DNA of 64,000 nucleotides from Trachythela sp. YZ-2020 (taxonomy: Eukaryota > Cnidaria > Anthozoa > Malacalcyonacea > Clavulariidae): positions 744,001 to 808,000 of the forward strand of contig JADLSH010000061.1 in the NCBI GenBank assembly GCA_016169945.1. The letters are read 5' to 3'. The stretch's first letter is position 1. The number at the start of each line of letters is the position of its first letter. Position numbers and translations under genes: made by a program. Positions 1 through 64,000 of this stretch are shown here, in pieces. The notes under the pieces are model-generated. The model was not told the DNA's origin, searched no databases, and saw only the letters and a program-made list of their open reading frames with translations.

Positions 1-30
1 AACATGACCGGTCCATAAGGGTAACATGAC

Positions 31-348
31 TATGGCGTTCCGTTGCGGACAAAAATACGAGTTAAAATATTCAATTCGAAGTCGAATATTTTGGGATCGA
101 AGTCGGGAATACGATAATCGAAGTCCAAAATACGATATTCGAAGTCCAAAATACGATAATCGAAGTCCAAAATACGATATTCGAAGTCCAAAATCCGATA
201 GTCGAAGTCCAAAATACGATAATCGAAGTCGACTTTTTTTCATCGAAGTCGAGAGGAAGTGAAAAAATAATATTCGAGAGGATACGGAAGTTGTCAGGAT
301 GAAACCGGAAATAGGGATTTATTGCCTGGGGACAAAGTTCCGTAGGTA
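31..348 (+). repeat. left terminal inverted repeat (318 bp)
   Basis: This matches the reverse complement of 17927-18175 almost base for base, from TATGGCG to CGTAGGTA. The two ends differ mainly in the number of internal 21-bp units (about 5-6 here, about 3 at the right end). The transposase start codon lies 60 bp inside it. Confidence 0.9.
112..231 (+). repeat. 21-bp tandem repeat inside the left TIR
   Basis: CGAAGTCCAAAATACGAT-type units repeat every 21 bp, alternating AAT and ATT at the junction and so giving a 42-bp higher-order period. Fewer units are present in the right TIR at about 18044-18107. Such subterminal arrays are often transposase binding sites; that role is inferred. Confidence 0.8.
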
Positions 349-357
349 TATAAAAAG
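347..357 (+). promoter_or_regulatory. TATA box for the transposase gene
   Basis: TATATAAAAAG lies about 55 bp upstream of the ATG at 408 and exactly where the left TIR stops matching the right one. Position and sequence fit a core promoter; there is no expression evidence. Confidence 0.55.
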
Positions 358-407
358 GCTTGCATTTATGGCTATTCGCGGGTTATTTTTAAAATACGTA
401 CGCAAAA

Positions 408-2373
408 ATGGCGCAGCGATGGCTTCCAAATTTTGAAGATTTTTTTTACTCTTTGGGACGACTTATTGAAAATGCAGAGAGGCAGTTGCACTCTCAAACT
501 TGCTCGGAATACCTTATACGCCGTCTGGACGAGTACGAACGAACTGTATCGACTTTGCTATCAAGGCTAAACGAAACTTATCAAAATATGCCTGATGTAC
601 TTCGTTCTTTTCAAGACATCGAGTTTCTTCGAAATCGCTTGGGGGCACTGCGTCAAGAATTTGAAGGTCGATCCAACAATATGCAAGATGACAACTGTGA
701 AGAGGAATACAACTTGCGCAGTCGCCTAGAAAATACAAATGAAGGACGAGGACGGCCTAGGGTTGAGATTGCACAATCGCAGCTTGAAGCATTACACAAT
801 GCAGGAGGCTTTCGTTGGAATGATGTTGCGCGTATGTTACAAGTTTCAAGCAGAACATTGCGCCGACGAAGACACGAATTGGGCATGAGGGTTGAAGGAA
901 GAGAGTTCTCTGATATAAGTGATATCCAACTTGACAATGTTGTTCGAGAAGTGCTGCAGTCTACCCCGTCTGCAGGATTAAGGCTTGTTCAAGGATCACT
1001 TAGACAGCAAAGCCTTGTTGTTCAAAGATTAAGGGTACTTCAATCGTTAAGGAGAGTAGATCCAGTCGCTTCTACTTTACGAAATGCAAGGCAAATAATC
1101 CGAAGAAAGTATAACGTCAAAGCTCCAAATTCTTTGTGGCAAGTATAATTTCTTTATTTATACTTTTACTGTAATAGTTGGTTAGAGCTTTTGTTTGGGA
1201 TTGCAAATATATATGGTTCCATCCCCCCCCCCCTACCATCTAAGAAATTTTATTTTTCAAATATCTGACAGGATCAGCCTGTTGACATATACTGTACAGT
1301 AGGACGCTGTATTTAGTGATGGTTCACCATGTTGCAATTATAAGTAAGCAATTACTATTGTCATGAAAGAAACTGTTTTATGTTACTCTCGATTTCAATT
1401 TGCTTTTCAAAACTGACTTCCAATGTTTACTTGTAAATTCGAAATGTTCGTTGTAAAGTTCCAAAGTTTGTTTCGAAGTTCGTTCCGATGATTTACGAGT
1501 AAATGTGGGTACCCCAAAACTTTGTTACACACTCAAGCAACAGCAAAGTTTTGATACAGTGTCTGCACAAGAACTTAAGCTAAAAATGTTGGATTTTTTA
1601 TTCTAGGCACATAGATGGAAACCACAAACTAATTCAACCATACAGAATAGTTATCCATGGTGGTATTGATGGCTATTCACGTTTAGTTGTTTTCTTGCAA
1701 GAATCGACCAACAACGCCGCTGCGACTGTGTTGAAGCTATTTCATTCAGCAGTTGAGAGGTACAACCTACCATCTCGGGTTCGTTCCGATCTTGGTTTGG
1801 AAAACATTGAAGTGGGAAGATATATGCTTGAGCGAAGGGGGATTAATCGTGGAAGTATCATTACAGGCACATCTGTTCATAACCAACGCATTGAGCGACT
1901 TTGGCGTGACGCCAATAGAGTTATTGTTTCTCGGTTTCTGAATATTTTTTTATACCTCGAGGGGAATAATATGCTAGATCCATCCAATGAAATGCACTTG
2001 TTTGTCCTTCAATTTGTGTATCTAGACTTAATTAACAATGCATTGGATGGATTGTTCACAGTGGAACAATCATCCAGTGTCAACTGAATGCAATTTTTCA
2101 CCACAGCAGTTGTGGATCAGGGGTATGATAACTCAGAGCAGTTCATCATCTACCGCAGTACAAGATGTAGTGCATCCTTCAATTTCAGGCATTGATGAAG
2201 ATGGTCCTGTCCCAGAACAACAACAAAACTACCAAGTTGTGGTTCCTCAGTATTCAGTTAACATTACAGATGAGCAATTACATCATATTAGAAGAGAAAT
2301 TCAGGCAGTGAGCGACAATAATGGAATCACGCAATACATTACAGCTCTTAACATAGTAAGCTCTATTCTTTAA
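408..2373 (+). CDS. IS3EU-like DDE transposase, two exons, one frameshift
   Basis: Exon 1 (408-1138) encodes a basic N-terminal half with a helix-turn-helix-like stretch (WNDVARMLQVSSRTLRRRR, about residues 143-161). Exon 2 starts at 1607. Joining through a GC-AG intron restores LWHIDGNHK and so the first catalytic Asp (D247). The second Asp is in RSDLGLEN (D305) and the Glu in HNQRIERLW (E340), with 34 residues between the last two, as in IS3/integrase-type DD35E enzymes. At about 2055-2065 the reading frame slips by one base: LINNALDGLF is in one frame and QWNNHP...SPQQLW in the next. The C-terminal part ends at 2373. The catalytic core is complete, but the copy needs the slip to be an error or to be suppressed to make full-length protein. 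The closest relatives are integrase-core proteins common in cnidarian and fish genomes (family knowledge, not a search). Confidence 0.8.
1139..1606 (+). other. GC-AG intron in the transposase gene
   Basis: The donor is TG|GCAAGT and the acceptor TTCTAG|G. Only this non-canonical GC donor joins W244 in frame to HIDGNHK. The nearby GT (GTATAA at 1143) puts exon 2 out of frame, and the one at 1135 loses the conserved Trp. The intron has no other recognisable content. Confidence 0.7.
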
Positions 2374-2762
2374 TTAAAGCTGATACCAGTCATTCCAGGC
2401 ATTAAAATAAGTTTTATAAACCATACTTTTGAAAGATCTCACTAAAGTAAACTCCAGTGGCATATAAGCCGGGGTCATTTTTTTTGAGGGGCGAACGCCC
2501 TTCGGCGTGAGATACTCTGCCTCCCCCCCCTTCCAGGTAAGACTTTGTTCAATTTTGAAAACATTCAAGAAAGACATATTTAATGATCTCAAATATGGTC
2601 AATAGATCATACATGTAAACATTTTCCTCATTTCTTTCTCATCCTCAAGGACACTTATTTTGATTTACAAGGACACACTTTTGGTTCACAATGACACAAA
2701 GTGTGCAAAAAACACACTTATTAAAAATGCCTGGATTGAGCGATTACGAAAATATGCCAATA
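2374..2762 (+). other. non-coding stretch between transposase and Gypsy insertion
   Basis: It is AT-rich sequence with a small G/C hairpin-like patch around 2485-2535. No gene is recognised. Confidence 0.5.
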
Positions 2763-2766
2763 AGAC

Positions 2767-2915
2767 TGTTACCATAGGATATATAATGTTAGATATGTAT
2801 TGTAATGTATATGTAGGGGTAATGGAGGACACGAAGACAAGATGGCGGACATCACTATAAAAGCTAGTAATCTTGTACTTTTAGTTATTCTTTAATAAAT
2901 CCTATCCTGTTAACT
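2767..2915 (+). repeat. 5' LTR of Gypsy element
   Basis: It is identical over all 149 bp to 8384-8532. It starts TGTTACC and ends TTAACT rather than the usual CA. A TATA box (TATAAAA, 2856-2862) and a poly(A) signal (AATAAA, 2894-2899) fit an LTR promoter and terminator. Confidence 0.93.
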
Positions 2916-2932
2916 TGGAGTCAGGAGTCAGT

Positions 2933-4357
2933 ATGTCAAAAACTAAACCCCCAAAGTTAGATTTGGGTGCCTTTGAAGACAAGAGAGAATCAGTTGAGTT
3001 GTGGCTAGATCAATTTAACGACTGGTGTGTATTGCAAGGATTCAGAGACACAGCAAAACCTACAACCGATCCAGCTCATTGGAAAAGTGCACATCATGCC
3101 TCGGAGATAAGTGCGTTCAGACTGGCGTTACCTCTCGATGTTTTGAGAATGGTTAAATCGACTATTGTACCGACTATGGCCACAACGAGTGACGAAAATA
3201 ATAGAGATACGTTCATTGGTAATCCATGGTTATGGCAAAGAAAGTTGCTTTTTCATTATGCGGGTCAAGACACGGTACTCGCTGAGAGAATGAATTTTAT
3301 CGAGACTTGCAAGCAAAAACCTCATTAGTCTGTTGCTGAATTTGAAGCACGGTGCAAATATCATGGTTCTAAATGTGAATACAACAAAATGGCGAATCCT
3401 GAACAAGAACTTATTCGAGACAGATTTGTGACTGGAATTTACAACGATAAACTGAGAGCAGAACTTTTGCGGCATAGAAAAGATGATGGCTCAATAGCAA
3501 CCCTTGCTGAAGTGGTTAACAAAGCGAAAGCTTGGGAGGCAGCTAACAATATTAACACTAAAGTTATGGAGGCACAACATACTGATGAGCAAGTGAATTA
3601 TACATTCAGAAAACAACGACAAAATTCTACTGATGAACAGACATTTAAGAAAGGAAAAAAGTGTGGGTATTGTGGCCGAAATGAAACTCATAATAGGCGA
3701 ACATGTTCAGCTGGTAAACCCGGAGTTTACTGCAGAAACTGTTATGGAGCCAATCATTTTGCAATTGTTTGTCGAAGCCCTAAAGATCATTTTAAAAGAC
3801 AATGGATGGCTAAAAGGAAAGACAGTCAGGTAAATAGCCAAATTAATGTTTTGGATAATTCGTCTGATACTGATGAAGGGGAACAGTCAAATTATTATGC
3901 AATGTCTTTAGACAGTCAATGTGAATCAATTCATGATGTTTCAGGAAAGAAATCACCAAAAAAACTGTTCACATCCTTATCATTGTCTAGTAAAGGTAAT
4001 AAGTTCAAAAGAGTTCCTTTTCAAGTTGACACTGCGGCGACTTGTAATACAATGCCACTAGACATGTATCGAAAATTTGGGGGTGTCAGTAGTTTAAGGC
4101 CAACAAAGTCAACATTATTCTCATATTGTGGCCATTCAATAAAGCCGTTAGGAACTATCACCTTGCTATGTGAAGCACCAAAGAAGTTTGAATTTATAAC
4201 TTTTCAAGTTGTCGATGATAAGGACATACAAGGTAAGCCAGCCTTGCTTGGGGTTTCCGACTCTATTAAATTGGGACTTATCAAGTATGACAAAGCAAGA
4301 GTACGCATGGGAAGTGATAAGAAATCCACAGTAATAACTGATAGAGCAGAACATTTA
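2933..4357 (+). pseudogene. gag: Gypsy Gag with zinc knuckles and protease, interrupted
   Basis: The Gag start MSKTKPPKLDL leads into a capsid-like region. A TAG at 3326-3328 stops the frame. The same frame then continues without a shift through MANPEQELIRDRF to two Cys-rich knuckles (CGYCGR..., CRNCYGANHFAIVC) and an aspartic protease signature (VDTAAT). The coding match ends at about 4357, where unrelated GC-rich sequence begins. Gag packages RNA and the protease matures the polyprotein. A single in-frame stop with no other damage could be a recent mutation or a readthrough site; nothing distinguishes these here. Confidence 0.85.
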
Positions 4358-5300
4358 ATCCCCGAGCCGGCGCGAAGCGCCGTGCGAGGGTACTAATTCC
4401 GCTCGGTTATTTGCACCCGGGTATGTGAAAACATTGTGGAATGCAAAGTCACCCACCATTTTTTTTTGTCATGGACGGTTTTTTAAGTTATGCGCATGCG
4501 CGAGTTAAAGCCGAGAGAAAACTGGTAACTAGCAACATCATGATTGGCTAAGACAACGATTTTGTTTTTATATGCATTATACGTCAGAAAAATAACTGCC
4601 ATTTTGGCATTTTATTTTTGGCATTTATATTTTATAATGTATTTATATCATGGATTAAATATGAAAACTTTTTTCAAAATTGTACTCTGGAGTCGAGACA
4701 TATTACAAGATAATTTTTTTAGAGGGCTTTCACTTACTAAAGTCAATAAGAAAAGCAGTCGAAAAGCCGAGAAAAGACAGAATTTTCGAGTTTTAAAGCG
4801 TTTTAAACGGTTTGCAGTTTTGCCGTCAATTGTCATGCACTATAGTTTGTGGTTTTGAAATTGCGTAGTTCATCCTGTGTGGTCGGCAATACAACATTGT
4901 TTTAGTATTAATTCAAATGCGTTATATAGAAAAGAAACAACATATTTTATCTAAAAAACTTCATAGTATAAAAGTTGGAGTTTTATGACAATTTCAAAAC
5001 GTTTTGTGAGACGTGTAAGATTGAATTTTACAGTAAATCAAAGCCAAAGAAAAACACAATATAACATACCTACTTTATATAGTTGGGCAATTGGTAATTT
5101 TATTGTTAAAAGTAAAAATAATATCACAGTTTGTACAGAAAAGAAATATAGAGTATTTAAAATACAATGTTCGCTTGCGTGTTACCATGGTTACAGTAAA
5201 CGATTTAGTACTTCATGTTACAATATCTTTTGGGTTGTTCGGGAGAATAATTATTTGGTTCTAATGGCGAGGGGTTACTGCATGAATGTATTTCTAGTTA
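4358..5300 (+). mobile_element. foreign insert splitting protease from reverse transcriptase
   Basis: Gypsy coding similarity stops after the protease and resumes at GLTEDQFLKRY (about 5330). Between lies about 0.95 kb of non-coding DNA starting with a G/C-rich inverted motif. The outer ends look like weak inverted repeats (TAATCCCCGAGCC near 4358; the reverse complement of GGCGAGGGGTTA near 5267-5278). I see no clear target duplication, so the type of element is unknown. Confidence 0.55.
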
Positions 5301-8250
5301 AGAATAATGACTGTGTTATGTCCTGTAATGTAAGGGATGGTCTCACAGAAGATCAATTCTTAAAGAGATATTCTGAAGCCTTTACTGGTCTGGGAAACCT
5401 GGGTAAGCCTGTCTCATTTGTGCTTGATCCTAAAGTCCAGCCTGTGCATGCCCCAATACACAGAATCCCTGTTGCGAAGCGAGAGGGAGTAAAAAAGAAG
5501 TTAGATGAAATGGTTGCATCAAACAAACTTTTAAAGGTTGAAGAACCCACTGATTGGTGCTCTAATATGACTGTTGTTGAGAAAGTAAAAGAAAGTGGTG
5601 AAGTCAAAACCAGGATTTGTTTGGATCCAAGTCAAACAGTGAATAAAGCCATTATGAGGCCTAAGTATGCAATTCCAACTTTACAGGAACTTTTACCTGA
5701 ACTAAGCTTAAAAACGTATAAGTGTTTTACTATAGTTGATGCATTAGATGGCTTTACCCAAGTAAAGTTGGATGAAGAGTCGAGTTTTACCACCACCATG
5801 CAAACCCCCTGGGGGCGTTATAGGTGGCTTCGCCTGCCTTATGGTATATCCTCTGCGCCAGAGGAATTTCAACGACGAATACATGAAGCGTTAGATGGTT
5901 TACCCGGTGTTTTCAGCATTGCCGATGATATGTTGATATATGGCCTTGGTAATTCTCCAGAGGAGGCTGAAATTTCTCATGATAAACATTTGAATCTCTT
6001 TATGCAAATGGTTCTTGAAAGAAATTTGAAATTAAATCCTACTAAGGTCCAGTTTAAAATGAGAAGAATCGGATTTATGGGCCATATTATTACAGAAGAT
6101 GGTATTTTACCTGACCCAAACAAGGTAAAATCTATAGTTGAGATGCCTACTCCTGATGACAAGCGTTCAGTTCAGAGATTTCTTGGCATGGTCAACTATT
6201 TACATTCATTTTGTCCATCACTTTCTGATGTGGTCAATCCTCTGCGAAATTTGACAAGAACTGATGTTCAGTTTGTGTGGTCAGGAGCACATGAAGAGGC
6301 ATTTCAAAAAGCTAAGGCACTGATTGTAGATGCACCCTGTTTGGCATATTTTGACTACAAAAAACCTATTGTACTTCAAGTTGATGCATCAGAAACCGGT
6401 CTAGGTGGGGCAATGCTCCAGCCCGCAGGTCTTGGTAAGCACCAGCCTGTTGCTTACACCTCATCCACTATGCGTCCAAATGAAGTGTTATGGGCACAAA
6501 TTGAGAAAGAAACTTTGGCCATTTGTGCGGCATGTGAAAAATGGGATCTTTGGTTGTATGGTAAACAAATAACAATACATACAGATCATCAGCCTCTTGA
6601 AACCATCTTTAAAAAGCCTCTTGCTAAGGCACCTAGGAGGCTGCAACGGTTGTTGATGAGGTTGCAAAGATATGACATCAACGTTGTTTATAAGAAGGGT
6701 TCCAGTTTAGTTTTGGCGGATACTTTATCAAGAGCGCCCCTATCTACTACAGATGCTAGAAAGCAGAATAACTTTGATGTGTTTAGGTTGGAAGTTGAGC
6801 GACTTGACACCTTGCCTAACCCACAGCTTTTACCAAAGACATCCACAGATTTACAAGCTGCAACAACGAAAGACCCTGATTTGGTTCAGTTGGCGAAAGC
6901 AATTTCATCTGGATGGCCAGACGAAAAGTCTCAGCTTCCAGGTTGTATAAAGCCATACTGGTGTTTCCGAGATGAAATGTCTGTCCATAATGGTATAATA
7001 TATCGTGGAAAACAAGCTGTTATTCCAACGTCCATGTACAAAGAAATGCTGGCAAAGATCCACGCATCACATGCAGGTGCAGAAAGTAACATTCGAATGG
7101 TAAAGGATATTATTTACTGGCCTGGAATGCAGACTGCAATTAAGGATATGTGTCAGAATTGTGGACGATGTGCCCAATTTGGAAGAGAGAATTCTAAAGA
7201 ACCCATGAAGTCACAGCCTGTTCCACAGTATCCTTGGCAGTTTGTAAGTCAGGATTTAATGGAGTTCGAGTCAAGTAACTACCTGGTCACAGTTGATCAT
7301 TATTCTGATTTTATTGAACTTGATGAGTTAGACAACACGCTGTCATCGACGATTATTAAACATTCCAAATCACATTTTTCTCGTCATGGTATTCCAGAAA
7401 TACTTCTTTCAGATAATGGACCCCAGTATATCAGCACTGAATTTGCTGCGTTCTGTGACCTGCATGGTATAACCCATATCACTTCTTCCCCATATTGGCC
7501 AAAGGGTAATGGAAAAGCGGAGTCAGCCGTGAAGATAGTCAAAGCATTTATGAAAAAGTGTACTGATATTCAACTAGCCTTGCTGCTCTATAGAAATACG
7601 CCACAAGAGGGACATACGCTAAGTCCAGCACAGAGGAGTATGGGTCGAAGGACAAGACTTAATATTCCAGTAACCTCAGAGTTGCTTGTCCCTGATAAAG
7701 GCATATCAAAGTTGGTGCAGTTAGAAATCAATCTCAAGAAACAAAAGGCAAAGAAGTTTTATGATAGAACGGCGTCGGATGAACATCCAGATGTTCCAAT
7801 TGGAAATTATGTTTACAGTAAACCAATCCCTCGTAACAAATCGAGTCCGTGGCAGTTTGGTAAAGTTACAAGTACGCCTACCGTAAGGTCTTATGTAATA
7901 AGTACTGCAAAGGGTACTGTACGGAGAAATCGAGCTCAAGTTCCCCTGCCGCCCCACCTCCACCTCAAGAGAAGAAAAGTGATTTTCCAAGTTTTCAAAA
8001 TTTTCCTGCACCCGAGGCTGAAAAGATAGAAAGACGAAGTTATTCACAGATTTTAGATAAACAGTGCGGAGTACCCACAGTGTTAAGACAAGCGCAGGTA
8101 ATCCCTGACAATGTGACTTCTCCAAATACTGAGTTGAGTTTGTCAAGTACTGAACCTAATCCTTCCACTCTTGAATCTGGTGAGACTATGTACAAAACAA
8201 GATATGGTCGAGTAGTTAAACCGCCCAAGATTTTTGATCCTTCTGGGTGA
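5301..8250 (+). pseudogene. pol: Gypsy Pol: reverse transcriptase, RNase H, integrase
   Basis: RT motifs: DALDGFTQVKLDE, LPYGISSAPEEFQ and the catalytic box IADDMLIYG. RNase H: QVDASETGLGG through TDHQPLETIF. Integrase: HH-CC zinc domain (HASHAG...CQNCGRC), then catalytic Asp (SQDLMEF), Asp (LSDNGPQY) and Glu (GKAESAVK). All catalytic residues are visible. The frame is open to about 7940, where a slip separates the integrase tail from the last 80-100 codons, which end GRVVKPPKIFDPSG and a stop at 8250. The N-terminal ~105 codons of the long open frame (4985-5300) belong to the foreign insert, not to Pol. Confidence 0.9.
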
Positions 8251-8383
8251 GTCTTCGATAGAACAATATAGAGTACTGTAGTTTGGTTGTTTAACCATTT
8301 TCTTTGTTGAACTTTAGTTAGATTTAAAACATTTTCAAAAAAAAAAATAAACGAACATTTTTTTTTCAATGAACAGGGGGGGA

Positions 8384-8532
8384 TGTTACCATAGGATATA
8401 TAATGTTAGATATGTATTGTAATGTATATGTAGGGGTAATGGAGGACACGAAGACAAGATGGCGGACATCACTATAAAAGCTAGTAATCTTGTACTTTTA
8501 GTTATTCTTTAATAAATCCTATCCTGTTAACT
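8384..8532 (+). repeat. 3' LTR of Gypsy element
   Basis: It is identical to the 5' LTR. It is preceded by the purine tract GAACAGGGGGGGA and followed by the target duplication AGAC. Confidence 0.93.
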
Positions 8533-8545
8533 AGACCATCTCTAA

Positions 8546-8693
8546 TGCCGGTTTTCCACTTGCGAATTTTTTCGTGCGAAGCGAATTTTTCATTTGTCTT
8601 TCGTCTCTCAACTGGAACCATGTGGAACTAATTGGATAAAGACAAAAGAAAAATTCGCTTCGCGCGAAAAAAATCGCAAGTGGAAAACCGCCT
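8546..8693. mobile_element. Harbinger-type MITE (148 bp foldback)
   Basis: The arms read GGTTTTCCACTTGCGA... and pair along most of their length. The 3-bp direct repeat TAA flanks it (8543-8545, 8694-8696), as expected for PIF/Harbinger. It has no coding capacity. Confidence 0.75.
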
Positions 8694-8718
8694 TAACACT
8701 TGACATGAGCAAACAATA

Positions 8719-9269
8719 CAGGGATGGATCCACCGGGGGGGTGCAAATTTGAACAATTTCCCGATCAAATGCAAGGCTATTGTCATTGTTCGAACAAAAA
8801 TTATATTATGAGACAAAATAAGAGACAGTAATTTGAGACTTTGAGTAATAACTAATAACATGGTGATAAGTGAATAACAATTCAAAATATAGTCAATCAC
8901 GACTAGCAACTTCCTGCAGTCACTACAGTGCAATTCGACGTGGCTTTTCATTAAAAATCATTAAAAATCATTAAAAATCCCAATATTTTGTGTAGATTCA
9001 AACGTAGTGAGTAGTCAGACCACAGAATAGAGACTAACCAGAAGTCCAACTCTGTTGTTCAAATATCAGAAATCCGTCGCCCAGATTGCAGGAAATGCCA
9101 TTTCCGAGGTTCTAGAATTCAAAAATGATGGGCTTCAAAAATGGGGGTGATGCCGCCGTACCCCCCTAGCAAGGACGCGCCAAAGGCGCGTGTCGCGACT
9201 TCGGCGCGAAACACCTAACTAAATCACCCCTGGCACCCCCCCTATCAAATCATGCTGGATCCATCCCTG
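8719..9269. mobile_element. hAT-type MITE (551 bp)
   Basis: The ends are CAGGGATGGATCC and its reverse complement. A perfect 8-bp duplication AAACAATA (8711-8718, 9270-9277) and CAGGG termini are hAT hallmarks. The interior is non-coding with G/C runs. Confidence 0.85.
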
Positions 9270-9475
9270 AAACAATATAGAATGTAATAATTTAAAACAC
9301 AACGTGCTTATAGACATAGTGGTCTTTCCCTGCCAACAAAACTATAACAATAAAAAGCAATTATAAACTCTATGACTGCATGTGACAATTGATTGGAAAT
9401 AGATTGCACATTTGCACCCAAGTGATTGTATAAATAACATGTTGCATCTGGATTCAAGAAAGAGGGTTACGAAAA

Positions 9476-12400
9476 TCAGCACGAAGTGAATTCTTTTCCT
9501 TCTTGCCGAATTGCTGCAGACATGCTTGAGTTAAATGACTCTTGGTCAAGAGTCCCTAGCATCGCAGGCAGACATAGCTTCATTAAGCATGTAGAGGCAA
9601 ATATCGATGTCGACGTCGAATTGACCTCCAAAACAACACGTGTAAATGGCACTGAGCTGATGCCAGTAATGAATTTTAACAAGCTTTCCAATTCTAAAAA
9701 GATATAAAATTATATTAAAATGCGGCTGACTCTTCTGCCTCTTCGGAACTGTAAAAACTTGCATTAATGGGACCAATCCCCTATTAAACTAAATTTTGAA
9801 CTGGGACTAGGAAAATTCATTAATTCAGTAACGGCTGTATACAGGCTATTTAATAGGGGATTGGTCCATTAACTCATAGTTAGTATTAAATCAACTACAG
9901 TATAATAATAATAATCTTTTTTTAATATCCATCTTTAGTTAAAAAATACAATGGATTTACAGCTGTAAGAATAATTTCTATACAATAATATATGATATGT
10001 ACAAAACTATAAAAATGGTTAAATTATTAATTGTTTATTAGTATATAGAATAATCTATCGTCTAATTGCATGGTTCTAATAATCATGTTATCAAATAATC
10101 TATCGTCTAATTGGATCATACTTATTTAAAAGAGCAATTGCCCTTGGGATAAAAGATTGTTCGTGTCTTTTGGTGTGTGATATTGGGTATGGAATACTAG
10201 TGTTTCTTCTCAGATCATGAGTATGAGATGTTGGCAAAGGGATAAACTTATGACAGGGGTGGGTAGCATCAATTTGAATTCGTTTCAGTTCCTCCAAAGC
10301 AACATCGTTTCTTCTTTCTCGTAATGATTTTAAATTATCCTAGGGATTCCAAGTATTTTAGACATCTGTTTTGCGTACTCTCAATTTCGTCCGCAAGATA
10401 TTCTGGCAGACCGCCCCAAATTGCTGCTCCATATTCTAGCACAGATCTTATCTTCGTCTGATAGCATGTGAGGCCAACTTCTTGTGGTAATTTGGCTGTG
10501 CGGCATTCTCTCAGACTGAATATACGTTTATTTGCTTTCTTTACCATTTCTTCTACGTGACGGTTCCATTTTAGATTGTCCTGATGCCACACTCCAAGTA
10601 ACTTATATGAGCTAACTCTTTCTATATTCACGCTATCCATAACAAGCGGAGCTGGTTCTGGGATCGCATTACTAAAACAAATCCACATATCTTTGGTTTT
10701 TTGGGAGTTTATCTTCATCTTGTTCTCAGTGGCCCATTTTTGCGATGCGTCAAGAACGTCTTGCATATGACTTGTTGTCTCTTGTGCAACAACCTCATCT
10801 TGTGTACAATCGTCTGCGTATTTACAGGTGTTTATAGATAGATGATCTGGAACAGAATTTTCAAAGTCGTTCACATATACATTAAAGAGCGAGGGGGAGA
10901 TAACAGAGCCCTGAGGGACTCCAGCAGGACACGATTTTGTCGATGATAGTGTTCCCACAAGATTGACCTGTTGACTCCTGCCTTCCAAAAAACTTCGCGT
11001 CCAGAGCCAGAAACCTTTTGTCACATTCATTTTCGCTAATTTCATTAACAAAATGCCGTGATCCACAAGGTCGAAAGCCTTGCGGAAGTCTATGAACAAG
11101 GCATGTACTCCATTCTTGTTATCACGTAAATTATCTGTGACATTGAACCAGTTCTGTGAGATGCAGGTTAATGCAGATACCGTCGATCGTTCACCAGTGA
11201 ATGCATGTTGGCTATCATTTATCTTCAGGTCAATATTGTTCAGTTTAAGTTGTAGCTTTTCCAGGATTTTCGCCATTTGAGGGAGTATTGAGATTTGACG
11301 AAAGTCAGTTTCGATGTTGGTTGGGGGACGCACTTTAGGAACTGGAGTAACCAATGCATGTTTATATATAGTTGGATATTTGCATTGTGATATGCTGCTA
11401 CAAATGATATCGTGCACAACGGGGGAAAGTTCTTCGTGAAATCGTTTAAGAAACCAAGCTGGGATATTATCTGATCCGGTAGTATGATTAAAGTACCAAC
11501 GTCTTAGTTAATATTAGAAACATTTAGTAGTATATTAGGCACCCTGGAAATATTTTTAGAGGAACATAGTAGGGTGCACCTAGCACCTTGTCTCATTATC
11601 ACCTAAGTCATACGTAATGCAAACTGCAGTTACATACCCTGTTGACTAGCATCATTTATAAAACTTGCTAGCATTGCGTACATTGTGGCATCTTCCGGCT
11701 TGAAGACAATACTTTGCAACACAGCAGATGCGCTCACAGCATTCTCATTGTGTAGGAAAACTTCCTCAAACTGGCTAGGGTTTTTCCTAATTTCTTCAAG
11801 GATTCCTAGCGTCTGGAGACCCTTTGCAAAATTGTCTAGCATGACAGCTCTCTTCACAAGCACATGATAGGACACCATGGCTTCAGCAATGGCAATGCTG
11901 TTGTCAACCTATAGGTGAGAAAGCAAATGTTTAATTTGTAATTACAAAATATTACAGACTGTTAGGCTTGAAAGTTCAGTGACACAGTAAGGCATGTCAC
12001 AAGCGAGGATACAATGCAATTAAGGGAGTGGTCACAATTAAGGGAGCAGTCATTATATGTACTATTTATTTCCATCAAAGGGGGGTTGGAAAATTTACCT
12101 CCAATGTTCAAGGGGGGGTTGAAAATGTTTTTATCAGCATTTTCCCATTTGCCGACACCCATGCACCCCCCCCCCCCCATAAATGATGACCACTCCCTAA
12201 ACAAAATGGATTTTTCAGAGTGCATATGCTGCAGTAGGCATTTGGCAGTATGGGGTAGATACTAGAACTGTACATACATTCGGTAAGGTTACCAATCCAC
12301 TATCTTGGAGAACATTTAGGAATGGTTCACATGAATTCAATTCTTGGAGTTCATCATTTTCCTTAGCTGATATCAACTATATATATAACAAATTATATAA

Positions 12401-15400
12401 CAATTACTGAGTACTGTAGTCCGTGTTTAGGGTGATGCTATGCAGTTGCAGATAGAAGGTACTGTAAATAAAATCAGGGCCGCCAGTAAATTTGTCGTGC
12501 CCTAGGCTAAGAAAATACTCGGATTAATATCAACTCCTACATTTTGACAGGCTCTGCCTAATTTTAAGCGTTGGTAATTTGCCTTCCCCCACCACCCATC
12601 AGTGGCCCTGAAAACAATAACCAACCTTCAAACTATTATTTGGACCATTGAGTTCAGATTATACATTGTCATATTGTTAATAGAACATTGAATTACATTG
12701 CGTGAACCGTGCATGTCGAAGGGGCTGTATTAAGAATTATATTGAAACACAGGAGAGTGCTAACAAATTCCATATGCCACCCGTTATTGGCACACAAGCA
12801 TCGGTAATGTACATGACTATTGACTACACAGACTGTCAACTTCCAAACAATTTTGTCAACTTCCAACGTGTTATCGCAGTAATTTATAAATCTAATAGAC
12901 AACATGCTGTACTGTACCTTGTCCAGCATGTCACGTTTTTCTGTGTCGTACACATCGTATATGGAAGCATAAGCTGATGCTCTCTGTATGTCCGTAGTTG
13001 CTATGTAATAGTAATGCGAAGGCGCCAAATATGGGAATCCACCGCAACCATGTACGAGACTTTGTGCCACCAATTTTCCTAAAATCTCTGGAATTCCAGC
13101 TGCCAGACAAGATTGATCATACCTGAACAACAATCTGCTATGCGGACCTTCAAAAATACTAAATAGTTCTGCAGCACAGAACTTTTCTTTCACAGCGGAA
13201 AAAAACACACGTAGAACTCCTCCTGTGTCAATGGCTGGTTGACCACAAAATGAAACACGAAGAGGCCTTGTGGGGTCAAATGATGGGTTTTTATAGAATG
13301 CCACAGCATCACTTAGGATATCATCCTGATCGACAGTCAACTTACATAGCTGACCTGTGACATTAACAGATTTTAATCTGTTCATTTTCTGAACAACACT
13401 CATTTTCCTACAGGTGTCTGTATCTAAGAGTGGGCTATCTTCATCTATACTGTCCTCATCGCCACTCTGGTTCTCATACACATCACTACTTGTCTCAATT
13501 ACAACTAAAATAAATAATTAAATTAAAATCAATGAACCACAAGTAATAGTTTTCAAAATAATGTTCTTTAAGTTCTTTCAGAAATTCTAAAAACATTATA
13601 GCACACATAGGAATATGCGGGGGTGTATTGAAAAGTGTACTCTCAATGTCTTCAAAATAACATTCCAGAAATATGTCTAAAAAATGGCACTTCAGAGGGT
13701 CTAAAATCACTCTAAATATCAACATTTTCTGGGCATGTCCTATGACCCCTCCCCCTAGGTAGAAAGGTGACACTCACAGCATTACATGGATTATCATTCC
13801 TTAAGGTTTGCTGTACACATAAAAGCTAGCCACATGCTTTAACAACATTAACTACAGTAAAGTACAGTACAGTACAAAAAGACTGTACAGTGGAAAAGTA
13901 CTGCCAGGTAACGAATTAATTGAAACACAAAAAACTACAGTACCTTCATCCATGTCTGAATTTCCAGCAAGCATGGCATCAACTGCTTCATCAAGGCTTT
14001 TACTTCTAGTCGCTGCCAACTCAATAGCATTTTCGCTGATGTCTGGAAAAATTATACGAAGCCTACTCTTTGTTTCAGATTCATATCTGGTTCTCTTTGA
14101 ATTTAGTGGCTAAACAATTTAAAATTAGAATTAATGAAATACTGCAAACTGTACATGTCATATCACACCAAAAGTTGCCAAGAATTAATGACTGTGTACA
14201 TGTGACAAAAGCATGGGGAACCGTCGCCTACAATGACAGTACTGTACCACTGATTGCTGACAAAACTAATCCTATTCATTCAGCGAAGTGGATCTGCAGC
14301 AAAAGTGCAGTTAGTTAATCTTAAGGTTTTCACCCAAAACACTTATGTCATAACTGCTGCAATAACAATAAATGGTTTTCCTACCTTTAAAAGCTTATCG
14401 GTACTTTTATTTAAAAAAAAACACCCTGAAATTTGTCTTATACGTACTAACCCCAATTTACTAACCAACTCCACTGCACATTAGTATTCTCCCTGAGGCA
14501 ACAACGCAATGCGCTCATTGCGCTGTTCCGGAGCAGTAATAATAATTTTGCTTGGGTATTTACACTTGGTTGTAGGAAATATTTTGTAACAAATACAAAA
14601 TTTGTTTTTATACTCGATCTTTTTGTAAGTTATGCTTGTGTGTGTTGTATGTGTTGAAACCGAGAGAAAGTTTAGTCAGTGGTAAGGTACTGTCTTATAA
14701 TAACATGTGTTAAGATGTTCAAAGAACTTCAAATACCTGCTCTGTTTCACTTCCTTCTGAATCCGAGGCACACTGTGACTGATGTCTTGCAAAGCTGGTT
14801 ATTGATGTCGGTAACAATTCCTCATCAAGGTCATCATCTTTGCCAATATCAACCTTTATCCCAATTAAATAATGATACTGTAGACACAAGCAACCGTCGA
14901 AGATGCAAGTCTCCTAGGGGGGTCCAGGAAATTTTCTGAATTCTAGGGCCTCTGAGACTGCATTTTTTCGCATTCTGAGACGTCCTTTAAAAATATCTTA
15001 AAAGCCATAAATGGCAACGTTTTGTTGTTTCCAAACCAAAAGAAAGTAGGGTACATGTCAAAATATATTAATAATTATTTATGATTTGCCTAACTAAGGC
15101 CGACTTGGCCGCCATATTCGAAGTCGCTCATGATCGCTGCTGTCAGTGCTGTGTGTGCAAATTCAACCACCATAGGCATTTTTTACTTAGGAGTTGGGAT
15201 TCTAGATTGGGAATACCACACAATCACACATCGTATGGGCTCTGTACCCCCCCCCCCTTCCTGCCCGGATTTTAACTTTTCACAAGGGCAGTCCTTCTGT
15301 TGATTGGGGGGCTCCCCCCCCATGCACCTCCCCCCCTCCCTTCGCTACGCCACTGATAGTGAGAGAGGTGGTGCAATGTACTGTGTGATCAAGACATTTT

Positions 15401-17852
15401 ACTTACTATACCTACATATCACCATATCAATATGTCAAGTATTTTGTCAAAGCATACTGTACAGTCTTTCTAAGCACAGATACAATAGATTTTGGCAAGG
15501 TATTTTCACTGCTTTAATAAATATTGTAATGGTACCTTTGAAACTCTTTGAAACTCTACGTTATTGTGTAATTGCAATAAATGTTTTATCTTACAAGTGA
15601 TATGTGACTGCTTAGTTGAATATCTCATCCTATAATCTCACCTGCTAAGGGGAATGTAAACCCATCCAGTACGCCCGAATATGTAAATTTTGGAGCACCC
15701 TCTCAAAAACTAAACCTTGTAGCCTAATTAATGCTGTTTTACATTACATTATTGTACCTTTTCATGTAAGCAGGCCAGGTCTTTAAGTGCTCTAATATAT
15801 ATAGGGCCATTTCCAGTTATGTGTTTTATTACACGACCAGAGATTTCTTGTCCCTCCTGAAGTGTGATTGAAACAGCATCAGTTCCAACACTTCTCACAA
15901 ATTCAGAGCTGAAAAATACATACAAATTAATTTAAATAATTGAATTATTAGTGTTTCTGATTTTCTAAGCTTTGTACGAGTTGGAAAAGTTCTTACCCCA
16001 AATTATGAAATATAAATTTACTTGTACATCAGACATACCAGTCTGTCCTATTACCCTGAAGGCACATGCACTTATATCCGAATATATTGGCTGTGCAACT
16101 CCAGTTTTTTCAGCTCTGGCTGGTCACTATGGGGTGCCATATCTGCCACAATTACATAATTATAAAATTAGTCAGCATTTTTCTTATTATCATTTCTCTT
16201 ATTATTCAACAGCATTAATTATATATATTATTCAACAGCATTAATGTCTCGATCAATTCCATGGTTGCCCAACTCCCCCCCCCCCTCCGGGCGTTTGTTG
16301 GGCATTCTCAACTGTACTTGTTCTCAGGGTCGGGCATTTGCTTTCTGCAGGTTAGCCCCGGGGTGGGGAATTTGTTTGAGGCTAAAAAGTTTAATATTTA
16401 TCGCTTGTTTCGCCATTTATCCGTACTTTAGTACGCATGTTTACACCCCATGTTTACACGTGCGTGCGTATTGCAAATTAATCATGGCGAACATACACAC
16501 AACATTTAATTATAGTTGAATGACACACAAAGACTTTTTTCTTGTCCATCCTGTTGATACATTGACTTACTTCCGCAATTTGATATTGCTATATAAAGTT
16601 TTGAGACTTCAATATTTTAACTAAAAACGTTTTGAAACGAAATGGCTACAGAATCGATTTTAAATACAGATATATTGATACGTGATAGGGCTTGCATTCG
16701 ATTTTTTGGATCAGAAATCCTCAGAAAATGTAAGTCCCCAAGGGTGGGGATTTTGTTGCATTATTTGGACCCCATAGTGGGGCATTTGCAAAGTTTTTTC
16801 GCCAAAATGACAAAAACCCGACAAATGCCCGGGGGAGGGGTTTATATTATTCAGCACTTGTTGCACTATTATTAGCCAGCTATGTTATCATAATCCAGCT
16901 CTGATTTATATCATATATTATTTGGTTTGACTTTGGATTGGTCAGTGGGCCAAGGGGAGCGGGGGGGGGAATGAAAACCGAGATGTTCAAATGAATTTTA
17001 TGTGACCCCCCCCCTCCAAAATTTACATACAATATTTGCTAATGCCTCGTACAGTAATTCGTGTAACTCGTAATCCATTTAAAAAATTTATAATTACAAA
17101 TGGAGTAAATACAAGTTGCACAAATTTTTTTGGCCTCCCATATTTCCTTGCATGATTTATCTGACCTCCTCCCTGTATCTATTAACTTACCCAACTTCAT
17201 TTCCATGATTGTCGACAAGACGCTCGTGAAATAGAGAGCTTATCGCCGCCCTGAACTGAGTTTCCTGGTATGTCTTGTGAAAAGACCAGGCATCAATATA
17301 TAAGCCTTTCTCAATAAGATTGGCTCTCGCCTTAAGTCTGGGTACAGTTCCCCAACTTGGCGAAGGCAACAGGCAAACATCTTTGAATGTCGGCTCGCAC
17401 TGTCTTCCTTTCCCACACGAACCAGCACCTTTTTCAAACCGGCCTGTTGATGTCGAACGAGCTGCTTGCTTCCCCTTCCTTATTTTGCCTTTTCCTTGAC
17501 TGTAATTCCGCAAATGCGAATAATTTGTCGACAAGGGTATTGGACGAGAAGTTGAAGGAAATGAAGCACATTGAAAGCTACTGCTACCTGCAACAGATGT
17601 ATTTTGGCTCGACGAAGAAGCCTCATTGCCGTCAACGCCATTTGCAACAGTCGCCGGACTTGCCGCATTTCTTGGTATAGAAAATGCATTTCGTATTTCT
17701 TCTTCTCTTGATCCAAACCGGTTGGAAGAATTCCCACTACTCGAACTGGCCTCCGATAAGCAGGGGACACTATGCAAATTGCTTATTACAGCTGCTACTA
17801 TTCGCTGAATCTTCCTTTCTTCTTGTCGTTCCGCCATGCTGAACAGTGCCAT
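9476..17852 (-). CDS. HECT-type E3 ubiquitin ligase (G2E3-like), 8 exons, transposon-borne
   Basis: Exons on the minus strand are 17852-17191, 15908-15758, 14853-14737, 14109-13944, 13504-12918, 12376-12278, 11908-11638 and 9693-9476. Each junction has GT/AG and every phase fits, giving one frame of 756 residues. The order is a Ser-rich N-terminus (about 30-150), a Cys-containing segment, a CUE/UBA-like helix bundle (SRLRIIFPDI...LDEAVDAML, about 325-358), then a HECT domain from about residue 390. The final exon holds ITGISSVPF and the expected catalytic Cys (ASTC, C720). E3 ligases of this class pass ubiquitin from an E2 through that Cys to a substrate. The start lies 75 bp inside the right TIR, so the TIR is the likely promoter. 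Exon 3 has a weak acceptor. No break was found, in contrast to the transposase. Its role for the transposon is unknown. Confidence 0.85.
9764..9872. repeat. 109-bp foldback in HECT intron 7
   Basis: TTAATGGGACCAATCCCC at the left pairs with GGGGATTGGTCCATTAA at the right, with one base missing in one arm. It is probably a MITE; the target duplication is ambiguous. Confidence 0.6.
10100..11482 (-). pseudogene. 5'-truncated non-LTR retrotransposon, reverse transcriptase (CR1/Rex-like)
   Basis: The main frame 11417-10335 shows RT blocks: VTPVPKV, QHAFTGERSTVSAL, ALFIDFRKAFDLVDH, AGVPQGSVISPSLFN, CKYADDCTQ and SSYKLLGVW, i.e. fingers, palm with YADD, and thumb. A similar reading frame begins upstream at about 11482, and a one-base slip at about 10334 separates the last 80 residues (to 10100). 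There is no endonuclease domain. It sits in sense orientation inside intron 7 of the HECT gene and may end at the (ATA)n-like stretch near 9900. Clade assignment is by overall look only. Confidence 0.8.
12024..12197. mobile_element. Harbinger-type MITE in HECT intron 6
   Basis: The termini are GGGAGTGGTCA and TGACCACTCCC, flanked by TAA (12021-12023, 12198-12200). The interior is G-run rich, with no coding. Confidence 0.75.
15909..17190 (-). other. HECT intron 1
   Basis: A 1.28-kb intron with G/C homopolymer tracts near 16266, 16970 and 17006. No further gene is recognised. Confidence 0.6.
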
Positions 17853-17926
17853 GCTGAACAGTGAACACGTTTCTCAAGCTAGCGCGGGAAATTTTGGGGG
17901 TTCGCCTGTTTATTTGTAGTTTTTAC

Positions 17927-18175
17927 TACCTACGGAACTTTATCCCCAGGCAATAAATCCCTATTTCCGGTTTCATCCTGACAACTTCCGTATCCTCTCG
18001 AATATTATTTTTTCACTTCCTCTCGACTTCGATGAAAAAAAGTCGACTTCGATTATCGTATTTTAGACTTCGAATATCGTATTTTGGACTTCGATTATCG
18101 TATTTTGGATCCCAAAATATTCGACTTCGAATTGAATATTTTAACTCGTATTTTTGTCCGCAACGGAACGCCATA
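17927..18175 (-). repeat. right terminal inverted repeat (249 bp)
   Basis: It is the reverse complement of 31-348 but about 70 bp shorter, owing to fewer 21-bp units. It is followed by CATGAC. The HECT start codon is 75 bp inside. Confidence 0.9.
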
Positions 18176-18355
18176 CATGACCGGTCCAAAGTCTTCGGGT
18201 TTTGGCAGGCATCGACACTAATTTTTTTTTTTCAGCAAATAATTTCTGCCCGCCAATTTTAAGGCGATGCCTGCGGAGGAGGCTACATAATAACAATAAC
18301 AGTGATGATCATGATCACGCCACTCCTTGATTGACAGCTACCGGAAATGCCTTAA

Positions 18356-19883
18356 GGTGGCTCCCTACAGTTATTATAAAAACAAGGGGTGAAAATGTGC
18401 TTTCCCTATTGCAACACATATCTTCATGTTTGTGAAATATATAGTTGCTTTTTGGGTAATAACTATTAATATAACTGTTATGTGTCCAACCTGTGGGTTC
18501 TAAATATACCACAGTCGCGTTGCTATGGTAACAACAGCGTATGAACTATAGTAGTCATATCCTATAAATTGGACAAAAAATAAAATTACTTGAATTTCCT
18601 TCGGTGAATTTTTTTTTAAATTTTCAAGTAAATTTGGAATACTAAGGGACTTGTCAGAAATTACCCGGGGGGGCGGGGGGTGGAGACTTGAAAACATAAG
18701 TTGAAAAACTGTGACCCCCCAGCAAGGACGAGCATGAAATATCGTGACCCTCCCCTTGCCGTGGGCAAAAAAATTCATGACCCCTCCCCTTTCCTGCTGC
18801 GCAAAATCCTCCCTATGACACCCCCTTTTTAATGGTTCAGTTTTTGATGACCCACCCTTTTGAAGGGCTGAAAATATTAAGACCCTCCCCCTTTCTCCAC
18901 CCCCCTCCCCCCCTGGTAATTTCTGACAAGTCCCTAAGCGGAACATGATATAAAAAAATTAAGGTAGGTTTTAGGATAAGTTTTTTAGACATTTGCACAT
19001 TTTTGTTCTGAGAAAACTTATCCGTAAATTTTTCCAAAATTTGGATATATTAAAAAAGGTGACTTGTAACTTGACTATACAAAAATTTAAAAATTTTCAC
19101 CGAAGGAAATTAAAACTAAAGCCATTAAGCCACGCACAAAACTTACGCGGGCAAACAGAATTTCAATTCGACAAGAACGGCATCTGCGCATGTCCTTGTC
19201 TTTCGCGTGACTCGCTGGCTGTAAAACAGGCTGGTTTTTTTCCGAAATGGTGTACAATTGCGAGCAAAATTCTCTTCGTTTTCGTTACCCTTGGCTTGTT
19301 GGACCCAAGATTGTTTGTTGGTGGTTTTTTTCTGGTCTGGTTTGTCAGTGATTTACCCATTGAATTAATCCAACGTCTCTTAATATTGTTGAAATCGGTA
19401 TGAAAACTTTTCAAAATATTCAAACAATTCCAAATTTTCGTAAGACAACTCGTAAGTCGTAACTGTCCGTACTGTAGTTGTATGCAGTAGTTTTTAAACT
19501 TTTGATTGTTTTAAAGAATTACATTACTCTGACAGTTTCTAGACTGCCTTGAGCAGAGTATAAAATATCATTTTAGAATTTTTAGACTGCAACAAGTCGA
19601 AGATTTTGAACATTATAAAAGATAATACTGAACGTAAATACGTAAAAAACATACTAAAAGAAAGCTTAGAAACTGGTTAACAACATACGTACTGCTTGAA
19701 TTTCAAAGAGTTACGATTATAATGAAAAGATTGTGGTTTCTTCGCAGAAAAATCTCGAAAATAACTTCCCGCGGCTTGTTTCAAAATTTTACCGGATCAC
19801 GAAGATTCCACGCGTGAGACGCGAGGATGACATCTGATCAATATAGATCGTGTTTCAAACTGTACTAACTGTAGGGAGCCACC
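18356..19883. mobile_element. TTAA-flanked 1.5-kb non-autonomous element
   Basis: An 18-bp inverted repeat, GGTGGCTCCCTACAGTTA, bounds the element and TTAA flanks it on each side (18352-18355, 19884-19887). The TTAA target fits piggyBac or Kolobok. No transposase frame is seen. A smaller MITE (18646-18934) is inserted in it. Confidence 0.8.
18646..18934. mobile_element. Harbinger-type MITE nested in the TTAA element
   Basis: GGGACTTGTCAGAAATTACC pairs with its complement at the right end. TAA flanks both sides (18643-18645, 18935-18937). The interior consists of G/C runs. Confidence 0.8.
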
Positions 19884-19887
19884 TTAA

Positions 19888-20779
19888 AATGTCAACGATA
19901 ATCAATATAAATAGAAGTTAATAATTAAGATATAACAAGTTTAAGCTATTGAATTTGCAACACACACTCAACTAAGTCAAATTTCGTTTGTTTACTCGCA
20001 GAATATGATACTAAATTGCCAAATATGGCCTCGCACGACATTTACAGATAGAAAATTACTATATTCACCTACCAACAATGATATTTTGGCCGTTTAATAC
20101 ATTTTTCTTGCATTTAAACGTACTCTTTAATCCATATTTCGTCAGTATGTGCTATAAAATGCCGACCTCTCTCGCTCGACAATGCTCGACGACATACCAA
20201 GGCTCATGTTCAAATTCAATTTTGAGGTCGTTTTGTATGTTTCACCCTCAATTTTGTATTCTGCGCAATCGTAGGAACATTTTTCGGCACTGGAAAACGA
20301 TTTTAAGCTAGACAAACATACTTCTCCTTCAAATATTCGCATTTTAGTAAGTAACAGAAGCAAAATGTAATATAATTTATAGTGTTTGTTTACAGTTGCG
20401 TTCCTGAGTCCCAATTCCCCAAGCAACACGACAATTTTTCCGAAAAGGCCAAAATTGCCATGTTTGGCGGTCTATATCTCAGAAACTTTTGAACTAAATA
20501 AAAAAGGTCGAAGAACTTATTAACTAACTTTTTATGCTCTTTCCAAATCCTTAAAGATCCCACAAGTGAAATAGGCACTTTAAATACACACATACACTGA
20601 TGGAGAATGATTATTTACTCTTGTGCTAGACTAGATGGGGCACTGCATTTCAGTACTGCGTCTGGTATTAGCTTCTTTTTATGAAAAAAACTTCAAACGC
20701 AAAGTTAAAATTTGGCGTGCCAAAAGTTAAAATCCCTGGACTTTCTGAAATTTTAGCTGCATCAAATTAGGTTTGTAAT
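19888..20779. other. no recognised feature
   Basis: AT-rich sequence with only short chance frames. I see no repeat structure or gene. Confidence 0.4.
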
Positions 20780-23299
20780 TAGTCTAGGACCTGTAAAGGA
20801 GTTTGTATGCATTTCATTTAGGACAGATTATCTCAACTGTTTTAGGGTAAAATGACCATGGCGGTCAACATGGCATATGTGCCAAAACCCGAATCCGGGG
20901 CGAAAGACCTGAAAATGACCATGCCCAGAAACGACACTGTCGACATAGCTCCAAATCCTGAACCGCCAAAGCTACAGCCTTTCTGAATTGCTTATAGTGT
21001 TTAGAATGGTTGCTTTTAGGGGTGGCCACTGGAGGGTGAAATTTGTCTAGGTATCATATTTTACAAGAAAATGAAGTCAACTGCTAATTATGCATCAAAT
21101 TACTCATTCACCTGGCAAAGTCTATGTTTTCTTATTTCCTAAATATTTTAATTTGTCATAGGATGAAAAAATATGCTTATTTTAATATAATTATTATAAA
21201 TAAGGTATGATATTGTTTTGTTGAGATATAACACATTTCATTTCACTTACCCCCCGCCAGAACACGATTTCAGCCATATTTTGCCGATTTGTTTGCTTTT
21301 TACCGCCGAGCCTCGCAAGTATCATCCAAATGTTGTACTTTAACACAATGCTAGTTGACTAAAGAATAATTCAACCAAGTTTCGTCGGGTTTTGGAGTAG
21401 TGCCATGTATTTTATCTTCGATTTTGTGTCCTTCGACATTTCCTCAATTATGTCGCTATTGCAATGTCTCGCTTCTTCTCTGCCCGAAAAATGCCACTTC
21501 TTCGTCCACATCTGTATTTATATTACAGTATCCAAAAATAATTGATTGTAGAATAGTCCCAATCGAAAAATTGGAAGCTTAGTCCCACTTGGGAGTGAAA
21601 AACCTCCCCTCGTTGATCAAGAATGAGAATCAAAAACAAAAGGTCCAAAATAATTTGAAAGTCTCGCGCAATCTTCACGAAAACTCCTCGTGGACAACAT
21701 TACAGGGGGGGTGACCATTTTCACGAATACATTTGTTCGCGACCACAGACACCCAAGTAAGGTTCGTGTGTTTAACTGTTTATATGTTTATGACAAAATA
21801 AACAAATATTCGCGTAATTTTGTATTTTTCTGGTTTCCTTTAGCTAAAAAAAAGAAACCAGAGACTTACGCAATCTTTTTGCACCATAATTTTAAGGCTA
21901 TTCTGTGTAGACGCCTGTACGTTTCAGCCCTCAGACCTCAGTTTTATTTACTCTAAATTCCACATTACACGTGATCCCGGCAAAACAGCCTTTAGGAGGC
22001 CGACTGGTCTTAAGGCACGGGAAACCGTCGGTCACACCTTAGCAAGCAAAAATGCAAAAAGTAAAATAGTATTTTTACATCTGTCAAGTGCCGATAGATT
22101 ATGTTTTACTTTAATTAAAAGAGTAAATAAAACAGGTCTGACGGCTGAAACGTACAGGCGTCTACACAGAATAGCCTTAAAATTATGGTGCAAAAAGATT
22201 GCGTAAGTCTCTGGTTTCTTTTGTATAGCTAAAGGAAACCAGAAAAATACAAAATTATGCGAATATTTGTTTATTTTGTCATAAACATATAAACGAACTT
22301 TACTTGGGTTCTGTGGTCGCGAACAAACGTATTCGTGAAAATGTTCACCCGCCCTGTAATGTTGCCCACGAGGAGTTTTCGTGAAGATTGCGCGAGACTT
22401 TCAAATTAAATTATTTTGAACTTTTGTTTTTGATTCTCATTCTTGATGAACGAGGGGAGGTTTTTCACTCCCAAGTGGGACTAAGCTTTCAATTTTTCGA
22501 TTGGGACTATTCTACAATCAATTATTTTTGGATACTGTAATATAAATACAGATGTGGACGAAGAAGTGGCATTTATCGGGCAGAGAAGCGGCGAGACATT
22601 GCAATAGCGACATAATTGAGGAAATGTCGAAGGACACAAAATCGAAGATAAAATACATGGCACTACTCCAAAACCCGACGAAACTTGGTTGAATTATTCT
22701 TTAGTCAACTAGCATTGTGTTAAAGTACAACATTTGGATGATACTTGCGAGGCTCGGCGATAAAAAGCAAACAAATCGGCAAAATATGGCTGAAATCGTG
22801 TTCTGGCGGGGGGTGAGTGAAATGAAATGTGTTATATCTCAACAAAACAATATCATTCCTTATGAAATTTATAATAATTATATTAAAATAAGCATATTTT
22901 TTCATCCTATGATAAAAATTTTTAGGAAATAAGAAAACATAGACTTTGCCAGGTGAATGAGTAATTTGATGCATAATTAGCAGTTGACCTGGGATGGTGC
23001 ATAGTCATTTTCTTGTAAAATATGATACCTAGACAAATTTCACCCTCCAGTGGCCACCCCTAAAAGCAACCATTCTAAACACTATAAGCAATTCAGAAAG
23101 GCTGTAGCTTTGGCGGTTCAGGATTTAGAGCTATGTCGACAGTGCCGTTTCTGGGCGTGGTCATTTTCAGGACTTTCGTCCCGGATTCAGGTTTTGGCAC
23201 ATATGCCATGTTGACCGCCATGGTCATTTTACCCTAAAACAGTTGAGATTGCCTGTGGTAAATGAAACGCATACAAACTCCTATACAGGTCCTAGACTA
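20780..23299. repeat. 2.5-kb foldback element with 1.17-kb arms
   Basis: The left arm (20780 to about 21955) and right arm (about 22124 to 23299) are inverted copies over their whole length with scattered differences. They are separated by a loop of about 170 bp and bounded by TAGTCTAGGACCTGTA. Matching 60-codon frames at 21400 (+) and 22481 (-) are just the same arm read twice. I see no target duplication and no protein. Confidence 0.85.
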
Positions 23300-24067
23300 C
23301 AACGAAAAAACTACTTTGCAAAGGTTTATTTTAAAGTTTGAGGTTCTTTAAGGAAAATAATCTTATTTAAAAGAAATGATGGATCACCGAACTCTGGACC
23401 ACCGAACACTTTTCTCAAAGTAGCTTAGAGGTAGAATAAATCCAGCTCACGCTTGTTTGTAATCTGTTGCCCAAATGAGAATTTTGTACAATTCGCATAT
23501 CCTGTAGTACATGAAAGCCTATAGAATAAAACAAAGGTAACCGAGATTAGAGTTATGCATACGAGTTGTTCATGCATGTAAATATACTCAATGCTGTTAT
23601 TTTTTCTATACGCTTCCGTAAACTGTAACAATAGTAACTATAGGCATGCTAGTTGTCCAAAATTTTAACTTGGGCTATTAATTACTGTCTGTGGTATTCG
23701 TGATATACTTGTTAATACACTAAATACTGTCATAATTTTTGTATATAGGGAGAGGAAGGAAAAGTATTGGATGAATTTAAAACCAGCATCTGGTCGACCT
23801 TATTGCCCAGCATTCTCTGAGCCATTAAAATGTGACTGGTCTATGATAGATCACAAATCGAAGTGTAGTTAGAGCATAATTACGTATTAATATATCCATG
23901 ATTCTTGAATCATTGCTTTCTTTTATCTGTTCCAACAAACTTGTATACAGCACTCCACCAAAATCGTAGCTTATTTACCAGCTCTATTATTGCACATGCA
24001 GCAACGGGTTAGCAACCGAGCTGGCGATGAAAATATAACACGCACCTGCATGTTTTCCGTATAAAAG
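23300..24067. other. no recognised feature
   Basis: AT-rich sequence with no supported gene. Confidence 0.4.
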
Positions 24068-24831
24068 CAATGGACACCTTGCGGCATTTAAGGCTCGTGG
24101 ATTTTATAAATCACAGTCCAGTTCACAATTAGATAATTGAACATGTAACAATATACACTTCCCCAATTTGCTGGCTGGCAATGAAAACTACTAAAGCTAT
24201 CGCACACGAGAGATCTTGACTGAGCTCACCGCCATGAGAGAGGTCGTAGGCTTTACAAGATACTCTCATATCAAACATAATAGAAATTGTCTCACCGCCT
24301 CGCAAGGTCAAATTCTTAGCGAAATCCATGCGCACACGTGAGAGTGGCTGATCAAATGACCTAGAGAGGTCGGTACCTCAGCCAAGTGCTCTCATGTTTG
24401 GCTTAATTTACAATAGATCACATCGGCAGCTTCGAGTTCAAGTTATTGTTTCGTGTGGACTCAAATTCGGGAAGTACATTTATCTATATATTTTAGGGAC
24501 CTAAAAGCAGTGTAAACTTCAAAGTAGTGATGGCGGGGTACCCCTGTTGGAGGACCGTTTATTTAGATCGATGTAGAAATGCATGTTTGGAAGTAGGTCC
24601 ATATAATTTTCATTGGCGGTTTGGTTGCCACCTCATTGCTAAAGAAAATGCAACTAACCAATCATCTACGACTTTGACTGAAGGCTTTAACCAGGGTATT
24701 TTGATAAGGGATAAGCCCTGGCTACAAGATCACACACGCGCACAACTTGAAAGTCGTTCAATAACCACGAGCAGCAGAAGCATGTGGCATGTTTTTTTGA
24801 TGACGATTTCAAACCTGTCCAGAAATAGCCT
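24068..24831 (+). repeat. repeated unit, copy A (left part)
   Basis: It matches 39691-40458 closely, starting GCAATGGACACCTTGCGGCA. In copy A it is interrupted at 24831 by the DUF6589 transposon and resumes at 32662. Short frames inside (24129-24335, 24527-24895) are repeated in copy B but resemble no known protein. Confidence 0.85.
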
Positions 24832-24916
24832 AGCCTGCTTGCCGCCTGGAATTTCCAAGGGGGGATTATTCCAGTCTGCTAAACTGCAGGCATAATCGTG
24901 TTCCGTGACGTATGAC
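24832..24916 (+). repeat. left TIR of DUF6589 transposon
   Basis: 85 bp, an exact inverted match to 32577-32661. It ends 59 bp before the transposase ATG. Confidence 0.93.
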
Positions 24917-27017
24917 AACTTCGTGCATAATTAAATAAATTAATAGCTCAAAAATATTTCCGGTCATAAATATTCATGGCGGACGCACATTCTGTTTCAT
25001 ATTCAGAAGCCAATATTTGTTGTATTTTGTGTTTCCGTGTGATTAAACTTAAACACGAAAGATATTTAATCATCGGCAAGTCTAAATTCAACATTAAAGA
25101 AGCCATTCAGCAATTGCCGTTCGAGGTATTAGATTCTTCTCCATACATTTGCCGTCAGTGTTTGGACAAACTACGAAAGAGAGAGAGCTTGATTTCTCAA
25201 GAAAAAAACATTGTAGCAGAGCTGAGCAGTCTATTTCAAAAAGGGAAACTTACAAGAGGGCAAGAAGGAACAGCGGTTGAGCCACCAGCGAAACGAGCGA
25301 GTTTGACAAACGCCGTTAGACCAACAACACCGCCGGCGCCGGAAAACACAGTCGATACTCCGACATATTTAGAGTTTTGTGCTAATTTTCCTAACTCTGC
25401 TCAACCTGTTGTACAAGCTCACTCAACTCCCGTTAAAGAACCCCGACCAGTCAAAACGTATGTGAATGTCAAAGTAGCATGGCCTTCCAAAACAGTGGAG
25501 AAAAGCTTGCATCCAGACTTAGAGTCATTGGGAAAAATGCTAGTTCGTGGCACGTTCAAGCAAATTGCAAACGCAGCGTGGAGAAGTAAACATATCCGAA
25601 AGCACCTAACTGTTTTCATGTTGCAAGAGATTGATAAAGAATGCTCGAATCTGTGTTCCAGGAAAAACCCAAGTTGTTTGCGTTCTCCATCAAAGCAGAA
25701 AATGCTTGACTTTTCGTTTGGGCGAGAGAATGAAGAGCTGGAAAAGAGGGCCCCACTATTTTATTCTGTCTTGGTAGCTGGTGGCTGCAACAATAAGAAA
25801 ACAGAGAAGTGCTCATGGATTCCTGCAGTTGGGATGGCTGCGTCTGTTCTTCTCCGAAACAGATCTCCTACATGAATGCAGTGCAGTTAATGTTGGGTAT
25901 ATTCTTATACCATTCAAACTGGGCAGTAAGTCTATTCACTTTTTATTTTGACCTACCATACTGTATACAGATTGTATGTTATAGCCAGTGGAAGGGTTTA
26001 GCAGTGCCACTGCTAGTTCAATAATTGGGGTGGCAAATATTCATATATTCATGTTCAAAGACCATGAAAACAATCAATTTCAAAAGAAATTAATAATGCA
26101 GAGCATAAAGATATGAATATTCTCCCCAAATTATCGAGCTGGTGGTGCCAATGAAGGAAAGGGAAAGCAGGGGCATTGAGATTTTACTCTTGTGACTGCA
26201 TTTTGGTAGTATTTTGACAAGGTACCATGTTGAAATGTGGCCAAGAGTACACATCCTAGTTTCTAGTAATTGTTCTGTATTTAGTATATTTTCTTTTTTA
26301 AAGCCTGTTATGTCCAGATTTGCCCCATTACGATTAGTGACTTCGCCAACACACCTTTACAAGAAATTGGAAGAATTTGGAAAGGGCTATGATAATGCAG
26401 TGAAAGAAATGGTCCAAACTGATTGCAAATGGTTTGCAGAGGTGATTAATAAGGAGCAATATTCTTCACAAGAGGAAGTTTCAACAAGTACTACTCCTAA
26501 GCCATCCCGGGATTCAAGCTTACTATTGATAATGTTGATTACCATCAAACCGTGCACTACATGACAGAAGAACATCAAAATGTTGATAAACATTATGTCA
26601 CAGTAAATGCAACAACTAATCGAGTTTCTGGAAATCATTTAAGTACAACGCCTACATTGGATGGTATTCTTAAGATGGAAAACGGAAAATGTATTCCCAA
26701 CTATATTGAACAGAAAGCTCAACGAGACAATTATATCACCCTTGTTCAAAGGATTCTGGTCGAGAATATTCGCTGTCTTGCTTTTTCCAAAGATGTTGTC
26801 CAAAAACACATCCCTCATAAGTACAGTAAAGAGATGGCAAAGTCAACAAATTCAGTAAGTATTTGTCTATCAACCTATATTAAGCTGCAAGACTCTCTCC
26901 TTGTCCAGTAAAATCATCTGGTGTTAGGCAGGGTAAAATGATAAAGTTGTGCACATTTTGGCACATTGCTACTGAATGGGTTAGTTAACTGGCCTATCTG
27001 CCCATGTGTCTAGTTAA

Positions 27018-27122
27018 CCCATTGAGTCGCATTGCACCCTGATGCACCCTACTTTAGTATTTTACTATGTCTAACGCCAGACGATTTTACTCGTCAAGGG
27101 GAGAGCCCTGGCGCTTAATGGG
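27018..27122. mobile_element. TTAA MITE in transposase intron 2
   Basis: CCCATTGAGTCGC at the left and ...CTTAATGGG at the right are flanked by TTAA (27014-27017, 27123-27126). Relatives lie at 54228-54338 and about 61895-62005, with a partial one near 54885-54948. A further rearranged copy precedes it (26905-27010). Confidence 0.75.
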
Positions 27123-27819
27123 TTAATATGTCTCTCAGTATGTAGCAAATACTGTTCAATATATTGCATTATAATGTATATGACAAAAAAGGTTATAATT
27201 GCATGTTTTAATTTTCTGACGTTTTAATTTTTAGACTTTCATGGGAGTAATATTTGAGAGTGAGAATGATGCTGATGGAATTCAGAAGATTTTGAAGGAG
27301 CTCCACCAATATGTCCCTTACGCTGGAGAAGGAGATGAACGAAAGTATTGTAGCCAAGGAATTGTTGGTGATCAACTGACAGTTGAACGAGTTGTGAATG
27401 CCCACATGACTCTTAGCAACGGCTTCACCCCTGAAGAGAGAATGGATGGTTTGCATTGTGAGATTGCCGATTGGCATGCTGGAAACAAAGCCCTGAATGT
27501 ATGTATATAATAGTGTACAAATAATATCGATGTGCATGGAATTATGATTAGTGTCCAATTATGTACTGACCAATTCGAAAATTTCAGCATGGCCTCCCTC
27601 CTCCCCTGGGCCAACCCTGGGAATTTAAACTTTTTGAAATTTGACTTATCAAATTCTCCACCCCCTATGCAACAAATGTCTTCACATGCCCCACTGTAAC
27701 AAGAAATTAAGCGTTCAAATGCCCTACCTTTGTAATATTATGAAAATTATGAAACAGTAAATACAAAAAGTACAATACCGTAAACCTCCGACTATAAGCC
27801 TCCCAAGCCTTAAAAAGCA

Positions 27820-27970
27820 AAAATGTTTTCGAATTCAGAAACATTTGATGTTTCCATATGTTTCTCACTAATGTTTCCTAGTGTTTGCCCGATCTTGGAA
27901 ACATGGCGAAACATTGGCAAGAAACAATGTTTTCGCGACATTGTTTCCTAGTTTGCCCAGGGCTTTATTA
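27820..27970. repeat. AAACATT/TGTTTCC-rich repeat
   Basis: Similar sequence occurs at 49970-50195, where a SINE splits it. It is probably a small interspersed element; its ends were not resolved. Confidence 0.4.
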
Positions 27971-29479
27971 TTAAACGACTGAAAATAACAAATTATTATA
28001 ACTGAATCTATAAAAATATTCTTTTAGGATTACTGTATTCTAATGTCTACAAATTTTTCCTAACAGGTGCTATTTTCCCATTTGTACAACCCAGTGTCCG
28101 CAGCTGATAAATGCACCATGTTTAGTGATAGAAACCTTATCAATCGTCGCTCTGTTAAGAAGGATGTAGATTCAGCGGTTAATGCCAACCGCCGTTTCTT
28201 TACCCTGGAAATCCAGTCACGTGTTGTTGCTGCTGGCATGTTTGAATTAGGAATGGAAAGCTTAGAAGAAGAGCCAGATACCTTGAACAATGTAGAAACA
28301 TGGAATAACAAAGATAAGAAAGAGTATTTGACAAAGTTATCCACTTCCATTGTTGATAAGTACATCCTTGACGAAGTAAAGCACAAGAAAATTGCTAAAG
28401 CAGTCAAACAGTTGGAAGAGAGCTTCGGGATTCAAAGGATAGAACACTTGACGGTCGGTACAAGTGTCGTTTTCCAGGTTGCAAGAAAACTTTCCAATCT
28501 GATGGAAAGTGGAGACAAAGTCACGAACAGTCTCATAGTCCACCTGTCAGTATACAAGAGCAACCTCTTCTCACTGAAATCCATGATGATATTGTTCAAG
28601 ATGACATGTATAACTATCAGAAAGCTCTCCTCGATTATGGTATGGTCATCCTAAATTTCTTTGATGCAATTTCAGAAGGTGATGGTGCTAGAATTATTAG
28701 AAATTGGAAATTTCTTTTATTGTATCTACATCATGACAAAGGTAGCTATAAGTATGCTTTGGAAGGCCTTTATCTGCTCTTCCAGATAAATGCGCTTTTG
28801 AGTCCAAAAGCTGCCTATCAACTTATTTGGAACAGATTTTCCAAACGCAAGAATAAAATGGGTGGCAACATTCCTCTAGATCTTGCCCTAGAATTTATCA
28901 ACAGAGTTTTCAAGGACGTTGTGAAAAAGCTAGGTCCCAATGCCAGCAAAAAGTCTATCGCCCGAATCTGCCATGCATTGGGGATAACAAAGCAACTCAC
29001 AGACAATTTTGATGAATCAATGTTGTTGTATAAAAGATCAGGAAGCATGTTCGCAAGTCGGAAAAGGCTGACATGGAAAAGATAATCGGTGAACTTTTAT
29101 CACAGAATGCGTTGACCATAACACCTGGTAGAAGTTATGGTTGCTTCTCAAAAGTTGAGCCAACTTTATTATCTGGCTTTAACTTGGAAAAATACTTTAG
29201 TTGGATCAATGATCATAAACAATATATGATCCTACATAGAAAGGCTAGGTAGAAAACCTTGTACTCTGGTTGCATTAACCTTTTAGCAGCACACTGATAA
29301 TTTATGTTAAATTTAATTGCAACACACCTACAGTAATCTGTATTTTACATGTGATACTGATTGATATCATCTGGAGTCTATTTACAAAAGTAACCTTTCA
29401 AGGTGCAATGCAACTCAATGCATTTATAGCTTTAAGACTCTTGCATTTTATTGGTCAAGTTAGCCTTATTGCAGCCTGA

Positions 29480-29850
29480 ATTTTTAAGGAAGGATCTCCC
29501 CCAATCTGCTGAGTATCAATCTCTATTATTGGAATAAGGCTTGACACAATTTGTGCTTAATCCATGGGCCATCCACATGTTAATGTTTATGCATTGACAG
29601 AGATAAATATGATTGACACTAAATTTGATAAAACCTTAAATATGACTTTGGCAGTTGTCATTTTGGCTTTGCTATTTTTAAGCAACCAATAGAAATATCT
29701 CATGCCTAATCAACCAATCAGACATCCCGGCCACAAGATGGTCAGGCGACCCATGGTCTAGAGGCAAATTGCAAATTGTGTCAAGCCCTCTTCTGTGGGT
29801 AATAGGGGTTGATACCCAAGTTAGATCTCTCCTAAAGTAAATGTTGCACC
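29480..29850. repeat. imperfect foldback between the convergent genes
   Basis: GGCTTGACACAATTTG (29538) has its exact complement near 29774. Flanking bases also pair, with gaps. It may be a degenerate MITE between the two genes. Confidence 0.5.
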
Positions 29851-30209
29851 TATTAATGTTAATAGTTGGCGTGAATAAAATTTGATAGTTGGGTCGCAAA
29901 TAAATATTTGACTTCACAGGACATTTGTCCGATCACAAGACAAGAATGTATAGCCATTCCAGCGACATTAACTTAAGTAAAATGCTAGAATGCCTCATAA
30001 ATTTTATTGCAAAATGCAAATTGAGTGAATTTGAAATCGGATTTTGTCACAGCAAGAGATGTATAAAGTGACATTTTTTGTATGATCGGACCAATGTCCT
30101 ATCAAACTTACTTTTGCTCGGACATTTGCCAAATTTAGACGGACATTGTCCAATGTCCTACAGTGATTTGCGGCCTTGTTCTGCCAATGAAATGTCAATA
30201 ATTATGTAC

Positions 30210-32438
30210 TTACTGTACTAAAGCTTCGAAGAAGTCACTACGGTTTTCCACTAAAGTAGTGTCTGCAGAGGTGTCTGTTTGGTTCCACTCCATAGATTGC
30301 GAATTGTCCATGTTCAGAAAACTAGAATCATCCCTGACTTCTTCCCAATCCATGTCAATGTCCAATCCCTCATCCTCAACTGCAGACAAATCCAAATCTA
30401 TGTCAATGTCATTAAAAACATGTTTAATAGCTTCTAAAATTCCTAGAGCATGATTTTTCCTCCAAATTTCCACATTCTCAATTACGTCATCAATTGTGAA
30501 TAGTTTGTGGCATGTGTTGAGGACTTGGGAGATCTGCATTCCCCCAAATTCAAGAAATACATTGCGAATGCCAACAAAGGAGGTCATAGTGTTCACCTCC
30601 ATCTCTATCAGTTGCATTTTATATGACATTAGAAGACTTTTCAGTGTTGCCTTATCTTCTGATGTCACTGATCGGATAATTGTTGGAATATCATTGTCAT
30701 CATCATCATCTTGATCACAACTTATGACTGGTATTTTTCACAATCACTGTTACCACAGTGACATGTTTGTGCACAAACATCACAACACTGATGAGGTAAG
30801 TCAAAATGAGAGCTACCTATATTGAAATCTGCAAATATCAATTGACGCAAACATTCTGATGTTTCATTAGCGAGGAGTTTCTTCATTTTAGGGGTTGAAT
30901 AACTAGCTAGCAATCCATTATAAAGGATGATGCAATTACTTGGCTTTCCATCCCGACCGGCTCGACCACTCTCTTGCACATAACATTCCATATTTTTAGA
31001 AGGCCCAAAATGTACAACACGATGAACGCTTTTACAATTAACACCCATCCCGAATGCAATTGTGGAGATTAAGATGCGTATATGCCCACTTTCATCACTA
31101 AGATTTTCAATTATATGCTTTTTCACATTATCAGGAGTTGACGCATGATACATTTCAACAACTCGATTCTTGGGTTTAGCACAGCCATGGTAAAATTTAT
31201 CTTTCAGATGTATCTCGAATAAACGATATAATAAACCGCAATGCTTTCGGGTTTGACAGTATATCAATGTTCGGTCCGCTTCCACTCCTTTCTCATTCAT
31301 TTCATTGAGGAGGCCAGCAAAAACCATCTTCAAGGGTATAATATTATCAATGTACTGGACACTGTATCGTAGGTTGTGGCGATCAGGACTTTGCTTCACA
31401 GTATGGGTTTTCTTTGGTGGTAACTTTAAACTTTCAAAAATACAATCAGTCGTTTCCTGCGTAGCGGTGGCAGTGAGGACCACAAAATTGGTGTTACTTG
31501 GAACAAGAGACATCAGCTCACCAAGATTTCCATACCACTTCCGGAACGGAATCTTTTTTATCCCTCGTTCACTATTGGACATTCCCCTACAAAGAACAAA
31601 GAATTGTATATATTCTATTTTATATCATTCACTGGCTTGCTCATTCACTATGCAATGTGCAAGTGTACTGTGCAGTAAATGCACAAATACAAACTAGGTT
31701 ATTTTCAGTTGGTTTACATGCAAACAATTTTACCAGAATATAATATAGCCTGTAAGCAGGCTACTTCAGCAACATTAGGATGTTAGGGTTTGTATAATCC
31801 AAGTGGGAATATATACATTGTAAGACCTAACTATTTCAACAGCTATTTCAAACTCATATGCAAGTCTGTTTTACAAACATATTTACATACAGTTCTTGCA
31901 TGTTTGCTAATATATTTACAACTTACCATTGACTTATACAGTGTGCTTCATCGATTGCAACACCAATAAGGTTTTCTTTAAACTGCTCAGATGCAAATAT
32001 ACCCCTCCAAACGCTGATGGAAAGAAGGCATTCAGGCGAGGAATAAACATGTGAATACTTCCCATGGATAACATCTTGGATCATCTTTACATTTTCACAG
32101 TCAGCATCAGTTAGAGAAACCGACGGCAAACCGATGCTATTTAAAAATGCGACCTGCTCAATCATCAAAGACTTTAAAGGCGAGATTACGACAATTATTC
32201 CGCTACGTTTTGTTCGACGTTTGACGTAATCATCCATAACTGGAATAGCTTGGTAAATCAATGATTTTCCAAACGCGGTTGGCAGATTGACATACACATG
32301 TTTACCAGCAAAAAAGTTCTCCAAGGCTTCTTTTTGCTCTGAATAAAGATCTTTGATGGTAAACACAGAACAAACACTTGCTAAAGCGTCATTCCAAAGA
32401 TCATTTGGAAAAGAGCGAGTGTATTTTGTCGACGCCAT
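30210..32438 (-). pseudogene. RecQ-like SF2 DNA helicase, two exons, one frame slip
   Basis: Exon 1 (32438-31927) and exon 2 (31586 onward) join in phase through GTAAGT/TTTGTAG. Helicase motifs in order: I ([10 protein letters not shown]), II (DEAHCISQW), III (LTATAT), IV (LIYCQTR), V ([10 protein letters not shown]) and VI ([10 protein letters not shown]), then a Cys-rich RecQ zinc-binding-like segment ([16 protein letters not shown]). A stop at 30722 lies beside a one-base slip; the next frame runs without stop from an acidic linker through FTIDDVIENVEIWRKNHA to 30210. The protein would be about 730 residues. RecQ enzymes unwind DNA 3' to 5' using ATP; all ATPase motifs are intact. The start is 139 bp inside the right TIR. 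The 340-bp intron holds a SINE-tail-like piece (about 31785-31840). Confidence 0.88.
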
Positions 32439-32576
32439 TTTGCTTTTAGTATAAAATATTTAATCACTGCTAAATTATAATATTTTGTATTTTGAACCAA
32501 TCACGGCATTTCTTACATAACCCAAAATATAATCAGGCTATGAACCAATCAACGAACGCTACTTATATCCTTGTAA

Positions 32577-32661
32577 GTCATACGTCACGGAACACGATTA
32601 TGCCTGCAGTTTAGCAGACTGGAATAATCCCCCCTTGGAAATTCCAGGCGGCAAGCAGGCT
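32577..32661 (-). repeat. right TIR of DUF6589 transposon
   Basis: 85 bp, an exact complement of 24832-24916. Confidence 0.93.
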
Positions 32662-32672
32662 AGAAATAGCCT

Positions 32673-33340
32673 GGCGTTGGGCCTACATAAACGCAACTGG
32701 GGTCATCCATTTAGTATGTACGCTAATAGACCTCTTGTATTAATTGACCCTTCGAAAAGAAGTTACAACTCTTTAATTACTTATACAATTATGCAAATAC
32801 GCATGAGCAGATACATGTACGCTTAGCGTACCTATTTTTCATGATTGGTAAAGACCATGTAAAGTCCGGGACTTTACATCGGGACTTTACATCGGGACTT
32901 TACATCACCTTTAAAATATCGCAAAATTAAAGACTTTCGAATTAAATTTCTTAACCCTTTCCATTCTAAGCTGTGTTTCATTGTCGGCATATCGAAATCA
33001 CAAAAATATAGCCTCGTGAAATATTTTGTCGAAAGGTCACAAATATGAGAAACTTGTCTGCGAATATGAATGTCACGAATATATTAATAAAATAGTTATA
33101 TATAGTCAGGTAACCAATGAGTTTTATTTTCCAAAGGGTTGATACTCAACAGTTATGCAACACTAATACATAGATACATTTGTTACCATCTATATACTGT
33201 ACATTATATACAGTTACTTAAACTTTAAACCTCAAACTCTTAGCGTGGCAAAGCATCATGGGCGTATGGATATATAGGTTAGGTTGTGTTGTAAACAGTA
33301 CATTATTCACACTACATTATTCACACTAATGGTATTTTGT
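32673..33340 (+). repeat. repeated unit, copy A (right part)
   Basis: 32673-32720 continues the match to 40459-40509. 32721 to about 33260 matches 41777-42600, and 33260-33340 matches 46685-46765. Three tandem GGGACTTTACATC units lie at 32871-32905 (two in copy B). Confidence 0.8.
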
Positions 33341-34048
33341 ATCATACATAGAGCCTTTTTTAAGAAATCGTTAGTGGGGGGGGGGCATCATCGAAAGGGG
33401 AAGTAACAAGTAGGTGGTGTATTACAGGTGTGGGAAGGTGAAGGGGGGGGTCTTGGGGGAAGAAAATTTTGTATTCTTGTCCCCCCGAAAATTTTTGTAT
33501 TCTTGAGTCGCTGTGGCTTGATTTCCTGCATTTTCAGAGACAATTTTTGATATATCCCATCTAAACGGAGCCAGGTTTTGTTGTGAGAATACCATAACTT
33601 TCCTCTAAACTCAGTTTTCCCCCTTTTTTGCTTATACCACAGAATAGGAAATGACCAGAAAGCTAGGCCACTCAGCATTTTATAGTTTGCTTAAATCAAT
33701 TTAAAAGTTGAGCACAACATGAATGAAAACAAATAGTTTAATTCGAATAGTTTTTTTGGGAGGGGGTCATGATTTTTTTTTGTAACTACTGAATGTCTGT
33801 TGTTTTGGGGGGGTCACCAAAAATATGCCAGGTATGGAGGGGGGGGGGGCTTGCCTAAAAAACTATTTCAAAATGCAAAACCCTCATAGCCCACAGTGTT
33901 CAAGGTAAAACCATGATCCCCAAATATGATACACTTCAGGAAATTTGCCACTTTATATACATTCTCAAAATAGTTTTAATCAACAATATCGGTATAAACT
34001 CAGTGTAAATATAACATTAAAAAACGAAAACAGTTTATGTAGAATTGC
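33341..34048. other. repeat-rich stretch downstream of the zinc-finger gene
   Basis: It carries long G runs (33372, 33836). Part matches 47160-47340 and 47410-47560, so it belongs to the duplicated unit. No gene. Confidence 0.5.
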
Positions 34049-35389
34049 TTAGTCAGCTTTCGATATGTCATGAGTAACCATGTGAGTTTCAAGTTTGCTT
34101 GGAACATCAAACTCCATGTCACAGACACCACAAATATATCCAATACCAGTTGGTTTTGTTGATTCCAATTCTTGGCATAAACCACATTGACAGTTTGTAA
34201 TATTGCCATGTTGCCTTGCTATATGTCGAACTAATTTCTTGACATTACCAAACCTTTCACTGCATTTTTTGCAAACATATTTTCCAGTGACTTCATCCTT
34301 GAAAAAATGTTCTTGTAATTCTTGTGGTTGAATGATTTCTCTACGACAAGTGCTACACAAAAAATGTATTTTTTCATGTCTTACCAAATTATTTGAGCAA
34401 GAAAATCTCTTCTTACAAACATCACATTCATAAGGTTTGTCTCCAGTGTGTGTTCTTTTGTGTCTTGTCAAAGAGCTTGATAGAGAAAATTTCTTCTTAC
34501 AAACATCACATTCATAAGGTTTGTCTCCAGTGTGTGTTCTTTTGTGTGTTGTCAAAGAGCTTGATCTAGGAAATTTCTTCTTACAAACATCACATTCATA
34601 AGGTTTGTCTCCAGTGTGTGTTCTTTTGTGTGTTGTCAAAGAGCTTGATAGAGAAAATTTCTTCTTACAAACATCACATTCATAAGCTTTGTCTCCAGTG
34701 TGCGTTCTTTTGTGTGTTACTAAATGGCTTGATAGAGAAAATTTCTTCTTACAAACATCACATTCATAAGGTTTGTCTCCAGTGTGTGTTCTTTTGTGTC
34801 TTGCTAAATGGCTTGATAGAGAAAATTTCTTCTTACAAACATCACATACATAAGGTTTGTCTCCAGTGTGTGTTCTTTTGTGTGTTACTAAATGGATTGA
34901 TTGAGAAAATTTCTTCTTGCAAACATCACATTCAAAGGGTTTGTCTCCAGTGTGTGTTCTTTTATGCTTCGCTAAATAGCTTGATAGAGAAAATTTCTTC
35001 TTACAAACATCACATTCATAAGGTTTGTCTCCAGTGTGTGTTCTTTTGTGTGCTACTAAATGGATTGATTGAGAAAATGTCTTCTTGCAAACATCACATT
35101 CATAAGGTTTGTCTCCAGTGTGTGTTCTTTTGTGTGTTACCAAATGGATTGATTGAGAAAATGTCTTCTTGCAAACATCACATTCAAAGGGTTTGTCTCC
35201 AGTGTGTGTTCTTTGATGTCTTATCAAATTGATTGACTTTGAAAATCTCTTATGGCAAACATCACATTCATAAGATTTGTGTTTTCTTTCTTCTCTTGCT
35301 AAGTCCAAGCTGCTCGATGTTGAAAACATCTCCTCACAATGATCAGTCATAAGTGATAACACGTAGTAAGGAACAAATCCTAAACACAT
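34049..35389 (-). CDS. 13-finger C2H2 zinc-finger protein, intact
   Basis: A single 446-residue frame. After a short N-terminus come eleven tandem 28-residue fingers of the form [11 protein letters not shown]...H-KRTH, joined by TGDKP linkers. A degenerate finger ([11 protein letters not shown]) and two divergent ones (YVCKKCSERF..., YICGVCDMEF...) follow. The 84-bp DNA period is almost unchanged between units, which points to recent expansion or conversion. Such arrays bind DNA base triplets in the nucleus; the bases recognised vary at the helix positions, which here are mostly Ser, His, Ile and Leu. A second start (MTDHCEEMF) 39 bases in is equally possible. A broken copy lies at 47597-48899. 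Whether it is a host gene or part of a repeat is open, since its flanks are duplicated too. Confidence 0.85.
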   Translation of the reverse strand: MCLGFVPYYVLSLMTDHCEEMFSTSSSLDLAREERKHKSYECDVCHKRFSKSINLIRHQRTHTGDKPFECDVCKKTFSQSIHLVTHKRTHTGDKPYECDVCKKTFSQSIHLVAHKRTHTGDKPYECDVCKKKFSLSSYLAKHKRTHTGDKPFECDVCKKKFSQSIHLVTHKRTHTGDKPYVCDVCKKKFSLSSHLARHKRTHTGDKPYECDVCKKKFSLSSHLVTHKRTHTGDKAYECDVCKKKFSLSSSLTTHKRTHTGDKPYECDVCKKKFPRSSSLTTHKRTHTGDKPYECDVCKKKFSLSSSLTRHKRTHTGDKPYECDVCKKRFSCSNNLVRHEKIHFLCSTCRREIIQPQELQEHFFKDEVTGKYVCKKCSERFGNVKKLVRHIARQHGNITNCQCGLCQELESTKPTGIGYICGVCDMEFDVPSKLETHMVTHDISKAD

Positions 35390-35544
35390 GAGATTGAACG
35401 TTCACCACTCAGTACTCACCAGCCAACAGTAAAATCTATGAAGCTTAAACACTAAGAAATTGAGGTAATCACTTTTATGAAACTGCAATTAGCAAGAAAA
35501 TAGAATAAAGTTTGGCAGTTTGACTGTTATAAATATTTTAAAAT

Positions 35545-35893
35545 GGCTTGCTTGTGTGAACTGTGCGCTAGAGTATAATGGAAATGATTCTGAAATCCGC
35601 TGAGATTTCGAACACGGGCGGCTAACACTGACCTATATACTAGAGTGGAATATGGAAGATGGAAAAAAATTCCTCCTATTTCGGTCGAAAAAACGGAAGA
35701 TGCAGGCTATTTGTTACGTACTAGTAACTAGAGTAAATTTTTAGTTCGTTTTTAGTTTTATAATTGTTTTGAGTTCTTTTTCAAATCTCTAAGATTAGGC
35801 GCGCCATTGTTGTTTTGCCGCCCGTGTTTTCACCACTACGCCGTGGTGAGTGACTGTGTACGGCATGTACGGCTTTGCTGTGGGAATCCAGTC
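35545..35893. other. no recognised feature
   Basis: Unique sequence just beyond the duplicated zinc-finger upstream region, which ends near 35544. No gene seen. Confidence 0.4.
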
Positions 35894-35896
35894 TAA

Positions 35897-36169
35897 AGGC
35901 TCTTTTCCACTCATCGCAAAACCAACTCGCAAGCTCGCTGCGAGTTCTTGCATGTAATTAAAATAAACTGTCGAGCATTGTGATTGGATCATTTGGATGA
36001 AAGTACTCGCAGCGAGCTTGCGAGTTGGTTTCCACTCGTCGCAAAAACCAACTCGCAAGCTCGCTGCGGTACTTTCATCCAATCACAATGCTCGACAGTT
36101 TGTTTTAATTACATGCAAGAACTCGCAGCGAGTTTGTGGGTTGGTTTTTCGACGAGTGGAAAAGAGCCT
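35897..36169. mobile_element. Harbinger-type MITE (273 bp foldback)
   Basis: AGGCTCTTTTCCACTC and its complement bound it, flanked by TAA (35894-35896, 36170-36172). The arms pair over about 130 bp with repeated CTCGCAGCGAGCTTGCGAG motifs. Its TIR is related to that of the MITE at 8546. Confidence 0.8.
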
Positions 36170-36172
36170 TAA

Positions 36173-38000
36173 GACGCTCATTTCCAGAGGAGGGTGGACA
36201 GCTGTCACGTGAATTTCTCGACCAATGAAATCGCGCTATTTTTCCATCGTGTTTGTCAAAATTCTTGGTCGTGTAATTTGCATTGCACGCAGAAACACTT
36301 GAAAAATACATATTAATATTTTTAAAAATCTGTAAAAAAGCAAGCGTGGCTTTCATATTATATAAGGACTTGCGATATCTGCGAAAACCTTTGAGGTAAG
36401 TGTCATTTTTAAACTTATTTTGAGCATCAAAGTTTGCCGTGTCTTCGTTACGTGATGACTCAAGGCCGCGTCTGTTTACAACTTTCAAAATAAAATATCT
36501 AGAATTCCCATGGTTCGATTTTTCTATTTTTTGCAAAAAAGTCAAGATAAATGTATAAACTAAAAATCTGCTGGAGGGGTCCCGGAGGTCCCCCGGCAGT
36601 TTTCGAGATATTCGGTATTGAAGTGACCATACTCATTTCAACTTTTGCCAAAATGGCACCTTATTGCGCCTGACGACATTGCGCCACCAAAGCTTGTTTT
36701 TCCCAATGAATCTTGAAACTTCTTTAATATAAAGAGCGTTATTCTTTAGAGTAAGCGTTAAAGTACTTTTGAATGAATTTTAGGAGATTTAGAAGTTATT
36801 TGCGTGTTGTTTAGAGATTTTATATCTGGGCTAGTGTCTGTCTCTGTCTGCAATTTTGTTGTCTGACGGCCCACTCGACTCGCAAATATATCGAATATTT
36901 TGTCATTGTTATTCAATTTTTATCTTGGAATGCATCCATGCTATTTCAATAACTATTGATCTACCTATGTGAGCAGTATTTTTAAGGGAAACGTTATTTT
37001 GATCTTTTATGTAGGCTGTACGTTGTCATATTGTATTAATCCGATGCCATTTCTGTCAACAATCTTTGAAGTTGAACATCTCGAATTTCCACAATTGACG
37101 CAGTGATTGCTCGTATTTTTCTGAAGAAGTGGACTTTACTGTTTAAAATAAGTGCTGAGTTTTAGAATAAAATTTGTTGTTTCTTTACAGATTTGTATTT
37201 TGGTTTGAATTCTATCATTGTATTGTTAATTTGCCTTCTTGGTGGATATTTGCTTTCTTTAATATTTATTTATATATCTAGAGAATGAGCAGAGATATTA
37301 TTATATTTTATGCATGTGCTATGTATTTTCAATAAAAATGGAACTGTATATTACTGTAAAGTTTGTTTTGTCTACATTTCACCAGTAATTTCTGTTGCAA
37401 AAGATCAATCTGGCCAATAAATATTTAGTTAACTGTCTGTACTACACTCCTCACTAGTTGCACTATTAATACATTACAAATACAGACGATCCAGGCAGTG
37501 CCAATGGGTCAGCTTATGAAATCATTTACTTAAGTGTATAAAATGCAATACGTGCAACACTGAACAAAGTGTCCACAAATACATATAGAATTTTCAGCAC
37601 AACATTTATATTGACCACAAGACAAGTTGATCACACGCAGCCTTTGAGATTTCTGCACAAATAAATCCATTAAACGGACTCAAAGAGCCTTGTTATACAT
37701 CGATACACAAACACTAAACACATCCATAATGATGGCATTGAGTCTCTGGATCAATAGCGTCCATTTTCGCAGAATTTGCCATGTCCCAGAGATGTTGACT
37801 TCACGGCAGTCAACGCATATATGAGGCCGCACGTGGAAACATACGCTCATTACCCATGATGTTTTGCGGCCTGCTGTCCAACCGCCTCTGGCTCATTTCG
37901 AGACATTGTATTTTTACTCCAGTTACGTATAAAGATCATCGCTATCGTGATGCACACGCGGCAAAATTCCTCATGAGTACTAGTTTTGGCGGGAAATGGT
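36173..38000. other. no recognised feature
   Basis: AT-rich. No frame resembles a protein and no repeat ends were found. Confidence 0.4.
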
Positions 38001-38718
38001 TAAAGGTATACGGGTAAAATATAATACACTTCTCAACAACAGTAAAATTTTTCTCAACAGTTTATATACATGCTTATTAAAGTATTTTTAAACAACAATA
38101 TTAATATAAACTTTGTGTTATTAATTAACAGAAAAATGTAATTAACATCAAAAAGGAAAACAGTTTTCAAGGTAAAAACATGATCCCCAAATATGATGCA
38201 CTTCAGAAAATGTGCCACTTAACAGTTTATATACATTCTCAAAATAGTTTTAAGCAACAATATCGATATAAAATCAGTGTAAATATAACATTAAAAAACG
38301 AAACCAGTCTATGTAGAATTGTTTAGTCAGATATCGGCATGTCATGAGTAACCATGTGATTTTCAAGTTTGCTTGGAACATCAAACTCCATGTCACAGAC
38401 ACCACAAATATATCCAATACCAGTTGGTTTTGTTGATTCCAATTCTTGGCATAAACCACATTGACAGTTTGTAATATTTCCATGCTGCCTTGCTATATGT
38501 CGAACTAATTTCTTGACGTTACCAAACCTTTCACTGCATTTTTTGCAAACATATTTTCCAGTGACGTCATCCTTTAAAAATGTTCTTGTAAATCTTGTGG
38601 TTGAATGATTTCTACGACAAGTGCTAAACAACAAATGCAATTTTTTATGCCTTTCAAGGTTGTTTACCGAAAATCTCTTCTGCACCCCCCCCCCCCCCCC
38701 CCCACCCAGTAAATCCAT
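38001..38718 (-). pseudogene. zinc-finger gene fragment (C-terminal end)
   Basis: It matches the last about 110 codons and 3' flank of the gene at 34049, including the two divergent fingers (YVCKKCSERF, YICGVCDMEF). It breaks off at about 38680 in a run of 20 C next to a hAT-like end (CATCCCTG at 38717-38724). The tandem fingers are missing. Confidence 0.8.
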
Positions 38719-38725
38719 CCCTGAT

Positions 38726-39690
38726 TACAGGTCATCTATACAAAGCATCATGCTGTGGCATTTAGTTTGCTCATGAATTAAACGAACAATTTATTTACAA
38801 CATGTATTTTAAGCTTGAATCTGTATAGAGGAAGCAGGGGTGGTGCTAGTGGGGAATACATGCTCTGTTATAAATAAGTAACTCATACACTAAATAAGTT
38901 GGTATCATGATACACTAAGATGCATATAAACCTTAAGCAAACTTGACTTTCTACGCACTTGACAAATTTATTAGTTACTCGATGTAACAATCTGAAAGTT
39001 GTATCATTTTAACGTTACTTTTCCCGTTTCTCGTGTCTGTAGCATCACGATTTTGCCAACTTACAAAATCTAATAAATACTATGGATTTAGAGAAATATA
39101 CTTTATTTAGAGAAATATACTTTATGTAGAGAAAAGATTAATTTATTAATTAAGGACAAAAAATTCAAGGAGTATTTATTTATACACGCAATATTACTCC
39201 CACAAGACGTCCTGGGTCGTTTATTGTTTTACCATTACTGCGGAAGGCAAAATATTGTTGCTACAACACGCAAAGTTCGTCGACTTTAATCGTCACAAAA
39301 ACCCATTTTAAGGCCGATCTTTCACCATCACTATTTGCCCAGTATTACTTTCACATGTGAAACTGTCTCCTTTCTTGTAATTTATTTGATTACTACGCCG
39401 AGAGGCACAGTACGGCGATTTATTCCAAAATTTTCACGTGAATATGCTCACTCATGGCTGACAACAACATACACACGCGAACAGTTTTTTCGCCTAGAAA
39501 CGCCCGAAATCAAATCGGTGACTTTTAACAATATACCAACTCCTTTACATATTTCCAATTACTTCAATAATTGCATCGCCCAACACAGCGCAAATTGAAA
39601 ATATCTCCTCGTACTGTACTCCTTGTACGACGGCCATCGCTGGTCCCTCCAATATGGCCGCCAAATCTAGAAGCTCGATCCAGGTACTGT
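38726..39690. other. no recognised feature
   Basis: AT-rich stretch with no supported gene. Confidence 0.4.
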
Positions 39691-40509
39691 GCAATGGACA
39701 CCTTGCGGCATTTAAGGCAGGTGAAATTATATAAATGACAGTTCAGTTCACAAATTAGAGAATTGAACATGTAACAATATACACTTCCCGAATTTGCTGG
39801 CCGGCAATGAAAACTACTAAAGCTGTCGCACACGAGAGATCTTGACTGAGCTCACCGCCATGAGAGAGGTCGTAGGCTTTGCAAGATACTCTCATATCAA
39901 ACATAATAGAAATTGTCTCACCGCCTCGCAAGGTAAAATTCTTAGCGAAATCCATGCGCACACGTGAGAGTGGCTGATCAAATGACCTAGAGATGTCGGT
40001 ACCTCAGCCAAGTGCTCTCATGTTTGGCTTAATTTACAATAGATCACATTGGCAGCTTCGAGTTCAAGTTATTGTTTCGTGTGGACTCAAATTCGGGAAG
40101 TACATTTATCTATATACTTTAGGGACCTAAAAGCAGTGTAAACTTCAAAGTAGTGATGGCGGGGGTACCCCTGTTGCAGAACCGTTTATTTAGATCGATG
40201 TAGAAATGCATGTTTGGAAGTAGGTCCATATAATTTTCATTGGCGATTTGGTTGCTACCTCATTGCTAAAGAAAATGCAACTAACCAATCATGTACGATT
40301 TTGACTGAAGGCTTTAACCAGGGTATTTTGATAAGGGATAAGCCCTGGCTACAAGATCACACAGGCGCACAACTTGAAAGTCGTTCAATAACCACGAGCA
40401 GCAGAAGCATGTGGCATGTTTTTTTGATGACGATTTCAAACCTGTCCAGAAATAGCCTGGCGTTGGGCCTACATAAACGCAACTGGGGGTCATCCATTTA
40501 GTATGTACG
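39691..40509 (+). repeat. repeated unit, copy B, with empty target site
   Basis: It is co-linear with 24068-24831 plus 32662-32720. At 40448-40458 the single AGAAATAGCCT marks the uninterrupted site of the DUF6589 transposon. Confidence 0.88.
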
Positions 40510-40585
40510 CGAAAATATTTGAAAATTGTAACCCACCCAGTTCACTATAACTGTGAACAGTTCTGAAGGTAAACCACCATCTGCC

Positions 40586-40795
40586 CAGTGGCGGGTCCAG
40601 GCTCATCTGACAGGGGGTGCAGAGTTTTCCCGGGGGGTGCACCCTTCCGCCACCAGCGCTAATTATATCAAAAACGCCATACATCGTGAAAATTTCAGTA
40701 TGAATTCGTTTATTCTGACTTTTTGTGTGGGGGCTGACGTTTTCTAGGGGGTGTGCACCCCTGCAACGCCTCTCCTCCCAGTAAATCCGCCTGTG
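40586..40795. mobile_element. hAT-type MITE (210 bp)
   Basis: CAGTGGCGG at the left and CCGCCTGTG at the right, with the perfect 8-bp duplication CATCTGCC (40578-40585, 40796-40803). It sits in a 1.27-kb segment of copy B (40510-41776) absent from copy A. Confidence 0.8.
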
Positions 40796-41098
40796 CATCT
40801 GCCCGGTAGTGTTTACTGACACCCACCTATATTGTCATATTAGCAAGTCGTGGTTTAGCAGTGCATGTCAAGTACTGAGCTTCCCGGTTGAGTTTGGAAT
40901 GCAAAAGTTTCGCCGATAAGTTTTGTCGTTTGAAAACAATGTTTGTGACGTCATCTTATGATGTTGTCAAGACGCCGTCAGGCGTTGTCAAGGTCAATAC
41001 CCGAACATATTTCGAGTTTTCGACCTGTTCGACAGTGTATTCGACTTGTTGTAGTTTTCATGATATTGTTTTGATCGGAATTGGTGTTGGTTGTAACA

Positions 41099-41314
41099 AT
41101 GGAGTCAAGCATTCAAGTTAAAGTTGCATACGGCCCAGAAAAATGGGTAAACTTTTTCGTTCTTCGGAGCAAAATATCAAGCGGCGGTTATAAATTTGCA
41201 GATTTAGTAGACGATATTGTCAATCGATGCCCTGCGCTAAGTCATCTAAACGTGGGCAGCACAGTGGTGCGACATTATAATTCGTTATCAAGACGACAAG
41301 GGATCGTACATTAA
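41099..41314 (+). CDS. short unknown protein or exon, PB1-like look
   Basis: The frame reads MESSIQVKVAYGPEKWVNFF... for 71 residues. After GSTVVR a second frame continues as RYQDDKGSYIKVDN, so a one- or two-base slip near 41280 is likely. The VKVAY...ADLVDDI...RYQDDKG pattern recalls a PB1/ubiquitin-like first exon. No splice partners were found. It lies in the segment unique to copy B. Function unknown. Confidence 0.4.
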   Translation: MESSIQVKVAYGPEKWVNFFVLRSKISSGGYKFADLVDDIVNRCPALSHLNVGSTVVRHYNSLSRRQGIVH

Positions 41315-41776
41315 AGTCGATAACTTTTCATTCAAATGTCTGAACTTCGTTTCAAACTTCGGAAATTCGTTGCGAAGTTCAAAAGTTCATCATGATTCAC
41401 AAGCCAGTTTGTAAACAAACCATCTGATTGGTTACTAGAGAAAAAGCAGCCAATCATGCAAATGCCCAGTATACAAACCGGTTCTGAATTCATTATGAAC
41501 TTCGCAACTAAGTTTACTTTTGATATTTGATTGATAAAAGATATAGGTACAATTTGGCATTTATCTTCCAAACTGTTGTGGCTATAGGGGAACTAGGCGG
41601 TATGTAATATCTATATGTGGTGTCTAAATACTGCTGTTTACTACAACCTTTTATTCCCAAGTATAAAAGATTAAAATCTGATGGTTTCACAATTGTTTTA
41701 AAAATTGCCCCATGAGCTATAGGCCCTCATCCCTCTATGCACAATTGTTTCGGAGCAATATTAAAGTTCATACACT

Positions 41777-42603
41777 AATAGACCTCTTGTATTAATTGAC
41801 CCATGGAAAAGAAGTTACAACTCTTTAATTACTTATACAATTATGCAAATACGCATGAGCAGATACATGTACGCTTAGCGTACCTATTTTTCATGATTGG
41901 TAAAGACCATGTAAAGTCCGGGACTTTACATCGGGACTTTACATCACCTTTAAAATATCGCAAAATTAATATAAAGACGTTCGAATTAAATTTCTTAACC
42001 CTTTCCATTCTAAGCTTTGTTTCATTGTCGGCATATCGAAATCACAAAAATATAACCTCGTGAAATATTTTGTCCAAAAGTCGCAAATATGAGCAAGGCA
42101 AACTTGAATATGAACTGCGAATATGAATGTCACGAATATATTACTAAAATAGTTATATAGTGAGGTAACCACAACGAATTTTATTTTCCAAAGGGTTGAT
42201 ACTCAACAGTTATGCAACACTAATACATAGATAAATTTGTTACCCTCTATATACTGTACAATATTTAACATTTATTCGCCGAAGGGGAGGTGAATATCGG
42301 TGATCCGAGCCTGAGGCGAATAATTGTTTTAGTAAAATTACATAGGTGATTATTTGGAAAAAAATAAAAAATGCACATTTCAAAAATATTTTAATTGAAT
42401 ATTTACGATAAAAGTGGCTTAAAAACGCTTTAGGTGATTATCGCGTATTAATCCGAGGTAGCGCAACCAATCAGCGTTGAGAATTTTCAATAATCACCTA
42501 TGTAATTTTACTAAATACAGTTAATTAAAAAAAAGTTGTTCTGAAAAAGGTCAAAACCTTAAACTTTAAACCTCAAACTCTTAGCGTGACAAAGCATCAT
42601 GGG
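41777..42603 (+). repeat. repeated unit, copy B continued
   Basis: It matches 32721-33260. It is interrupted by a MITE at 42330-42513 and ends where the second Gypsy remnant begins. Confidence 0.75.
42330..42513. mobile_element. 184-bp MITE
   Basis: TAGTAAAATTACATAGGTGA at the left has its exact complement at the right end. The interior is AT-rich. The flanks give no clear duplication (TTT/AAA extend the arms). Confidence 0.65.
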
Positions 42604-45600
42604 TGTTGTGTTAACATTTTCGTGTTAAGAACAATTTAATATCAAAACCCAAAGCTACATAAGTCGCCATATTTATAACCTCGATTTGATGTTTGTTACT
42701 ATTCTAATTATTACAAAATATGCAGTGCTTCCACTACATCCTCCTTTCTTTATAAACAAAAATATTAACAACACATGCACTAACTATTAAGTTCTAATAT
42801 TTTTTCTTTAAACTGTTTTCTTCAATTTTCCTAACAAAAAAAACGTTTAGCTACTAATGTAAATATGTTTGTGTTTATTAGTCCAAAACAAAGTCTTTAA
42901 ACGTAGGAATCGGTTTTCTGAGGCGTCCAGATCTTCTTAAAGTTGTGGAAGGGATCTGTAGGAGTGGCTCTGGTTGTGACTTGGGTGGTTCAACACGTTG
43001 AGGTAAAGTCTGGATATCTGCTGGCTCAACACGTTGTGGCGAGGTCTACATATCTGCTGATGGTATAACACTTTGGGGTAGAATCTCGTATTCTGCAGGG
43101 TGGCTAGGGGTATTTGATTTCGGCCGGTTTACGAGCTCTCGAGCTTTCCGAATGTGAAACCGATCTCTTCTATACTTTCTTCCGTTTGTTTCAACTATAT
43201 AAGACAATTACTAACAACAGTTCCTCTAGACCAACAAGGAGATGAACTGGGCTTGATCTTACTTCTAATGTTCTCCCCTTCAACCAAAGGTGGTAAGGGC
43301 TTGGAAACTTTGTCATAGTATCGCTTGTTTTGTTGTTTCTTCTTGACTGTGGCTTTAATGATGGTTTTGGTGGATACTATGGCAGGTTCCAACAACTCGG
43401 ACTTAACAGGTAGGGTAGTTCTGGTTCTTCTAGACATTAGTTTCTCATTTGGCGACGCCAGTTCATTCGGAGTGTTTCGCATCTCCAAGATTGCTAACCA
43501 AGTATCGTTGCTCATCTTCAGTATTCTCTTCGCTTGCTTCACTGCTGCCTCTGCAGTTCCATTCCCTTTTGGGTAATGCAGTGATGAAGTACGGTGCTGG
43601 AAATTCCATTCCTCTGAAAACTTCTTATATTCACTACTTGTAAACTGGGGTCCATTGTCTGATATGACAAACTCTGGCACTCCATGTGTCGAGAAAATCT
43701 TCTTTGTTTGCAGAACCACATTCTGGGTAGTTGTTTCCGTCAGCTCTTCGATATCCCAATACTTCGTATGATTATCAACGACGACAACGTATGTGTCCTT
43801 CTTGACCGAAAACAAATCCGTACTAACGTACTGCCACCTACGTTTTGGAATGGGTTGGCTCTGCATTGGTTGTTTGGTTTGTTCTGGTTTGTGTTCTTGA
43901 CAAGTTTGACAATTATCACACAGATACTTGATATCGTTGTGTATCGTTGGCCAATAAAGTGAATCGCGAGCTGCTCTGATACATCTTTCTGCTCCCAAGT
44001 GAGAGCTGTGAATTTGCTCCAGCATACGGGGTCTCAACGCAGTAGGTATCAAAACTCTTGTGCCTCTGTAAATTATTCCGTCTTGAACGGACAATTCGTC
44101 ACGATAAGGCCAATATTCTCTAACGTTGAAGGGAACTTGTGTTTTGTCATTAGGCCAACCATACATGATCAAAGTTGCTAATGTCAACAAGTTATCATCT
44201 TCAGCTGTGACTTCAGCTACTTTCTTTAATGATTTATCTGTAACGTTGTGGTAGACATTTGGATCAATTTCCTCATTATCTTTCATCAATTCGTTTTCCT
44301 CAATGACCGCGAAAATATCATAATCATCTGATTTACTGCTATCTTTCTGACTTGTGGAAAATGGGGACCTTGAGAGGTGATCACTGCCTTCCTGGTACGC
44401 CACTTCTAAATGGTACTTTTGGAGTCGCAACATCATACGTTGTAATCTCTTTGGTGCGGAGTTAATACTCTTAGCTAAAATTGTCTCCAATGGTTTATGA
44501 TCAGTCAGCCTTTTATTTTTTCTCTTCTGTGCAAAAAATGGTCAAACCTTGTGCAACCGAACACAAGGCTTAGGCATTCTTTTTCAATCTGTGAGTATCT
44601 TCTTCAGATTGAGTTAGGGTACGACTGGCAAATGCTACAGGTCTTCCATTCTGAAACAGTACAGCTCCCAGCCCGTAATCACTAGCATCTGTTTCCAAGT
44701 TTCATCCAGGTCGTAGTACTGCAAAAGTTGAACGTGTCTTCGTGTATCTGTGACCAGATGAACTTCACACCTTCTTTGGTAAGGTTTCTTAGTGGCTCAG
44801 AGGTATGAAAAAGCTGCGGCAGGAACTTTCCAAGGTAGTTAATCATCCCAAGCAGCCGTCTAACTTCTGCCTTATCACGAGGACGGGGCATCTCCGTAAT
44901 TTCTTCCACTTTTGCAAGATCTGTAGCATCCCTTCAGCCGTCAAAATGTGACCGTTGTATTTTACGCTTTGCTGTTTGAATCTCAACTTTGACTTGTTCA
45001 GCTTCAAATTGCGCTCTCTACATCTGTCGAGTAGGCTGACGAGGTGCTGATCATGTTTTTTCACAGCTTCTTCATATGAATCACCAATTCCATAAACAAG
45101 CAAATCATCTGCGATAGTTTCTACACCATCCAAGTCCCCAATGATATCATGAACATGACTTTGGAACTCCTCTGGCGCACTAGATATACCAAACGGCATT
45201 CTGAGCCATTTATAACGGCCAAAAGGTGTATGGAATGTGGTCAGCTTTGTTGATTCTTCATCAAGCTTAACTTGTAGGAAACCATCTTTTGCATCTAAGA
45301 CTGTGAACACCTTCACCTTTCCGAGCGTTGATGTCACATCTTTCATAGTAGGCATACGGAACCTTGGGATCTTGATATGTTTATTTAATTCTTTAGGATC
45401 AAGACATACTCGAAGTTTCCCTGGCTTTTTCACGTACACTGCACTGTTGACCCAGTCTGTTGGCTCTTCAACTTTGGTGAGGATCTCCTGTTTAACCAAT
45501 TCGTCAAGCTTCGTCTTTACCTCGTCACGAAGGGTTACTGGGACACTTCTTGGCGGATCTTGCTTTGGAATCACTCCTTCTTTTAAACCAATATTGTAGT

Positions 45601-46440
45601 CTCCTATGTAACCAAGACCAGTGAACACATCATTGTATTGAATCAGAACATCTTCTTCGGTCAATTCGTTGTTGTCTGCTACAGCGTTAACAAGTAATTC
45701 GTATTTCACTTTAATGAGACCAAGTCCTTCTGATGTCGGTCCGGATAATAACGAGCATGGTGCGTCTTTAATCACCTGGAAGACTACTTTTTCTAGGGTT
45801 TGTCCTCCTATACGAATGTCTACAGTTACTTGACCGTCATGGACAATTCTGCTTCCACTGTACGTTGTCAACTTCACGTTGCTTTTCACCAACTCTGGTG
45901 GATCTGTCATTTCGTTGTACTTCGCCAGCTTTAAACAGTTTGCTGCAGCACCATTATCGATTTGCATCTTCACTTCTTTCCACCTTGAGCTTTTGGTGGC
46001 TTTAATCTCGGGCTGTACCATGTACTGCTTCACACCTTTGAATGCGTAGGTAGGGCTGTAAAGATCATCACTTTCAGAACTTGGATCTGAATCTACATCA
46101 CCGACTTGGTGTATATTCTTTCGTGGCTTGTATCTTGTTTCTCTATGTTCATCTTTCTTCGGTTGCGATGACTTGCATACTTTTGCAAAGTGATTTTTCT
46201 TGTGACACTTTTTGCATACCTGACCAAAGGCTGGGCATTATCTTGGTCTATGGCTTCTTCCGCAATATTTGCACATAACCGGTGTCTTCGGTTGCTCAAA
46301 TGCATTTTGTTTGAGACTTTCACCAAGCCTCTCTATTTGCTTCAATTGACTTTTGGATCTTTCAGCAGCTCTCACTAGATCTACGCACTGACTAGTGTCA
46401 AGGTATTCTCTCGGAGTAATCTACTTCATATTCCTTGATC
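42604..46440 (-). pseudogene. decayed Ty3/Gypsy element, minus strand
   Basis: From right to left: degraded knuckle region (46326-46093), protease (MQIDNGAAANC near 45970), RT (VLDAKDGFLQVKLDE, IADDLLVYG) in 46033-44843, broken RNase H (44900-44450) and integrase (CDNCQTCQEH, STDLFS, ISDNGPQF, GTAEAAVK) in 44490-43195. The tail GRLRKPIPTFKDF lies near 42900. It has several frameshifts. LTRs were not resolved; the left one may start at TGTTGTG (42604). It is related to, but clearly not the same family as, the element at 2767. It splits copy B of the repeated unit. Confidence 0.85.
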
Positions 46441-46445
46441 ACTGA

Positions 46446-46686
46446 TTCCTATGACCAATAGGAAATGACCAGAAAGGCCACTCAGCAGTGCAACGTGACA
46501 CCCTATTTTTATGCAGTTATCTGGCCAGAATAATGGGGCCCAGCCAGTTCAGAGTGTTTATTGGTCAGAAAATGCAATTGACTGGCTAGAATAATGGTAA
46601 TGAACATGCGTAATGCGACATGCGCAGCGTCAAAAACTTCAAAGGTTCGGCCTCAAGTGGCCCTTCTAGTCATTTCCTATTCTATG
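46446..46686. mobile_element. foldback MITE (about 240 bp)
   Basis: AATAGGAAATGACCAGAA at the left pairs with CTAGTCATTTCCTATT at the right. A half-copy lies near 33643. The target duplication is unclear. Confidence 0.55.
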
Positions 46687-47596
46687 GTATGGATATATAG
46701 GTTAGGTTGTATTGTAAACAGATACTACATTATTCACACTAATGGTATTTTGTATCATGCAACTCAAAGAATTAAAAAATATCCTATTTTTGCCTGCCCC
46801 ATATTCATGATGCTTTGCACGCTTAGAGTTTAAGGTTTATACTTCAAGGTTTTGACTTTTTTCAGGACAACCTTCTTTCAATCATTCAGACTAAACCACT
46901 ACGCTCCCACCATCACGTATAAACACCACAGCAAATGTTCCTGGACTTGTAGCACTGAAATTGGTTATTGCAACTATTCAGATTCGTGAAGTGACGAATC
47001 CAACATCAAATAAATCATATTTAATTATAATTTGCTTAAATCAATTATATCGCATAGTCGGACACGTGGAGGAAGGCGTGTCTTAGGGTAGAAAACGTGT
47101 CGAGTTTCGTATACCCTAATGAGATTTCAAATGCTTTAAATTAATTAAAGGTTGAGCACAACATGAAACAAAGGAAAACAAATAGTTTTATTCGAATAGT
47201 TTTTTTTGGAGGGGTGGACGACATGATTTTTTGTAACTACTGAATGTCTGTTGTTTGGGGGGTCACCAAAAATATGCCAGGTATGGAGGGTGGGCGGGGA
47301 GCTTGCCTAAAAAAGTATTTCAAAATGCAAAATCCTCAGCCCCTCACCACATAAATTATGAACGCTCCCTAATTAACAAAAAAATGTAACATCAAAAAAC
47401 GAAAACAGTTTTCAAGGTAAAAACATATGATACACTTCAGAAAATTTGCCACTTAACAGTTTATATACATTCTCAAAATAGTTTTAATCAACAATATCGG
47501 TATAAACTCAGTGTAAATATAACATTAAAAAACGAAAACAGTTTATGTAGAATTGTTTAGTCAGCTTTCGACATGTCATGAGTAACCATGTGAGTT
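46687..47596. repeat. repeated unit downstream of zinc-finger pseudogene
   Basis: Parts match 33260-33340 and 33690-34040. No gene. Confidence 0.55.
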
Positions 47597-48899
47597 TCAA
47601 GTTTGCTTCTCCATGTCACAGACACCACAAATATATCCAATACCAGTTGGTTTTGTTGATTCCAATTCTTGGCATAAACCACATTGACAGTTTGTAATAT
47701 TGCCATGTTGCCTTGCTATATGTCGAACTAAGTTCTTGACATTACCAAACCTTTCACTGCATTTTTTTGCAAACATATTTTCCAATGACTTCATCCTTGA
47801 AAAAATGTTCTTGTAAATCTTGTGGTTAAATGATTTCTCTACGACAAGTGCTACACAAAAAATGTATTTTTTCATGTCTTACCAATTTATTTGAGCAAGA
47901 AAATCTCTTCTTACAAACATCACATTCATAAGGTTTGTCTCCAGTGTGTGTTCTTTTGTGTCTTGTCAAAGAGCTTGATTGAGAAAATCTCTTCTTACAA
48001 ACATCACATTCAAAGGGTTTGTCTCCAGTGTGTGTTCTTTTGTGTCTTGTCAAAGAGCTTGATAGAGAAAATTTCTTCTTACAAACATCACATTCATAAG
48101 GTTTGTCTCCAGTGTGTGTTCTTTTGTGTCTTGTCAAAGAGCTTGATAGAGAAAATCTCTTCTTACAAACATCACATTCAAAGGGTTTGTCTCCAGTGTG
48201 TGTTCTTTTGTGTCTTGTCAAAGAGCTTGATAGAGAAAATTTCTTCTTACAAACATCACATTCATAAGGTTTGTCTCCAGTGTGTGTTCTTTTGTGTCTT
48301 GTCAAAGAGCTTGATAGAGAAAATTTCTTCTTACAAACATCACATTCAAAGGGTTTGTCTCCAGTGTGTGTTCTTTTGTGTCTTGTCAAAGAGCTTGATT
48401 GAGAAAATTTCTTCTTACAAACATCACATTCAAAGGGTTTGTCTCCAGTGTGTGTTCTTTAGTGTGTTGCTAAATGGCTTGATTGAGAAAATTTCTTCTT
48501 GCAAACATCACATTCAAAGGGTTTGTCTCCAGTGTGTGTTCTTTTATGCTTCGCTAAATGGCTTGATAGAGAAAAATTCTTCTTACAAACATCACATTCA
48601 TAAGGTTTGTCTCCAGTGTGTGTTCTTTTATGTGTTACTAAATGGATTGATTGAGAAAATTTCTTCTTACAAACATCACATTCATAAGGTTTGTCTCCAG
48701 TGTGTGTTCTTTGATGTCTTACCAAATCATTTGACTTTGAAAATCTCTTATTGCAAACATCACATTCATAAGGTTTGTGTTTTCTTTTTTCTCTTGCTAA
48801 GTCCAAGCTGCTCGATGTTGAAAACATCTCCTCACAATGATCAGTCATAATTTGATACTTAAGTGATAACACGTAGTAAGCCACAAATCCTAAACACAT
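47597..48899 (-). pseudogene. C2H2 zinc-finger pseudogene (copy of 34049-35389)
   Basis: The same layout of eleven tandem fingers and divergent C-terminal fingers, but a nonsense codon interrupts the fourth finger (TAA at about 48460). A second stop follows CRREII (about 47826), and an extra T near 47767 shifts the tail. The flanks match the intact gene to 49054. The opposite strand is open for 319 codons only because the 84-bp period lacks stops in that frame. Confidence 0.88.
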
Positions 48900-49054
48900 G
48901 AGATTGAACGTTCACCACTCAGTACTCACCAGCCAACAGTAAAATCTATAAAGCTTAAACACTAAGAAATGGAGGTAATCACTTTTATGAAACTGCAATT
49001 ATCAAGAAAATAGAATAAAGTTTGGCAGTTTGACTGTTATAAATATTTTAAAAT

Positions 49055-50199
49055 GGTAGGCGGTAGGATGAACGTCCAAAAGATGCAATTCCGTTGCACC
49101 CCTCGTGGAACTACGTAATTTTCACATGAATCAATAGATAAAAACTTACTTTATCAGAATCCGTTGCTCCCCAAGCGAAACAGGTGCACAATTGGGAAAA
49201 AAATCCCTCCAAAGTTTGCTATTTTCGCGCTTCGAAATATTCGAACCGCCATTGTTTTGGTAGCAAATACGCATGCGCATGTCAGGCAAACTCGCACTGC
49301 GCACGCGCAGACAGAAAAATGGATTTTCCCTGTGAGTTTTCCCTGATTTCCCCCGTAAAAACAACAAAATATAAAATCACGGAATAGAGATCAAACCTTG
49401 TAATATTGACGAATAAAACACACACATTAAATATTGTTTAAAACACATTGTACATTTTGCTTGCCCATATGCTAAATCACTTCAATTCATTGGCTGTTGT
49501 TTCAAAATACCGTTTTAACGTTTAATTCTACTTATCAACATCCTAATTCAATACAAATTTGTGTGAGGTAAAAAACCCACCTGTATCAAAAAGGACGGAG
49601 AATATATAAATATACTTCTAAAATTCATTAATTATTCATAGGCAAAATACAAAGGAAACTCATGACCCGTAGCGGATCTATATATTTGATATAGACTTGC
49701 TCAAATTTTCTCCTTCAATTTTTACAGCGTAGATAACATCAATCTTCAAAATTCCAACGCCGGTGAGAGTACAAAACGAGTCATTTTAGAAGTCATATAC
49801 AAACCTTACAGTTCGGCCTTTATCAGATCTAAAACACTCGGCTGCGCCTCGATGTTTTAAATCTGATAAAGACCTCTTGTGCGGTTTGTATATATTACAT
49901 ACAATTCACACGATCAAGGAACAAATTAAATATTTCACTAAACTAAAGTCTTGGCCAAACGTAAGAAACATTGTCGCGGAAATATGTGTGATTTTCAATG
50001 TTTGCTCAAATGTTTCCCTGTCTCCCACATCTGGAAACATTGGCTTTTATTGCAGAAACAAAATTTGCTTCCCAGAAAGCAAAAATAGTTCCTACCAAAA
50101 TCAGAAACATTTGATGAAACACCCTTTCTCCGTTTGCCGACGCTGGTAGGACAATATGACAAACCGAAACATTGGTAAGACAAATAATATGACAAATAT
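49055..50199. other. no gene; short hairpin and repeat
   Basis: An imperfect inverted repeat lies at about 49795-49905 (ACAAACC...GGTTTGT) and an AAACATT-rich repeat at 49970-50195. No coding sequence is supported. Confidence 0.4.
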
Positions 50200-50532
50200 C
50201 TTCGGTGGCGCAGTCGTCAGGACAAGCGCCTTTCACCTCTGAGTATTGAGTTCAATTCTCGCTGAGGACTATATTCATCACACTCATGTGAAAAGAGTAA
50301 GTCAACGCTCTGCCGAAAGTCGTGGGTTTTCTCCGGGCACTCCGGTTTCCTCCCACAGGGAAAGTTGACCGGGTGGGTTAGGATATGGCGTTCAGATTAG
50401 AAAAGTAATATCACAATTGTTGTAAAAATAGATAATGTAGGCTACGTACATAATATAGGTAAGTGAGATACTTGATGTAATCGGTCACTGAAAAGCCCCA
50501 ACGGGGAGTGAGCTGAATAATGTATGTAATGT
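50200..50532 (+). mobile_element. tRNA-derived SINE
   Basis: It has a polymerase III A box (GGTGGCGCAGTCGTCAG near 50204) and B box (GAGTTCAATTCTC at 50248). A conserved-looking central block (GGTTTCCTCCCACAGG) and an AATGTATGTAATG tail follow. It splits an AAACATT-rich repeat. The central block resembles that of widespread metazoan SINEs; the exact family is not assigned. Confidence 0.7.
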
Positions 50533-50892
50533 TTCCCAGTTGGTCCCGGGCTTTAAGGGATATTTATATAAACTCCTAGGAAAACCTCTAATTGAAAGAA
50601 ACATGTCCCAGGCACCAACTCGAAATTCATCATAAAAAAAAGATCAATTGGGAGGAAATATAAAATCCATAATTTCATCATAACTATCTATAATTGAAAG
50701 AAATGTTTTCATCCTTGAGCCCAGATTTTCATCAGTGCAATAAAATCCCACTTATTGGATCCTGGCCAAGGGCCTACGCTCAAAACGAGATTGCATGTAT
50801 TCTACAATAAGCTGTCCTGGCTTTTGTCTGGTAAAGTTCTACTTCTCGTATTTGAACTATTACATATATTATATTGTGACATAAGTTGGTAT

Positions 50893-52499
50893 TTAGCCAC
50901 TATCTAGAATAGCAAGGAACGATTTAGAATTTCCCTCAGTTTCTGTGTTGGAATTCAGATCATCATCATCAATGGTACAGCTCTCTTCATCGTTGTTTTC
51001 AGACTTATTTGACATATGTTCCTCAACCAATTCAGAAGAATCCAAATTTTCCACATAATTATACAGTCTCACTAACATTTCTCATTTTCGGTACACAGAA
51101 CACAAGTTGGGGATAACTTTTCATCAGTCGTTGCTTGAGTTTAAAAGCTCTATATTTAGATGCATCCACATTCTCAGTGTCCTTAGCAATGATAACAAAT
51201 TTCTCCAGCAAATCTTTCATATACTTTATTTGCTTATTTCCGATGACCTCTGTCTCGATTACTTTCTTATGCATCAGTCAAATCCAAGCGTGCCCATCCC
51301 CCCCCGGGAATTTGACAAATTTTGTAAAAATGGTACTAATGCCCCCCCCCCCCGGTGGGGTCACAAACAAGTGAAAATGCCCCATGGTGGGGCCACAAGT
51401 CAGTGGCAAATTCCCCACCCCGGGGAACCTTATTCCACTTTTGAAAGCAGATATTATTACAAAATATAAGCACGTTAATGTTGGTACAAGACAAAACAAC
51501 TACATAGCAAATATTAATAATTTTTTACACATGTACTGAATGTTAAAAAGCTATATCAAATTTGCATTGTGTCCGTATGAACAAACCATGCTTCGTTAAG
51601 GAGCAAAATAATGTGGAACATTGCAGCCAAATTAAGTCTAAGCTTTGAGCAACGAGAACTACGACGTTTCGAGCGGGATACCCTTCGTCCGCTCCAGACA
51701 AAGGGCCTGCGCTTCCAGACGAAGCGCCCCCGGTTCGAAACTTACCTACACTGGCACCACAAAGCCGAAGTCTTTCTATTTGGCCAAATGGTTTTATTAG
51801 GTTCAAAATAGAAAATTTTCTAATGCCCTACCCCGGGCTAACATTAGCTTTCAAATCCCCCACCCCAGGGAGGAGCCAAAGTGTCAAATGCCCCACGGTG
51901 GCCCGGGGGGGATGGGCACGCTTGGATTTGACTGATGCATTACAGAAGACATCATAAGACTTCTCCTACACTGATGTAGATCTTCCAGTCTCCGATTGCT
52001 TCTTCGTCTCTCTGGTGAGAAATTTTGTATAATTGCAGTAGCAAACTTTGTGATAGCGCACTCTTTCCCCTGGATTTGCACAAGTATCCGTTCATCATTC
52101 TTTCTCTCGGCAGCTGTACGTAGAAGACCAGCATCAATTGTTTCTGCCAACATGAGTGGGGTTCTTCTTCTCTTCTTAGTTACCTGGTGTAAAACAAAAT
52201 TATTAAACTAAATATCTGCTAATAACAAGGTTGGATGTTTGTAGCATTAGAAACTACTTTACCCTAAATAAACTTAATTGATCAGAATTCAAGATATTTT
52301 AAAACCAAACCCGAGAATGTTGTGCACATTGCGCTAGTATATACGTGTCAAAATGACCATACCTTGTCTAGTGAGAACCAAGAGGCGTCTCTTCCACAAA
52401 TAATACATATCTCTGGGAGTACATGCTCGTTTCTTTTAGGCAGGGTCTTATTAGGTTCTACGACTGATTGACGTGTAATTTTTCGCCTTGGTTCTATTG
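50893..52499 (-). pseudogene. unknown Cys-rich protein gene, broken and interrupted
   Basis: Exon 52499-52363 encodes RRKITRQSV...EICIICGRDASWFSLDK and splices in phase to an exon starting at 52183 (VTKKRRRTPLMLAET). A frame slip near 52070 precedes YHKVCYCNYTKFLT in another frame, followed by a stop. A 660-bp element then splits the exon. Coding resumes at 51268 (KKVIETEVIGNKQIKYM, ASKYRAFKLKQRL, FCVPKMRN) to 50893, with another slip near 51065. The upstream end is cut by the transposon at 52500. The family is common in invertebrate genomes, often repeated; I do not know its function. The exon and its flank recur inverted at 63736-64000. Confidence 0.7.
51275..51934. mobile_element. 660-bp MITE inside an exon
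   Basis: CAGTCAAATCCAAGCGTGCC and its complement form the ends. ATGCAT occurs on both sides (51269-51274, 51935-51940). Removing element and one duplicate leaves the exon continuous. The interior is G/C-run rich. Confidence 0.78.
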
Positions 52500-52740
52500 T
52501 ATGGTGGCCCAGGACTGCCATCGAAATTTAATGCATTTTGAAGAAAAATTTTGCAATTGTTTTCTTTTTAATAAATTTTTTTTTTTTTTTAAATTTAAAA
52601 ATTTTCATTGTTTTTTTTTCGAACCAGCGGCCCAGAGCTGCCAATGGTATACCACAATGCATTGCGCAACTACCAGAGAACGTAATATGTAAGCTTACAC
52701 GAAGTATTTGAAAATAGATTGAGCGATTTCAAATTTCAAA

Positions 52741-53734
52741 ATGTCGGGCTTGTGGAAAAAGTACGAAGAAAAATAAAGGCGAAAAGGGACGTGAATACTA
52801 AACGAAAAGCAGAATCAAAGGCGGAAAATGCAAAAAAAGCGAGGCTACAGTCGGATGAGTTGATAGTCCAGCGCTTATCGTCAGCAGTCGAAGGCAAAGC
52901 TCAAAAATACTCCAGAATTGGGCCACGCGAATTTATCCCGTACAAGAAGTCTGATCTCACCTTAGAGGGAATAAAAGATGCTTGCTTAACCTACTTTCAG
53001 GACAAAGGATACATCAGCAAAGGAATGGAAGTAGATATTCTTGCAGGTGAACGTGGGCCAACCTGCAATTCACTGCATCAAATTCCTGATCTAAAGCTTA
53101 TCCATGTTAGGATAATTCCACGTGTTATTGAAGTGGAAAAGTCAGCAACATCCGTTCTGGACCGGAAGTGGGCTAGCACCTCTCTGCAAAGCAAGGATGC
53201 ATCTGCCAAGCACCCTTGAATGTGTGGAGAAAACCAACCAGTCTTTAGAGGATTACACAAAGAAAACAGTTCAAACCCATTTGCTGGCAAAGAGTTTTGC
53301 ACAACAACTCCAAGCAAAGTTCAGTGAAGTTGAAGATTCCGAGTCAATGAATCTGTTTTTACAACAACATATTCATGGGGAAAATAGAGATTTCAGGAGA
53401 ATATGTCACCATAGAAGAGTATATAAGTGGCAGCTTCAAGAAATATGTTAATAATGATGGAGAAATTTCAAATGAAAAATGTGCTTCATGCGAGAAAGCA
53501 GAATGTCTTGCACATTTTTCATTTGAAAAGAGTGATCGTAAGTTGATGCTGTTGGATATTCAGGGTGCAGGATATACACTGTGTGATCCTGAAATTGCTT
53601 CTACAGAGTTTCTGTCTGATGAGGACGAATACATGTATTGTGGTGGAAACCTGTCTGTTGGTGCCATAACAAATTTCTGCAAACTTCATAAATGCAATAC
53701 ATATTGCACAGCTATTGGACTTATGCCCATGTAG
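52741..53734 (+). pseudogene. alpha-kinase, left copy
   Basis: The start MSGLWKKYEEK is followed by a stop because one A is missing from a run (five here, six in the right copy). The frame then runs through a basic coiled segment, GPREFIPYKKSDLTLEGIKD and VDILAGERGP. Two further slips (about 53200 and 53370) are shared with the right copy. The last part is a clear alpha-kinase catalytic region: EEYISGSFKKYVNN, AECLAHFSFE, LMLLDIQGAGYTLCDPEIA, CGGNLS, then the zinc-binding end HKCNTYC. Alpha-kinases phosphorylate Ser/Thr in helices and are atypical protein kinases. The ATG is about 25 bp inside the TIR. The N-terminal ATP-binding part is only partly recognisable because of the breaks. Confidence 0.82.
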
Positions 53735-53975
53735 AAACTATTTGTTAAAAGACATGCAGGGGAATGGGGAACAGTGGGTGTGATTACAGATAGTTACATA
53801 ATGTTGTTGTGTTTTGTTCTGATGATATATTTCTCATCATGAATATTTTACAATGAACGAACCATAAAGACTGCTTTTAAATATTGATAGTACTTTAGTG
53901 TCTTTGATATTAAAATGAGGAGGTCAACTAGTAGTGTTCTAAAATTTTCATTGATAGTCATATGCATGATCTTTA

Positions 53976-56913
53976 TTATGTTTCAGAATCAGAAACATGC
54001 ATCGATTGTTGTGCAACATATCTTTCTTTTAAGCTGATATATGCTGCCACACAATTTTCAGGAGAAACTTGCTCAGGGTTAGGCAAAAGCTCTTGACATA
54101 TTTCACGAAACTCCTGTTCAAGGTAGTCATCAGTCCCCTCAAGGACACCAGATTGGATGGCTGCTTCTTCAAGTTGAGAATGTGAAACTTCAAATCCTAG
54201 AACGAAAAACAAAAATATGTAATTTAACCCATTGAGTCGCATTGTGCCCTGATGCGCCCTATTTTATTATTTTACTCTGTCTAATATTAGCCAGACTATT
54301 TTACCCATAAATGGGAGAGAGCAGGCACTTAATAGGTTAACCCATAGAATGTCAGTACTAATTTCTTGATGAGTAAATTTGGGCACATTGCCAGTGCGTC
54401 GTTAAATGGCAGATTCACCCCGAGAATATTGAAGGAATGCAAGGGTACATGTTGCACATGCAGTGTCAGGAAATTTTGGCAATGGGGGTGGACTTAATTT
54501 TTTTTTCAGACAACACCTAAGTTCCTTCTTGATATTTTTTTTGAAAACTGGTTTTGGTTTAATTTTTCCTCCTCTCTCAAAATTTGACAAATTTTGAAGC
54601 ATAACCCTAGGGGTGGACTTAGCCCCTCACCCATTTTCTACTTTTTCAATTGGGGGGGGGGGCTTCAGGCCCATTATCCCTCCACGGTTCCACCACCTAT
54701 GCAAGATTCACATTCAGTGGCTCTTCTAAATTCTCTCTCCATCACTACAGAGGGTAGTAATAAAATCAAGCTGTTTACCAACTAACTGGAAACAATAGCA
54801 CTCAACTATGCCAAAAAAATTTGTCAAGATCAATTATAGTGATGCTAAAATTATTGAAAATATAAGATTAAGCAGCAATACGCCCTACTCTGTCTAACGC
54901 CAGACGATTTTACTTGTCAAGGGGAGAGTCTCGCACTCTAATGGGTTAATTAAAAAAACTTAAACTACCTACCACATTGTTCAAGTTGGTATTCATGTGG
55001 AAAATTGTGAATGTGTTCTGGAATGCCATCTGGTAGGTATGTATCTTTTTGACGGCGTATCCTGTGTGTGTTCCAGATCACATCCTTCAATACATCCAAT
55101 TCTCTTTGTAAGAGTGGGATAAATAGGTAAGACATCAATGACCTACATGTAGATGTAAAAAACCCTAAATAAATCCTCATAATATCCAAACTGCAGAGCT
55201 TAATTTAAATTTTATCAGGATTCCCAATATTAGCTGGTTTTGCCCAGCTTTTTCTACAGCATATACAATTACTGGTTATTTCACTAACCTACATTTAAAC
55301 CAAAATATTTTCTCCTTGTGTCAAAGAAAAGTCTTCTGGCTTTTACAATGTACAGTTTTCAGGATATTCTTTGTTTGAATATTTGGATATGACAAAATTT
55401 CCAAAACTACATTGAAGTTTGAATCAAAATGGCTGGAAATGACATTTCGGAGGGTCTAAGTTTAAAATATTTGCAGGGAGATCGAGATGCCCATCATGCC
55501 CTGGGTCTAACAAGGGCCTGCTACACAAGTTACAATTAGATTACTACCCCTAGGTGATTCACTGGTATCTTTGGCACCACATTAGAGCATTGCATAGCTG
55601 CCTATTTCTTTCCAAAAAGCTGCCCAGTCCAAATTTTATTGGCAAAACCTGTTTTATATGGCAAATTATTGCAGTAAGATATCATGTAGTCAAACCTAAA
55701 CATGATTGTCCCAGGTAAAACTGTTACAAAATTAATGTCTAGCACACCATATAAATATAAAATAATCAAACCTGTCAGTTCTATCATGTGGATCATAGTG
55801 TTGCCTGTCCTTCAAATACAGCAATGGTGGCTTGAAATACTTTTCAAGGCGTTGGTGCAATTCTCTCACCACCTCTCAATCTATGAAGTGGAACACATAT
55901 TGTATTTAATTCACTTTATTGATAGCATATTACATTAGCTAGCTTAAGATTAACATGTGTACATAATTTATTATTATGCTCTCAGTGGCTTAGCACACAT
56001 CTGATTGGTCAATCAGTTATATCAAATGCATCTGATTGGTTAGTGGTATTAAAACCTCACATACTGTCATGTGTTATCCGCCACAAAAGACTCACTAACA
56101 CGGTATTATTTAATCATCCTGTTCCAGTATTTTTAAAAACTGCAATCTGTTTAGCAATAAAAATAATTGCATACTTGATTGGCTGTTGATGGTCCATATA
56201 TCACTGTCTCAAGAGGATCCATATCACCATGGTGCCTTCGAATAAAAGCATGCATGGTTGCCATTGTCCCAGTCTCTGTGCCCTTGTCAATCCTTATTTT
56301 ACTTGCAATAAGTTGTTCCTTATACAGGTGGTCTAGGTAAAAGCGACCAATCAATTTTGGGTCAGAGTTGCCTGTCCACACTCTAAGCCACAGTAGTTTG
56401 CGACTGGCCGTGTCTAAACAACCGTATACGGCAAGAGGGAAAGTATCCTTCTGAAAACCCATTAATTTTGCATGACCATCCATTGAATGTACCCAATTCA
56501 CTCCTTTGGTAACGAAGTTACCTCTGATTCGTGGTCGATTTCGTGCGAGTACGTTCTTCCAGACCTTGGGGGTCAAGGTCATACATCACCTCATTGACAA
56601 GTTTTCTTGGCACATTTAGTTGGTGAACCTGACGAACCTTTTTATGCATTGCGCGATAGCCAAGCAATTTACCTGGTCCATCTAGCTCTTTGGCAACAGC
56701 TTGCTGAACATCAGCAACTTCAACGTTATAATCCGTGTAAAATATCTCAAAATGGCGTAGTCGTCTGTCCAGACTTCGCAGGCTCCACGTGTACTGAGGA
56801 AAATCTCGCGAAACGAAACTAAGAATCTCTGTACGTTGATATTGCGCCTTCACATATTCCTTTAAGGATTCTTTTAACTGATCGTCATCTCGCCAAACAG
56901 CATATCGCTGCAT
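53976..56913 (-). pseudogene. DDE transposase, left copy, broken
   Basis: A mirror of the intact gene at 59322-62261. Private damage: two bases missing after LEERT (about 56550) and one base missing in the IERWW motif (about 55877), which creates a stop. Exons otherwise match: 56913-56169, about 55877-55769, 55137-54967 and 54191-53976. Confidence 0.88.
54228..54338. mobile_element. TTAA MITE in transposase intron 3
   Basis: CCCATTGAGTCGC...AATAGG is flanked by TTAA. It is a relative of 27018-27122 and is mirrored at about 61895-62005, so it inserted before the inverted duplication. Confidence 0.7.
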
Positions 56914-57357
56914 ATTATAGCAAGTTTTACTCCATACAATACAATATTATATTTGTCGTGATTTTATCTCGCTATAAAAGTTAAAAACCGTCGAAATACT
57001 TCGTGTAAGCTTACATATTACGTTCTCTGGTAGTTGCGCGCAATGCATTGTGGTATACTATTGGCAGCTCTGGGCCGCTGGTTCGAAAAAAAAACAATGA
57101 AAATTTTTAAATTTAAATTTAAATTTAAATTATTAAAAAGAAAACAATTGCAAAATTTTTCTTCAAAATGCATTAAATTTCGATGGCAGTCCTGGGCCAC
57201 CATAGATGTGCACGAACAAGTGTTAAGTACATGTAAAGAGAACGTCGACATTTTATATCCCTCAGATAAGTACAGTTACGTCGCAGGAAACCGAGCATGT
57301 GGTTTGCCTTGGATACGATGTTTGAGATATGAGGTGACCATTTTAAGTTACTGGTAA

Positions 57358-58335
57358 CTAAATTCCAAGATCTTTCTGTGATGACTTAAAGCAGATCTGT
57401 TCCGAATGTAGGCGGTGTGCGGGTGTCTCGGTGGAACGTTTAAGAGAAAATCTTACACCATTACACTTTTTCAGATTTAACTTCAACTCAGAAATACAGG
57501 ACCATTGAAATAGGAATTGTAGGTCTGCTTGAAGGAGATTGGTATCGTGAGGATTTTCAATGACACGATAACACTTGGTACCATATGCGAACATTGAAAC
57601 TTTGCTGTTTGTTGCTGCGTCGGAAAGGTTGTAACATAAATTAATAAGAGCAACGGACCAACAATACTACTTTGTGGTACGCCTGATGCCACATCTAAGT
57701 ATGCTGATGAAACCCCGTTGACTACAACGCGCTGTTTACGGCCTTATAAATAGTCGCGGAAAACCAGGAGAGGGGACAAATAACACCAAATTGGGAGAGT
57801 TTCAGAATAAGTTATCGTGGGGAACAGAATCGAATGCTTTGGAGAAATCTAGATCTATCATGTCACTCTCTTTTCCGCGATCTAATGCTTTGTCGATATT
57901 GTAAACAACATCAAGGAGCTGAGTGATGCAAGATCTTCCTGCACAAAAGCCGTGTTGTTGACCATGAAGGAGAGGTTTGACGATATATAGGACTCGGTTG
58001 TGAACGACATGCTCAAGAACTTTAGACGCAAGGGATAATAACGAAATTGGATGGTAATTACTGATGATATGGGTTTCACAAATTGTTGGGACAGGAACTA
58101 CATTTGCATACTTCCAATCCGCAAGAACCTTACCAAGGGCAAAAGATTTATTAAATAGGGCTGTGAGCGACGGAGCAATGACTGATATCCCATCTGGACC
58201 CGTGACTTTCGTTGTGGATAAGCTAGGCAACAAACCGCGGGTTTCTTTTACTGAGACTTCGTAAAACTCAGTTGGAATGTCGGGTACAGCAGAAGGCGAT
58301 GGAGCACATGGATTGTTGCGGCGAGGAAGGAACAC
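57358..58335 (-). pseudogene. non-LTR reverse transcriptase fragment
   Basis: RT blocks in pieces: VTGPDGIS, NYHPISLLSLASKVLEH, QHGFCAGRSC, IDLDFSKAFDSVPH, ASGVPQSSIVGPLL, then MFAYGTKCY where the catalytic YADD/FADD box is expected but altered, and LQFLFQWSC. Frame breaks lie near 57800 and 57600. It is a different lineage from the LINE at 10100. Confidence 0.82.
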
Positions 58336-58679
58336 AGATGCAATGTGGTAAACGTCATCTCAGCTAGCGTAATGGTATCAGGTAATGATGTTATATTCGA
58401 TTTGTAATTTCCAGAAATCTTTAAGATCAGTTTCTATTGATTGCCCAGGTCCATAATACATTCACGTTTCTTATTTTTAATTAGTCGTTTAGCAGTCCGA
58501 TGGAGTTCTCGAAATATCTCCAAAAGCTCTGCCGAATTTGATTTTTTGCTCGTTTCCTCATGGATTCCTTCTCATGTAGTACATGAACTATCTCTCTTGA
58601 GAGGTAAACTTCAAATATTTTTTTGCACTTCACTTGGTTGAACTAGAATACTGGGTTTGGTGGATAATCCAAGTGAGTA

Positions 58680-58870
58680 GATATATACACAATTTAAGAC
58701 CTAACCAATAACGGTTGCGAAAAATGCAACACTAGGTCCTCTGGCAGGAATTGAACCCTGCGATTCCGGTGCAGCGCTCTAACCAACTGAGCTACAGAGG
58801 CCAGTTGCTGAGCTGTAACCGTCGTAAGTTCTGTATATATAGGTTATCGGGTGTGCGGGTTGTGATAAGG
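58680..58870 (-). mobile_element. tRNA-like SINE head
   Basis: On the minus strand, 58801-58738 reads like a tRNA: CCTCTGTAGCTCAGTTGG (A box), GAGC, then GGGTTCAATTCC (B box) and a closing CAGAGG stem. The anticodon loop (CCGGAAT) lacks T33 and the variable loop is missing, so it is not a functional tRNA. An 80-bp segment (58600-58683) recurs at 58868-58950 and flanks it. Confidence 0.6.
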
Positions 58871-59321
58871 TAAACTTCAAAGATTTTTTTGCATTTCACT
58901 TGGTTGAACTAGAATACTGGGTTTCGTGGATAATCCAAGTGAGTAGATATCTACTCACTTGGGTTATCTCTTGAGAGGTAAGGTGGGTTTGTAGATCGCG
59001 AGGTTTGTTTGCCCGGAACTGATATGTATGGTGGCCCAGGACTGCCATCGAAATTTAATGCATTTTGAAGAAACATTTTGCAATTGTTTTCTTTTTAATA
59101 AAATTTTTTTTTTTTTTTTTAAATTTAAAAATTTTCATTGTTTTTTTTTCGAACCAGCGGCCCAGAGCTGCCAATAGTATACCACAATGCATTGCGCGCA
59201 ACTACCAGAGAACGTAATATGTAAGCTTACACGAAGTATTTCGACGGTTTTTAACTTTTATAGCGAGATAAAATCACGACAAATATAATATTGTATTGTA
59301 TGGAGTAAAACTTGCTATAAT

Positions 59322-62261
59322 ATGCAGCGATATGCTGTTTGGCGAGATGACGATCAGTTAAAAGAATCCTTAAAGGAATATGTGAAGGCGCAATATCAAC
59401 GTACAGAGATTCTTAGTTTCGTTTCGCGAGATTTTCCTCAGTACACGTGGAGCCTGCGAAGTCTGGACAGACGACTACGCCATTTTGAGATATTTTACAC
59501 GGATTATAACGTTGAAGTTGCTGATGTTCAGCAAGCTGTTGCCAAAGAGCTAGATGGACCAGGTAAATTGCTTGGCTATCGCGCAATGCATAAAAAAGTT
59601 CGTCAGGTTCACCAACTAAATGTGCCAAGAAAACTTGTCAATGAGGTGATGTATGACCTTGACCCCCAAGGTCTGGAAGAACGTACTCTCGCACGAAATC
59701 GACCACGAATCAGAGGTAACTTCGTTACCAAAGGAGTGAATTGGGTACATTCAATGGATGGTCATGCAAAATTAATGGGTTTTCAGAAGGATACTTTCCC
59801 TCTTGCCGTATACGGTTGTTTAGACACGGCCAGTCGCAAACTACTGTGGCTTAGAGTGTGGACAGGCAACTCTGACCCAAAATTGATTGGTCGCTTTTAC
59901 CTAGACCACCTGTATAAGGAACAACTTATTGCAAGTAAAATAAGGATTGACAAGGGCACAGAGACCGGGACAATGGCAACCATGCATGCTTTTATTCGAA
60001 GGCACCATGGTGATATGGATCCTCTTGAGACAGTGATATATGGACCATCAACAGCCAATCAAGTATGCAATTATTTTTATTGCTAAACAGATTGCAGTTT
60101 TTAAAAATACTGGAACAGGATGATTAAATAATACCGTGTTAGTGAGTCTTTTGTGGCGGATAACACATGACAGTATGTGAGGTTTTAATACCACTAACCA
60201 ATCAGATGCATTTGATATAACTGATTGACCAATCAGATGTGTGCTAAGCCACTGAGAGCATAATAATAAATTATGTACACATGTTAATCTTAAGCTAGCT
60301 AATGTAATATGCTATCAATAAAGTGAATTAAATACAATATGTGTTCCACTTCATAGATTGAGAGGTGGTGGAGAGAATTGCACCAACGCCTTGAAAAGTA
60401 TTTCAAGCCACCATTGCTGTATTTGAAGGACAGGCAACACTATGATCCACATGATAGAACTGACAGGTTTGATTATTTTATATTTATATGGTGTGCTAGA
60501 CATTAATTTTGTAACAGTTTTACCTGGGACAATCATGTTTAGGTTTGCCTACATGATATCTTACTGCAATAATTTGCCATATAAAACAGGTTTTGCCAAT
60601 AAAATTTGGACTGGGCAGCTTTTTGGAAAGAAATAGGCAGCTATGCAATGCTCTAATGTGGTGCCAAAGATACCAGTGAATCACCTAGGGGTAGTAATCT
60701 AATTGTAACTTGTGTAGCAGGCCCTTGTTAGACCCAGGGCATGATGGGCATCTCGATCTCCCTGCAAATATTTTAAACTTAGACCCTCCGAAATGTCATT
60801 TCCAGCCATTTTGATTCAAACTTCAATGTAGTTTTGGAAATTTTGTCATATCCAAATATTCAAACAAAGAATATCCTGAAAACTGTACATTGTAAAAGCC
60901 AGAAGACTTTTCTTTGACACAAGGAGAAAATATTTTGGTTTAAATGTAGGTTAGTGAAATAACCAGTAATTGTATATGCTGTAGAAAAAGCTGGGCAAAA
61001 CCAGCTAATATTGGGAATCCTGATAAAATTTAAATTAAGCTCTGCAGTTTGGATATTATGAGGATTTATTTAGGGTTTTTTACATCTACATGTAGGTCAT
61101 TGATGTCTTACCTATTTATCCCACTCTTACAAAGAGAATTGGATGTATTGAAGGATGTGATCTGGAACACACACAGGATACGCCGTCAAAAAGATACATA
61201 CCTACCAGATGGCATTCCAGAACACATTCACAATTTTCCACATGAATACCAACTTGAACAATGTGGTAGGTAGTTTAAGTTTTTTTAATTAACCCATTAG
61301 AGTGCGAGACTCTCCCCTTGACAAGTAAAATCGTCTGGCGTTAGACAGAGTAGGGCGTATTGCTGCTTAATCTTATATTTTCAATAATTTTAGCATCACT
61401 ATAATTGATCTTGACAATTTTTTTTGGCATAGTTGAGTGCTATTGTTTCCAGTTAGTTGGTAAACAGCTTGATTTTATTACTACCCTCTGTAGTGATGGA
61501 GAGAGAATTTAGAAGAGCCACTGAATGTGAATCTTGCATAGGTGGTGGAACCGTGGAGGGATAATGGGCCTGAAGCCCCCCCCCCCCAATTGAAAAAGTA
61601 GAAAATGGGTGAGGGGCTAAGTCCACCCCTAGGGTTATGCTTCAAAATTTGTCAAATTTTGAGAGAGGAGGAAAAATTAAACCAAAACCAGTTTTCAAAA
61701 AAAATATCAAGAAGGAACTTAGGTGTTGTCTGAAAAAAAAATTAAGTCCACCCCCATTGCCAAAATTTCCTGACACTGCATGTGCAACATGTACCCTTGC
61801 ATTCCTTCAATATTCTCGGTGAATCTGCCATTTAACGACGCACTGGCAATGTGCCCAAATGTACTCATCAAGAAATTAGTACTGACATTCTATGGGTTAA
61901 CCTATTAAGTGCCTGCTCTCTCCCATTTATGGGTAAAATAGTCTGGCTAATATTAGACAGAGTAAAATAATAAAATAGGGCGCATCAGGGCACAATGCGA
62001 CTCAATGGGTTAAATTACATATTTTTGTTTTTCGTTCTAGGATTTGAAGTTTCACATTCTCAACTTGAAGAAGCAGCCATCCAATCTGGTGTCCTTGAGG
62101 GGACTGATGACTACCTTGAACAGGAGTTTCGTGAAATATGTCAAGAGCTTTTGCCTAACCCTGAGCAAGTTTCTCCTGAAAATTGTGTGGCAGCATATAT
62201 CAGCTTAAAAGAAAGATATGTTGCACAACAATCGATGCATGTTTCTGATTCTGAAACATAA
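59322..62261 (+). CDS. DDE (integrase-like) transposase, intact, 4 exons
   Basis: Exons are 59322-60062, 60357-60466, 61096-61265 and 62041-62261. All have GT/AG ends and matching phases, giving 413 residues. The N-terminus has a helix-turn-helix-like region (ILSFVSRDFPQYTWSLRSLDRRL, about 30-52). The catalytic core is VHSMDGHAK (D146), SKIRIDKGTETG (D210) and IERWWRELH (E249). The Glu codon is the second of exon 2, so splicing is needed for activity. The C-terminus includes WNTHRIRRQKDTYLPDGIP. The start is about 85 bp inside the left TIR. It would cut and join the element ends in the nucleus. It is distinct from, but has a similar layout to, the transposase at 408. The gene has no visible damage, so this copy may still be active. 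Confidence 0.87.
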
Positions 62262-62502
62262 TAAAGATCATGCATATGACTATCAATGAAAATTTTAGAA
62301 CACTACTAGTTGACCTCCTCATTTTAATATCAAAGACACTAAAGTACTATCAATATTTAAAAGCAGTCTTTATGGTTCGTTCATTGTAAAATATTCATGA
62401 TGAGAAATATATCATCAGAACAAAACACAACAACATTATGTAACTATCTGTAATCACACCCACTGTTCCCCATTCCCCTGCATGTCTTTTAACAAATAGT
62501 TT

Positions 62503-63494
62503 CTACATGGGCATAAGTCCAATAGCTGTGCAATATGTATTGCATTTATGAAGTTTGCAGAAATTTGTTATGGCACCAACAGACAGGTTTCCACCACAAT
62601 ACATGTATTCGTCCTCATCAGACAGAAACTCTGTAGAAGCAATTTCAGGATCACACAGTGTATATCCTGCACCTGAATATCCAACAGCATCAACTTACGA
62701 TCATTTTTCAAATGAAAAATGTGCAAGACATTCTGCTTTCTCGCATGAAGCACATTTTTCATTTGAAATTTCTCCATCATTATTAACATATTTCTTGAAG
62801 CTGCCACTTATATACTCTTCTATGGTGACATATTCTCCTGAAATCTCTATTTTCCCCATGAATATGTTGTTGTAAAAACAGATTCATTGACTCGGAATCT
62901 TCAACTTCACTGAACTTTGCTTGGAGTTGTTGTGCAAAACTCTTTGCCAGCAAATGGGTTTGAACTGTTTTCTTTGTGTAATCCTCTAAAGACTGGTTGG
63001 TTTTCTCCACACATTCAAGGGTGCTTGGCAGATGCATCCTTGCTTTGCAGAGAGGTGCTAGCCCACTTCCGGTCCAGAACGGATGTTGCTGACTTTTCCA
63101 CTTCAATAACACGTGGAATTATCCTAACATGGATAAGCTTTAGATCAGGAATTTGATGCAGTGAATTGCAGGTTGGCCCACGTTCACCTGCAAGAATATC
63201 TACTTCCATTCCTTTGCTGATGTATCCTTTGTCCTGAAAGTAGGTTAAGCAAGCATCTTTTATTCCCTCTAAGGTGAGATCAGACTTCTTGTACGGGATA
63301 AATTCGCGTGGCCCAATTCTGGAGTATTTTTGAGCTTTGCCTTCGACTGCTGACGATAAGCGCTGGACTATCAACTCATCCGACTGTAGCCTCGCTTTTT
63401 TTGCATTTTCCGCCTTTGATTCTGCTTTTCGTTTAGTATTCACGTCCCTTTTCGCCTTTATTTTTTCTTCGTACTTTTTCCACAAGCCCGACAT
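62503..63494 (-). pseudogene. alpha-kinase, right copy
   Basis: The start MSGLWKKYEEKIKAKRD is open (six A). It shares the two middle frame slips of the left copy. Privately it lacks two bases after HFSFE (about 62709) and one base in DIQG (about 62671), so the catalytic part is out of frame for a short stretch. Otherwise it is nearly identical to 52741-53734. Confidence 0.82.
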
Positions 63495-63735
63495 TTTGAA
63501 ATTTGAAATCGCTCAATCTATTTTCAAATACTTCGTGTAAGCTTACATATTACGTTCTCTGGTAGTTGCGCAATGCATTGTGGTATACCATTGGCAGCTC
63601 TGGGCCGCTGGTTCGAAAAAAAAACAATGAAAATTTTTAAATTTAAAAAAAAAAAAAAATTTATTAAAAAGAAAACAATTGCAAAATTTTTCTTCAAAAT
63701 GCATTAAATTTCGATGGCAGTCCTGGGCCACCATA

Positions 63736-63872
63736 CAATAGAACCAAGGCGAACAATTACACGTCAATCAGTCGCAGAAGCTTATAAGACCCTGCCTAAA
63801 AGAAACGAGCATGTACTCCCAGAGATATGTATTATTTGTGGAAGAGACGCCTCTTGGTTCTCACTAGACAAG
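63736..63872 (+). pseudogene. flanking-gene exon, inverted copy
   Basis: It encodes RRTITRQSVAEAYKTLPKRN... CIICGRDASWFSLDK and ends at GTATGG. It is the counterpart of 52499-52363 with about six base differences in the first 60 bases. The gene continues beyond the window, so whether this copy is intact cannot be seen. Confidence 0.6.
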
Positions 63873-64000
63873 GTATGGTCATTTTGACACGTATATACTA
63901 GCGCAATGTGCACAACATTCTCGGGTTTGGTTTTAAAATATCTTGAATTCTGATCAATTAAGTTTATTTAGGGTAAAGTAGTTTCTAATGCTACAAACAT

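Follow-up and report, generated by a model that had tools for sequence, protein, structure and literature searches.

A cnidarian DNA transposon, very probably of the IS3EU type, with a decayed alpha-kinase gene opposite its transposase

The 64,000-nucleotide stretch of DNA analysed here, in the following called the window, carries a DNA transposon of ~4.7 kb twice and in mirror-image orientation (52500-57204 and 59027-63735). This element is very probably an IS3EU-type DNA transposon that contains an alpha-kinase as its second gene. Judged by their sequence, the kinase copies in the window are pseudogenes of the alpha-kinase family PF02816. For the intact relatives, the combined reading of an IS3EU-type element whose kinase is directed at the element's transposition machinery is reasonably probable, and this estimate applies chiefly to the identity of the element. 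The locus is composed of the following features:

52235..52499, outer flank belonging to the inverted repeat (agrees with 63736-64000 in 261 of 265 columns)
52500..57204, left arm (transposon copy 1, 4705 bp), with TA...TA at its ends
52500..52709, plus strand, left terminal inverted repeat of copy 1 (202 of 212 columns identical to the right one)
52741..53734, plus strand, putative alpha-kinase pseudogene, copy 1 (PF02816; arm comparison; tblastn of P0001 and P0003)
53976..56913, minus strand, DDE transposase gene of copy 1, disrupted, in comparison with copy 2, by small indels near 56546 and 55866
56994..57204, minus strand, right terminal inverted repeat of copy 1 (repeat comparison and alignment)
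57205..59026, unique spacer between the arms, with unrelated inner flanks
57802-58359, minus strand, reverse transcriptase fragment in the spacer (PF00078, E 3.9e-12)
59027..63735, right arm (transposon copy 2, 4709 bp; terminus search and arm alignment)
59322..62261, plus strand, DDE transposase gene, copy 2 (exons 59322-60062, 60357-60466, 61096-61265 and 62041-62261)
62503..63494, minus strand, putative alpha-kinase pseudogene, copy 2 (PF02816; arm comparison; tblastn)

Each copy of the transposon contains two converging genes, with the kinase gene beginning just inside one terminal inverted repeat (TIR) and the four-exon transposase gene beginning inside the other, and the stops of the two genes lie ~240 bp apart. 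A sequence-only reading had paired a DDE transposase with a converging alpha-kinase frame in both copies, and the coordinates and opposite strands of these genes confirm this arrangement. The TIRs span ~210 bp per copy, end with TATGG...CCATA and are identical within a copy in 202/212 and 208/215 columns, respectively; they are of the TATGGTGGCCC type. The 20-nt terminus TATGGTGGCCCAGGACTGCC occurs exactly four times in the window, and these occurrences correspond to the four element ends. Elsewhere in the window it was not found even when up to 3 mismatches were allowed, and shuffled sequences gave a chance expectation of none. The spacer between the arms additionally contains a 93-nt direct repeat (58602-58694 and 58868-58960, 94% identical), which encloses a stretch that appears tRNA-like by eye; ARAGORN called no tRNA. 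In other parts of the window (2885-8029 and 43195-46237), frames resembling a Gypsy-type gag-pol polyprotein were recognised by eye, one of them being open over 1020 aa.

The assignment of the converging frames to the alpha-kinases is borne out in both copies by the PF02816 profile (cut-off 21.3 bits). Copy 1 matches with E 1.1e-25 and 91.3 bits over 53351-53734, corresponding to profile positions 82-185 of 185, and copy 2 with E 1.2e-05 and 26 bits over 62503-62694. In copy 1, the kinase gene is disrupted by a frameshift near 52768, which is found only in this copy, by a deletion joint near 53194-53212 and by a second frameshift near 53345-53373, which is common to both copies; its C-terminal part (53351-53734) is open. 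In copy 2, the N-terminal part (63494-63039) is open and extra differences are present near 62674-62706. Both arms lack the residues that correspond to ~155-256 of the intact relative P0001 (436 aa), and thus also G234, F236 and R237 of the glycine loop; at the deletion joint, an AGG codon takes the place of K257 in the alignment. The D-x-Q and H-x-C-x3-C motifs are readable in copy 1. The glycine loop, the catalytic lysine, D-x-Q and the zinc-type histidine and cysteine residues presumably have their usual roles in alpha-kinases. As the glycine-loop segment is gone and the frame is shifted, neither of the two window copies is expected to work.

The two copies are the arms of one inverted repeat, with 4687 of 4714 alignment columns being identical, and they share the same kinase lesions; thus, they count as one observation. 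The claim that two copies carry the kinase therefore holds in so far as both are present, but not in the sense of two witnesses. The kinase deletion and the second frameshift are common to both arms, which indicates that this damage predates the duplication, while the arm comparison also revealed further small differences that are private to one arm. Because the inner flanks are unrelated, the inverted repeat stops where the two transposon copies end on their inner sides and encloses a unique spacer of 1.8 kb; on its outer side it reaches the window end at 64000. A 6-bp target-site duplication (TSD) was not seen at either copy, where CTATTG/GATGTG and GATATG/CAATAG agree in 2/6 positions each, and since the locus is an inverted repeat that ends at the elements, these flanks are possibly not the original ones. 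The inner flank 6-mers GATGTG (57205-57210) and GATATG (59021-59026) match in 5/6 positions in direct orientation, as would be seen if a single target had received the inner ends of both copies. This may be chance: the match was noticed post hoc among four pairings, and random 6-mers of the window reach 5/6 at a frequency of 0.6%. The inverted repeat may reflect either a real rearrangement, e.g. a transposition event joining the ends of two sister copies, or a fault of the assembly.

The transposase gene of arm 2 is predicted to contain GT-AG introns and four exons that are open as 413 aa. Exon 1 of this copy is 89% identical to P0121, and window exon 1 matches the family PF24764 (rva_4) with E 3.6e-05 and 24 bits, i.e. 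below the cut-off of 26. The full-length transposase relatives P0168 and P0200 match rva_4 with E 1.8e-19 and 1.5e-22, respectively. Neither of them matches IS3 or IS481 in NCBIfam, and P0001 is likewise without a usable NCBIfam relation; a search of solved structures with the A2 profile returned none at E <= 1. A second rva_4 protein occurs in the window, and at an identity of 25% its residues line up with the D, D and E positions of the transposase. This second, distant transposase with an integrase core is located at 393-2373 (E 3.6e-57; 25% identical to P0168). Because tblastn of P0001 matches only the two arms, no such kinase is present near it.

A protein search with the kinase retrieved 213 relatives at E <= 0.001, and the pairing of transposase and alpha-kinase has been published in the IS3EU passages of PMC12730594, so that alpha-kinases on this type of transposon are neither rare nor new to the literature; the earlier notion was that they are rare outside host genes. 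PF02816 covers the whole domain of P0001 (E 1.1e-32, 114.1 bits). Among the best 120 of the 213 relatives, with gapped rows set aside, the catalytic positions are almost invariant (G234 in 117/117, K257 in 116/117, D378 in 112/112, Q380 in 111/112 and D388 in 111/112), and so are the zinc-type positions (H364 in 112/112, H422 in 106/107, C424 in 107/109 and C428 in 104/108); since similarity to the window determined the ranking of these 120, they do not represent the family at random. As related kinases retain the catalytic residues, a role of the kinase in the service of the transposon is likely. The AlphaFold model of P0001 (mean pLDDT 80.7, pTM 0.56) matches the TRPM7 kinase 1ia9 with E 5.6e-18, and the structure search with this model returned alpha-kinase structures with TRPM7 ChaK ranked first; by sequence, TRPM7 and eEF2 kinase lead the matches. 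The conserved N-terminal domain of the kinase matches no Pfam family. Its predicted fold is ubiquitin-like with weak matches, which is suggestive only, and the family consensus of the kinase has a lysine/arginine-rich N-terminus.

Organism names are available for 11 kinase relatives among the matches listed. Ten of these are anthozoan (Exaiptasia, Dendronephthya, Actinostola, Actinia and Paramuricea) and one is from the hemichordate Saccoglossus, which makes a cnidarian host likely. Gene models within the family are named TRPM6-like, vwkA-like and eEF2K. In viral contigs, none of 171 pattern matches obtained with alignment A1 and none of 58 obtained with alignment A2 was confirmed, and in prokaryote genome contigs the same applies to 104 pattern matches obtained with A1; these collections are by design without animal genomes and thus have no bearing on animals.

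The view that the kinase is carried by the transposon gains support from the PF02816 match, from the position of the gene between the TIRs and from relatives that in some cases share contig sizes with transposases. For 8/56 kinase matches on contigs of at least 10 kb, the contig size exactly equals that of a listed transposase match, and the seven shared sizes are 196,530; 241,276; 4,408,652; 374,143; 171,206; 268,778 and 8,837,949. This comparison comprised 118 kinase and 118 transposase matches with a given size, drawn from the best 120 of 213 and the best 120 of 768, respectively, and when sizes were shifted by 1-200, the chance expectation was a mean of 0.0025 and a largest value of 1. The top-ranked matches of both searches are located on 196,530-bp contigs, and the pair on 374,143 bp corresponds to LOC110237033/LOC110237035 of Exaiptasia, with P0118 apparently being a second, shorter model of the same Exaiptasia gene as P0062. 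The other 48/56 kinase matches have no transposase partner among the matches listed; since only the best 120 of 768 transposase matches were covered, the linked fraction is a floor and no test of whether both genes are always linked. An equal contig size suggests co-location on a contig and is not proof of one element, and two of the seven shared sizes are in the megabase range, where both genes could co-occur by chance. P0029 (482 aa, on a 2,112,660-base contig) provides separate evidence that kinase and transposase sit together, because in this single ORF ~50 residues of the transposase N-terminus are found upstream of the full kinase, pointing to a rearranged element. P0017/P0163 and P0105/P0166 are closely related pairs (distances 0.19 and 0.13) on two contigs. 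Over seven pairs, kinase and transposase distances correlate with r 0.79 (154/5040 permutations as good), and without P0105/P0166 this correlation is lost (r -0.12, 477/720 permutations as good). The correlation hence hangs on one close pair, and long co-descent of kinase and transposase is not shown.

A tentative mechanism can be outlined for the intact relatives. Cutting and joining of the TIR ends would be the task of the transposase, and the transcripts of the two genes would start close to their respective TIRs. The lysine/arginine-rich N-terminus, read by eye, may bring the kinase to the nucleus, where the predicted ubiquitin-like domain could pick its partner; phosphorylation of the transposase or its DNA complex might then tune transposition. 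The transposon's own transposition complex as target of the kinase is, taken by itself, a possibility that we favour with caution. According to the passages on IS3EU in PMC12730594, TET genes are named in 11 transposon lineages, whereas the alpha-kinase is named only together with IS3EU, and this would fit a partner-bound gene and a transposase-directed target. Loss of the kinase in cis is possible, as shown by the dead window kinase beside an open arm-2 transposase. The more far-reaching idea of an animal transposon lineage that switches its own transposase by phosphorylation, using its own alpha-kinase with an undescribed ubiquitin-like N-terminal domain and a type of control shared with fungi, appears rather unlikely at present.

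Alternatively, in the same element the kinase could be directed against host nuclear proteins, such as chromatin or silencing factors, and act as an anti-silencing passenger with a role comparable to that of fungal TET. This is conceivable to about the same degree as an action on the transposition complex, and the identity of the element is common to both readings. The basic N-terminus of the family consensus, if taken as a nuclear import signal, is in line with a host target, and so is the TET gene that is located beside the kinase in fungal IS3EU and proposed to aid in the escape from silencing (PMC12730594, IS3EU passages); the restriction of the kinase to IS3EU in the same passages, which differs from the promiscuity of TET, argues against it. 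That the kinase belongs to the host, lies inside or beside the transposon by chance and has no role for it is highly improbable: the naming of family gene models as host kinases, the distance correlation that vanishes without one close pair and the dead window kinase next to an open transposase frame would agree with this, but the location between the TIRs, the contig sizes equal to those of transposase relatives, the joining of both genes in P0029 and the same pairing in the fungal IS3EU described in PMC12730594 speak against it.

Our data suggest that coral and anemone gene models can be transposon genes and not host kinases where their names are TRPM6-like, eEF2 kinase, vwkA-like or myosin-heavy-chain-kinase-like. 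The P0001-type family, with ~440 aa, is cloneable and offers a direct way to ask what use a protein kinase is to a transposon.

Among the listings obtained from open-licence PubMed Central, which included 30 of the 35 papers containing IS3EU, no report of a cnidarian transposon with an alpha-kinase was found, and Repbase may describe animal members. Judged by the passages concerned, PMC13294678 and PMC6505742 are chance co-mentions. According to PMC4469406, the alpha-kinase family is highly expanded in rusts, where two columns of its table give 79 and 39 for PF02816; kinases borne by IS3EU could explain this expansion.

Compared with alpha-kinases of known structure, i.e. TRPM7 ChaK, eEF2 kinase and myosin heavy chain kinase A, the family shares the fold, the lysine, D-x-Q and the zinc-type histidine and cysteine residues, and its sequence match to TRPM7 is confined to the kinase part. 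It differs from them by being transposon-borne and by its conserved N-terminal domain without a Pfam family. Like the TET/JBP passengers of fungal transposons, as portrayed in PMC12730594, the kinase is an enzyme gene that travels with a transposase, the enzyme being a different one. IS3EU elements are described with TA..TA termini and TSDs of usually 6 bp (PMC10045372, in its account of this group) and with TAYGG..CCRTA ends, and in their TET-bearing fungal families the alpha-kinase gene is oriented opposite to the transposase gene (PMC12730594, 2025, IS3EU passages). Unlike these fungal families, the window element has no room for a TET gene within the ~240 bp between the stops, and unlike IS3EU in general, its kinase is broken and no TSD was seen at its locus, the comparison being based on published descriptions in these passages. 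It resembles the IS3EU/GingerRoot group, as characterised there, in its TA...TA ends, in TIRs of over 30 bp, in the DDE transposase and in the opposed alpha-kinase gene. Thus, termini, TIRs and opposed kinase fit IS3EU, the transposase, which is IS3/IS481-like in that group, may do so as well, and the element is very probably a new, decayed member.
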